Assembly: GCA_020091685.1 (NCBI GenBank)
Contig: CM034607.1
Location: forward strand, 28,606,645 to 28,670,644
Direction of reading: 5' to 3'
DNA from: Lutjanus erythropterus
Taxonomy: Eukaryota > Chordata > Actinopteri > Lutjaniformes > Lutjanidae
DNA: 64,000 bases
Of the stretch, positions 1 through 64,000 are shown one piece after another. Both the position numbers and the translations under genes were made by a program. The notes below the pieces were generated by a model. The model was not told where the DNA came from. It did no database searches and worked only from the letters and a program-made list of their open reading frames with translations. Position 1 is the stretch's first letter. Every line of letters starts with the position of its first letter.

Positions 1-1005
1 ATAAATAAGGACAAACTTTACATATTAAATGGTGGAAATTTTATTGAACATAACACTGACTTCCTAAAAGAGGACATAACTGATGATGGAAAAAAAAAAA
101 GAAAAATGATCCAAATTTATCAATACATTTGTCCAGAGATCAATTACATGCACTTCTGAGTCAGTTCCTACTGTACATGATCGGTAAGCCCTCCTGTTGT
201 CCCACAAAGACAAAAATACTTCTCGAATAATGTGTTTCATTAAAGGACTCATCTGTTGAAATTAAGCTTTCTTCCGATCCCTTTGGTCTACAAACTTTCA
301 AAACAAAAGTTCCTCTGCACAAACAGCAGAGAACATTTAACATAAATCCGTTCGACACTTCATGTGTAAACCCGACGACATTCATTCTCTGCCCTGTAAG
401 CAGCAGTAAAATTACAAGGAGTGTAAACTTCTTGTCTTCTTAGTCTTGCAGAAGCAAACGAAATCTAAGACCTTTTGACCAATCTAACATATTCATAATA
501 ATAAAGGCACATAAGCAGTAGCTGGCAAACTAAATTTATGAAAACCAAAATAAAACGTCACCATTTTCACACATTCAACGTGCACTGGGCTTGGACAAAG
601 TCTGTGGTTCTTCTCGTTGAAAATAAGGAAAAGAGTTGCAGTGTACCGACAGAATAAATAAACATGAAACACTTTTTTTCACTGAAAAATGAGAACCAAC
701 AATCACAGTCTGTCGTTTTTAACTTCACGTCCACCTAAACAGGGAAAAACGTCATGAGCAAATATGACTTAAATCAAACAGTAAAACCAAAAAAATAATT
801 ATTTTGTCTCAAAGGAAGCAGCTCTGCAAAACATTCTTTTATTTTAACTTTCACCAGGCTCTTTCAAAATAAAAAGTGTTAAATAGTGTTGTCACCTGTG
901 TGCACGTCAGTTAACATCAACCTGATAACAAAATAAAAAAAGAAAAATACTGGTTCGGCTGCCAATCTCATCTACGGCGAATCAAGAAATCCAATAAATG
1001 TACAG
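1..1005. other. Non-coding DNA downstream of pbxip1
   Basis: This is AT-rich sequence with no supported reading frame. The short minus-strand frames near 64-385 have no recognisable domain. The stretch could be distal 3' UTR of pbxip1 or of another minus-strand gene, because a good minus-strand AATAAA lies at its left end (40-45). It is not visibly repetitive until about 1006. Confidence 0.4.
40..45 (-). promoter_or_regulatory. Candidate poly(A) signal AATAAA, minus strand
   Basis: The plus strand reads tttatt, so the minus strand reads AATAAA in the context TTCAATAAAATTTCC. It could end a minus-strand transcript, possibly a long pbxip1 3' UTR. Other minus-strand AATAAA hexamers exist (for example 838-843), so which one is used cannot be told from sequence alone. 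Confidence 0.3.
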
Positions 1006-1515
1006 GGGCCCATTTCTGGCAGTGTGATGAGTCATTACAGAGAAACTTAATTTCCCAAAATAAGTACTCAAAACAGAGTTAGTTTCTCCAAAAAATTAAA
1101 GAGAAACGTCCTCTAAATAATGACTTAATTTCCCCAAACAATGAGTTTCTCAAGGAAAGTTTTATCTCAAAACAATGAGAATCCTTCTCAAAACAAAGAG
1201 TTAGTATCTCAAAATAAAGAGAAACATCCTCAAAATAAAGAGTTATTTTCTCAAAGTAAGGATTTAGTTCCCCAAAATAAAGTTAGTATCCAAAAATAAT
1301 GACAAAATTTCTCAAAATAATGATAAATGTTCTCAAAATAATGACCAAGTATCTCAAAATTGTGACCCAGTATCTTAAAATAAAGAGTTAGCATCTCAAA
1401 ATAATGAGAACGTTTGAGAAACATTGAGAAATAATCAAACCCAGATACTAAGTCATGATTTTGATTTCATTAAAATGTCGTACTGGTCCTTCATCACACT
1501 GACAGAAATGAGCCT
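1006..1515. mobile_element. Inverted-repeat-bounded element with TCTCAAAATAA-type internal repeats
   Basis: About 25 bp at the left (core catttctggcagtgtgatga, near 1011-1030) recur as an imperfect reverse complement at the right (near 1490-1512). Between them lies about 400 bp of degenerate repetition of units such as tctcaaaataatga or tctcaaaataaagag. This is the layout of a non-autonomous DNA transposon (MITE) filled with low-complexity DNA. No reading frame is present and I cannot name the family. Confidence 0.5.
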
Positions 1516-1780
1516 CCACACTTTCAGGATTACTACAGATCACTAAACATTTCTCTCTGAATGCTCTGGGATACCCAGTGTACTGTATGTAGATCATGTG
1601 TTGGAGGTCCCCATGGCTACATTATCAAACATATTAGGAGAACTAATGTCTAAAAAAAAACACAGCAGGATTGAGAAGTGAGAAAAAAAAGAAACAGATG
1701 TAAATATGAATATTTGAGAAAAGTGCTAAAGTGTTTTAGCAGTCTTAAATTTAGCTATGGCTATCACTTTGTCCTATTGC

Positions 1781-1806
1781 TTTTTTTTTTTTTTTTTTTT
1801 TTTTTT
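1781..1806. repeat. Poly-T tract
   Basis: An uninterrupted run of about 26 T. It could be the A-tail of a minus-oriented retro-element or simple slippage. No element body is recognisable on the adjoining side. Confidence 0.8.
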
Positions 1807-2607
1807 CAAGTTTTTGAGCAGCACTGACAAACCGGTTCCTGGCTGTTTCTACACATCTGCTGTCGACTGACAGTTGGGAGTCAGACGACGAAAAGCCTGT
1901 CAAAAGCGAGAAACCAAACGCTCGGGGGCTCTCAAGCGGCAGCGCTGAAAAGCCGCTGACGCAGAACTGGTCCGACCTGATCTGATTCTTATCACTGAAA
2001 GAACCGGGATCTTATCCTCTGGGATTGAGCAGTTAACACCCGACTCCAGGCAAAAATGGTATATGCAAAAAAAAATGTCTCAGCATCTGTTGTAACCTGC
2101 TCGGAGCAGTGGCAGATCGTTTTCTCACAGAGGGCAGACAGTCACATGACAGAAAAGTATTTAACTGTCATCTAACACGTCTTTTTCTGTAATTGATCAT
2201 TTATGTAACACCGAATGACGGGTATGAATATATTTAGCCATTGCACTGGTGCTCAAAAGAGTTATTTGCAAATACCATCTTCCTTAAAGCAACAGTTCAC
2301 CCCAAAATCAAAAATACAGATTTATCCTCTGGCCTTCAGTGCTGTTTTTACCCTGTTTTAACCCGTTTTGGTGTGAGTCGTCTGCCTTCTCTCCAATATA
2401 ACGGAACTAGATGGCACTAATTTTGTGGGACTCAAAGCGCAAAAAAACAAATTTGAAGAATTCTAAATCAGTGTTTTTATCCAGAAATCATGACCAGGTT
2501 CCTCAGAGAAATCCACAGACCTTGTTGTGAGCAGTTTCAAGAAGGAACTACTTTCTCTGTGCAGTAGAATCTGCCGGAACTACTTTCTTTCTACTAGAGA
2601 GAAAATT

Positions 2608-3478
2608 CCATTACAGTAACAGATGAAAAAGGTGTAATCAGATTACAGATACATTACGGAAAAATAGAGATCATGAGTAGGATTATAATTTGTAAAATAA
2701 AGAGCTACCAATTCTTCTCGATGCGTCACTGGGTGGAAGTTTCACCATATTTCATCTTTAAATCAATCAATAAATCGTGCACAACAAAAGAAGGAACAGT
2801 TGGACAAACTAATAAACCTAACAAACAAAAAATACTTAGAGCTGCATTAATTAATTAATAATTATTAATTAGTAATCGACTTTTAAATTAATCTGCATCT
2901 ATTTTGATAATCGATTAATCTTTTTGAGTGATTTTAATTTAAAAAAAAAGTCAGAATTCCCAGATTACGTCTTAAATGTGAATATTTTCTGGTTTCTTTA
3001 CTATTTTATGACAGTAAACAGAATATCTTTGTGTTGTGGACAAAACAAGACATGATCTTGGAGTTTTTTTCAACCTTTTTTTTTTGACATTTTATGGAGG
3101 AAAATGGTGGACAGATTAATTGATAATGAAAACAATTAGAGGAAAGACTTGAAAAATGTGAAAAACATTTTCTGGTTTCTTCTCTGACAGTAAACTGAAT
3201 ATGTTTGAGTTGTGTGAGGACTTTTATCAACATTTCACAGACCAAACAACTAATCAACTCATTGAGAAAATAATCAGTGATTAAAATAATCGCTGCAGCC
3301 CCAAAAACATCATATCAGACTAAACAATTTCACCATATTTTATAAAGAGGTAATCCAAAAGCAAAGTAAAGTAATCAAGTTACATTACTTTAAAATTATG
3401 ATACTTAGATTAAGTTAATGACTACATATTTTAGCAGGTAATTAGTAACTGTAATGGGATACATTTTTGGAATAACCC
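2608..3478. mobile_element. Second element, nested: GTAAC/TTACTT-rich transposon family
   Basis: The left part (attccattacagtaac, then aatcagattacag) and the right part (aagtaatcaagttacattac, then gtaatgggatac) match the elements at 48632-49571 and 51760-52998. It sits inside the outer element at 2284-3604 and is itself split by a third insertion. The exact edges are approximate. Confidence 0.55.
2838..3303. mobile_element. Third, innermost element: hAT-like AATCGATTA repeat
   Basis: It begins with agagctgcattaatt and ends with aataatcgctgcagcccc, so the ends are inverted GGGCTGCA-like termini. The interior has repeated aatcgattaatc and ctaatcaactcattgag motifs, typical of a common teleost dispersed repeat. 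Related fragments occur near 29100-29356, 34970-35190 and 61680-61980. There is no coding capacity. Confidence 0.5.
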
Positions 3479-3604
3479 CCCTGAACCTTGGAGAAAAGGC
3501 AGACAACTCTACGGCTGATATCTGCAAAACTCTGCAACTCACACCAAAACAGTCAGGATGGATGAACGGCAGGTTAATGATTTTGGGGTGAACTGTCCCT
3601 TTAA

Positions 3605-3978
3605 AGTCCTTTTTTTGTGTGTGTATGAAGTCTGAATTTACATTATGAACTGCAACATGCACTAAGTTATTTCAGAAAACACTATAGAGCAGAGGAGAAA
3701 CCCACACACGACACGTTACTGAAGGATTCTGCGTTAGGAGGCGGGACCTGACAGAGGTAGGTAACAACAACTAAGTCCAAAATGACGAGTACAAGCGTAG
3801 CTTATAATTAAAGACTCAGAGGGACACGTTTATGAGAGGCACAACCACTCTGTACCAGAAAGCTACTACAATTACAGCTCTGAAGAGGAGAATGTAGGCA
3901 AGAAAATGTCCTAGAAAACCACCGCTTGTGCTGCATCTTTGTGTATTTTACTCTTTTTTTTTTTTTTTTTTTGTCTAT
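3605..3978 (-). other. pbxip1: Proximal 3' flank / probable 3' UTR of pbxip1
   Basis: On the minus strand this follows the pbxip1 stop directly. A run of 19 A (plus-strand T run, 3954-3972) begins only 6 nt after the stop codon. Such an internal A run can prime oligo-dT and give artificially short cDNAs. The true 3' end probably lies further left, but no dominant poly(A) signal stands out here. Confidence 0.45.
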
Positions 3979-5048
3979 TTAAGCCGTGGCGGCAAACTTC
4001 CACAGGGCCTCTCGTTCAAACTCCTCCATCTCCTCCTCCAGGGAGTCGTCGTCCTTCCGCCCGCCGTCCTCCAAAACGTCCACCATGTCCTCCAGAATGT
4101 CCGCCACGTCCTCGGCAAAGTCACTGAACAGAACCCTGTCGTGGATGAACACGCCGTCCTCAAAGAACTCGGCGGTCAGCCTCCTGATCCTGTCCTTGCT
4201 CTCGGACGAGGATCCCTCCAGCTTGCTCAGGTAGCCCTCCAGCAGCTCCTCGAACTCGGGCAGCTCCACCGGGTACAGGCCCTCCCTGGCGGCGCAGTCG
4301 TCCACGGAGCTGCAGCCCAGCTGGGGACGGACGTTGTGTCTGAGCTTCTGCTCCTGGTCTCTCCAGAAGTCGTTCTGGTGGTGCTGGTGAGGCTGCCGGG
4401 GCTGCTGGTGCTGCTGGTGATGGTGGTGATGGTGGTGTTGGTGGTGTTGGTGCTGATGATGGCTGTGGGAGCTCTTTTCGGGTCGGCTGTGCCACGGCTT
4501 CTCCTTCCTCCTCTCCTCTCTGTCCATCCTGCGCTCGCCTTTCTTCCTCTCCCACTCGTCCTGGTGTTTCCTCCACGCCTCCTTGTGGGTGTTTTGCTTC
4601 TGGGACTTCCACTCCTTCTCCTTCTTCTCCTCTTTGTCCCTCCATCCTCCCTCTTTGCCGTGCTTCCACTCCTTCTCTCCTCTCCACTCCTTCTTCTCCT
4701 CTTTCTTCCAGTGGTCCCGCTCGTTGGTTTTGCCCTTGTTCCCTTTCCATTTGGACTCCTGCGGCCTCTTCTTCCCCCACCTCTCCACTTGTTCGGAAAT
4801 CTGCCTCTGGATCTCCTCCAAACTGTCCCTCACTCGTCTCCTGTCGCCTCCTTCCTTTTTCATCCCCTCCAGTCTCTTCTTGCTCTCCTCCAGAAGGACT
4901 TTCTGCCTCTGGAGTTCCTCCTTCAGCCGTCCTCCCTCACGCGTGTCCTTCCTCCTCTCAGGTCCGGCTGCTTTCTGTGAACTCCGAGCATCTTTGTCGC
5001 CGGCCTGAGGGGCTGAGCTCGGGGTAGGCGGAGGAAGTTCCTGATCAG
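3979..5048 (-). CDS. pbxip1: pbxip1 coding exon 9, last exon
   Basis: It encodes 355 residues to a TAA at 3981-3979. In order: linker DQELPPPTPSSAP; coiled coil LKEELQRQKVLLEESKKRLEG; a region of repeated W-x-K/E motifs (KEWRGEKEWKHGKEGGW and so on) equivalent to the EWSGKEKWWDGQ region of human PBXIP1; a His/Gln tract; then the conserved C-terminal domain with GCSSVDDCAAREGL and FFEDGVFIHDRVLFSDFAED. Acceptor ccttcacag. The opposite strand is open for 350 codons here, but only as a shadow of biased codon usage. Confidence 0.92.
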
Positions 5049-8000
5049 CTGTGAAGGATTCAGGACATCAACGTTACATTTTATTTTTTATTAGAACTGC
5101 ACAATTAACTGCAGCTTTAACAACAGTTTAGTATGGGCAAGTGCAATATTCAATATACAAACGTCACATCATCACAATTTAGTATTTTTTTTCAGTAAAA
5201 ACGAAAATTGTAATACAAAAATTATCATTCCTACAATCATATCACTTATTATGCAGCGTTATTTGTTTGTTTGTTTGTTTATTTAACTTAGGAGAGAGAT
5301 AGATTAAAACATTACATCATACAGAGCTTTCCATTTAAAAAAATGATATCATACAGAAAAAAAACATGAAATGGAATATTCCAGCTATTCAAATCAGCTG
5401 AGCTGCAGCCAACAGGCGGGTCTCAGAGCAACATCTAGTGGGCCCTGGTGGCAGTTACAAATCCAGTTATTTTTATATTTAAATGTGCTCCTGATTCAAT
5501 GCTATCACAGTACTTGGGTGCCGATTCGACATGTGTTATGTGTTATGTGTCATTTACTCAGCAGCATCATCAAAGTACCTGTGATGAAGTGTTTAACACT
5601 GACACACACACTGACAGCGCTTGTTTTCACCCAGAGGTGGGCGCGGTCGCTCTCAAGAAAGGTACGTGACATATGGCTGCTGTCATCCATGGATGGTCAC
5701 ATGGTTTGTTATTCTTCAGTCATGATTTCAGTTGTGATTTAAAACCGGAGAGGGCGGAGCAGCGTCTGACTGCTGGGTGCTGTGTTCCAAACGTTTGCAG
5801 CTATAATGTTTTTTTTTTAAATGGTTAATTTTATCAGAAATATCATGTTTAGCACTCTGAGGAATCCATGTTTATATCTCAGCGCCTATCTATGTGCAAA
5901 TCTCTTGTTTTGTTAACTTGCTTGACTCGATTTGTGCAAGGTTTTTTCTTTCTGTCAGTGTTAGCAATATTGCCATGTTATTGTTATTATCATGTATTAG
6001 GAAAAAAAGGGATACATATTGTATACTGTGGAAAAAACCATCAACATGCAGCAGCACAGATTTCATTCAATCTTATATGAGTTTGCTGACTTCATGTTTG
6101 CCACATCGTACCTTCGAGCTGGCTGAGTTCGGTCACCCTCGCCCTCAGACTCTCCAGCTCTGTCTTCAGCTCGGGCAGAGACGCCAGCTCCTCCTTCAGC
6201 TTCGCGTTTTCGTTCTCCAGATCGGCTTTTCCCTTTTCATCGCCGCTCGCTGCGACCGCCTTCAGAGCTGCGTCGAGTTCTTCTTTCTGAGACTGAGAAA
6301 TAAAGAAAGAAAAACAAAAGCGCCGTAGTCAGAGCCAAAGTTCTGCACAACTTGGAGAATAATCACAAACATTTATTGAAAGCATGCAGTCTAGATATTG
6401 CAACGAAAGGGTAAGACAACATCATTAGCATCAATATAAGTGGTGTACTGACCTTTAGTTGAGCCTCTAGCTGAGTGATTTGTTGGTTTTCCTGTGTCAG
6501 TTTATCCAATAGCTCTTTCATATCCTGTGGATCACTGCTAAGCCAGTCCTGGATTGAAAATGGTTGGCAAATGAATAAAACACATATTTTTAAATAATCC
6601 TATCTTTAGCAGTTGTCCTTTTAAGTTTTAAGATTCAAGGTTTCTTTAAATACGACTGGGCGCGGATCCCGGAAGAGGGGGGCAGCTGTTGTTTCTAACT
6701 AAATCCTTGAAAATCATTTCCTACCAAAAAAAACATTTTAAAATATTACATGTAAGTCTAATATTTATACATGAAATATATGTAATTTATAAAATGTTTT
6801 GGTCTGATTTAATTTGTGAGTTGTTGTCTGGGACAGGGGTGTTTTCTGGCACCGGGCAAGTTTATAAATTTAAAACTTCAGATGATTTAAAAATGTGTTA
6901 AAAAGCTTACAAAATCTAAAACCAACAATACACACTGATAATATAGATATATAAATGTGCTATTATAATCATCTTTGTTTTATATATATTTTTACAAAAA
7001 TGTTGGCCCTTTAAAGTTGTGCTTAAAGCTTAATAAGACTTCTGAAAGTGTGTATTTTGATTCGCTTTAAGGGGAAAAACTTTTAAAAAATTAAATGGCT
7101 ATTTGCTACAGCTATACTGTGAAAATATGTCAACTCATCTCACATCTATGCTGATGGAGGTGACCACTCTCACTTCTCTTTAATAACTAAATAATGTGTT
7201 TAATTAGATTTAATAGCCAAAAGTTTAACCCTAAAATATATTTTCCCAGCTTAATTGAAGAGCAAAAATCAACAACGCCTGAAACAACAGAACTGTTTTA
7301 TCAGAATTCTCAAAAATGACTGATATTTAATAGAAGTCGACTCCTCTTTCTAAATAATTCAAACGTTAACAAAGCACTTTTTGCAGGTTTTGTTTATCTC
7401 CTCCTACCGTATCTATCCTGCTAAGAGGTATGAACCACACATCACGTTCTTGTCTGGTGAAAGCGCTGTAGTGTTGAGCTGTCTGTGTCAAACACACTCA
7501 CAGCTTAGTTAATGATGTTAGTGAGTAAATGACATGTAAGCCGAATGAACCTGAAGCTCGAAGAGAATCAGAAAAGAGTTTTAGTGATGATGTAACTAAA
7601 GTTTTTACTGTGAAAAAATATGTTCCAACAATAAAACACCTGCTTTTCGAATGGAGTTTGGTTCAACAGTCTGTCCACTTGTGAGACTGGTGGAAGTTGA
7701 GGGTATTTTAATATGAATAATTCACATAAATTGAGCTGATCTACCATCTAATAATTAACATTGTAAACAGCCTAAAGTAACACAAGAAGTGGAAGTTTTT
7801 TTCATAATAAAACTTCACGTAACAACCGCTGTCCTCCCCCTAAACCGTAACGAGATCTGCGCCCTCGCATTCTGGACAACATTTGACACTGAGGCTGAGG
7901 AAGCGAAGTGAAGAGACGGCAGGAACAGACCTGGCTTTGTTCTCCGTCATGGTCGTAGCCGTCAAAGCCTGTCAGAGGAGAAAACAAAACATCTTTCAAA

Positions 8001-11000
8001 CACGTCTTACAACACGCCCTTTTATTGACACACAGCTGTCTTAACACCACATGAGATGCCTTTGCGGTGATGTAAGCTCCGGCACAACCTGTGCACAACG
8101 CAGAAACTATTTAGGCTGAAGTTTTTAAATTCCATTGAACAAGATGATATATTTTCCCTAACCAAGCAAATTGCCAGCAATAGTAATTTTCCCCTCAACT
8201 AAAGCGCCCTCAGCATCCAGTGAGTGCTTCTACACAGTGATAAAGAGTGTTATTGTACAATTCAGAGTGCGTGTTATTTGCCATTTTCTGCTGCCACTGC
8301 ATGAACTGTCAGGCCAGATAAGTGCTTGGACAAGTTATTGAGTGTTAGCCAGCTAGCGCAGAAGCTTACACTGCTGTCTTATCTTTAGCACTGGACCTGC
8401 CATTATCCAGGTCAGACAGGAAACCTGTTGACACAGCCCAGCTTAGTCAACAATCTGTGTGTTGCTGACAACTGCAAATAAATGTGCTTATGTCACTTTT
8501 AAATATTGGCATTGTAAAATAAACCAATGTGCAATGATGTAACTTTTGTTTTTAACAATATTTACCCTATATACACCCTAAATCTGACAGACCGTCACAG
8601 GTGGAAACAGGTGCACAGAATCTGAAAGATGATGTACAGTTAGCAGTTAGTTAGCGGTTAGCTTAGCTTATTTGAAGCAGGGTTGTTTGAAGCAGTGTTT
8701 CCCCTATATGCAAGTAGAAGCAGCGGTACGACACTGCTGATATATGACTGCCACTGCTGTTTTGTTTTTTTATGAGATGAGAGAGGAGAAGAGAAGAGAA
8801 GAGAAGAGAGGAGAGGAGAGGAGAGGAGAGGAGAGGGCTGTGTCTTAACTATTTAAAAGTATATTATTTTGCGCTTTATATCCAGGTCAACTGACACACT
8901 TGCGGTAAAAGCATATAAACAGAAAGGTGCAAATTTGACCAATCATTGTCACTTCCTGTGAGTTCCAATCATATCAGTCCCACGTGCAAACATCATACGT
9001 GTACGTCTCAATGAATCAACTCAATGTTGTGTTTTTTAAATTTTAATTTTGTCACGGGAGCTGAAAAGAACAGAAGTTCATTGTTGTTGACATTTATCAA
9101 TTCTCTGTGCACTTTCATATTTTAGAATTTTGTTGTGTTTTGACTGAGTCCTTATTCTCACTGGAACAAAACACTTTTTATATAGAATTATACAAAAAAA
9201 AGCTACTTTTTTTTTATTTGCAGTTTTCACTTGCTCCTGAAATGTTACGCCAAAGAGCTCAAAAACATTGCAACTTGCCTCGCAATGTTTTAGAAAAGCA
9301 GCAGTGAAATCAGCAACTGCAAAAGCAGCCCACAAAATCCTGGACGAACTGAGTAATGTTAAATTATTTTGCGCGACGTGTGGACGCTTCATATCCAGGT
9401 CAGTTAAGACACTTGTGAGAAACAGTGCATTCACATGCTCCTGCATTCACTACTTCAGCGTGTTCATGTGCTTTTAATGCTGCGTTCAGGACGGTGTTGG
9501 AAGTCGGAGTTTTCCCTGATGAAATTTCAAACTTCTGACCTCAAAGCCGTCCAGGTGCATGAGATCAAAAGGAAACAAAAAACATGGCTGACTGTGACAA
9601 ATGTGGCAAGTGTACACTCAGCTGAACCCTCGGCAGTGCAGCCTCCAAACAACACAATACGGCTTTTAATAACTTTGGCAAATATTTTGACATATTTTGA
9701 CACCAATTTACATGCCAGACAGGTTTTATTATATGACAGTCTGTATTATTTTAGGCTCCCGTGGGTGCTGCTGTTACTGTGTGACGTCAGACTTCTTCAT
9801 GAAGCCGGGGTGGATGGATTTGCCTCGAGATCACAAGTAGGACTTTGAGTGTTTCAATGAAGTTTTTCTAGCAGGAGGTTGGAAACTTTAGATCTCCAAA
9901 GCTGTCTGGAACGTAGCTTAAGTCATAAAGTAGAAGCAACATGGACGCTACGAAGAGTAGAGAGCACTAGTGTGGAGTAAGGGACTTGTTATCAGTATTA
10001 ATACTAATAAATCACATTTCTAATTAATCCCTCATTGAGTAACTTTATCTGGAAAGCAACTAACAGTTACAAATTAATACAAATTAATACAAATTAATAC
10101 AAATTACAAACTTAAAAGGTTTTCAACTGAACATTTTTCTCAGACTTTCCAGGTTGTTGTTCCAACTTGAGGGGGTGTTCACAAGAATTTTATCAGTCAG
10201 GAAATAATTTTTCTGATCATTTCAACACCACATGAACGCATTATTAATTATGGGACATTAACGGAGATGAGAAGCGCTCCACATTATCTCGAGGGCCACC
10301 GCGATGCACGAAAGCTGAGACAACTGACAGATTCCCTCACGCAGATTTTAACATATTATTTGGAAAGAATCTCCTTAAAGAAACACCACAAATGTTACAA
10401 GTTATTTTATCACTGAAACTGTCATTGCACTTAAGTGAATTTACACTGTTTGATAATACAACAGTGTGATGATACAAGTTAATAAGTCGATATATTTTTT
10501 TATTCAATAACTGTTTTAAAGATTATGCTTTTATCATGATCTGTAAAAGTGTATTTTTGACAAGTTTCTTCTTGTTCCGTTTTTCTTATCATATTATTTT
10601 GTGTCCCTTGATTTTTTTACCTCAATTTTAGCTCAACTTCCCTTTCCTTTGCTTGACTTCACTGTCAAAGCAAACTCGATTTTAAAAGTTATTATTAAGA
10701 TATATATAAGTTATAATTATTATTATTAACAGACATTTCCTGTGATGATTTCGGTAAAATGTTCCGAAGTCTTTCTGATACCAGCAGACACACAGAAAAC
10801 TTCCAGCAGGGCAAATTTAGCAAGTGCACAAAAATAAATATTTCCAGTGCAAAAAGTCTTTTCTCACGCATGCCTTCCACAGGTGCCTCACTTCCGCTGC
10901 TACGACTCCATCGTAGGGGAAACACTGTGCGGTTCTGATCGATAGTCAGTACATTACTTACATACGAAGAAGGGGGCCTCAGGCCGCTCGTTTGGAGAAG

Positions 11001-14000
11001 CAGTGAAGAGTTTCAACACGGAAGCTAAGATAAGTATTGCTGTGGACAGGGTCAGCAGCAAAACGTATTTTAGCCACTTCTATGCTCTTATATTTTCACC
11101 ACTTTACCATGCTGTTGTAACAGTAAAACCGCCGTTAAAGGAACCAAATATCGCGCTCTCTTGCACAACCAGACTACCTTGGCAAAATCAGTAATTTTAC
11201 CTTAACAGAACACAGGAGTTGCTGGACTATTACCTTGATCTGGTATTTTGTTTGTGTGATTTTGATGAATGAAAATGAACCCTTTAAAGCATCAAAGTCC
11301 CAAACTAACACAAACAAACTAACTGATTGAAGCGGCGGCAGATCAGCAACTCACATGTTCTGCAAGGTAAAATGACTGATTGTCAAAGGAGTTTGGTTGC
11401 TTTGGAGAGAACAATATTTAACTTCACATAACAGCGGTTTCCTGTCAAAACAAGGCTGTGGTGAGCACTTCAAAAAATCCGAACTATGCATTTAAGCACC
11501 TTTATTAGGTGCTAAAAAATGTTTTTATCTCGTTGCACTGACCACGAAAAGCAGAAGTGCAGCTTGCAGGCTTCATTAGGTGTTAGAGGAACTCACCTGA
11601 GAGGAAGAGGGAACCAAAGAAGAGGAGGATCAGGGCACCCACGATGCATTTGTTCAACGAGAACCATGGCTTTTCCTCCTTCTTCTTCTCGGCCAGCTTG
11701 AACTCCACTTCCTCCTCCTCATCCTCCTCGTCTGATGTTCTTGGTCTCGGCGCGTCGAAGGGGGGGAAATTCCTCCTCCTCAGTCCATCATCAAAGCTGC
11801 TTGTGGCGCCCAAACTAAAACTGCTGGATGGCTCTGGGGGAGGAAGAGAAAAAGACACCATGAGCATGAAAAAGCGATGTCAAGACAGCAGAGAGCCGTC
11901 ACTTTTAATTTTGTACTTTTGTGAAGATGATGACATGGAGCCTAAAGTTAAACCACAGTGGCCCCCGAGCCACTTTAACAAATCATCTCGACATCTTTGG
12001 TTAGAAACGTGTCAGAACTACAGTTATTTCCAAAGTCATAATTATCTGCTGGCAGAGCGCCTCACGCAAATACCAAAAATCTGAGTGAATACATGAACAC
12101 AACAGAGTGTAAACAGCATGTGAAGAAAGGCTGACAAAAAGTCAGCGCTGCTCGTGGAAATGGTTGACATTTTCTCACTAAATTACAACAACAGTAATTT
12201 CATGCATGGGGGTTTCTTCATTTTCCCAGCAGGGTGTGCGCGTCCCTGTCAAGCTGATAAATCACTTTGCAGCTGCGAGCGTGACACAGATAAGGAACAT
12301 GTTAACCAATTCTTCTGCAAGAGGACTCTCATTTTCTGCTTTTATCCACTAGTGCTAATTACAACTTTTACTTTGCTCGAGGCTGAGTTACCAACAGTGC
12401 TAAGCTGTTAACTGCTGCAGAGCTTCAGACCCCCGGGGGCCCCTCAGAAGCCCTATGTTCACTGTGTGGAAGTTGGTTTATGGTTATATGATCAGTTGCA
12501 ACTTTGTCTGGGGATATGCACAAGTTAAGCACAACGTTAGAGGAGGAGATTTCATCAGAGATAAAGGAAACATGCACAGTTGAAATGCTCTTCACAGCAC
12601 TACAGCCGCTTTGACCTCTGTTGAAATTTCTGCTCTAGGCTGGAATAACTTAGTTTACTCATTTCACATTAACTGGAGTTAAAAATAATGCAGAATGCTC
12701 GCTGAACAAGTTAGTGCCTGTTTATGAGTCAGACGAAGTTGTGAATAATCTTTGATGAGGAGTAGATGTTTATAACAGTTAAACTGAGCAAAATGTTACT
12801 GGAGTTTGGCTGTGGAGGACTCAGTGTCAGTTGTTATCGACAGCGTTGTGCTCATCTTGTGCTCCTGCAGTGTCCCTGCAGCCTGCCTGAGCTCCCTCAG
12901 CTCTGGGGAGGAGCGGGAGGGGGGAAATAACTTCAACCATAGGTCGTACATTAAGTAGGATTTGGACTGCAGTACTCATTTTTGGACGCGCAATTGCCAC
13001 ATATTGCTCATTTAAGTAGACTTGGCATCCTGTGTAATCCTGTTTAATCATGTTACCGCGAAGCAAATCTGTGGCCATGAATTATTCCAGCGTTGCAAAA
13101 TGGTACATAATGCACAGAGAATGACAGGAATGTAGGTTTAGTAAGATTTTTTGCTCTTCTAGTCAGGATTTTACTGCAGAAAGGACTCTGCTGTGCATTT
13201 CTCAACACTAACTGGAAGACCAGGTGTTCAGAAATGATGGATTATTTGTTTCATTGGTTTTGCTCTTTTGCATCTTACTGATTTATTGTTATATAAGCTT
13301 CTTGTCTGACTTTTGTTGTTTTCAGATAACAAGATATCTCAATAATTACTGTCCAAATTGTCATGGGTGTGCAGTAAAATGAACATTTCTGTCTGTAGGA
13401 GCAGCTAACAGAAGGCAGAGACTTTGTCTTGTTGAAGGACCGTACACACAAATTTAGAAGGAATCAGCGTGATTGATCCACTGCATCTATTAAACCTTGT
13501 TCAGACTGCCAGCCCAAATACAGTATGTTTTTCAGCGGATCCAGATTATATCCAGATTGATCTTTACAAATTTCCACCTCAAAGCCACACTTGGAGGAGG
13601 TTTGAAATGCAATTCTAATCAGGATTCTACAGATGCATCTCAGTCGGGATGCTCTGGCAACTCAAATCGCATTTCAAATTGTCCTCTGCGTGACTCGTAA
13701 TGTGACACGCAACAAAGACGTCAAATCGGCAGCTGAGCAGAATCCATGCTGCTGCTGGCAGCAGGGTTCCAGCCTCCTTTTTCATGGTCAAATTCAAGCA
13801 CTTTCAAGCATCATCAAGGTGCATTTTCAAGCTTTTCGTGCACCTCACAACTGTGGTAAATTACATATTATGTACAAAATTAAATTAATTAAATTATTAC
13901 TTTCACTTCTTTGTTCTAAATCAGATGTTATTGTGCTATAAACAACCACAGCATTTTACAGAGTGGTGACAAATTAAAGGAAAATAAAGCAAATTTTTCG

Positions 14001-17000
14001 TGTTTTTAAAATGCTCCATCAGAGGATTTCTTTATCTAAAAAGCGAGCTACACAGTCAGATGGTGATTTGTTAAGCAGTTTCAAGCACTTTTCAAACCTT
14101 GAAAATATTTCATTAAAATTCAAGTGTTTTCAAGGATTTCCAGCACCCGTAAGAACACTGTCGCAGAGCGGCTTCCGTATGGGCAACATGCATAGATACT
14201 GATGTCCACGTGTGCCACATCAGCCCCATACAGACAGGCTGTCTGAACACACAAATCTGATCTGATCACTAGCAAATAACAGCGTGGACAGTCGGGCTGC
14301 GTCCAAAAATTCAAAAGTAACCTGCTTTTCAGTACGCTAAAACAGCATGTGAGATTTTATTAGTGTGTCTGAAACCTCAGTATGAAATCAATATTAGGAG
14401 AAGTAAATACTGTATCCAGGGAAATATTGCAGTGTGCAAGCACTGGACGCTCTGCCGGCAAAATTATTCCCACAATGCACTGCGATAGCAATGACAAAAA
14501 CAGAAATTTAACAGACGAAGGTGGACAGCGACCAACGCTGGTCTGTGTAACGTCAGTAACGCTCCAATATGAATGTAAGTAAGATTTCACTTATATGATG
14601 TATATTCACATCATATACAGTTATTAAATTAATTCATTGTTGGTACAGGTTACCATGGTCACATGTATCCAACCAGAGAGGAGGCTCAGAAAGTGTTGAA
14701 CACACTGAGCAGTGCATCCTAAGAGTGCACACTTTGGGTGTGTAGTGTATAGTGCATTCATACACATCATCTGTTTTAAATAGCTAAATTGAGAAACAGT
14801 TTTGATTTGAAGTCTGAGCGAAGACTTAAAGCAGCTGTTCCAAACTTTATGAGAATACTGATTGATGACATCTACATTTCCTCCTGATATATCATCATAA
14901 ATATTCCTGTACCTTCTTCTTCTTCTCTCTCTTCCTGAGTCACTGTCTCAGGAGGCTCCATCTCCTCCTGTTCAACTGCTGCCTCGCCCTCCTCCTCCTC
15001 CTCCTCCTCCTCTGCCTCCTCGGCCTCCACTGAGCCCACAGTCTCTGGTGCAGGACGCTCATCGATGGGGCTTTCTGTCGCCAGGCTCTCTGGCTCCTGG
15101 CTTGGCGGCGGCTCTGTAACTTCAGGAGCGAAGCTGATATCACCCTCAACGTGAGAGGGAGCAGCGGCGGCTGTGAGGGTCTCTGTGGGGATGTTGACCT
15201 CAGGTTCAGCATTGAAGGCAGGACTCTCCTCAGCAGGAATCAGACCGACATCAGCAGGCGTTTCGAGCTCTTGTTCTGCAGAGACGGGGATCTCAGTGAG
15301 GGGAGGAGCGGAGCAGGACTCCTCCGGCTCCACCGGAAGGAGTTCAGCAGCAGGGATATCGAGCGGAGCCCCTAAATCCATGTTGGTGACAAAGGGCGTG
15401 GCTCCGAGGTGCTCGTTGTCACTGGGAGAGGTGGTTACGATGTCATGGATGACTGGAGGCTGACTCTCCAGGTCGACGTCTGGAGAATCAAGAAGGTTGG
15501 GTGGAAGAGGACTTATTCTGGTGGGACTGGAAGGGATTGGACCCATGCTGGACTCTGGGGACGTCTCCTGACACACCTAGAAATCAGGATAGAAAGGAAA
15601 AAACTACTTTGGTATCATCTTTTTGTGATCATCATCGCAATCAAGGTGTTATTTTGTGATAGAGCGCTATGATTTTGTTTTTCTGTTCATCCATTTTCAC
15701 TTAGTCTGTCTTGACTACAGTACTTTTCTTGGATTTAATGACATCCTGTGCTGCAAAGAGTGACAGTTTGAAGAGAACTGGTCTCATCTTCTCACTTTGT
15801 TCTGAGAGTAGCCACTGGCATAGCAGGACTAAGGCAGCTGCAGTTTTTTCCAATCATCTTACTGAAAACCCAACATCGGATGTGACTAAAAGCATCACAC
15901 TCACCTGAGGCATATTTCGAGACATATTTCACCCTGTAAGGTTCTTATCCTGCATTCAAGAGAAGGGTTGAGCATCGAAAAGTCAGTTCCAATACAGCAC
16001 CGGTTTCTATATATTATATTATATTTATTTAGACGTAAAAGTAAACTTTAAACTGTTAACAGTAAATATATTAATAAATTCCAAGTCCAAATTTATCTTA
16101 GCAATGACAAAAGCCGTCCTTCAACTGCGTCAACAGTCATTTTGTGCTTCTTTTCTTTAAAAAAAAAGTATCGGTTAAGGCACCTTTTAGGTACTTGTGT
16201 CGTTTTAAAGTATCGTTGTAGCACCAATACTGGAAAAAAAAAAGCAGGAAATTCCAGGAAAATGACTTCCCAACTGGGAAAATTCACGAGTGCCCCCTCA
16301 AAGTTGGAACATCTGTGAAGTCTGTGAAAATTTTGGTACGCTGCCTGCTGAGTTTTTGTCTGATGCACACAGAAACATGGCTGTCATTATATCAAATTTC
16401 CACCGCACATTTATTGTGTCAAATTCATCTTAAACTTTGTTTCTTGTGCATTTTGTTTCTTTTTAGGCAAATGAATTACACTTAATGAATGTAGGGAGGT
16501 GGAGAGAGAGTCTGTCACGACAACTGTACAAAAGGTGAAAAAAAAAAAGCAATTTGACTTAATGGATTATGAAAAGGTGTGTATGGGTGAGTGGGGGGGC
16601 AAGAAGGGAAAGAAACGGACGTTATTTAAGAGCAGTATGTTTGATTATTTACACATTATTACAGCGGTTCAGGATTTCAGTTTCCAGAGGCTTTAAAAGC
16701 TCATGAAGGCACCGAAGGTGGATGAACGACTTCCCAACTCGGGAAAAGGGACCATCTGAGGCGAAACATGAGAATGCAAAATTAAACATGGAGGCAAAAC
16801 GGTAATCCAGCTGTTCTTGATTCTGAGGTGTTGGCCAAAAAGGTGAGTATATAAAGTTGATGTGACAGATCTGAAAGGTGTTCAGTCAAACTCAGCTGCT
16901 CATATACTGACTGTCATCTTCATACTGATGTTCTTTATTGATCTAACTTGTGCTCTGATTATTGATGATTATTGCAGTTTATTGTGCACTAACCTGATGA

Positions 17001-18566
17001 CCTTCTTCAGACAGGACAGTTTCCACAGAAATGTCACTTGGTTTGAACTCCGCAGCAGCTCCTGAAATAACAGTCACACGATGTCAAAACTAAAATATGA
17101 CACCAGACAACAGATTTAAAAGCAAATGTTGATCCAATATTCGAGTCACACTCCTGGCCGGCAGCCACTGGTCTCGGCTTGTCAGTACCTGTCACCTCCT
17201 CGGAGAGACTCGGGACGTCGCCCAAGCTCTCGGTGCCGTCGTCGACTGGCCCGACATTCTCAACAGCAGCCTCCTGCGGAGTGAGAGGAGAGATCAGGCT
17301 TCAGCACTGACAGCACCCACATCAGTAACACCGACCTTGACATTTACAGCACGCTAATACAGGCATGCAAGCACACGCACCGAAGCTTTGGTTAACAAAC
17401 AACAATATTTCTTTTCATCTATCACTGTGATTAAATCATGGGTTTTTGGCTTTTTTTCTTGTGACACGCCATTTTGTTGACTTAATCCAATATAAAGAAG
17501 GCAGTGAGTCTGATTTCACTCAGTTTTCTTTTCTGAATTACTGCATAATAGCAGCTAAAATCACTGAACATCCACTATCAAATATGATTATCATATAATT
17601 CTCCATTCCTAAAATTATATATACTCAGCTGTCACATTTAGTTCACCTTCACTGATATAAATAACGGTTGAAGAAAAGTATGTTCTACTATCTCTCAGTA
17701 GAACAGAACACAATTCAGCATCAGCTCATACTACAGAAATACCATTACCATCACATTAAACAACACGTTTCAACAAATACTGTACACTACAGCCTTGTGA
17801 CGGAAGGATTTTCTGCAGGACTGCTGTCTTAAACTGCATTAGTTCTTATTAGGTGTGCCTAATAATCTGGAAAATAAGTGTATATTTATATCTGAGGAGG
17901 ATTTTGTGGTTATTATAATATAAGGCTTTTGTCCTTAATGCTCCAATTCAACACAGACATGCAGAACAGCAGTGATGGAAGAAGTATTTTAGGTATTTTA
18001 CTTAAACAAAAGTACTAATACCACAATGAGAAAATACTCCAGACCAAATAAAAGCCATGCATTCAAAATCTTATTTAATTAAAAGTATGCAAGTATTCTC
18101 AGAAAACTTTAAAGTATTAAAAGTAAAAGTGCTCATTCTGCAGTAGAAAGGTATCTGTCAGTGTTTTACTAGTATGAATGATATGTTTGGATTATTATCA
18201 CTGCTGCATTAATGTGTATGTTGCATTTTACTGCTGTAGATGTTTAAAGTTGGTCTGTTGTCGGTTAGTTTAATCTGCAGCAATGCATCATATTCTAGGA
18301 GGATATCATATGTTAGCAGCGTCATTCACCACCATTTTATCATGATGGGAAACTTTGAATTCTAAGTCCAGATGTGCCACATTTCAAATGATCCTGTAAT
18401 CATGAGCAAGTGAGACAACCATCCTCTAAATGATTTCCAGGCACACGGGGCTCGCAGCAGAGTTTCCTGATCATGTGTTTCTGTGTTGTCTCACCTCGGG
18501 GGAGAGGAGGGTCCAGCTGTTGGTGGAGGAGCCAGTGCTGCCTGTGCTGTTGCTGTTGTCAGACAT
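3979..18566 (-). CDS. pbxip1: pbxip1: PBX homeobox-interacting protein 1 (HPIP), nine coding exons
   Basis: Coding exons, in transcript order, are 18566-18495, 17273-17189, 17061-16994, 15576-14913, 11833-11597, 7968-7931, 6548-6453, 6292-6112 and 5048-3979. All junctions are GT-AG and every phase joins, giving 836 residues (human PBXIP1 is about 731). Visible features: SWTLLSPE near residue 17; a long acidic Ser/Pro/Glu region (76-330); FDDGLRRR just after 310; one membrane segment (about 359-376); coiled coils (about 389-542); a Trp/Lys/Glu repeat region (592-667); a His/Gln tract (675-704); and a C-terminal domain starting GCSSVDDCAAREGL at 725. This domain order is that of PBXIP1. Known role: the mammalian protein binds PBX homeodomain proteins and oestrogen receptors and associates with the cytoskeleton. 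The paralogue CCPG1 is an ER-phagy receptor. The adjacent cks1b favours PBXIP1 over CCPG1. Teleosts may carry two copies, so the a/b suffix is left open. Confidence 0.9.
4378..4467 (-). repeat. His/Gln-coding tract in pbxip1 exon 9
   Basis: The plus strand is a (ggt/gat/gtt)-rich near-repeat. On the coding strand it gives about thirty residues dominated by His and Gln, including seven consecutive His. Human PBXIP1 has a His run too, but at its extreme C-terminus. Here the run precedes the conserved C-terminal domain. Confidence 0.85.
5049..6111 (-). other. pbxip1 intron 8
   Basis: AT-rich intron. It holds a (TTTG)n stretch near 5261-5280 and no other structure that I recognise. The small plus-strand frames at 5371-5742 and 5868-6328 have no domain. 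Confidence 0.6.
6112..6292 (-). CDS. pbxip1: pbxip1 coding exon 8, coiled coil
   Basis: Heptad-rich sequence (KEELDAALKAV, then ENENAKLKEELASLPELK, then LESLRARVTELSQLE) before donor gtacga. The acceptor is a tandem: cag at 6293 or 6287, six nt apart, both in frame, so isoforms with or without Ser-Gln are possible. Confidence 0.85.
6453..6548 (-). CDS. pbxip1: pbxip1 coding exon 7, start of coiled coil
   Basis: Thirty-two codons containing MKELLDKLTQENQQITQLEA, closely matching the LLDKLAKENQ motif at the start of the coiled coil in PBXIP1/CCPG1 proteins. Acceptor caatccag, donor gtcagt. Phase zero on both sides. Confidence 0.88.
6549..7930 (-). other. pbxip1 intron 6
   Basis: AT-rich, apparently unique intronic sequence. 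I see no coding segment, and the flanking exon phases need none. Confidence 0.5.
7931..7968 (-). CDS. pbxip1: pbxip1 coding exon 6 (38 nt micro-exon)
   Basis: Acceptor ctctgacag and donor gtctgt enclose FDGYDHDGEQSQ. Its phase (two bases in, zero out) is exactly what exons 5 and 7 require, which is the main support for so short an exon. It is the segment just C-terminal to the membrane helix. Confidence 0.65.
8773..8836. repeat. GAGAA/GAGAG purine microsatellite
   Basis: A continuous plus-strand polypurine run of gagaa and gagag pentamers. Such mirror-symmetric purine tracts can form triplex DNA and are often length-polymorphic. Confidence 0.9.
9479..9918. mobile_element. Possible MITE in pbxip1 intron 5
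   Basis: The left end gctgcgttcaggacggtgtt and the right end, read in reverse complement as agctacgttccagacagctt, match at most positions. The interior (ggaagtcggagttttccc) resembles common teleost dispersed repeats. No exact target duplication is seen. Confidence 0.35.
10069..10108. repeat. Short ACAAATTAAT decamer repeat
   Basis: About four consecutive copies of a ten-base unit, nearly perfect. Confidence 0.8.
11597..11833 (-). CDS. pbxip1: pbxip1 coding exon 5, membrane-segment exon
   Basis: Seventy-eight codons. FDDGLRRRNF corresponds to the MEGLRRRRG motif of human PBXIP1. An acidic run (SDEEDEEEE) and a Lys/Glu stretch precede WFSLNKCIVGALILLFFGS, a clear single hydrophobic helix matching SLNMCLLGALVLL in the human protein. 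Acceptor cctcccccag, donor gtgagt. Confidence 0.9.
11834..14912 (-). other. pbxip1 intron 4
   Basis: An intron that is mostly unremarkable apart from the 399-bp MITE at 13762-14160. No exon-like segment with matching phase was found. Confidence 0.5.
13762..14160. mobile_element. hAT-like MITE (CAGGGTTC termini) in pbxip1 intron 4
   Basis: It begins cagggttccagcctcc and ends agcacccgtaagaacactg, whose reverse complement begins cagtgttctt, so the ends are CAG(G/T)GTTC inverted termini. Both arms carry repeated ttcaagcactttcaag and cttgaaaatattt motifs. I recognise this as a widespread teleost MITE type. The flanking bases do not show a clean 8-bp duplication. Confidence 0.6.
14913..15576 (-). 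CDS. pbxip1: pbxip1 coding exon 4, large acidic exon
   Basis: It encodes 221 residues rich in Pro, Glu, Ser and Thr, beginning VCQETSPESS after acceptor gatttctag and ending in a Glu-rich run before gtacag. A block of eight consecutive Glu is coded by a GAG/GAA repeat (about 14989-15013), a likely length polymorphism. It is predicted disordered and lies on the cytosolic side if the topology resembles CCPG1. Little of it is alignable by eye with mammals except the composition. Confidence 0.8.
15577..16993 (-). other. pbxip1 intron 3
   Basis: An intron with two A-rich low-complexity patches (16148-16168, 16224-16244) and two similar segments containing gacttcccaactggg-type sequence (about 16262 and 16727). 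No coding signal. Confidence 0.5.
16994..17061 (-). CDS. pbxip1: pbxip1 coding exon 3
   Basis: Acceptor ttatttcag, donor gttagt. A short 68-nt exon encoding AAAEFKPSDISVETVLSEEG followed by HQ, acidic like its neighbours. The phase fits exons 2 and 4 exactly. Confidence 0.75.
17189..17273 (-). CDS. pbxip1: pbxip1 coding exon 2
   Basis: Flanked by acceptor ccgcag and donor gtactg. It encodes 28 residues (EAAVENVGPVDDG through LSEEVT) plus one base that completes Gly with exon 3. An alternative donor 7 nt earlier (GAG|GTGACA) would break the phase, so it is not used in this model. Confidence 0.75.
17274..18494 (-). other. pbxip1 intron 1
   Basis: An intron whose left half appears unique and whose right half holds a dispersed repeat (17970-18330). 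Confidence 0.5.
17970..18330. repeat. Dispersed AGTACT/TTAAAAGTA repeat, partial copy
   Basis: It begins agtgatggaagaagtatttt, then acttaaacaaaagtactaat and accacaatgagaaaatactc, and reaches aatgcatcatattct. This is the first half of a widespread percomorph repeat. The second half is missing. Related copies lie at 20373-21065, 53690-53835 and 61322-62131. Confidence 0.55.
18495..18566 (-). CDS. pbxip1: pbxip1 coding exon 1 (start)
   Basis: Twenty-four codons, beginning at an ATG with G at -3 and ending CCCGAG before GTGAGA. The peptide is Ser/Asn/Thr-rich and ends NSWTLLSPE, resembling the first exon of CCPG1 (Ser/Asp-rich, then GWTVI). The upstream in-frame ATG at 18677 is less likely: a good acceptor (cctgcag, ending at 18573) sits 6 nt before the chosen ATG, implying a separate 5' UTR exon. 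Confidence 0.8.
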
Positions 18567-19367
18567 CGCCCTCTGCAGGCTCAACGTGGCACAGCACGGT
18601 GCAGATTCAGCTTTATGATATTCTGCAGACGACGACAGAAACAACGTGTCTTCATTGAACATGCCTGATGCACACACTGCACGTCATGTGGGAGTTAACG
18701 GAATCATGCAGATGTAATAATCTGACTGCAACTTGTTTGGTAGTGTAGATAAACATAAGCTAACACCAAAATTAAGAGTATGCACAATTCTTAACATAAA
18801 AATACACGTAAAATGACAAACTGTGCGTTATTTTCTGCAGGATAATGTTGATAAATGTGTAAATAGTGGTCTAAGAGGACACAACTGTGCAATTACACTG
18901 CAGTTTGGGACCTAATTCACCGTACGCACGGGATAAAGACCAGATTGTCGTTGATACGAGTTATGTAACGGTGTGGTGGCATCCATAATATACTGCTGCG
19001 CAGTTAAACAAAGGCTTTAGTCACTAGAAACAGGACTCTCCCGATTGCATTCACCACCGCTGCTATTTCCAGCCAACCATTCATTCAGATCCATGCATCC
19101 ACTCAATCTGTGTGGCTGTTAAATTACCAAAAATGGTCAAACCCCAGACACGAGCAGTTCATTGATCCTGAAAAGAGCAAACAAATGGTTTATACTCACT
19201 TGTCGACAACACTGTGCTCGCTAAGCCTCTGTTTTGTGCGTTTAAGAAACAAATTTCAGGGGCTATGGTTGTTGTAGCAACCAAATTAAAGGTTCATTCA
19301 TGATGGTAAACAAAGAATGGTAGGCTGAACGGTCCAAAGTAGAAGAGAACCCCGGACCCACAATTGA

Positions 19368-19377
19368 TCTCGCGAGA
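19368..19377. promoter_or_regulatory. TCTCGCGAGA palindrome, copy 1
   Basis: A perfect ten-base palindrome, the CGCG core-promoter element found in vertebrate CpG-island promoters and bound by BANP when unmethylated. It lies inside the TIR-bounded element. Function here is inferred. Confidence 0.55.
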
Positions 19378-19519
19378 GTGAACATTTTACTCGACATATA
19401 ATCATTCCCTAACCCTAAACAGGAGGTTTCTGTCTCTAAATCGACCTAGATGTTAATCAGACCATTGTCACATGTTAAAACATAATTATTTTGTACAGGG
19501 TACGCAATAAAGTAACAAA

Positions 19520-19529
19520 TCTCGCGAGA
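19520..19529. promoter_or_regulatory. TCTCGCGAGA palindrome, copy 2
   Basis: A second perfect copy, 152 bp from the first and near the opposite end of the same element. In the relative at 43.5 kb the two corresponding sites are decayed (tctcattgga and tctcgcaaga). Confidence 0.55.
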
Positions 19530-19569
19530 GTTTCCCAAATTTTAGGTTCCCTTCTAGACACAATCCCAT

Positions 19570-19940
19570 TCCCACTCTTCCGCGTTCTCACTCAGGCCCA
19601 ACTGTGCGCCAGCGCTTCAAACACCTGCTCCGCTCTACAAAATTAAACGCAAAGAAAAAGGTTTATTTACCCCACTTGCTCACACCTCAGTCGATCGTTG
19701 TTTTTTTCCTTCAAAACGTTTTATTGTTTTTTTAGTATGAACAACGCTCCTCTCTTCCCGTGAACTTGGGAACTTTGGGAATTCCAAGCTGCGTCACGTC
19801 AACCAACGCGCCGTCCGTCCAATGGGATTTCAGCAAAGGCTACGCAGCTCCCGCCCCCGAACAAACGCGGGGCCAATCACATAAAAGTGTCGTGTCAGGC
19901 AAACGACGCACATCCCAGCGTGATTGACGCGCGCAGGTGA
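19570..19940 (-). promoter_or_regulatory. CpG-rich block, likely pbxip1 promoter region
   Basis: This stretch is clearly richer in CG dinucleotides than its surroundings (cgcgttctc, gcgccagcgc, acgcgccgtccgtcc, acgacgcac, gacgcgcgc). It has CCAAT at 19819 and 19873, a GC box cccgccccc near 19850 and cgtcacgtcaa near 19794. It is about 1 kb upstream of the pbxip1 start codon, which fits a first non-coding exon near 19.1-19.8 kb. The exact start site cannot be seen. Confidence 0.45.
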
Positions 19941-20004
19941 CAGAGACGCTGGGTTTTAATAATACAACTTCATGTGTGAACCGAAGCCTGAGGATTCATG
20001 CGTG

Positions 20005-20032
20005 CACACACACACATATATATATATACACA
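20005..20032. repeat. (CA)n(TA)n microsatellite
   Basis: A short compound dinucleotide repeat. Confidence 0.85.
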
Positions 20033-20372
20033 GCAGGGAGAGTCTGGCTGGACCAGCCGCTCACTGACACGTCGGCAGAGTTATATTTGAACTGCGGGAC
20101 TTACCAGAGCGGACAGCCCCTTCACTCCAGTTGCTCCAGTGTGGACATTAGTTTCATCATCTGTCTCCTTTCTTCTAAAATTAAAATGTTTTCTGAGAGG
20201 CACATTTACATTCACACGTCTGCATATCTGAAATGAGAAAACACACAAACATACACAATTAAAGAGAACTGGAATTCACATTTCTCCACATACATGCAGT
20301 ACCAGTGTAAAGCTGCTCCTAAATGACAGTAAATGTCTTATATCATTTATGTATATTATTACTGACGCACAG

Positions 20373-21065
20373 AAATGGAAAGCAACTAAATACATTTACA
20401 CAAGCACTGTACCGAAGTACAAATTTGTGGTACTTGAGTATTTCTGTTTTGTGCAACTTTATACTTCTCAGACGAAAACATTGGACTTTTTACTCCACTA
20501 CATTTTTCTTACAACTTAAGTTACCAGTTGCATTTCAGATTACATTTTTACAAGTAACTCCAAATGCAACTGAAGTTCACTCACACACCCCCACAAACAC
20601 ACACACACGCACACACTTATGTGTTTATGTAGGCTATGTTATGTAAGTATACAGTATACATATATACATATGTAATGTACTTCTATTTGTACTTTTGATG
20701 CTGATATTTATTGCCAGAAAATTACATTTTGATACTTAAGTACCTTTAATATCAGATTTTGGTCACTCAAGTACCATTCAGGTGTCTTTGACGTTTATTA
20801 CAGTAATATTTTAGCCTGATATCTTTACTTTTACTCAAGTATGACTGTTAGGTACTGTGTTTATGATAGAACAATGCATCGAAATTTTGAGCTGATCATA
20901 TTTTTTGTATGTGACATCTGTAAACAATCTGCAAAGTTATGAGTCACTGTCAAAAGTAAATAATACTTAATAAAAGAAAGAAAAGTAGTGGGAGTATACA
21001 GTACTATCGACAGGAAAGGGCCTCAAAAATAGTATTCAGTACTTCAGCTGAGTAAATGTGCTTAG
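20373..21065. repeat. Dispersed AGTAC/TTACTTTTAC repeat
   Basis: It starts ggaaagcaactaaatacatt, with tggtacttgagtatttctgt and actttttactccactacatt inside, and ends among cagtacttcagctgagtaaa. It is the same family as 17970-18330, in the opposite orientation. An internal CA/ATATAC-rich stretch (20580-20672) looks expanded. Confidence 0.55.
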
Positions 21066-22180
21066 TTATGTTATTTATTCTGTCACTTTGAGGGGTTAGT
21101 ACACAGTCACAGACTGTAAAATATTTATAGATGTCCCCATTTCCAAATTGAGTTGGTTATAATAAATGATGAAAGACTGATTAGTATTTTGAACATTCAG
21201 TTTATCCACATCTTTAAAATGAGGCTGAGAGTTTACTCATCTATTTTCAGTTCAACTGTATAAATCGATGTTGGGAAACCAAGTGGGTAAAAGACACTGT
21301 TGTATTTACTACTACACCCCTCATCTCATGTTTGTAAAGGACAAAATGAAAGGATGCAATACAGGCCACAGATTTCTATTTGATAAGAATGATAAACACG
21401 TGACTGAGTATTGACAATCTGCATTCTATACTGAATCTATGCAGAACGTGTATATTTTAGTGATTCTTTCAAGTGTATCAGTGGCGTTGAAAGATATCCT
21501 GAGAAAAAGTTGATCAGCAGATTTAGGGTGACTTGAAAATTAAATTCTCAGTGTAGAGAAACATGGATTATGGCAAAGGTGAATTAAGAAATGTCACCAG
21601 CAGTTCATAAAAATCACAACTTTGCAAAGACAATGCAAGTTGTTGTCATTTAAAACGTAGATCTGCAAGTCCAACTGTCTCGAGTCACCCCCTCTGCCTC
21701 TTTGATTAATGCATAAAACAGTGTGAAAATCATGCCTGTGTTAAGAGAGCTCTTATATAGCGAACTTATTTGGTTCTTCAATGGTCAAAATTCACTGAAG
21801 GCACTAGATTTCTACTCATGATAATATAGTGAAAATATCTGGGTGTATTTCCTCCTTACAAAAACTTGTTTTAGGCCAACAAAAAACAACAGTAATAACA
21901 AAAGTGGTGCACTGATATTTAAATGAAAAAGATGAATACAATGAATTTACAAATGTTTCTGTGCCAGTACTACAGAATGCACAGGATTCAGAAAATATTA
22001 TTTCTATATTTTTTAAATGAAGTTGTTTGTTACCTCGAACAAAAGTAGAATTTAAAAATACACTTCACTAAATCCGTTGTTATGTTGAGGTCCAGTGGAA
22101 AAAATCTGGGTCACTGGTTATGCAATAACTTTGAAGTATGCCATGTTTGGATTACAGACTTCCAGCACATTTTTCTTGTC
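21066..22180. other. Intergenic DNA between pbxip1 and cks1b
   Basis: AT-rich DNA in which I see no gene, repeat unit or strong motif. Confidence 0.5.
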
Positions 22181-22237
22181 CACCAATTACACAGGCGCGT
22201 ACCTGTTACGACTATTTCCTGCGACAGACAGACGCGA

Positions 22238-22298
22238 CCAATGGCAAGTGAGTTCTTTAAATCGATTGGCCAATAGGAAGCGACGTGGTGTATTTGAA
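22238..22298 (+). promoter_or_regulatory. cks1b cell-cycle promoter module: two CCAAT boxes plus TTTGAA
   Basis: CCAAT occurs at 22238 and 22270, exactly 32 bp apart, with ATTGG at 22265. TTTGAA follows at 22293. Paired CCAAT boxes 31-33 bp apart upstream of a CHR (TTYGAA) are the known NF-Y plus DREAM/MMB architecture of G2/M genes, and CKS1B belongs to that class in mammals. The transcription start probably lies shortly after, near 22300-22330. Confidence 0.65.
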
Positions 22299-22309
22299 CG
22301 GTGAAAAGC

Positions 22310-22437
22310 GGGCTCGCAAACATTCGAGAGGGAAACAAAGGAGAGCGAACATCTCGCTGCCGTTGGACGCGAAAAAACCTGGAATAATTGAGTTTTCCTC
22401 AACAGGATATTTTGGCAATCGTATAAGGTAACTTTGA
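22310..22437 (+). other. cks1b: Probable cks1b 5' UTR exon
   Basis: Sequence downstream of the promoter module up to the donor aag|gtaact. A 223-nt intron (22438-22660) would then end at tgtccaccag, eight bases before the start codon. The start position is approximate. No competing upstream ATG is evident in this spliced leader. Confidence 0.5.
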
Positions 22438-22668
22438 AAGCTCGCTTTCTGCGGCTCGTTATACTAGAAACATCTAATTTGCTGTTTGACAACGAAAGTT
22501 TAAGACATAACAGTTGAGCGACGTTAGCTAACGTTAACCGTTAGCCACACTCGCTAAATGATGCTAAAGTTGCTATCGTGTTCCCAACTAAAATATCTGG
22601 CTACTTTGTTGTATTTTTCTGCTTCTGAATATTACCTAATGATCAAAACTTGTCCACCAGGTTCCGTC

Positions 22669-24649
<1,981 letters not shown>

Positions 24650-25390
24650 TGGAGAGATTCTCTGGGTCCTTGGAAGATCAGTCCTGCTCTTGTGCCACAG
24701 ATCAATTCGCCAATATACTGATCGTGATGTCAGCTTACCGACCTCTCATGTGGTGGGTGACTTGCTTGGGCTGATCACGTTGGACCTGGAGAAGGACTAT
24801 CACATTTATGAACAGTGGAGGTGGAATGGAGTACACGTTGAAGGGAAAAAAAAAAATCACCGCCCTTCTCTTCGGGGGGGAAAAAAGACTTCTTCATGTT
24901 AACGGCGACACGTCGTCTGCCAGAAACCTTCAAATCAGCTCACACTGTCTCTTTGACTTATATCTGTCCAACTTGCTGAACCTGCTTGGATAATTCCAGC
25001 TTTTTAGAACAAATGCTATAAGATATGGAGTGAAACTTGTTTTAAATGTTTCAGTAATTCTAACAGAGTGCATTCTGGGTGAAGTTCAGGGCAGATCCTA
25101 AATTACGGTCGACTCTGGAACATCAAATTGCGGTTTTAAGTGACATGTTGCTGCTTGGTTTAAATGACACTGTAAATTGGCATTTAACAATTTTTGTCAT
25201 GTGCATTAAAAGCTGCATCAATAGGAGTCGCCAGAAACTAGTTCTGATCCCGTTTCCATTAGAAAATATTCTATTAGCTTTGGCCTACTTTCAAACAAAT
25301 CTCTGTGATGGGTGTGTTTGTACCAGTGAGCTGCTCAGTATTTATGAATGTGTTGCCCTTTTCTGAAATAAATGTAGACTTTTAAATCTC
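24650..25390 (+). other. cks1b: cks1b 3' UTR (inferred)
   Basis: Sequence from the stop codon to just past the AATAAA at 25367. The extent is inferred from that signal. Small reading frames within it have no domains. Confidence 0.5.
25367..25372 (+). promoter_or_regulatory. cks1b poly(A) signal AATAAA
   Basis: AATAAA followed within 30-60 bases by GT-rich sequence (gtgtggatgtgtgttttgg), a good cleavage context about 720 nt after the stop codon. Confidence 0.6.
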
Positions 25391-26829
25391 TTTAGTGTGG
25401 ATGTGTGTTTTGGCAGTATTTGGGGTTTACAACTACTGAACAATTACACATTTACCACTTGACATGTGAAAAGGCAGCCAACAGCTTTATTGGCAGACAC
25501 TCACCCTAAAAAATGCAAAAGGAGTCGTTCACACTGCCCAACTTGCAATACACCATTTATTTGCAATGTTTTGGTACTAGACCTTCATCAGGTAAAAGGT
25601 TTTGCAAGTTGGACAGTGTTACTTGCCTCTCTCCTACACACCTGTCTCACCTAAAAGATGTGCAAATTGTTCCTTTGCTCTAAATCACAGCAGACACTAA
25701 CCCTAAAACGCTCTTATAGAATAAGTCCAGACCATTGACTGAAATGTTTGAAAACGGTCCCATTTATTTTGGTATTAAATGTTATTAAGGCACTTGTTTT
25801 TATGTCAAACTTTTTCTGAATGTGTGCACCACTCTGACATGTTTGTTTACCTTCTGCCCCTTTTTTCTCTCTCTGAGCTGCTCTGCTAGGACTGAAATTC
25901 TGCCTTGAATTGTTCTGTGAACTTGTGCCTTCATTGTAAGGTATTACATGTGTAGATATAGAGCTGCTCTACCATCCAGAATGATTAAAAAATCAATATG
26001 GGAAAGTTGTGATGCATTTAGTCTTTGATGAAACAACTGAAATTGGTGTTGGATGGAATCCCTACACCTTTGAATTACTGTGTGTTTGAAAATAACAATA
26101 TTGGATCTCTGCAGATGCTGTGTGGAATTGATGATGCCTTATTTTGCTTTACAACAGTATGAGGCTCCATCAAAATGGAGATATTTACTTAATCATATTT
26201 GCCATTTCTTTTTCTAGATGTCTGTTTATTGGCATTTTGGTAAACAGGAAGTGCTGTACACAACCTGAAATTATAGAAAATGTACTGCATTTATGTACAG
26301 ACACAAAAACAGTACAGGCACAGTACATATATGACATTAAACGAGGTGCAAAACTGCTTTCTGTAGTGATTGATGTCTAACTTTAGGTATAAACTAGTTT
26401 TTGCAGCAAAAAGCTAGGCTGTTTCGTGCTTCGCCTGAAGAGTTTTTTGTCCAGTTTAAGTTCTTATAACATCCTCAATCAACGTGGTGTGAGTGGGAGG
26501 TTGTACTGGTTTCCAGTTCATTAATCTGCGTGCTAAGAGGATTATGAACCTTGCCACAGCGGAAGTGGGTCTTTCAAGAGGACTGTCCGGCACCCCAAAT
26601 ACAGCCAACATCTGGTCAGGTTCTAACATGTGTCCCTGGATGACCTTTGAAAGAGAGATAATGCTACACCCTGACCTTTAGAAACACCTTTTTGTGGAAT
26701 CACTCCCAGCAAATGTAAAAATAAATCCATCGGACATGAAATTCTTTCGAATACACACTTGCTCACATTGCTTTGGGAAATATAACTTGCACTTTGCAAT
26801 CACCCCTTATTGCTTTTTTTTTTTTTTGT
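25391..26829. other. Intergenic DNA
   Basis: No gene seen. Around 25530-25620, gcaatgttttggtactag and neighbouring sequence look like a decayed repeat, with short inverted similarity between cccaacttgcaa and ttttgcaagttgg. Confidence 0.4.
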
Positions 26830-27995
26830 TAATATACACTTGTGAATTTGATGCCTGCAACTTGTTCCAGAAGAGTTGGACCAGGAGCTGTTTACCACTG
26901 TGTTACATCACCTCGGAGCTTCACTCAGGACAATAATTGTTGATGTTTTGAAAGCAAAATTCTTTCTCATTCTTGCTTGATATATGACTTCAGGTGCTCA
27001 ACAGTTCAGGGTCTCTGTTGTTGAATTTTATGCTTCATAATGCTCCACATATTTTCAATAGAAGACGGGTCTGGACCGCAGGCAGGTCAGTCTGAACTCT
27101 TCTACTATGAAGCCACGCTGTTGAACGTGCAGAATGTGTCTTGTTGTGTTGCTGACATAAACAGGGACGTCTCTGAAAAAGACATCGTCTATTGCTCCAA
27201 AACCTGTATGTACCTTTCAGCATTAATGGGGCCTTCACAGATGTGACAGTTACCCACAATGCCATGGGCACTAACACACCTCCACACCATCACAGATGCT
27301 GGTTTTTGAACTTTGCACTGATAAAAATCTGGATGGTCTTTTTCATCTTTAGACAATGTCCATGATTTCTGAAAACAACCTGAAATGTGGAGTTCAGGCT
27401 CAGAGAAGTCTGCAGCGTTTCTGGATGTCGTTGATATATGTCTTTCTCTTTGCATGATAGAGTCTTAACTTGCATTTGTAGATACAGCAACAAATTGTAT
27501 TTACTGTCAATGGTTTTTAATGCTGTGCTGCCTGAGGGGTCAGAGGTCACAGGCATTCAGTGTTGTTTTTCAGCCCCTCTTATGTGCAGAGATTTCTCTG
27601 GATCCTCTGAATCTTTTAATCATGTTACGGATTATTGATGAACAAATCCCCAAAATTCCTGCAGTTGGAATATTTGCCTGTGAAGTTTTTCACAAAGTGG
27701 TGAAACTCACCTCTTCCATGCTTGTGAATGACTGAGCCTTTCAAAGATGCTTCTTTAATACCCAGCCATCATACTGTCACCTTTTGCTGATTAACCTGTT
27801 TACCTGTTGAATGTTGCAAATATGTTTTTAGGCATTACACAACTTTCCCGGTCTCTTGTTGCTCCTATTCAAACTTTTTTGAAACGAGTTTCATTCATCA
27901 CATTCTGATTGAATGTATATTTACAAAGAAGAATAAAGTTTATAAGTTTGAACATTAAATATCTTGTCTTTGCACCACATTTTACTGAATATATA
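26830..27995 (-). mobile_element. Decayed Tc1/mariner element, copy A
   Basis: On the minus strand the disrupted frames include KPASVMVWRCVSAHGIVG followed by CHICEGPINAERYIQVLEQ, the recognisable core of a Tc1-like transposase catalytic domain. Downstream remnants read RRCLFQRRPCLCQQHNKTHS. Stops and frameshifts break it throughout, so it is a dead copy. The same element type recurs at 40613-41822 in the same orientation. The terminal inverted repeats are not intact here. Confidence 0.75.
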
Positions 27996-29099
27996 TCAGA
28001 TAACTATTTTGTTATGACCAAGCTTAAGTGGCTACAACAAAAGAGAGACATGCCATGATAAAGTTTTTTCAAAGATACTTAATTAAACCAAAGTAAGTAA
28101 ATTAAAGTGCTGCTGATAGATTACTAAGATGTTGGTCTGGATGAAGTATGCATGAGTACTGGATATATGAATGCTGTCAGGTGCAACACAAGGCACAAGG
28201 TTCAATAACCTGCGAACACACCGGGGCCTGTGTGTGTTTTCCGTGTCAGACTAACGATCCACCTGCAGAGCGAGCGGAGAGACAGGTGAAGTGAATCAAA
28301 CAGTAAACACAAGGCAACACAGCGGGGGTTATCGTAATTGGATAATCATAAATAAATGGGAGACATAATCACATCATATGCCATCTGATGCTGTTATTAA
28401 AATCAACAGGATGTTTTCACTGCAAATGTATATTCAATATAACTAATTGACTTTAATGACGATCTTAAATAGGGCTGCATAATATGGTACAAAAATCATT
28501 ATGGTTATTTTGACATATTTTGCATCACAGTTTTCATTTTCACAATAAAAAAATAGAAGATTTAAAGGCCAGAGCTTCTCTGCTACACTAAAGTACTTCA
28601 TTATAATGCTGTTTTGTCACATTTTTCCTTCATGAAGAAAATGCAGTTTCTGTGATTTGAATATTGCACTTGGCCATGTTGCTATTTCAATAATGTTTCG
28701 ACTCATCATGCAGCCCAGATCTTAATGCTCCTACAAGGTTGATTTTGGAGGCTTCTGTGGAATAAAGGAGCAGTGTTTCCACTGTAATAACCACAAAATA
28801 CAGTGTAAAAATAAATTTGTCTCAATAAAAGTCTGCTTCTTTTTGAACTGGCTAACATGCTGCTCACAACGTAAAAGAAACAGACGATCTTCTCATGGAC
28901 TTTCTTGTTAACTTTTGCAGGTCTTATATAGGCATCTTTAATAAATTGAGACTGTTTAATAGCCAATTAAAAACTCATTGCAGTAGTTTTAAAGGAAATC
29001 CAATCAGTCTGGTTGTTTCAGTGCTTTAAAGGACTTTTTTTTTTTTAAACACCAGGGCTCAGGATTGCCCGCTCGCCATGTCAGGAGCAAAGCCGAATC
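27996..29099. other. Intergenic DNA
   Basis: No gene or clear repeat. A slightly more complex patch (28196-28345) contains ccggggcctgtgtgtg and cacctgcagagcgagcgg. Confidence 0.4.
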
Positions 29100-29356
29100 A
29101 AACTGTTTTGTTTACTGATTAATTATTAATGTAATTTGTCAGGCAAAAATGGTAGAAAAATGCTGTTTTCAACCTCTCAAATATGGAGATTTCCAACTTT
29201 TCTCAGTTTATTATCACATAAAACTGAATATATTTGGGTTTAGGCCTGACAAAACAAGCGAGTTAAAGACATCACCATGGACTTGGAGAATTGGGATGGA
29301 CATTTTTCACTTTTTAAAAGATATATTTAGTTGACCAAATGATTGATTGATCAATT
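29100..29356. repeat. Fragment of the AATCGATTA-type hAT-like repeat
   Basis: Contains ggtagaaaaatgctgttttc and gatggacatttttcac, and ends gaccaaatgattgattgatc. Related to the innermost element at 2838-3303. It abuts the next element directly. Confidence 0.4.
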
Positions 29357-29871
29357 AAAGGGATAGTTCACACAAAAAGAAAATTCAGTCATTATCTACT
29401 CACCCTCATGCCACTTGAAGGTCAGGTTTAGCTTTTTAGGTTCCTGTGAAACTCCAGCAGTTGCAGAATCTCCTGAACAGTTTATGCCTCCATACTGCTC
29501 ATCCGGCGTGATCCAAGTCCTGACATGCTGTTCACTTGCCCGGCACATCGTCACGCCACACACTCAGTTCAGATGTTGTGCACGCACCACATGAACATGG
29601 CTCCAAGCCAAGGATCTATAGCGAAGATTCAGCCTAAAAACATGGTGTAAATGACGTCTTTCAAGTCTCAACATGTTGGGACTTTAAGAGACTTGGATTA
29701 CGCCAGACAAGCAATTTGGAGACATTTTATGTTTTTCTTTTGGTTGTTTTTTTACGTTTGAAAACTGGTCACCATTCACTTAAACTGTTTGGGAAATTCT
29801 GCAGCACTGTTTTCCTGTGAAACTCCAGCAGTGTTTAGTGGACTAAAAAACTAAAGGAGAACTCTCCCTTT
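29357..29871. mobile_element. MITE with AAAGGGATAGTTC termini
   Basis: It begins aaagggatagttcacaca, followed by the familiar cattatctactcaccctcat, and ends gaactctccctttaa, the reverse complement of the start apart from one base. This is a common teleost non-autonomous DNA transposon. The length is 515 bp with no reading frame. An internal repeat of gtgaaactccagcag occurs near both ends. Confidence 0.65.
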
Positions 29872-29989
29872 AATCTAGAAAAATAAAGGGCAGATTCTTC
29901 AATATTGTAAATAATCATTAGTTTCAGCACTTGATTAAACATTACCAACAACGCTGAACCCAGCTTTCTGCTTCCTTTAGAGAATTTAG

Positions 29990-30940
29990 CTTATTGAACA
30001 AGGTGCAGCCTTCAGTTCTCGATGTTTCTGTTTGTTCCATCTTTGACCAGACCAGACTGGTACCAATCACTGACAGGAAGTAAAAGAAAAGCTGAAGTTT
30101 TCTCCCTGTTTACAACACCGAGTCTTCGGCGTTCACGCAGCTTTTTTAAATTTGACACTGACAGACTACTTCCCTGCATGACCTCAGGAAGGACTAGCAA
30201 TTTATTCACAGCTTCATTACAACCTGACATGTGTGTTAGTGGAATATTCGTGCGAGCCAAAACTGTGATGCCGCCACGTGTAAGATAATCAGGTGTTGGG
30301 GCACATCACCTTACCTGTCGTACTATAATGTGACGAGCCCTGCTGGGACGAAGCTGTGATCTGACAAAATACACAGGCATGCATGCCAGACAGCAACACC
30401 TCGCGAATGTGTGATATTATGGTACACAGTTGGTGTTCATCCAGCGGCTCAGCGATGCTGCATCTGTCGTCTGGCACTGTGACTGGACTCTTGTTTTTCT
30501 TATTAGTGGCCTGCGATATTGCCAATCTAACAATTCCAGCATCTCCCATTTCATGTGTAATATGGGCCTCATCTACCAGTAAATGTCTCCGCGAGCTTAA
30601 TGGACAAAATGTTTTACTGAATGGCCAAGTCGTTATGATGGCGTACGTGCATAAAGGGAGAGGCAGGCACAGCATCTGCCACGCATTTAAAAGTTAGACT
30701 TGTAAATGACTTGTGCATTATTGCCGCACGGAGGTTTTAATGAACAAAAACTCTGAAGTTGGGTAATTCAGAGGATGAGTTTTGTTGGTTCAGGTGTCAG
30801 TTTTAAACAGCCCCTCCTGAATTAAGACCTCTGATAAAATGTCGTGTAGCCTCATGTAATTATTTTTTAACCTGCAAATCATCTGTGAACTAACTTTAGC
30901 AGCAGCAGATGTTTAGTGAGAGGGCAAAAGGCTGCGACAG
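29990..30940. other. Complex non-repetitive island; candidate regulatory DNA
   Basis: Unlike its surroundings, this stretch is compositionally balanced, has scattered CpG (cttcggcgttcacgcag, ccgccacgtg, tccgcgagc) and shows no repeat units. No frame encodes a recognisable protein. It has the look of conserved non-coding DNA, but conservation cannot be assessed here. Confidence 0.3.
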
Positions 30941-31081
30941 ACGGATGCAGATAAAAATATTACAGACGGCGTAACAAATTTCAACACTTACAACATAAAC
31001 ATGACATGAACAGACTGAAGGGCCAAAGCAGGGATTTCAGAAATACTGAGTAGTCAGTCATAGTATATATCTATGCATTTT

Positions 31082-31698
31082 GGCTAACACTTTATTTGAA
31101 GGGGTGTGCATAAGACTGTCCTTACACTGTCATAAGCATGTCATGACATCTGTCATGAACATGAAGGTTTTATGAATGTTTAAGACTGTTGTTATTAAGT
31201 GTCATTTGGTCACTTATGTTGCTTTTAATGCATTGAGATTGTTTGACATTAACCAAAACAACATAAACTGCCAATGTCTTTGTTGTGACAACTTGACATT
31301 AACCAAACCAGTAATCTCTTTATGACAACTTGACATTAACCAAGACAATGTAACCTTTTAATGTCTTTGTCATGACAACTTGACATTGATCAAGTCAAAA
31401 ATATCTTTCTTATGACAAGGAAAATAATTATAAAAGTTATTAAGTTATTATTATTAAAAGTTTAATTATGTCAAATCGTTATGACAAACACATTGACAGG
31501 TTATGTTGTTTTGGTTAATGTCAAGTTATAACAAAGACATTTTTGTCACAGTTAATGTGAAGTTGTCATAAGAAAGACAACTGACCGAATGACTCTAAAT
31601 GATGACAGTCATAAACATGTTCATGACAGATGTTATGATATGGTTATAGCAGTAAAATGACAGTCTTATGTACACCCCGCCTTCAATAAAGTGTTACC
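31082..31698. mobile_element. MITE with GGTAACACTTTATT termini
   Basis: The left end ggctaacactttatttgaag and the right end cttcaataaagtgttacc are inverted, and the match continues inward (gcataagactgtc against gacagtcttatgt). The interior repeats gacaacttgacattaacc several times and carries the complementary ggttaatgtcaagtt on the other arm, so the whole element can fold. Flanking gcatttt/acatttt may be a decayed target duplication. Confidence 0.7.
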
Positions 31699-33129
31699 AC
31701 ATTTTGAGAGTGACAGTAATCACTTCAGAGACGACGTGAGCGCCGACACATCAATGACAACTTGATTAGAACACAAGGCATAAATATGTCTGACGTTGGT
31801 TCAGTTTCTTATTTCAGTGAAATCACTTCAGTGTAAAAGAAACTGAGCAGATGAATGAAACTGCAGGATCTTTCTTGTCTGATATCAGACTGAAATTGTC
31901 AACTCGTTACGCTCCATTTCCATATTCAGAGAATCGGTGGAGTGGGCAGTTTTGAAGGTCTGAGCTCAGGCAAGTATCTTTCAGGTTTTCCTCCTACGTC
32001 TGAAAAGTGCTCTAACATTTAAAAAGACCCATAAAAAGTAGAGAGGACACGACCTCGGTGTCCTCAATGGTTGCTACAGGCCTCTTAGGACTACATTTCT
32101 CTCCGTTATCATGCTGCTGATTATTTTCTCGATGAATCATTTGGTCTATTAAATCAGAATCTGCTTCTTTTGCAAAGTAGGTTTACACATACAAGAAACT
32201 TGCCTTGCTGATTTGGTGCATAACAATAATCACAGAAGGCAGAAAAATATAAAGAAAGATCACAAACTGCATGTCAAGAAGCATAATTAACAATTGACAA
32301 AGTATGGAAAAAATATTCTAAAAATATGTGCAATATATTGAAAATATAATATAAAGTAACCCACATTCAGTTCACTTCGGATATTTTATTTTCCCAAGTG
32401 GGAAACTTGATTTGCAGTCAGGGGGCACAAGATAAAAAAAACCACAAGTACAAAGACAAAAGTACAAAGACAAGAAGAACAAAAACATCTCCTGTGCAGA
32501 AAGCAATTCAAACAAAGACAAATGATGTTACATTTCTTGTTTGTTTTTGTCTGACCAGCAGACGAAAACCCAAAGATATCCAGTTTCCTGTCAAATAAGA
32601 CCAAGAAAATTAACAAACATTCACATTTTAGGAGCTAGAACTGTAGCAGTTTTGCTTTTGAAATGATTTAAGTGATTGTTGTTTCCTAGTTTTTTTCTGT
32701 TAGTCAGGTAGAATCAGTAGGATTTGTCAGTTGCTGTTTGTAAACGCACCAGGAAGATGGTTGGTTAAGTCTCATTCCCAGGATGTCAGATATCAGCGTT
32801 TTAGGTCGGTAAATAACCAGGAAATAAGAGGGTGCAGAGGGATTATTTTTTTGCAAGTGTATGCATTGTTTCTTCTGTGAAAATCCTGCGTAATTTGCCT
32901 TTAAAATTGTGTAATAAATCCCAGAAAGCCTTGTTACACAGAGGTATAGCAAACAAAATATTAAATCAGTATATTACTGCATGCAACATTTCTGCTGCGG
33001 GTACCTGGGACATTATTTTACCTCCCAAAAAGTCCCAAAGTTTCCAAAAGTACAAAAACTTAAGGGGTAGTGCTTATAGTGCTTAACATTTCTGATTGGT
33101 TGTATGCGTGCAATATTTTTTTTTATATA
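31699..33129. other. Intergenic DNA
   Basis: No gene. Around 32100-32160 a short piece (attttctcgatgaatcattt) resembles the AATCGATTA repeat. The patch 32430-32490 has short imperfect direct repeats of agtacaaagacaa. Confidence 0.4.
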
Positions 33130-33130
33130 T

Positions 33131-33344
33131 CAGTGGTGCCCAACCCTGGTCCTCAGGGCCCACTGTCCTGCATGTTTTAGATGTTTCCCTGCTCCAACAC
33201 ACCTGATTCAAATGATCGGCTCGTCATCAAGCCTCTGCAGAAGCCTGACAACAACCTGATCATTTGAATCAGGTGTGTTGGAGCAGGGAAACGTCTAAAA
33301 CATGCAGGACAGGGGATCCTGAGGACCAGGGTTGGGCACCACTG
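33131..33344. mobile_element. Palindromic MITE (CAGTGGTGCCCAACCC termini)
   Basis: It begins cagtggtgcccaaccctggt and ends with its exact reverse complement. The arms of about 90 bp (cctgcatgttttaga, tttccctgctccaacacacc, tgattcaaatgatc) are almost perfectly complementary around a short centre near 33217-33255. This is a recognisable fish hAT-type foldback element. Target duplications are not exact (tttatata against tttagaca with a one-base shift). Confidence 0.8.
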
Positions 33345-36300
33345 GTTTAGACAGTCCAACGCCAAAAGCAGGGCGGCTGCTAAAGGGTTAAAGGAGCAAT
33401 ACGCAGCAATGGACTGATTCAGCAGCTGACATTTTGACTTGTCAGACCAGGAAAAACACAAGTGGACTTAATAACAGTCATTAAGGCTCAGTGAACCAGA
33501 ACCAGAGACGAGCGAACCATCACGCACAATGTAAGGACCTCCCCTAAGTGGAACGCAGCGATCATTAATATGTGAATTTTCTGGTAGGACATGTCAAATG
33601 TCTGCTGCGCAACTAGTCCACTGCATGTCCAAAAATGAGTACTGCATGGGTACTTATCCTGAAAACAAAAGCCCAAAGCTATGAATATACATGCTCTGGA
33701 TGAGTTCACTGCCTGCCAAACTCCATTAACATTTTTCTCAATTTAACTCTTATAAACATGGACTCCTTATAAAATATTATTAATGATCTCTTATGACTCA
33801 TAAACAGAATCACCACTCATTCAGCAAACATTCGGCATTAATTTGACCTCTAATAAATGTGAAATGGGCAAACATGTTGGTACAGGATGTTTCCTTAATC
33901 TCTGATGATCTCTGATAATGGTCATTTTATGATTTATTTGTTCCAGATTTCTCGTTTCATGCCTTTATTTGTCTTTGAAAATAGTTTTTGTGGTTGTAAA
34001 ATACGCAAATCAAAGAAGGCGTCCTGTTTCTCAGCAGCTGCCTGAATGCTTTTGGACACCAGTAATCAAAGTGAGACCAAATATAATCCATTCACAAAAT
34101 AGTCCGGTGAGAAAATGAAAATTCCCCTTTCAAATAAAGCAGGGCTTCAAACACCGAGCTCATGAAAACGCCTCTGCTGTGATACACCACTTTCCTCTGA
34201 GTGTCTCAGTTTGAACAGTGGAGGGCAGTACAACACAACAACGAGACAGGAGGAGACAACATACATGAACTCAGGTGGCTTTTTGCATATATGCAGCACA
34301 GAGGAGAGAATGTAAACCCAATGTTTATGACTCAGGGTTTCATTTAGTATGAATCTGCACTTTCTACTTGCCTGCATCACGTTTGCAAAAGCACTTCTCT
34401 ATAATGTGATGTTTCTCTGATCTAACCAAAGCAAATCTGTTAGTCCCTGTGTGACAAATGCACACAAAACCCACAGCGGGGTGCAAACGGAGCTCGTGGC
34501 GACCGTCACACGCCGTGGGTAGTAACTGCACAAGTTTGGAAGTCACGGGTAATGGAGGAAAGAAAATGTGTTGTGAATCACAGGGAGATTTCTGACAATT
34601 TCTGTAAAATGTTGCCGAGGTAATCACCAGGCTGTGATGGTCAGCAATCTGAGCCTCCTGCTGAGATCCGGAGATGTGTGGTGGGCAGAATAAGATGTTT
34701 GACGCCTTAAGGTGGAAAAAAGAAAAAAAAAAAAGCTTGAGCGTCTGCCAGAGGTATCTATGAATCATGCTGAAAATTGGTTCCTGTTGGAGGTAAATGA
34801 TAAACTAAATCTGTATTTACAGACGAGCTAGGTGCAGCAATATAATGAAACAGTTTATCAGGCCCATGACCTTTTTATTATATGATTTCACACAACTGAG
34901 CGTTTTCAAAGAAAAGATTTAATGCAGTTCAGAGGACGTGTCACCCTGAATAAAAATCTAGGGTCAAATACTGAGTGAAATCAAGCCTGCAACAGTTATT
35001 TCCATCATTCAGGTTATTGTCTCAATTATACGATTTATAGTTTTAGGTCTTTAAAATGTCAGAAAATAGTGGAAATGCCAACCATCCTAAACCCAATGTC
35101 GCGTCTTAAAATTGAGTGTTTTGTTGAATGAAATCTGACAGAGAAAAGCAGCAAGTTCTTGCATTTGTGAAGCTGAAACTAGTGACTCAAATCATTGTGC
35201 GAAACACACGGTAGCAACCAAAGAGTCGTCCCTCATACTCAAGTGTAATGCTGAAGTCTTAAGGTGCATTTTTTTGCTCTACATTAGATCTGCATACGGA
35301 TACAGACGGATCCTTCTGTTTGTACTCTGTGTTCATTTTGCCTGTACTTCTGCAGGTTTTCTGAAAGCTTACAGATACAGACGGAACAGAGCAGTAAGTC
35401 CAGTAGTTGAAGCGAAGAAGCTTTAAAAATCCTCAAATACTGCAAATGGCATTCGTCGTCAGTTTGACAGTGAAAAAGAATACTCCATCCACAGGTTGTA
35501 ATGTATTTAATGGCCACCTTTGTCTGTAACGCTGCCTCCAATTTGGCCTTTTTCTCAAGAGGCACATTATTACTAACCAACTTCTGCAGTGGAAACTTTT
35601 CACTCTACTTATTCTTTACGGTTGACCCTGAGCAGCGCCTTCTAGTGGATGTATCCATGCTATTTATGTTATTTAAAATGTGTATATCTATTTTTGTAAG
35701 TGAAGAGAGCATAAATGAGCCTTTAGCCAGACTCAATACACAATTTATAAGATTTTATGGATGTAAGTCAAGGCAGCCAACTAGGCTATACATGCTTTGC
35801 ACATAACACTGAGGTTATTCTGCTTGTTATTCTGATTGAGGTTTTTGTGAGTGAATCCAAAGTTAGCAAGTGAGCAAATGAGGGGGATGACATGCAGCAC
35901 CTGTCCTGCATTAACGCTCTGCAGTGCACTCTGGTGAAGCGCAGTGTTACCTGCGCTCTGTTTCTATCACTCTTTCCAGCTTCCATCACAGTTAGTTTTG
36001 CGGTTTGTGGTGATTTGGAGACTCAGTTTGTAAAGTTTACAGTCTGCCATGCTGTTGCATTGCTCTGTGTACAGTGACGCAGCAAAAAACACAAGAGCAG
36101 AAACTTGCCAACTGATAATTTCTGCTTCTCTCACCAATTAACCACCGGCGCACTGGTCAGCTAATATAATGCATATTTTCATGATTCCCCTTTAATCCCT
36201 CATTGCAAAGTTTTCCATGTGCATTTTTGTGAGCTTCTATTTGTCTTATCCTGTTACTGTACTCTGAGTGACAAAGGAAAATAAAAGACAGTTTGACTGT

Positions 36301-38580
36301 AAGAGTCTCAGCCGACTGAAGGATCTCTGACTAATGGTTTGAATCTTCGACTATCAGGGGGCAGCACTAATGCAGGGTAATGCAAGGTTTTCTTAATTAC
36401 ATTTAGATTACAGAGCATTTACCCAGCTATGGAGGAGAGCCTTACCAGAAATATTTTTCTGTATTCATAACATATAATAATAAATAATTCTTTAAAGAAT
36501 AAATTTTGCTGTTGAGGCGTTCAGAGGGTCTCAGTGTCAGCCAGGGTGTCTCATACCCCCTGAGATCCACCGTATTTTTCCGCATGAATTAAATGAATAT
36601 AATATACAATGAAGGAAGATCAACAGTTTAAGTCTGTGGCTCTCAAGCCTCCTCTGTCATGTTCCCCTATGGAAATTAAGAATGAATTCCCTGTCTTGTA
36701 TAACAATTTAATTTTTATAACACTACTGGGGAAACTGACAAAGCGTGCAAAGTTGAACTTCTGAAAAAACATTATTTTGATCAGTAGCTTCCGGGCCTCC
36801 CTAAGGGTCTTAAGATTATCAACGAGAAATTAAAAAATTGCAACACAAAGTTAAGTCTTTTTTTTCTCCTGTCTTTGCTCTCTGGTGAAATACAGCAGAC
36901 TGTTACCTTTAAAGTCAAACTAAACACTGTGAGAGGGGACAGTCCTCACCTCCGGGTCTTTGTTTGAGCTCTCTGACATACGTGTACGTATACAACCTGT
37001 GTCAAGGTTCGTTTAATTTCCACTGATCCTGAAACATTTGTCTTTCGATGCGTATTCCTCAGCAGCTTCTGTTGTGAAAAATGAGAAATGCAACTTAAAG
37101 TTTTTACAAACAGAAGACACGAACGCTCAGAAGGACACCTTGCTCTCGAGCCTTAAAAAAAAAAAGTACTATCAGTTTTGTTTAATGGCGTCTCATTTTT
37201 CTTCCTGTCAAAAATCTGTCCGTGTTGTTCTTTACATGTTGTTCTGCCACCTGCATAAATCTTGCTAACCCGGATCTTGATAGCCTTTCAGCATCTGTGC
37301 TGTGGTTACTGTTCATGAATCATTCAACTTAAGATGCAATCCAAATTCTCCCGGTGTTATTTTTGTAAACCACTGGGTTATTTACCCAAAGGTTTGGTTG
37401 TTAACTGTTCAAATCTATTTTAGCTGCTTTTAAAGCTCGTACTTGTCACTTTTTGTTACTGACTGGCTTAGAAATATTGTGTCCTTTGCCATTCAGAATT
37501 GTTTTGTGCAATACAAAAGGTTTTAAAGAAGTTTTAAAGGTGCTATATACAATATTTACCTTAGGAGTTTGCTGTTGAGCACCAGCGTCTCAGACCAAAA
37601 CAAATGTATGCTTCATTTTTTTCAATAAAGGTGTCATCTAGGCAGCGCTGATCAAATACAGATCAAGATGTTACTGCATTGTCTATTTTTACTTAAATGT
37701 TTTCAGAAACACATTTTAGTGACTTTTTAGTTGTAAGATGAGACAGAGTGTAAACTCCAGCCCCTTACGAAGGTAGAAATTTTAACCCAAACAACAATCT
37801 TTCCGACCCTAACGAGGCACAAGGAAGAAACAATACGTACAAATCTCTTGACAGTTTCACAAATCTAGAGTTCCCTTCTACACACGGACATTTCCAACAG
37901 AGACTCCCGAAACTTAGATCAAACTGTCAAACTAGGCAGTGTTACCTCATGCGTCCTTCTCACCTAAATTAGTTTCAGAAACCGTCTTGGCTCAACAAAG
38001 AAGACTAAATAACAACACGATCACAGGGAATGTGACATCATTCTCTGCTTACGAAGGCTTTATAATATGGTATGATATAATATGGTAAAATAACCCATTG
38101 CTACTGAGTAAAGTTGACCCAAACTTAGCTTTATAACCCAGTTATTTGGGGATGCTGAAGTGACATAAGCTGGCTGGCGGTTGGTTTATCAACGTCACTT
38201 CACCGTCGATTCATTTGTCTGTGTTTTGTTGTTTACACAGTTTAACGTTTTGCAGAGGTTTTTAAAAATGGTGGTTGCAGGTACTGTGCTGGCTCATGTG
38301 TTAAACAATCAACATACACTTAAGTCACTCAAGGCTCCTCTTCCGCTGAAAGAGGACCTACTCTTAGAACAACTACAGTTGTTCCCAGTTCTTGCAGTGT
38401 GGACATAATAAAAAGGGGCAAACAATACTGCAACCCTGAGTATCTGCTCATACTAATGCCAATCTGATACCGTCCTGCTCTTAAACAACTCAGCTGTTAA
38501 TAACAGACAACAAATGTTTGTATGGATGCACTTTGCTTAACCTAGCCATCTAAAAAACATCAGATTCAAACTGTGAAGCA
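33345..38580. other. Intergenic DNA
   Basis: Five kilobases without a convincing exon. It contains a fragment of the AATCGATTA repeat (34970-35190) and a stretch at 37745-37900 whose right end (agttcccttctacacac) resembles the TIR of the element at 19334-19561. The frames in this stretch are short and without domains. Confidence 0.4.
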
Positions 38581-38589
38581 AACATTCAC

Positions 38590-38880
38590 CTCTCTTGAAG
38601 GCAAAGCAAGTTTATTTGCATAAAACATTTCAACAAGGCGATTCACAGCACTTTACATAAAACATAAAAAGCACCAAGGCAAAATTTTAAAGGAATATCA
38701 AGCTATATAAAATGACATTTTAACACAATTAAAAGAGTTAAATAGAAAATAAAAAAACAAGAAAAAATAGGGAAGTAAAAGTAAAGCCTCAGATTTTTTT
38801 TAATGAGGCACAAAGAGAAGTCTTCAGCCTTCACTTGCAGCAGACTTGCAGATTTTTCCAAAGCCTGCTGAGAATTTAGT
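38590..38880. repeat. Dispersed repeat, GCAAGTTTATTTGCATA type
   Basis: Contains gcaagtttatttgcataaaa, gattcacagcactttacata and aaaacataaaaagcaccaag, motifs of a widespread teleost repeat often seen as 5'-truncated copies. The family assignment is from memory of the motif. Confidence 0.45.
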
Positions 38881-38949
38881 TTAGTCTAATGGTTTGTTCT
38901 GGTTATTATTCTGATCTGTAATGCACAATATTCTAAGGTCTGTTATTTT

Positions 38950-39330
38950 TGTATAACAGACCGTTTCTATGAAGAACATTTGCAGTTCTGATCATAGATC
39001 CTAAAGGTGCAATACGATGTGAAATAAACGCCTTTAGAGCGATTCAAGAATGCATCACACTGTTGGGATTTATTTGGCAATAATGACCTGCTCACTGTAC
39101 GTTATCCCTTTACATAGCAGACTGTTGCTATGTATAACAGGCCGTTGCTATGAAGAACAGACTGTTGCTATGGGCACAGTTCTGATCATTGACTCTGGAG
39201 GAGCAATAAAATCATGTTTAAATCAAAAACAGGTCATTACTGTGAAATAAATCCCCTCAGGAAGATTCAATGCATCACCCAGTCAGGGTTTATTCCAAAA
39301 TAATGACCTGCTCGCTGTACATTTTCCCTT
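38950..39330 (+). repeat. Diverged tandem duplication of about 190 bp
   Basis: Two successive units share, in order, cagttctgatca, gtgcaat or gagcaat, tgtgaaataaa, gattcaa(gaa)tgcatcac and aataatgacctgctc(a/g)ctgtac. Copies of tgttgctatg lie between the units. It is clearly duplicated but diverged. Confidence 0.65.
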
Positions 39331-40612
39331 ACTTACACGGCACGACAAAATGATCACGACAAAGAATGATGGTTTGGTTCTGAATCACTGCTCTGATCAT
39401 CTATTCTGGTGGTTGGAATTGACATTGTACCACCATTCAGTAAAGAAAACTTCCAAAAGTTTAGCCAGGTACATGAATAATTTAAAGTAAAATGGAAACC
39501 ATTGAGAGGAAAGTGAGATTGAGGATAACGGGGTGTGAAGATGTGCTCAGTTATGGACCAGAGGAGAGAAAGGACAAGGAGGGAAATCTCACACCGAGGA
39601 AAAAGGAGGCGAGACACAAAGAGACGAAGCCAAACGGGGCAAGAGGTACGTCTTCACAGGCGCAAGCAGGAGAGGAGAGATGTGAACGGGAAAAGAAATA
39701 CAAAAAGGGAAAGTCAGAGAGAGGAGAGAAGGAAGGTCAGACAGGGAGATGGAAAGTGCTCTGGCGAGAAGGGGTATTTATGTCTGGGTGTCGTCGGCAC
39801 AGCGGGGCGCCTTCTAAAAGGAAGCCAAGTTTGATAGAGAGCGCGAGAGAAGAGAGAGCTGCTGTTTGAAAGACGGCTGATGGAACAAAGAGCCCAAAAT
39901 TGCTCCATTAGACTGTCCAGAGAATCATATTCTAAAAATGAATTTTAGAACAGCGCGAAATAATTCATAAGACTAATCTATCAAAGTATACAAAAAAACG
40001 GCGATTCATTCTAAGGTTAATATCCTGTGAAACAACAAACTGTCTCTGATAAATTAATCCCTGAATAATACATTTCACAAAATGTATAATTTAGTTAATG
40101 TGATTTACCGATTTGCGTCAGACCGATACTGTCAGGGAAAATGAAAATATGAAATGATCCCCCGCTTCCTAAGACACATGACACGAGACCTTGGGGCCAG
40201 AAGGGCAATTCTGGCGAAAATGAGTGTCATATATTAAATTAAAGCTCCTGGTGGAATCAGACTGGAGGAGAAGGCACACCGCTGAGCACATTATAGAAGA
40301 CAAAAAAGACATTGAAAATAACTTGTTTCCTAGTATTAATACAGTATATGAAAAATCCCCACTGTGAATGTCTTACATGGCATGTTTTTTTTCCTGCAGA
40401 AAATGAAAGTTAAAAAAGTGAACGTCACTCACAGTGACAGCTGCCGGGCTCCCTGGCTAAGTTTTACATAACCTTGTCAGAAGCAGCTTTAACTTTTTCA
40501 AAAGGGCCTTTAAATACCGTGCAAGTTTGTTGGACTAAAATGTTGTTTTTGGATATTAAAAATGACTTTGAAAACACAGTATGTGTCAACAAATTATGAT
40601 GTCCTCAAACTG
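39331..40612. other. Intergenic DNA
   Basis: The purine-rich stretch 39500-39870 is open in two plus-strand frames, coding only Lys/Arg/Glu-rich peptides. I regard these as low-complexity chance frames. The rest is AT-rich. Confidence 0.4.
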
Positions 40613-41822
40613 TATGACATCCCCGGTTCCCAGCGTAAATAAAAACAGAATGCAACGGCTTGCAAAAACGTTTCTACCCATATTCAACAGAATACAGCAG
40701 AAAGACAATATTAACTCCATTGTTTTTTGCAAATATACCCTCATTCTGAATTAGATGTCTGCAAGCTGTGACAGGAGCAAGTTTACCACTGTGTTACATC
40801 AGCCTTTCTTTTAACAATGCTCAGTAAGTGTTTGGGAACTGAGGACACTGATTGTTGAAGTTTTGAAAGAGAAATTCTTGCTTGATATGAGACTTCAGTT
40901 GCTCAACAGTCCTTTGTCGTATTTTGTGCTTCATAATGGAGCAGTCGTTTTCAATAAGAGACAGGTCTGGACAGCAGGCAGGTCAGTTTAGTGCCTGAAC
41001 TCTTTTACTATGAAGCCACGCTGTTGGAATACGTGCAGAATGTGTCTTGGGATTGTCTTATAAGCAGGGACGTGTCTGAAAAAGACATGGTCTGGATGGC
41101 AGCATGTGTCCCTCCAGGTCCTGCATGTACCTTTCGGCATCAATGGGGCCACAGATGCTGGCTTTTGAAGTTAGTGGTGGTAACAATCTGGAAGGTCCTT
41201 TTCTTTTTAAGCCCGGAGGACACGGCATCCATGATTTCTGAAAATGATCTGAAATGTGGACTCATCAGATCACATCACACTTCCACTTCCTGTCAGTCCA
41301 TCTCAGATGAGCTCAGGCCTCAGAGAAGTCTGCAGCGTTCCTGGATGTTGTTGATTTCTGGCTCTCTCTTTGCGTGGTCGAGTCTTAACTCGGATTTGTA
41401 GATGCTGAATGTTTGTTTTTTTCGGCCTTGTCCCTTACACAAAGAGATTTATTTTAATCTTTTAATGATATTATGGATTGTAGATGGTGAAATCCATAAA
41501 TTCCTGCAGTTTTGTGTTCTTAAACTGTTGGACTAGTTGCCCATGCAGTTTTTCACAAAGTGGTGAACATCGCCCCATCTGTGCTTGTGAACAACTGAGC
41601 CTTTTGAAGTTCAGGTGTTTTTGAAACATGCTGCAGGCATCAAGTTCAGAATAAGTGTATATTTACAAAAAACAATAAAGTTTATCAGTTTGAACATTAA
41701 ATATCTTTCCTCTCTACTGTATTAAATCACCTACAAGTTGAGAAAGGATTTGCTAATCATTGCATTCTGTTTTTATTTACATTTTACAGTGCGACACAGC
41801 GTTTTTGGAATTGGGGTTGTAA
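40613..41822 (-). mobile_element. Decayed Tc1/mariner element, copy B, with remnant TIRs
   Basis: The right end (attttacagtgcgacacagc, then ttggaattggggttgta) and the left end (gacatccccggttcccagcg, then taaataaaaacagaatgcaa) are imperfect inverted repeats sharing the sequence that follows each tip. The interior matches copy A at 26830-27995 nearly throughout (aagccacgctgtt, cagaatgtgtcttg, agagaagtctgcagcgtt). Transposase remnants run on the minus strand and are broken by stops. Confidence 0.75.
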
Positions 41823-42377
41823 AAAAAACCCTGTCCAATTCGCACGAAGTATGAGACATATTACTTAAGTACTGTATCTAATAAGGTGTAAGTTAGTTAT
41901 TCAGGCAAAGTCTCACATGGACGTAATAAATGAACCTGTGCTCTATAGAAAATGATTTAAGTAAGTATTGCCCAAATTTCAACACTACTCTTAGGCTAAA
42001 ACGACTTTTAACACACACACATTTTCTAATAACAGCTTTCTCAGATAAGATATAAAATAATCATAAATTCATTCTAGTGTTTAACAGTTCCAATTTTACA
42101 GAGAATTAGTGCCGCAAGACTAAATGAGGTCATAAATTAAGCTTCCAAGGAGCTGTGTTTAACACCGCATTAATGTTGATGAACCGTGGCAATATGGTAA
42201 AAACTGAGTGATAACCACGGTGCAAACACAGAGACCTCTGAGCAAAGTCAACGACTTTTTGCACAGGCAAACATTTTCTGAGGTTTTCTTGGATTCTTAA
42301 GTCTACATTATACCTGAAACAACAAAGACTCAAAGTACGACAGTGTTTATTTTAAGGTTTTCAGGACCAAACTTTAC
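41823..42377. other. Intergenic DNA
   Basis: AT-rich with no recognised feature. Confidence 0.4.
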
Positions 42378-42630
42378 AGTCTGTCCATCCAAGCATCCGT
42401 TTTCTCCAGGTGGTGGGACGTCCCTCTTCCCAGCAACATTTTCCGGCTCCTCTTAGGGGATCCTAAGGTGGGGGGTCAATCCCTGAGCTTCCTACCGGTT
42501 GGATGTGCCTCAAAAAACCTCCATGGGACGACATGAAGAAGCAGCAGCTCAACCCTGTCCCTGAGGCTGAGTTTAAACACCCAGCAGAAACTCATTTTGG
42601 CCGCTTGTATCCATGACCTCATTCTAAATG
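42378..42630 (-). mobile_element. LINE (non-LTR retrotransposon) relic, C-terminal ORF2 part
   Basis: On the minus strand a frame with stops reads NEVMDTSGQNEF and, after breaks, fragments of the tail region typical of the abundant teleost LINE whose reverse transcriptase end carries NE-DTSGRNEF-like sequence. On the plus strand this appears as cagcagaaactcattttggc and cgcttgtatccatgacctca. It may belong to the same insertion as 44640-45150, which has the same orientation and lies upstream on the minus strand. Confidence 0.55.
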
Positions 42631-43486
42631 TTCCAGGGACATTAATTTACCCCCCAAGAAGTCCCTGCATGGGGTCTTTGGAGGTGGGGCTTGCAGTGCT
42701 GGACATTTCTGATTGGTTGAATACTCACATTTTAGTTCAGTCAACATTTTTAAAAATCTAGAGCTGCAAACCATTTTGTTTTTTGTTCACTGTGCCTCGA
42801 CACATCAACATGGAGCTACAGAAGGAAGCATAAGATGATGAAGTCTTTGTATAACTGTAGTATAGACAAATCCAGTGAAGTACTGGAAGTTGATAAGCTG
42901 CCATTACTGCAGTGGTGTCTCCCTACAGTATGAACGCAAATGACTGCGAGCCATCATAAGAAGTTTACATTTCAATACTTTTACACTTGGTTTTTATGTA
43001 ACATTACTTTTGACAACAATGTCTAGCAAGTCGGGAAGAACCTGTGCAGTTCAGCTGCTCCAACAGTCATGTCAAACTTCAACTTTGGACAGAAATGGAC
43101 TGCATGAAGAGTGCTGCTGTCTGAGAGCAGAGACTCTACAGAGATCCACTGAGTGTACAGAGGACCATGATGTGTCTTAGTGAATCAAAAATATTGACAG
43201 ACATGAACTTTTTCCATGAGAATCTTGAACACCTGATGAAAAATGTGAATTTATATATATATTTTTAATATATATTACACAGAACTTCATCACTTAAATG
43301 TGGCAGAGGTGGTCTGTATTTTGTCTTCTCCATTATCCATTTCTGACTATTGTCACAACCATCTAACTACTGTGTAAAATTTTATGAAAATTAATACCAC
43401 CATCTTAAAAGGTACCTTCATCAGTTACTGAGAGCCATCAGTCCAATTATCTGTGGTGTCACTGTTAGCAAGACTCAGCAGACATG
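42631..43486. other. Intergenic DNA
   Basis: No feature recognised. Confidence 0.4.
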
Positions 43487-43598
43487 GTGTCTAGAGGAGA
43501 ACCCCAGATCCACAAGATCTCATTGGAGTGAACTTTTTGTCTGAAACCATGAAAAATCTCGCAAGAGTCTTGCAAATTTTGGGTTCCCTTCTAGACAC
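43487..43598. mobile_element. Short MITE with GTGTCTAGA termini
   Basis: It begins gtgtctagaggagaacccc and ends gggttcccttctagacac, reverse complements apart from one or two bases. The inner sequence (agatctcattggagtgaac, then aaaaatctcgcaagagt) aligns with the TCTCGCGAGA-bearing arms of 19334-19561, with the centre deleted. Confidence 0.6.
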
Positions 43599-44639
43599 AA
43601 CCAGCAGACACCAAGAGCGATGGACATGCCACCACAGAAATAGTGGCAAGTTGGCAAGATGGCAGGACACACAAAGTGGTCTCTGGATTCGCCTGTAGTC
43701 ACATTTTAAAAAATGCAAATGCAAATCAACATCATTTCATACATCAGCAGAGTAATTTGCTTAACCTTCTTGGGTCTTAAGACCATGATGGAAATGCAGA
43801 CAATAACTAGCTGAAGGAACCTTTTATTCGTTTGAAAAGTAGTTCCTGGGACTGAAAGTTCTGGGTTATTTGAGTGGAAACATGGGTTATGGCCCTGACC
43901 ATGGCTCTGAAAATTTTGTACATCCATGGCACTGAAATAATAGACAGACTTGAACCTACTGTGACTTTTTCTTTGAGTATTCTTCTGTCATTTTTTATCC
44001 AGGATCTATAATATTCTAACTTCCCAACTAACTTTTCAGAACCAAAAGAGTTTTTCTTGAATCAGTTTGTAGTTGTACAAAATGTACCAGGTCCACCCCC
44101 GCTGTTAAAAATTAACAAATCGCCAACTGCTCATAACCAAAGGTGAGGGTTGGAATCTAAATTGACTGGTAACTTGTAAGCTATCGGCTGGTTCACACCA
44201 CACACTTGAGAAGCGTGTGTGCGTGGCGTTACCTGCTGGTTTTCATTTCAGAGCCAGTATTGTGTCAGGCACGGCTGCAGCCACGCTTCATCTAGAGATT
44301 CAGTGCCTCGCCTATTTTCTCGGCAAAAATAGACATTGAAAATGATCTGTTGAGAGTCATACTGACATTATGTCAGCAACAGGACACCTCTCACTACAGT
44401 TTCATTGTCTACGTCTGTACAATGTCTCACAGACATGAAAAAAATCTGGTGTTTCTTTTCTTTCTCTCCTTTCTCTTCTCTCTCCATCCCTCCCCCTCTG
44501 AATGAGGAGAAAAATCACTGATTGCCTTCAGAAAACAGCTATTTTCTTCTTTTCATACTCTTCTGAAAACTCTATGTAGAAAGACGGGGCTTTCAGCAAC
44601 AGAATCGCAGAGCAGCAGAATCGCAGCCTGTGTGGACAC
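43599..44639. other. Intergenic DNA
   Basis: No gene. A somewhat CpG-richer patch at 44190-44310 (gaagcgtgtgtgcgtggcg) is unexplained. Confidence 0.35.
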
Positions 44640-45150
44640 CACAGCATGTGCGAGCTGCAGCAGTTCGGCGACGGTGCCGTCACGCACTGCTCTCACCGTT
44701 TGTCTTCTGACTCAGCATCCTCTTCAACGATCTAGTACAATGCCCACAATACTGCTGATGCTACACCAATCTGACTGTCGATCTCGACGCTCCATTTTAT
44801 CATCACTCATAAACACTCTGAGATACTTGAACTCCTTCCTTTGAGGCTGCAACTAACTCCTAACCTGTGAGGAACAATCCATCGTTTTTCCAGGAGAGAA
44901 CCATGGCCTCAGACTTTTAGGTGCTGACTCTCATCCACGTCTCTTTGTCTGCGTGCTGAAGTTCACGGTCTGATGAAGCCAACAGAATCATATCATCTGC
45001 AAAAAGCTGCAAAGATGCAAGTCCGACATTCCCGAACTGGAGACACTCCTCACCCCGGCTGCACCTTGAGATCCTGTCCATCAATATCACTAACAGGATC
45101 GGAGACGAGGGGCAGCCTTGGTGTCCATCACCCACTGAAAACATCCTTGA
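44640..45150 (-). pseudogene. LINE reverse transcriptase relic
   Basis: The minus-strand frame 45144-44917 reads GHQGCPSSPILLVILMDRIS, then LQLFADDMILLASSDRELQH and MRVST. This carries the reverse-transcriptase palm motif FADD and the GCP-SPILF box. Beyond the stop the remnant continues as EEFKYLRVFM and MERRDRQSDW, again typical of this LINE type. Frameshifts and stops show it is dead. Clade (L2/Rex-like or other) is not settled by eye. Confidence 0.75.
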
Positions 45151-46260
45151 CAGTAACTGAAATAGCTGAATGAATCTCTCTGCACTTCAAGCTGAATGGA
45201 GAACACTTACAAACCTTGTATTGGTTTATGAAGGCTGTCACAGTGTTACCCTTTCTTTGCATTGAACTGCTTCCAATTACTATTTTTACCACAGTAGTTA
45301 TTATTATCATGTAATTGCTACTGTGTGTGCACATGAGTGAGTCAGTGTGTGCATACGTGATCACTGGAACTACAGCTCGTCTGCAGATAATCTTAAATAC
45401 TACTTCAGCCCAGTATTTTTTTGTGCAGATTCATGACTGTATCCTGAAGGACCTTGACCTGAACTTGTGAATTTCTTCAAACTGCACAAATGTTCACTTG
45501 GACTCAAAGATGAACTGATTTAGTTTTGGTGGTCAAAGCTCACAGTGACCTCACAAGCACATTTTTGGCCATAACTCAAGATTTCATCCTCACTACAGAC
45601 ATCACTACTGGACAGACGTGGATGTAAACTGTAACTTGACTGGTTGGTGGAGATGAACTACTGTGAGGCTGTAATTCTATTTTTTTTGTTTTATTTGTCC
45701 ATTGACAGCTGACTTCTCACTCTTCTTAACTAGGGGCTGCAAGTGATCAACGACTGCTTGAGTTTGAAATCTTGTTTCAGCTTATATGGAGCTCATCTTA
45801 ATGTTGGAGGAACTTTACAAATCTCTGCTGGTTGTATCTGGCAATTGTGGTGGCATTGCAGTAGGTGCTTCACCATCTGTTGCACTCTACTGAGTAACAT
45901 ATAAATCGGCTGGTTTAACTCAGGTGTGGTGTCTTCTAGTGTGTAATTGAATATTATTGATTTTTTCTGTCGTTTATGGGCAGCACAAGCTGTGATGTCA
46001 ACATATTATCACCGTATGAAATTTATACAGGAAATATGTTGGTAAACAGTAATCATTTTCATCCAAACAAGATCTTTCTCTCTCTCTAATCAAGTATTTT
46101 TTGTCCCTAAACCTAAGCAGATCTTAACCACAGCATTGTCGCAGTTTAAAAACATATATAGTTTGTATAATGTGCACAATGAAGAAAAAGTTTTTACGGT
46201 TCCCATCTGTAGACGAGGACCTAAATATTAATTCTTGTCAATTGCTGGTTTCACTGCCAG
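45151..46260. other. Intergenic DNA
   Basis: AT-rich with no recognised feature. Confidence 0.4.
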
Positions 46261-46570
46261 GCAGTAGGGGACACTGTGACGGATCATCTGACAAAAAATT
46301 GCCACTCGAAGAAGAAGAAGGGAACCACTGGTATTGAGAAGCAGAAGAAGAAAATGGTGTTATCTAGCATGAAAACGTTGCTGCTCAGCGGTAGATTGGC
46401 GGGTCAGGGAGCATGGCGACCCTGGCACAGAGCGGGGCCGCTCACACTGCAGCTCCTAGAACTCACACCACAGCCGGAGCAGACAGCGCTCTGGTCTCTC
46501 AGACAGAGTGTTTCAGGCGGTGTCAGAGGACACACACAGAGCTAACGTTAGCCACACTGTTGACAGTGAG
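46261..46570 (+). other. Isolated CpG-rich patch, possible first exon or repeat
   Basis: A GC- and CpG-rich island (tagattggcgggtcagggag, agcggggccgctcacactgc) in AT-rich desert. A frame from an ATG at 46412 starts MATLAQSGAAHTAAPRTHT, and another runs from 46276 to 46545. It has a gaagaagaagaag leader as seen in some fish 5' UTRs. I recognise no protein and see no clear donor. A decayed retrocopy or repeat is equally possible. Confidence 0.25.
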
Positions 46571-46980
46571 GTCACACACATAATATGTAGTGATAAAAAC
46601 CCCAAATATAAAAAAGTACAAGGGGTATTCTGCTCAAAAAAGTCTAAAAAGTGGATTTTTTTGATGCAACCAACCAACATTCAAGTGCTTACAAAAAGAA
46701 GAATGAATGAACTTGAACAAAGGTTTTGGTGTATCTGAAACTAGAAGATCTGTTCTTTCTTTTGATATATTCCATGTTAACATATTCATAGAACTGAATA
46801 TCCTGTGGGTGTTGAAACCTCAGTGACTTTTGGCGCTGGCTGGCAAAGTTTTAAAAAAAACGTTGGCGGAGAAAGAGTTAAAGGAGAATTCTACTGTAGT
46901 GAACCACATTGTGCCGTATTGTGCCGGTAGATCTCACACTCTGGACCTTTAACATTACTCATCACGTCTCTGATCTCGTT
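46571..46980. other. Intergenic DNA
   Basis: AT-rich. The stretch 46855-46950 (acgttggcggagaaagagtt and so on) reads like a dispersed-repeat fragment. Confidence 0.3.
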
Positions 46981-48610
46981 CCCTCTGAACCCTGTCGAAT
47001 GCTGAGTCCTCGCTTGAGTAAACAAGCAGGAGTTCCACCAAGATCTAATATGAGTTCATCCACTTAAGTGCGGCCAAAACTCGCTGCCAGAGGTTAGAGC
47101 CCGCGTCACCTCTAACTCATCCACCCCCACCCGTCAGTCCTGTTGATATAAAGGTCCTCTAATGGACTCAGCCGGTCAGGCATTGATCTGGTCTGAGAAG
47201 CGGCTGTGGCACCTCCGGTGATACCGATTTGAAGATGTTTGGTCACGGACACGTAGCCGCTTAGCTGTATTGATCTAACCTTGCAGACTGTGCTCATTGG
47301 ACTTTATGGGGCGTTTGTGTAAGAGTTGTTCTATGAGTCGGCCCTATTGAAAAGGATATTGAGATTGGCAGCGCGAGTTCTTTCATGAGCCGGCCTGTTG
47401 GGATTGCTCGCGGCACGCTGAGTCCTACAGCAGGAAAATCAGTAATGCCTGTCGATATAAGCAGCAGGGGTCAAGCTGCCTGTCCTTATAATGCTGCACT
47501 GTAAACACAATACAGGGTCTCTTAGTTTCCCCTCCATCATTCCCCGCGGAGGTACCTTTAATGCTGACAGGAATATTATCCAACCATATTTTTGGATTAC
47601 GTCCTGAGACTCCATTCAAAGGGAATAAGGCTCAAAATGAAATCAGCCTTAAACACTGTGGCACCGGCTCATGTATTTTCAAGAGCTCGTTCTGAGAGGT
47701 AGGTTATAAATCAATTTTAGGATCGACCGGGCGCTTTATCTTGATTTTTAACCTTGGCAGATCCTTTAGGGGTCTTTTAAACATTAGTATATTTCTTGCA
47801 CTTTGCGAGAGGCGGTCGAAGCGTCTGACTGCTCTCTTTATGTAGAACAAGGCGACTCAATCTGGGCTGATTCAATGACTCACTCGTATAAACGAGGCGT
47901 ATTAAATCGCACCTGTTGATGGGAGCAAATGGAGTATGTGCATGTGTGTGTGTCTGTGATTGCGTGTATGCATGGCTTATTGATCCAGCTGGAGGAGGAG
48001 AGTTTCCACATGGCCTTGATGTGTGAGATGCCGTCTGGACCTGGAGACTACGCTATTGATCAGCATGTCGAGTCTTAAGTAGCCTCTCCATTCAGGCCCC
48101 TTTGACGGCAACACACTTCCAAAATGACAGTAATCAATGGAAATGGTTAAATGACCCCACACAACTCAAAACATTATGAATTGCCGTGGCGCGGTGGATT
48201 TATCTTTGTGGATTATGGAGCACTGTCTGACTTATTGACCACTCGTGAGGCCACTTATCCTCCCTCAGGATAGACATTGTGTCAAACTGGAGCTCTGTGT
48301 TTATGAGCTATACTCCCAGTGAGTCGGTGAATCTTTGCCTCTGTTCCCTCGCTGCTGCAAAAGACCCTCTTTGCATGATAGATAGGCAATATATGAGCCA
48401 TTTTCCCCTTTTCACTCCTCGCCGCTTGTAATCCAAACACATTTGAGTGTGATGGTTGTCAAATGGTAGCGGGTAATCAGACACAGACAAAAATGAATAA
48501 TGCATCACAATATGTCTGGCTATCATTGTGTTGATTATTGTCAGAATGAGCCAGAGCCCTGTTGTTGAAATAAAAAAGACATTCGGCACAGCTCTAGCTC
48601 AACATCCAGC
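46981..48610. other. Complex non-repetitive island; candidate regulatory DNA
   Basis: About 1.6 kb of balanced, CpG-containing, repeat-free sequence (ggacacgtagccgcttag, gatcgaccgggcgctttatc, gcgagaggcggtcgaagcg, ataaacgaggcgtattaa) in the middle of repeat-rich desert. There are no long frames on either strand. It includes homeodomain-like ATTA/TAAT and GATA cores. This is the strongest compositional candidate for a conserved enhancer cluster in the window. Confidence 0.35.
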
Positions 48611-48631
48611 AGCAAAGTATACATTATCAGC

Positions 48632-49571
48632 AGGCCTGGTGAGTACAACAGGTAACATGTAACGGGATTAAGTAATTAGGATATAAATAAGGTAACTGTA
48701 TTCCATTACAGTTACAAAATCAGATTACAATTACATTTAGTAAAAATAAGGATTATTAGCAGGATTACAATTCTAAAATACGTTTTAAAGTATAGATCAA
48801 TATACTACCATGTGCAGTGCGCACACATTACAAAACTTTATAAGTCTCACAACACCAGTTTGGTCTCAGTGAAACCAGCTAACAGTTGCTGATTCATTAT
48901 CGCTTGAAAAAATGCTTTAAAATTTAATCTAATTAAAAAAAAACAAAAACACTTACATGTAAGACCAACTGCTAATGTTGCTACGAACACCAACTGCTAA
49001 CATTAGTTACAAAGACCAACTGCTAACTTAGCTATACAGACCAACCACTAACATTAGCTAGTCAGTTCAACCTCTAACTTAAGCTACACAGATTCAACAG
49101 CTAACTTTAGCTAAACAGACAACTGCTAACGTTACCTACAAAGACCAACCACTAACATTAGCTTCATAGACCAACCGTTAACTTAAGCTACACAGACCAA
49201 CTGCTAACATTAGCTACCCTAAAATCCAGTTATCTAGCTAACCTGTCAATACTATTATTACTGCTACTAAAACTATTTTAGGACTACTGGTGGTGATGGT
49301 GGCAACTGGGATGGTGTGTGTGAATAAGTACTTTACTAACATTTAAAAGTGGATTATTACTGTTATTAATCTACGAGAGCATTCACACATAAAAAAAGAA
49401 TGAATATCTGGGAACACAAAACATTATATGAGGCCAAACAATTTCATCATATTTGGTAATGAGGCAATCAAAAAGTAACGGAAAGTAATCAAGGTACATT
49501 ACTTTAATATTGTGAAACTCAGATTAGGTTACTGACTACATTCTACATTAGTAAGTAACCCTCCTAACCCC
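48632..49571 (-). mobile_element. GTAAC-family element, copy L (inverted relative to copy R)
   Basis: About 940 bp. Read on the minus strand it parallels 51760-52998: the agggttac terminus (plus-strand right end aagtaaccctcctaacccc), then gtaatgt/ttactt sequence, a central minisatellite, and finally aatgtaactgtaatg sequence. It shares its body with the nested copy at 2608-3478. There is no transposase. Confidence 0.6.
48960..49215. repeat. Minisatellite, about 10 units of GACCAACTGCTAACATTAGCTACA
   Basis: Units of about 24-25 bp, diverged, with core gaccaactgctaacattagc. This is the reverse complement of the array at 52040-52610. Confidence 0.75.
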
Positions 49572-50836
49572 GATTATCAGTCTGACATACAGTTAGAATA
49601 TACTTCAGTACAACACCAGAAAGTTATAAAAAGCCAGAACTGCAATTGTCAGTTCCTTCCCCATATATTGTAAGCTCAAGAGGCGCGGAGGTAGTCAAGT
49701 CGTCTATCACTTCACTTTGCCCCAGTAGTGTAGACACATTGACAAACAGTATAACGCAGACAATTGAGATTGATACAACCGTAGAGACACACAGAAAGCT
49801 CCGGACATAACAAAGCAGACCACAGCAGCAACACTGTCGTCTCACAGAAGCTCACAAACAAGAGTTATGGACAACTGCAGCTCCAGAATATACAGGCTGA
49901 TTTGTAGGTACAAATGATGGCATTAGACAAAAGGAAAATGACGAATGGGTGTAAAAAATGCACACATTTTACGACAATCTGTCCTTTTGATTCATAAGAA
50001 GTAAAATTGTGTAAGTTGTGTGGTGATTTGTGAGGATCATTACAGTGTGAGGACAGCGTTCAGGGGGAGGACTTCTCACATCAGCGGGGGTGACAAAGAC
50101 AGAGAATGAAAGGAGCGAAAGTGTGAAAAACTAATTGTAAAAATGACAGCAGCATTTAGCCACTGTTAAAGCCGAGATAATATGAAAAACATGGCTTTTT
50201 AACCCTTTTACATAACATACCCAATCATGTTGGCCACCCATTTAACAATATATACAATAAAAACACAAAAATAAATCAGTTTCTTTGTATTTTTATATCA
50301 CAATCCAATCATGTTTCCTTTCTGTATGAAGTGTCCTGATGAAAAGATACCTTTACTTGTTGGTAAAGTAGCTAACAGCTCACTGCCTTTAACTCTGTTA
50401 GCTGTGCAGCTAAGTTAGCTGACTGAGCCCCAAGGTGCCAGAAGCTAAACCTGGCAAAAACCACCTTTGTACTTTATTCCACCAACCACCAACAGATTTT
50501 TAACGACAGGGGTCCAAACACCAGAGGTCATGTTAAGTCCCAGTTTCCTTCACAGGTAGCTAACCTAGCTAGGTTAACAGATAGCTGTAGCTGTAAATTT
50601 TGATTGCATTTGAGTGCATTTTCCTTAACTCATCACAACTAATCATTAATAATTAATATGATACAAAACACATTTCCATATTTTTCTTGTTTTTTTTCTC
50701 GCTTTTTTCCTCAATGTAAGTTGAAGTTTCCTTAGTCAACAAAGGACTCTGCAAGGCAAAAAAGGCCTCAAATGAGGCATTTCTATTATATTGATTAGTT
50801 ATTGATTAATATATTTTGCACTTTGCTTCTCTATAG
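49572..50836. other. Intergenic DNA
   Basis: No gene. A few gttagctaac-type words occur at 50380-50590. Confidence 0.4.
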
Positions 50837-51128
50837 CAGTGTTTTCCAAACTCAAATTTTAAAAAATGACAAACCATCATGACCCAGTTCAAAATAAACC
50901 TCATCAATAAATTCTGGGAAAAGTTCATCTGTGCATAAATTCCATTGACCTGACCATTTTTTACTACCATTTCCATATAACTGCATTTAGATGGAATTAA
51001 CAGGCTTCTTTTTTCCTCTCATCAGTAAAATAATATACACATTTTAAATGCTTAAAAAAATTTGGGGACCTAAATAAAATCTCCAGTTACCCACCTGTGG
51101 GTCCTGATCCAGTCTTTGGGAACGACTG
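50837..51128. mobile_element. hAT MITE with perfect 8-bp target duplication
   Basis: The left terminus cagtgttttccaaactc and the right terminus ctttgggaacgactg are imperfect inverted repeats with CAG...CTG tips. The element is flanked on both sides by the identical octamer ctctatag (50829-50836 and 51129-51136), the size and TA-centred form expected for hAT insertion. The length is 292 bp with no reading frame. Confidence 0.85.
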
Positions 51129-51136
51129 CTCTATAG

Positions 51137-51480
51137 CACTCTGCAGAGCTGTGCAGAAAGGGCGCTTTATTGAGTTGTTAGCCGTTAGAGAGCAAGAAAA
51201 TGTCTCAGTTGTCCAACGTCGCAGTATTGCTGGCATATCTAGAAATGAAAGTGAATTGCCCTCCACCAGTAAGAGCTGCACTGTTATGAAAACCATGTGG
51301 AAGAATGGACATGTATGATAAAGTGGCATGAATGGCCACAGCATGCATATAAAACTATAATCTTTTCTGACAAGAGTCTGACATTTCGGTGCTGTTATTG
51401 CAATTTTTCAGAGCGTTACATGATGACAAGCCCTCTCCATTTTTATCTAAGCCTTAGTGCTTTTAGCCCCACTTTCTGAA
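51137..51480. other. Intergenic DNA
   Basis: No recognised feature. Small frames at 51097-51344 on both strands have no domain. Confidence 0.35.
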
Positions 51481-51750
51481 TTAGCTGTCAGCCACTGTGG
51501 TCTCCTTCTCAATGCTTCTTTGGAGCTCAAATGACTGAATTAGGCCCTACCTTTAAAGATAATTGCTTAATTGGGGTCTTTTCATATGCTGTCGGTAGCT
51601 GAGGACCTGAGAAAGGCTCTGATAACTCTGTAATTATGCGGCTACAGCAGATATACGCATTTGTAGCAGAGCTGTGAAGAATGAGCTGACAGCCTCATGC
51701 TCTCCCTATGTCCACTCTGCCTCCATGGACTGAAATTGCAGGGCCTCTTT
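51481..51750. other. Complex non-repetitive island; candidate regulatory DNA
   Basis: Repeat-free sequence with AT-hook and homeodomain-like cores (gataattgcttaattgg, ctgtaattatgcggc) immediately left of the transposon at 51760. Inferred, not shown, to be conserved. Confidence 0.25.
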
Positions 51751-51759
51751 TAACACAAA

Positions 51760-52998
51760 CAGGGTTGGGAGGGTTACTTTAAAACTGTATTCTCATTAAC
51801 TGTGGAAAAATGTCAGTAATGTCAGTAACCTAACCCAGTGTCATAATATTTAAGTAATGTTACTTAATTATTTCCTGTTACTTTTGAATTACCTCAGTAG
51901 CAATATGGTGAAATCGCTTAGCCTAATATAATGTGTTATGTTTGTTGTACATTTATTAATTGCTTGTCCAGCTGTGACGTTTGTGTTTTTACCCACACAC
52001 CATCTGTTTTTGGACACATTTGCAGAATAGTTTTCAGTGGTAGTAGTATTGACAGGTTAGCAGTTGTTCTGTGTAACTAACATTAGCAGTTGGTCTGTAT
52101 TGCTAAAATTAATGGTTGATCTTTGTAGCGTAAGTTAGCAGTTGGTCTGTGTAGCTAAAGTTAGCAGTTGGCCTGTATAGGCAATGTTAGCACTTGGTCT
52201 ATGTAGTAAGGTTAGCAGCTGGTCTGTGTGGCTAATGTTAGTGGTTGGTGATTGTAGCTAACACTAGCAGTTGGGCTATGTAGCAATGTCAGCTGTTGGT
52301 CCATGTCTATGTGTAGCTTAACTTAGTGGTTGATTTGTGTAGATAACATTAGCATTTGGTCTTTGTTGCTCATGTTACTGTTTGATCTCTGTAGCTTAAG
52401 TAGCTAACATCAGTGGTTGGTTTGCATAGTTAATTTTAGGGTTTGATCTGTGTAGTTTAAGTTAGCCGTTGGTCTGTTTAGCTACTGTTAGCAGTTGGTA
52501 TGTGTTGCTAATGTCAGCAATTGTTCTGTGTAGCTTAAGTTAGCAGCTGGTCTGTGTAGGTAAGGTTAGAAGTTGGTCTGTGTGGGTAAAGTTAGTGGTT
52601 GGTCTTACTTTTAAATGTTTCTTTAAATTAGATGTTTAGTTCTTGGATGATGACAGTATTTTCACAGCTGAAGGCAGAACTGTCACTGCACTGTGATGTT
52701 CCACTTTTCCGATTTAAAGACAAAACCATGTTGGAAATTCCACTCAGTGAAGCATTTTTTTCACTAGAGGCCATGATAATGAACTGACTGTAAGATTAGT
52801 TGGTTTCACTGACACCAGAGTGGTGGTGAGAGTGTTGTAATGTGTGCAGACTGTGCTTGGTAGTATCTGGTTCTTTATTTTAACATTAATAATCTCCACG
52901 TTTACTAAATGTAACTGTAATGTAACTTTTCCCCCTGTAACTAAAATGGAATACCTTTTCTTTGCATCCTAATTAGTAATTAGAATTATCCACCCCTC
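51760..52998 (+). mobile_element. GTAAC-family element, copy R
   Basis: It starts cagggttgggagggttactt and continues with aagtaatgttacttaatt, a long minisatellite, then ggtttcactgacaccag, agtgttgtaatgtgtgcag and ctgtaactaaaatggaatac, ending near atccacccctcc. Each of these pieces has its reverse complement in copy L at 48632-49571, in reverse order. It is about 1.24 kb, longer than copy L mainly because of the larger array. Confidence 0.6.
52040..52610. repeat. Minisatellite, roughly 22 units of GTTAGCAGTTGGTCTGTGTAGCTAA
   Basis: Units of about 24-25 bp, with core gttagcagttggtctgtgta, spanning some 570 bp. The inverse-complement array at 48960-49215 is less than half this length. Confidence 0.8.
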
Positions 52999-53029
52999 CA
53001 AAGTTGAAGTTGGGAGTGCACTGACCCCC

Positions 53030-53660
53030 ATTCTTGAAGCAAAACAGGAACAAATGCAGTGGTAAAATTGCCATAGAATAATACATTTAATTGGCATTTG
53101 AAAGGGCCACAAATAAAGTCACAGTATATACTGTATTAATCTTAAGGTTTCATTTCCACGCAGTGAAGTGTATGTTTTGTTGCTCTTATGAGGTACTGGT
53201 GGAGCACTCTGAGCACTTTAATCAACTGATTATCAAGCACAAAGCTCCATGAATTCAAACACTTCTGATCATTAATGCACTTAATACTTGTGGCTCTACC
53301 ATCTGAATTAGACACACAACATGATGTCTACAACCAGCTTTGTGTGGAAATACTTCAAAATATTAAACAATGAAGATGCAAATTGGGCTGTGCTGGAGGG
53401 ATAAAATGCGCCGTGAATGTCCAAAGCCTCAAGAACACTGGATTTGTACTTTATCCAGAATACTTCTTGGTGAAATACTGCAGCTTATGATTGGCTTTTT
53501 TGGAGTTTTGCTTTTAACTCTGAGTGATTATTAACTTCATTAAGCCTACTGTATTGAACATTGCAACGCGCACAGTGTGAGCCGTCTCTGAACGTGAGCA
53601 GAATATGGAATCTGTCTCAGCTCAACAGAACCACTTTAAAAACACCAAATGACTTGTTTT
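53030..53660. other. Complex non-repetitive island; candidate regulatory DNA
   Basis: Repeat-free sequence with motifs such as gatcattaatgcacttaata and aacaatgaagatgcaaattg. There is no reading frame. Candidate non-coding conserved element only by appearance. Confidence 0.25.
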
Positions 53661-53689
53661 AAATGAATTTTATTTGTTTCAAATCAGTG

Positions 53690-53835
53690 TCGGAAAGAGT
53701 ACTGTACTGTACTCAAGTACAAATACTGTAACATTGCTAAAATATTACTTAATTAGTACTGTACTGCTGTTACAAGTATACTTAAGCAAAAGTATTTGTT
53801 GCAAAAACTACTCAGAGTATTAGTTACTTTTAACT
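53690..53835. repeat. Fragment of dispersed AGTAC/TTAAGTA repeat
   Basis: Contains gtactgtactcaagtacaaa and gtatacttaagcaaaagta. Same family as 17970-18330. Confidence 0.5.
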
Positions 53836-56800
53836 GTTGATGTCATAGTCAACTCTCCAAACTGGGGATGCAAAGTTTGTGCATTTTCCTGAACCAACAG
53901 TTAGAAAACGCTAACAATGAATTGAAAATTTATAAGCTACAAACAACATTTTCCCTCATTTAAATTTTTTTCTGTTATTCTTGTCATTTTTTATTACAAA
54001 TTTTAAAATATCACTGACAGATCACAGACTGAACTTGGCATTTCATCATCACATCTGCAGCGAAGGTCAAACTGCATGCAGCATACAGTTTATATTGTGT
54101 TCATTATGATGTTGAAATGATGCTCTTCTGCCTCAGTCTGGTTTGAAACCCACATACATTGGGACAGTGTGCTTCTTCAGGGAAAAAATATTAATCCCTG
54201 CTCCTCACCACATCACACCATCTAGCGTTACACAGACCGACATTTTTTGTCCCCCCAGTGTTTGAACCAAGAAGGCGTATTTGTGTCTGTATTGCGACTG
54301 CTTCTCAGTATAAAAATGAGACGTCAGAGTAGGTTTGAATCCAGCTGGAGGTGCAGGTATGTCTGGGTAAAAATCTTCGCCTCCTCTTTTATTCCCACCG
54401 CAATACGACTGTCTCCTCTTTGAGAGGTGGAAGAACACTATTACATGGTACATCTTCTTCTTTCTAGTACAGCTCGTGGATACAAAGTGTCAGATGAAGT
54501 CTATTTGTGTAAGATGTTTTTGGTGGGGAACATCACATACATGGCGGCGGCTTTCAACTGAGCCTTTTTTCCAAAGGCTTGGCTGTCAATATAACTTTGC
54601 CCGTAGAGAGCAAGAGAGATGTACTGTGGTGAAGCGGGGGAGAGAGGTAAATACAGTTATGGTCTGAGGTGAGTAACGGCAGGGTGTCAGAGGAAGAAGT
54701 GGGAGACGGAGTGGGAAGGATAAAGAGGCAAGGAGGACCGAGAGGAGCAGGGGGGGAGAGGCAGGCGGTGTCGGGTGGGGGGGGGCGAAGATTAGTTTTG
54801 CTCCGGTAACGACAGATCATAAAAACACGAAGGGGGAGGAAAGAGGAGAAGAAAAAGAGAGAAGGGGGGAGGATTAGTGCCACTTCAGGAATGACAGAAC
54901 ATGGGGGTGTGAGAGAAAGAGGAGTGGGACGGGAGATGGGAGGAATCCTGGGAGTTTAGTTAGGATTAGTTTTGCTTCAGGGACTGGGGATTGAATGAGG
55001 GAGAGGGAGTTGGGTGATCTGGGTGGCGTCATGAAAACAAAACCTCTTATCAATCAATTGTTGACAAAGTGAGACCCAGAACAATCTCTCTCACCCTCTC
55101 ACCCTGCACTCCAAGCCCTCTGGGATGTGTATATTTACTGGACGTCAGCGGAGGCACACTTTTATAACTAATGATGCAGCGGTAAATAAATGTGTTGAAC
55201 TACAGCCAGTGACCATCATAAGAAATCCTGTATAAAATTTCTAAAAAAAAAATTACTGATTTTGTAATTGTTTTTAAAGGACCTGGGTAGAGGATTTCGA
55301 GGGATTTATTGGCAGAAATGGAACATAATATATTTTGTTGTTTGTCAATTTCCCAGCTTTGTTTGCATTCCCTTTACCATCATGAGCTGGGGGTCATTTT
55401 GGGCTGACGTCATGATTACATCATGTTGTTATCTGGAGGCAAAACAAAGAAAAAATTGGAGCCAAACACAGAATAGTGGTTCACATAACCAAGCTAAAAC
55501 ATTATCTTTCTGTGATGTTGGGTGCCAGAATAGAAGTAGTAATGGCTCCAATACCAGCTGCCACTGCCAGTCAAAAAACAAAACAAGAAAAAAAAACAAA
55601 AAAAACAAGACAAATATGGTTAAATGTGATAATATGAAATGTGCAAGCTGCAACAAAATAAACAAAATGGACTCACAAAATGTCCAGAAAGGAAATATCC
55701 TCACACATATTTTCCTTATACAACCTGCCACCTTCTGAATTCTCTTTTACCTAACTAAAACGATCTTTAATTGCAACGTTAACTCAGTAAAATACACTTC
55801 ATTTAAAGTCGACAGGAAAAAAAAAAATAAAAATCATCAAAACTGCCTTATCCAGTTAATCACCAACTCAGGTTTGGTTAAAATAAATCCTTAATTAATT
55901 GTCTCGTTCTTCAGGCTGTTTTAGTCTCACTTGTTCTTGTGGCTCAGCGCATCATCCTCCGGCTAACAGCATCATCCTGAGCTAAAGCAGCACCTGTCAC
56001 TCTGTAGACCATTAAATTAACAAAATAAAATGTAATCAGTCAGTCGTTGATATATTTTTATCCAATCGCCCAACCCTGTAATTGTAGAAAGATGGTCCAT
56101 ACGCTGTGTGAGTGTGTACGGGTCGGCCAGTCTGGTGCAAATGGTTAACACTCATGCAGTGAGTGACCGTATGTATTCAGAAAAACTCAGGTTTTCCTCA
56201 GCCATTGTTAAAAAACAAGCCAGCAGGTACCTAGTTTTAGCTAACTAGTTTAAGGTTAGGGTTAGAGAATTTTTCTCCCTCCACCAAAGCTCTGCCCTGC
56301 AAAAAATGTCAAAATGTTTACCAACAGAAAAGACGTCTATACACCAATCACTGTCGTCGCTATGTACAAACGCATTATGCTAAAATGTTGAAGCAGGCAC
56401 CAACAAATTCTGTAGTTCACTTAGAATTCTTAAACATTAATGAGAATTTTCCTGTTCAATCCAAACAAACAGCTCTGTATCAAAAACAGAAAGAAACTGA
56501 CAATCACAAGTTGTTTTCATTTAAAAAGCACAATTTCCTCTTTAATTTGATACCAAATATGTGGTACGTGCAGCTTTTTAGACCAAGTTTGATTCAACAA
56601 ATTTCAAAACACACTCCAGACAAAACAACACGTAGAACTGAAACTGCTGTTAAAAGTTGTGATGGATTAAATATCAGTTTTTGGCAACTTAAATTAGGAA
56701 AAATCACTGAATTCATATGTGAAAAAGTTGCGATCCAGTTAGTTGTCCCTACTGACTCTCCATTTACTAACAAAAAAATTATAGATCTCAATGTTGCAAT

Positions 56801-56880
56801 AAATATTTCCAGTTCCAGTTCTTGATGACAGCTTAAAATATCTGCAATATAAAGCTCAGGACTTTTTTCTGTTTTAATAC
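53836..56880. other. Intergenic DNA
   Basis: Three kilobases without recognised genes. It includes a G/A-rich strand-biased region (54600-55020, runs such as ggtgggggggggcgaag) with only low-complexity frames. Frames of about 150 codons at 55268-55738 and 56385-56825 are AT-driven and match no family I know. Confidence 0.4.
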
Positions 56881-57120
56881 ACACAGGACGCCCTCATCCT
56901 CGGTAGACATCACTGTCAGATGCTGCACCAAACTGCATTTCCAAGATCACTTTCAGCCTGCCAAGCCACGCCTCAGATGGACCGACTCTGGAGTGTGGCC
57001 AAAGTGAGCCTGACCCACGTCCAAGCGGGCTGTGGGGAAATCTCGCCGGCCACGGCCAACCCATAATGATCCTCCTTTCTCCCCCTCAAATGAGTGAGTA
57101 TTATGAGTATAATGATACTC
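56881..57120. other. Complex GC-balanced island; candidate regulatory DNA
   Basis: A sharp rise in GC and complexity (gatggaccgactctggagtg, tcgccggccacggccaaccc), ending just before a (TG)n repeat. No frame is recognised. Confidence 0.25.
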
Positions 57121-57124
57121 CACT

Positions 57125-57144
57125 TGTGTGTGTGTGTGTGTGTG
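57125..57144. repeat. (TG)n microsatellite
   Basis: About ten TG dinucleotides. Confidence 0.9.
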
Positions 57145-57639
57145 CAGGAGAGCAGAGAGAAAGATGTTTCTAAAAGTTCAGCTCTCAGTACGTCTGTAGC
57201 TTCTAACTGAATCTTTATTTTTGAAATGTAGTTTCTCTCCTGTGTCGGTGTTTGTACTTTCAGGAATCTGCATTATTTTACCGTTTCATATTTGCTCTCA
57301 GCTGTGTTGGAGTTGTGTTTAGTTACTGCTGATGAAACCCCCGAATGAAAACATTTCTTGTTTGTGCTGCTTCATAACAAAAAAGTTTGAATAACAAAAC
57401 AGCAGGGGACTTCTATTGTGAAGAATTTAAGGAAGCAGTGTGTTTATCCCAGAGACGGTTGTTAATGTTTTTTTTCCCACCGCTTATCTTGAGCCTCCTT
57501 GAGCTCGTATTCAGGTAAAAGACACACCTTCAAGCAGGTAGAACTGTTGTAATGGACATACACACCCCTGCCATGCTTGGGGGGTGGCCCAGCTCTGTGA
57601 ATGGAAAAGGGCCACATTGGTACAAACCACATCATGCTA

Positions 57640-57860
57640 GCTAGTTGGGAAAGGCGCTAAATAACGCTCCAAATTTAGGAAAGATTTTTAGCAAGGTAAA
57701 AACTGATATGAGCATTTTCAAAGGGGTCCCATGACCTCTCATTGCAAGATATCTGAATGAAAATGGTTGTATGGGTTCCCACGAGTCTCCCTTTTAAAGA
57801 CAGTCCCACATTATGCTAATCACATGCAGTTTGGGGCAAAAATCAGTTATTTTGCAAGCA
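57640..57860. repeat. Dispersed percomorph repeat fragment
   Basis: Contains aaggggtcccatgacctctc, gggttcccacgagtctccc and atgctaatcacatgcagttt, motifs I know as a common repeat in spiny-rayed fish. Its right boundary is unclear and may extend towards 58440. Confidence 0.4.
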
Positions 57861-59377
57861 GCACAAATGTCTTATTTTCATCTATTTTAGAAACTGAATA
57901 TTTTTGCATGCTAGGCTTTCTAAACAGTATTGGAATTGCATAAAATTGAGTATTGGGACTAAAAAGGTGAGACTCTTGTGGAGTCAATGAGCACAATTGC
58001 CTCCAGATGTTAGTCTCCAAAGTAGTCATTTCATTTTAAGTGAGACCATTTTTGAAACTTGACCTCGCCGTACAAAATGACCTGTTGTGGCCTCAAAGAT
58101 AATCACAGCGTCATGAACCTTCGCAACCACAAACTAGAGACGTGGAGCAGTCAGAGGATGTGGGGCTTCCCTCGGTATATCGACAAAAGTGGGGGTTTCT
58201 GAACAATTTCCTGAAGAGACGTTTCTGCCATCTGATCGCAGATTCTTACAGAAATCTCCAAATGTCAAAAGTTTTTGATGCCAAATCACAGCAGGAATTT
58301 TTCTGTGGTGTACCTCAAGCTCTTGATGTGTTAATGTGGCATTTTGGAGGGATTATTGAATATTTTTTAAATGGTTACTTTTTTGCACCAAATCTGTGTA
58401 ATAAATGGTATCAACCAAAAAACTGCTGCATCAACTTATGAGACGTGATAGAGCATGGGAATGTTATATACTTAAATTATAATGATATAACCACTTATAT
58501 GCTCTAAATCTTGAACAGGCGCCAACCCAAACACGTTTATTACAGATATATTTATTTTATTTTACATATCTTTATTTAAAAGGGATCACATACAGTTAAA
58601 AACATAAATGTCACCATTAAATGAGACATCATTAAAAAGATATCAGGATAAGAGAAATATCTGAAAACAAACATTTTATAGCCGGTATGCTTTTTTTCAC
58701 CCCATCCCCATTAATTTTATGTCTCCTTATAAAACTCTGAGTAAACAGAGTGTGACTGACCAGAAGATGGATTGCGTCACATCATCAGCAGAGTTAAATT
58801 TCTCTTGTTTCCTGGAGGTAGTCCATCCCTAAAAATCACACTAATTACCTCCATCAGTCCAAAACAAGAAACTAGTTTGCAGCACATGAATCAGAATGAG
58901 CATCTACAGCTGTTCCTTCTTCCTCGGTTGGCAGGAATCTCTTGTTGCCCTTATTTTGCCTTGGAAATGAAAGATCTGCTTGTGAGATATTTTTTTTCTT
59001 CCTTTTATTGAGGCAATCAGGGGAGACTTTAAGATAGAGATAGTGCTCAACAGGGTGTGCTTTCCTGTGATAGAGGGTGTGAAAATGATGCAATAAGAAA
59101 ACATTTGAGGCGTCTGAAGTTTTCTTCAAAGTTGTATGGATATGAGAGGAAAAAATGAGATAACAAGGAAGATTGCTAAGCAGCTCCCTGGTCTTTAGAG
59201 ACTTTGCTCAGCAGCCAAACGAACAAATAGCTTCACTGCATGTGAATAAACAGCGAGGCTGGATCGAATCTTCAGCCAATCAGGTTTCCTGGATGAAACT
59301 CACCATATAAAAAAATGACAACCACAGATACGTCTTGTTTTATACATCAAAATTTAAACATAATGAGAAACTGCACT
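57861..59377. other. Intergenic DNA
   Basis: No gene. The 99-codon frame at 58142-58441 has no recognisable domain and lies next to the repeat above. Confidence 0.35.
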
Positions 59378-60470
59378 CTCACAAATCAAGGTTCTAACTG
59401 GAACCGTAAAGTGTTCTTTGGTTTTTCCCATCTGAGAACTCTTTTTGAGATGTAGTAGAACCTTTTATGAAGCTTCTGCCTGGAACCCTTTCACGGTTAC
59501 ACCCAGAATCATCTGTGACGGGTTTTTACCCAGAATCCCACATGAGAGATCCTGCTGAGAAACCTTCTATTGTGTAATGGTTCCACCCAAAACAGTCTGT
59601 GGGGGTTCTATCCACCCTGTAAGAGTGCTAACAAGAGCCCAGTCAGGAGGTTCACCTGAGAACCTTTTTTGTACTCCAAGGGTTTTATTTTGAATCCACG
59701 GTGGGGGTTTTACCGAGAACCCTTTTTGATCCAACACACTCAGGGGGTTCTACTGAGAACCTTTTTATATTCCATGGGCTTTATCTGGAACCAATCAAGG
59801 GGGTTCATCGAGAACCTTTTCTATATTCCAAGGGTTTTATCTAGCACACACTCAGGGAGTTCCACAGAGAACCTTTTTATATTCCATGGGTTTATCTAGA
59901 ACCCAGTCTGAGGGTTCCACCGATAACCTTTTTTAGATTCCAAATTGTTTTTTATCTAGAACACACTCAAGGGGTACTACTGAGGAACTTTTTATATTCC
60001 AAAAACCCTTTAATATTTTAAGGGTTTTATGTATAACCCACCCAGAGTGTTTGATGGAGCACCATTTATATTCAAAGAATTTTATCTAGAACACACCCAG
60101 GGGATTCTATGAAGAACCCTTTCATATTTCAAGGTTTTTCTCTAGAATATACTCAGGGGGTTCTACCCAGAACCATTTTATATTTCAAGGGTTTTATCTA
60201 GAACCAGCCCAGGACATTCTATTGGGAACCTGTTCATATTTCAAGGGTTTTATCTACAACCAGGAATTTTATCTAGAACCCACCAAGAGGGTTCTACTGA
60301 CAAACATTTTATATTACAGTACAAAGAACCTTTAATAAAATTGAAGAACTCTGTCTTCCAAACAGAGGTTTGGTTGGATGAAAAGTTAATGGAACCTATA
60401 GTCTTACAAAGAACCCTTGACAAACCGTTTCTAAAAAAAAACCCTTGTGGAACCCTCGTGTCTCAGAGTG
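59378..60470. repeat. Minisatellite of about 55-60-bp AGAACC/GGTTCT units
   Basis: More than a dozen diverged units, each roughly gagaacctttttatattcca, agggttttatctagaaccca, ctcagggggttctactgag. The repeat unit itself contains inverted GGTTCT and AGAACC. The outer edges (ctctcacaaatcaaggttct and aaccctcgtgtctcagagtg) are inverted, suggesting an expanded array inside a DNA element. The plus-strand frame at 59669-59899 merely reads through the units. Confidence 0.8.
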
Positions 60471-61321
60471 TGACCTGCCATGAGATCCAGGTGAACGTGT
60501 CTGTGAAGCTGCATATATTGTCTCCATGCTGCGTCCTGACAGGAGGTGACGGGGGAGAAAAGAAAAAGGGAGAGTGAGGGAGGAGGCAGTGCAGTGGGTA
60601 CGTATACGACTGGCCCATTAACAGGGCCGGTTGTCAGTGTCAGCGGACTCAGCTGTGGACAGTGGGCAACCATAGCTGCAGAGGAACATTGTTAAAAAGG
60701 AGCAGCACTGTCAGATCTGGACATCCTCCTAAAGTGTACATGGCTGAGGTCACAGGGCGGATGGTTAACACCAGCAAAAGAGAATAACAAGTCCGGCGCT
60801 TTGTACAGATTGACTCTGAAGACTGTCCCAATGTGAATATCAAACCTCCACCATGACAAATAGGCAAAGAGGGCGAGGGATGAAGGACCAGGCGAGAGTT
60901 GTGAAAAAGAAGGAAACACGAGTGAATTGATGGAAAGAGGTTGCTGGGAGGAAGAGGGAGGAGGAGGAGGAGGAGGAGGAGGAGGAGGATGTGAGGCAGC
61001 TGGAGAGAGGTGACAGTGCAGGGAGAGAGATAGAGAAAAAGAAAGAGACAGAAAGGAGGAAGGTTTGTGTTTAATTAGCGGCCCTGGAGAGCATCTTGGT
61101 TGAGCCAAGAAGGAACACGGGATGTTCTCTAATTGGCCCCGCTCTGTGCAGAGGGAGGGAGGGGGGTGGGGGGAGCTCAGAAAGAGAAGGAGACAACAGA
61201 CACCAGAGGGAGGAGAAGAAAAAGGAGGCGAAAACACTGGACTTTTGTCTGCATGGCTGCACGTGTTGTATGAGAAGGCTGTTATTTATGCATTCGACCA
61301 CTGAGATCTGAACCTCTATTT
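60471..61321. other. Intergenic DNA, purine-rich
   Basis: Contains a (GGA)n run and agagaga-rich strand-biased sequence. The 181-codon minus-strand frame (61237-60692) is Pro/Ser low-complexity caused by this bias, not a recognised protein. Confidence 0.45.
60958..60989. repeat. (GGA)n microsatellite
   Basis: About ten GAG/GGA triplets. Confidence 0.9.
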
Positions 61322-62131
61322 CCAGAGGTGGAAGTAACTATTTACAAATACTCAAATTACTGTAATTAAGTAGCTTCTTGGGGTACTTGTACATTTATGA
61401 GTAGATTTTCAAGTCTCTTTTATTTGTACCATTTTTCAAAAAATTATTCTTATTTTTATTGTCATTATATTATTATTGCTTATTTTCCGATGTTGCTGAT
61501 GTTTTCATGTTTTTTTTGTTTATTTATTTTTTCCAAGCAAATAAATTACAATTTGAATCAATAGCCAAACCTTTTATCTGCATTTTAGTAGCCAATAAGG
61601 TGATCTGGTCACAAACAGGCCGATGAAAACAAGGTCATACAACTGTAAAACAAAACAAAACGACGCGGCAGCGCACTTGTTCAGCAAGGATGTTAATGAT
61701 CATCATTAATCATACTCAATCATTAATCTATTAGTTGCCATTGAGAAGTTAACCAATTAAAAATGTATTCATGGACATTTAATCAATAGTCATGGCTGTA
61801 ATTTGCGCCTCATCTGACATTGTTTTGTCTGATGGAGCCATTTGTTGGATTAGGAAACTTAAAGCGAGAAAAAAAGACCAAAAAAAATGAAAATGAAGAA
61901 ATAAACGTCTGTTGTATCTTAGAAATTACTAACGATTAATCAATTGTTAGCATTTTCGACTATTGGCGAATGAAAATGCACAAAATTTGCGTCAGTTTGG
62001 AGTGGTCACTGTCACATCAGCGGTTAAAAGTAACTAATACTTTGTACTTTTACTTGAGTATATTTCTAACACCAGCAGCATAACAGCACTTGTACTTGAG
62101 TACAGATTTTCAGTACTCTTTCCACTGCTGT
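61322..62131. mobile_element. Dispersed AGTAC-type element with nested AATCGATTA repeat
   Basis: The left end ccagaggtggaagtaacta and the right end agtactctttccactgctg are inverted, as in the family at 20373-21065. In between, 61680-61980 (ttaatcatactcaatcatta, then actaacgattaatcaattg) resembles the hAT-like repeat at 2838-3303, suggesting a second nested insertion. Confidence 0.5.
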
Positions 62132-62810
62132 TAGTTTCTGTTCTTTCTTACGTCTTACTTAAGTTTTCTTTATATTGTATAATCGATTTGTTGCAAAGAG
62201 TTAGATAAGAAAAAACACTCTCATCTGTCTATTAAATATAGATCTGGGGCTGAATTACAGAAACATCCCTTCATCTTAAGTATTACATTCAGATAAGAAG
62301 AGTCTAAAATAGGATTTTTATCTCAGTTTTGTATTAAAGAGGAAGAAGAATTAACTTTAACAATCTTATCTTACTTCATCCTATTTTATCTCAGGTTAAA
62401 TCCTCAAATACTCAATCCAACTTTGCTTATCAAGTTTTATGCCAGACACTATTTTTTTTTTCATCTCACTGAGTTAAAGCTGCTTCTTGTTTACATTTTT
62501 ATTTTGTTCTCAGTGTTTATATTTCTTCTGGTTTATATCTTGCTTTTTACAAAGTTATTTATTGATTTTTTTTGGTATCACTTTGGCTGCTGTAACAACG
62601 CAAACTTCCCTGTATGGGATGAATAAAGGATTATCTTATCTTATCTTTTTAAAATCGTTTTTATCTTGAGAGATACTGAAACATACACTGAAACAAGTAA
62701 AGCAAAAGCAAAGTGAGTGGGCTAAGATAGCACACACAGTTACCCCCGTATCCAGTATCCACTGTGCAAAAACCATAAAAGAGCAGCCATCCAGATTAAA
62801 GTTAGCTAAC
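62132..62810. other. Intergenic DNA
   Basis: AT-rich. It has short (TTATC)n near 62627-62646 and no gene. Confidence 0.4.
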
Positions 62811-63020
62811 ACTACCGCTAGCTACTGTTAGCTAAAACTACTGTTAACTATTATTAGCTAACACCTGAATTAGTTACTGTTTGTTAACACCACTTTTAGC
62901 TACTGTTAGCGAAGTCCACAATTAGCTGTTGTTAGCTAACACTACCATTAACTACCATTAGTGAACACTGCTGTTTGTTACCGTTAGCTAGTTAGCAAGT
63001 TAGCAAGTTAGCTACTACTA
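62811..63020. repeat. Degenerate GTTAGCTAACA-type minisatellite
   Basis: Repeated words gttagctaacac, ctactgttagcta and accattaactacc, with a terminal (gcaagtta)n. It resembles the array words at 49 and 52 kb but with shorter, self-complementary units. Confidence 0.6.
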
Positions 63021-63896
63021 CAGGTGGAAAAGTGAAAGCTAGGACAGGTAAATCCTATCCTAAAGAACAAATTCTATATCTTAAGTTAGAGTAGGAACAT
63101 TAGGCCTCATGCAAGAACATTTTCGTATTCTTATCTTAAATTTCTCTCACTATTTTTCATACGAAGGAGGATAATTAAATAACGTCAACATAATTATGAA
63201 GTGTAATTTATTTTTCAAACTTCAGACTAATGAAATATACAGTCAGTAGTAGAAAACTTTGGTTTGGATGACAGCAGATTGACTGAACATGACTCTGAGG
63301 TCTGGACCACTCATGAGTTGTGTTCATATCGGAAAGAAAATTCAAAATACAAGAAAGGTAGTGAATGCAACAAGTTCTCCTTGTACACACCACTTAAGAA
63401 CAAAAATGTCTGCATGAATGGTTCTTGCAAGACTTAGAAAGTGTTTGTCTGTAATAGCTTTTTTTTCCCCAAATCAGGCCCTGAACCTAATTAAAAAATC
63501 CTAAAAAATTAGGAAGTTTCTGTAATACAGCCCCTGGAGCCAGGTGATGGTTCACTTATCTTAGCATAAATACAAGAAACAATACAAGGAAGAGTCAGTC
63601 TGTAACCCTTATAAAACCAATTTTTAAAAAAATTCTTTTTACTTGTTTTTGCATTTCTATTATTTAAAATAGAAATTAAACAAACAAGAAAACTAGTGGG
63701 CTTTAGAGGTGTAGTGAACCCAGAGAGAGTGAAGTTTACCGATTTGTCAATTAAAGATTCAAGATGATAGATAGATGGACAGATAGACGTGGCATAAAGT
63801 AACACAGAGAGCATTTAAAAAATACATAACCTTCTAAGAATGATATACTCATGTATTGACGTATTTCACAGTAATATGTGTGTTTTCACCGCTCAG
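63021..63896. other. Intergenic or intronic DNA
   Basis: AT-rich. A short GATA-type repeat lies at 63766-63786. No coding segment before the possible acceptor at 63896. Confidence 0.4.
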
Positions 63897-63919
63897 GGTC
63901 AAGGAGAAACTTGGTTGCC

Positions 63920-64000
63920 ATGACACGCAACAAAGAGGAGTGGAGAGAAAGCTCAGAGGATATGAATAAGGGAGCAGGAGAGATGGATGAGGGGAGTGGG
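63920..64000 (+). CDS. Possible start of a gene running off the window
   Basis: After an acceptor-like tgtgttttcaccgctcag (ending 63896) an ATG in the context ttgccATGA opens a frame to the window end: MTRNKEEWRESSEDMNKGAG and so on, 27 hydrophilic codons. The sequence is purine-rich, so an open frame of this size can occur by chance. The product is not recognised. Confidence 0.25.
   Translation, partial: MTRNKEEWRESSEDMNKGAGEMDEGSG

What the first reader, a model, noticed from the sequence alone, without database searches (positions are those of the whole stretch)
19334..19561. A transposon-like element carries two perfect TCTCGCGAGA promoter palindromes next to the pbxip1 promoter
Seen: two exact TCTCGCGAGA decamers (19368, 19520) lie in the arms of an element whose ends (agtagaagagaacccc / ggttcccttctagacac) are inverted and recur at 43487-43598, where both decamers are decayed. 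Known: this decamer is a strong core-promoter motif of CpG-island genes and is the BANP binding site. Inference: the element family may disperse ready-made BANP sites, and the promoter-proximal copy may have been kept for pbxip1 transcription while the desert copy decayed.
Basis: partly seen in the sequence, partly recalled or inferred. Interest (0 to 1): 0.7.

Follow-up and report, generated by a model that had tools for sequence, protein, structure and literature searches.

The report
Fish mini-transposon spreading BANP promoter motifs
A short jumping-DNA family in this fish genome carries the BANP switch sequence TCTCGCGAGA in both of its ends and supplies a large share of the genome's perfect copies; in a sample most copies have lost it by mutation, but this one, at the edge of a probable gene promoter, has kept both.

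Summary
Two exact TCTCGCGAGA decamers sit in the arms of a transposon-like element at 19331-19565, and a 43.5-kb relative has both decayed. The window has four copies, not two. The element belongs to a large non-autonomous DNA-transposon (MITE) family in a 938-Mb assembly: consensus 245 bp, inverted repeats (TIRs) of 46-47 bp, 9-bp target-site duplication. The palindrome is the inner end of both TIRs, so it was probably in the family's ancestor. The genome has 2938 TCTCGCGAGA sites (reversed-pattern control 438). Of these, 551 pairs lie at the element's arm spacing (chance about 0.2), so up to 1102 sites are in copies with both arms intact. In an interior-selected sample, 14 of 78 arms (10 of 39 copies) keep a decamer; loss is mainly CpG-to-TG/CA. 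Keepers lie in CpG-undepleted flanks (mean o/e 0.67 versus 0.33) and are not younger. The pbxip1-side copy fits: it abuts a CpG-rich block upstream of the first coding exon and keeps 4 of 4 decamer CpGs but 0 of 5 alignable others. BANP binding, promoter activity and selection are inferred. Passive protection by an unmethylated region remains a strong rival.

The parts
19331..19565 (+). MITE copy (nearly full length; interior identity to consensus 0.80; gaps of 9 and 1 bp against the consensus, so decamer spacing is 152 versus 162)
   Evidence: nhmmer with the family model 208 bits, E 2e-62, envelope 19331-19565 (this copy was one of the model's sequences); single-sequence search of the genome scored 40 copies of 1130 first-look candidates; interior identity; gaps
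19331..19377 (+). left TIR, with the decamer as its inner 10 bp
   Evidence: consensus TIR comparison; alignment of this copy to the consensus
19368..19377 (.). perfect TCTCGCGAGA, left arm
19520..19529 (.). perfect TCTCGCGAGA, right arm; with its flank it reads AAATCTCG, the in-vitro optimum reported for the BANP BEN domain
   Evidence: PMC10206803 passages
19520..19565 (-). right TIR
19600..20100 (.). CpG-rich block, 300-bp CpG o/e up to 1.25, presumed promoter/first exon of the minus-strand gene; the element abuts its downstream edge
   Evidence: profile; minus-strand sequence
18495..18622 (-). presumed first coding exon of the pbxip1-like gene (acceptor-like ctgcag at 18628-18623, ATG at 18566, donor gag|gtgaga); suggests an untranslated first exon upstream, so the element would lie in intron 1 or the promoter
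   Evidence: read by eye and ORF; no transcript evidence
37776..37886 (+). internally deleted copy; right decamer decayed to TCTCTTGACA
   Evidence: nhmmer E 6e-14 for 37815-37886; weak interior match further left
43484..43602 (+). internally deleted copy, both decamers decayed; 9-bp direct repeat cagcagaca at 43476-43484 and 43602-43610 (offset by 2 bp from the consensus left end)
46028..46217 (+). copy with decayed TIRs, interior 69% identical to the 19.3-kb copy
   Evidence: nhmmer E 2e-25 for 46048-46189

Best explanation
The feature is an old copy of a non-autonomous cut-and-paste transposon (MITE) with 9-bp target-site duplications, whose TIRs (46-47 bp) end inward in TCTCGCGAGA (SHOWN for the consensus). 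The family is a major genome-wide source of this motif (SHOWN for DNA sites). In most sampled copies CpG decay erased the motif; copies in CpG-undepleted stretches keep it more often (SHOWN as association in 39 interior-selected copies). At 19.3 kb the element sits at the downstream edge of the CpG-rich block of a minus-strand, pbxip1-like gene and keeps both decamers although its other alignable consensus CpGs have mutated. INFERRED: the unmethylated decamers bind Banp and add to promoter output there, probably in both directions, and this use or the unmethylated state preserved them.
For: Family and TIRs: (exact 21-bp TIR end 418 times, reversed control 0). TSD: of 70 copies, 35 had both ends readable; 7 of these 35 have flanks matching at 7 or more of 9 positions, versus 0.25% of mismatched-flank controls; length 9 stands out among 5-12. 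Decamers: 2938 genome-wide, reversed control 438; 551 pairs 148-168 bp apart, reversed control 0, chance 0.19. Context: copies with at least one intact decamer 10 of 39, flank o/e 0.67 versus 0.33, MWU p 0.004, interior identity 0.85 versus 0.88, i.e. not younger; the query-biased set points the same way (31 of 39 intact, 0.74 versus 0.48, p 0.037). Flank o/e 0.6 or more in 6 of 10 versus 1 of 29, Fisher p 0.0004; background 5.3% of 320 tiles. Beyond regional protection: with one intact arm as anchor in those 10 copies, the other arm's decamer CpGs are kept 14 of 20 versus 28 of 70 other CpGs, stratified permutation p 0.0135, Fisher p 0.023. This copy: 4 of 4 decamer CpGs kept, 0 of 5 alignable other consensus CpGs. 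Motif function: PMC6192621, PMC9363121, PMC10206803 passages.
Against: No binding, methylation, accessibility or transcript data. The window copy was chosen because its decamers are intact, so its 4-of-4 versus 0-of-5 contrast is post hoc. Decamer CpGs in the interior-selected set are kept only moderately more than other CpGs: 49 of 120 versus 59 of 231 ungapped, p 0.005; with gaps counted as lost 49 of 156 versus 59 of 273, p 0.03. The consensus was made from query-biased copies. With the 9 copies that also topped the biased search removed, the context test weakens to p 0.052 (4 intact of 30); in those 9 alone it shows nothing (0.63 versus 0.53, p 0.38). 3 of 5 'other CpG' losses of this copy are CpG transitions, so the place was not always unmethylated. 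Exon and promoter positions are read by eye.
Confidence: 0.62

Rival explanations
1. Passive survival: the copy landed in an already unmethylated CpG-island shore, so its CpGs, decamers included, escaped deamination. The decamers do nothing for the gene.
For: Retention tracks flanking CpG o/e; other CpGs are also better kept in retaining copies (0.42 versus 0.18).
Against: In retaining copies decamer CpGs outlast other CpGs of the same copy (14 of 20 versus 28 of 70), and the window copy lost 5 of 5 alignable other CpGs. Small numbers.
Confidence: 0.35
2. The palindrome belongs to the transposon itself: a transposase- or host-factor-binding site, or the promoter of the autonomous partner, as TIR promoters are in maize Mu (recalled). 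Host use is incidental.
For: 10 of 10 identical in both consensus TIRs while the adjacent 14-15 bp partly differ between arms; decamer non-CpG bases kept 371 of 411 versus 1892 of 2285 elsewhere in the TIR (counts, p 8e-5; gapped cells left out).
Against: No autonomous partner or transposase found, but the transposase search did not complete. Does not explain the link with CpG-rich flanks. Not exclusive of the best explanation.
Confidence: 0.3
3. Intact decamers only mark younger copies.
For: Both-arm retention is correlated: 4 both, 4 left only, 2 right only, 29 none (gaps counted as lost; Fisher p 0.011).
Against: Retaining copies are slightly more diverged in the interior (0.85 versus 0.88 identity, p 0.02).
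Confidence: 0.05

Closest known systems
CGCG element / BANP motif of CpG-island promoters
   Same: Identical decamer TCTCGCGAGA; two copies gave about 4-fold more reporter output than one, and activity is bidirectional (PMC6192621 passages); a Banp motif near the TSS of 31 of 81 down-regulated genes in zebrafish banp mutants (PMC9363121 passages).
   Different: Here the motif is delivered inside the TIRs of a transposon, and activity is untested.
Human THE1B/THE1C elements with BANP/ZBTB33 motifs
   Same: Transposable elements in which active copies are enriched for this CpG motif and whose activity is methylation-sensitive (PMC10474299 passages).
   Different: THE1 is an LTR-type element (recalled), human, with the motif enriched in active copies; here a fish DNA transposon with the motif built into both TIRs.
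Mutator-like (MULE) MITEs
   Same: 9-bp target-site duplication (9 bp for maize Mu: abstract of PMC2774946 in the listing), inverted repeats, short body.
   Different: No MULE transposase tied to it; superfamily rests on TSD length alone, and other superfamilies with 8-9-bp TSDs (e.g. Merlin, recalled) are not excluded.

Membership tests
MITE (non-autonomous DNA transposon) | terminal inverted repeats shared by many copies | tested here: met
   46-47-bp consensus TIRs; 418 exact 21-bp TIR ends, control 0
MITE (non-autonomous DNA transposon) | fixed-length target-site duplication | tested here: met
   9 bp; 7 of 35 readable copies at 75% or more identity versus 0.25% in controls
MITE (non-autonomous DNA transposon) | short, without coding capacity for a transposase | tested here: met
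   consensus 245 bp; judged from length, no ORF search was run on the consensus
Mutator-like superfamily | about 9-bp TSD | tested here: met
Mutator-like superfamily | mobilised by a MULE-type transposase with matching TIRs | not tested
   search for PF10551 in this genome did not complete
BANP-responsive promoter element | exact motif TCTCGCGAGA | tested here: met
BANP-responsive promoter element | close to a CpG-island transcription start | tested here: inconclusive
   abuts a CpG-rich block, but the start site is not mapped
BANP-responsive promoter element | unmethylated, Banp-bound and active | not testable with these tools
   no functional genomics data; a search for BEN-domain genes in this genome did not complete

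The most novel reading that the evidence does not exclude
The transposon family exploits Banp: decamers in both TIRs recruit it, open chromatin and keep the insertion unmethylated, so that new insertions seed small unmethylated, bidirectional promoter islands across the genome and preserve both their own motifs and nearby CpGs. Fish CpG-island promoters would then be partly built by one MITE family.
Probability: 0.15. Interest if true: 0.88.

Novelty: new variant of a known kind. Interest (0 to 1): 0.62.

Why it matters
BANP sites activate essential metabolic genes in mammalian cells and cell-cycle genes in zebrafish (PMC10206803 and PMC9363121 passages). A transposon that planted hundreds of perfect, paired sites gives natural replicates of one insertion in different chromatin contexts. 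That makes testable whether a transcription-factor site can keep DNA unmethylated and create a promoter, or merely survives where methylation is absent.

Tried and rejected
1) The first genome sample (whole element as query) showed 26 of 38 left and 22 of 33 right decamers intact among 39 copies and looked like strong selection. It is biased because the query contains both decamers: non-CpG sites where the query matches the consensus are kept more (0.844 versus 0.741). An interior-only query gave 14 of 78 arms intact. I use the latter for retention. A first version of the two-arm test (22 of 28 versus 41 of 98, p 0.001) counted copies with both arms intact twice; one search replaces it.

2) An age explanation for intact copies was tested and not supported.

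3) No exact match in IMG/VR viral contigs for two patterns from the right arm. No paper held prints any of six strings from the element's ends or decamer context. Searches for TCTCGCGAGA alone and with transposable elements, BANP with transposable elements, teleost MITEs, fish Mutator MITEs, and BANP with transposon/fish listed nothing whose title or abstract start describes this family; two searches listed 12 of 19 and 10 of 546 papers, so they are not exhaustive. The main BANP paper (Nature 2021) is not held.

4) Pfam search of 5 ORFs of the pbxip1-like gene and a PDB search of 1 gave no informative match. Two-sequence MAFFT of the 19.3- and 43.5-kb copies misplaced the left arm; BLAST and nhmmer were used instead. 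L020 and L024 were dropped from the consensus model because their left ends did not align; L020 was kept in all retention counts, L024 in those of the biased set.

5) Planned but did not complete: counting CpG-decay states of TIR arms by pattern (last try), the MULE transposase search (last try) and the BEN-domain search.

Full report
OBSERVATION. Both exact TCTCGCGAGA decamers are present at 19368 and 19520 and are the only exact ones in the window. A Markov-1 model from 200 kb of this genome predicts 0.07 per Mb. The element's ends recur at 43484-43602, where both decamers are mutated. All four lie on the + strand.

WHAT IT IS. The window lies in a 937.6-Mb assembly (contig C17). Using the element as query, 40 places (itself included) were scored out of 1130 first-look candidates. 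Using only its interior, 40 of 151. Using the interior of another copy, 40 of 1435. These are lower bounds. Aligning 20 of the 39 other copies with this one, two of the 20 then dropped, gave a 245-bp consensus. Its ends are inverted repeats of 46-47 bp: the outer 22 bp are identical, the next 14-15 bp partly differ, and the inner 10 bp are TCTCGCGAGA in both. The exact outer 21-mer occurs 418 times, its reversed control 0 times. Of 70 copies, 35 had both ends readable; their flank-to-flank identity rises at length 9 (mean 0.438 versus 0.270 in mismatched-flank controls; 0.325 versus 0.250 at length 8). L018 and L027 have perfect 9-bp duplications. So it is a MITE with a 9-bp target-site duplication. 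Mutator-like is the natural superfamily guess, but the transposase search did not complete.

THE MOTIF GENOME-WIDE. TCTCGCGAGA occurs 2938 times, the reversed string 438 times. Genome-wide, 551 pairs lie 148-168 bp apart (consensus spacing 162; chance expectation 0.19). Up to 1102 of 2938 perfect sites (37.5%) are therefore in copies with both arms intact, taking the spacing as the sign of the element; the printed letters of 13 of the 551 places look like it by eye. Copies with one intact arm add to this. From the interior-selected ratio (4 both, 6 single) I extrapolate roughly two thirds of all sites; that figure is an inference from small numbers.

DECAY AND RETENTION. The whole-element search is biased towards intact decamers. 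In the interior-selected set (39 copies: 30 new already fetched), decamers are intact in 14 of 78 arms, counting gapped arms as lost; 4 copies keep both, 6 keep one, 29 none. Of 120 ungapped decamer CpGs, 49 are kept and 54 are TG/CA. The typical fate is thus that expected of methylated CpG. Retaining copies have CpG-undepleted flanks: o/e 0.67 versus 0.33 (p 0.004); o/e of 0.6 or more in 6 of 10 versus 1 of 29, against 5.3% of 320 background tiles. Restricting to the 30 newly fetched copies gives the same direction with p 0.052; the 9 others alone give p 0.38. They are not younger. Within the 10 retaining copies the other arm's decamer CpGs are kept 14 of 20 versus 28 of 70 other CpGs (permutation p 0.0135), which hints at site-specific retention beyond regional protection. 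Against all 39 copies the excess is modest (49 of 120 versus 59 of 231).

THE COPY AT 19.3 KB. It keeps 4 of 4 decamer CpGs and 0 of 5 alignable other consensus CpGs (2 more are gapped). Its flanks have CpG o/e 0.92. It abuts a CpG-rich block at 19600-20100. On the minus strand an exon with the ATG at 18566 is preceded by an acceptor-like site at 18628-18623 (read by eye), so an untranslated exon upstream is likely. The element would then lie in intron 1 or in the promoter. The right decamer is preceded by AAA, giving AAATCTCG, the optimum found for the BANP BEN domain in vitro (PMC10206803 passages).

MECHANISM. Shown: a transposon family with the decamer in both consensus TIRs, wide dispersal, common CpG decay in the sample, and retention associated with CpG-rich surroundings. 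Inferred: unmethylated decamers bind Banp and contribute to promoter output. Supporting literature, read as passages only: methyl-sensitive bidirectional activity, with two copies stronger than one (PMC6192621); Banp-motif targets in zebrafish (PMC9363121); methylated distal BANP-motif sites (n = 13 in ES cells) gain accessibility when methylation is lost (PMC9729108). The last point gives the simplest combined picture: silent while methylated in deserts, usable near unmethylated promoters.

COMPARISON AND NOVELTY. Transposable elements carrying BANP/ZBTB33 motifs have a precedent in human THE1 (PMC10474299 passages). A DNA transposon whose two TIRs each end in the perfect palindrome, and which accounts for a large share of a genome's perfect sites, was not found in my literature searches, which cover only open-licence PMC papers and of which I saw listings.

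Noticed in passing
L043:5276-5285 (C15 near 10005280): The only perfect decamer in 200 kb of unselected sequence lies in CpG-rich sequence with a second near-perfect site (TCTCGCGGGA) 3 bp further on, next to CCGATT-type repeats. It matches the family model only weakly (E 0.001), so it may be another mobile element or promoter with this motif.
   Followed up: no
G000:C1:7203063 and C1:7205049, with an exact TIR end at C1:7204970-7204990: Two decamers about 2 kb apart and an exact outer TIR end nearby suggest a longer relative of the MITE, perhaps with coding sequence.
   Followed up: no
window 19331-46217: Four family copies in 27 kb, all in the same orientation, whereas 200 kb of unselected sequence gave only 4 partial hits at E 0.01 or better.
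   Followed up: no
C2:28102789-28103175: Two decamer pairs of element spacing lie within 390 bp, a possible tandem or nested double insertion with four perfect decamers.
   Followed up: no
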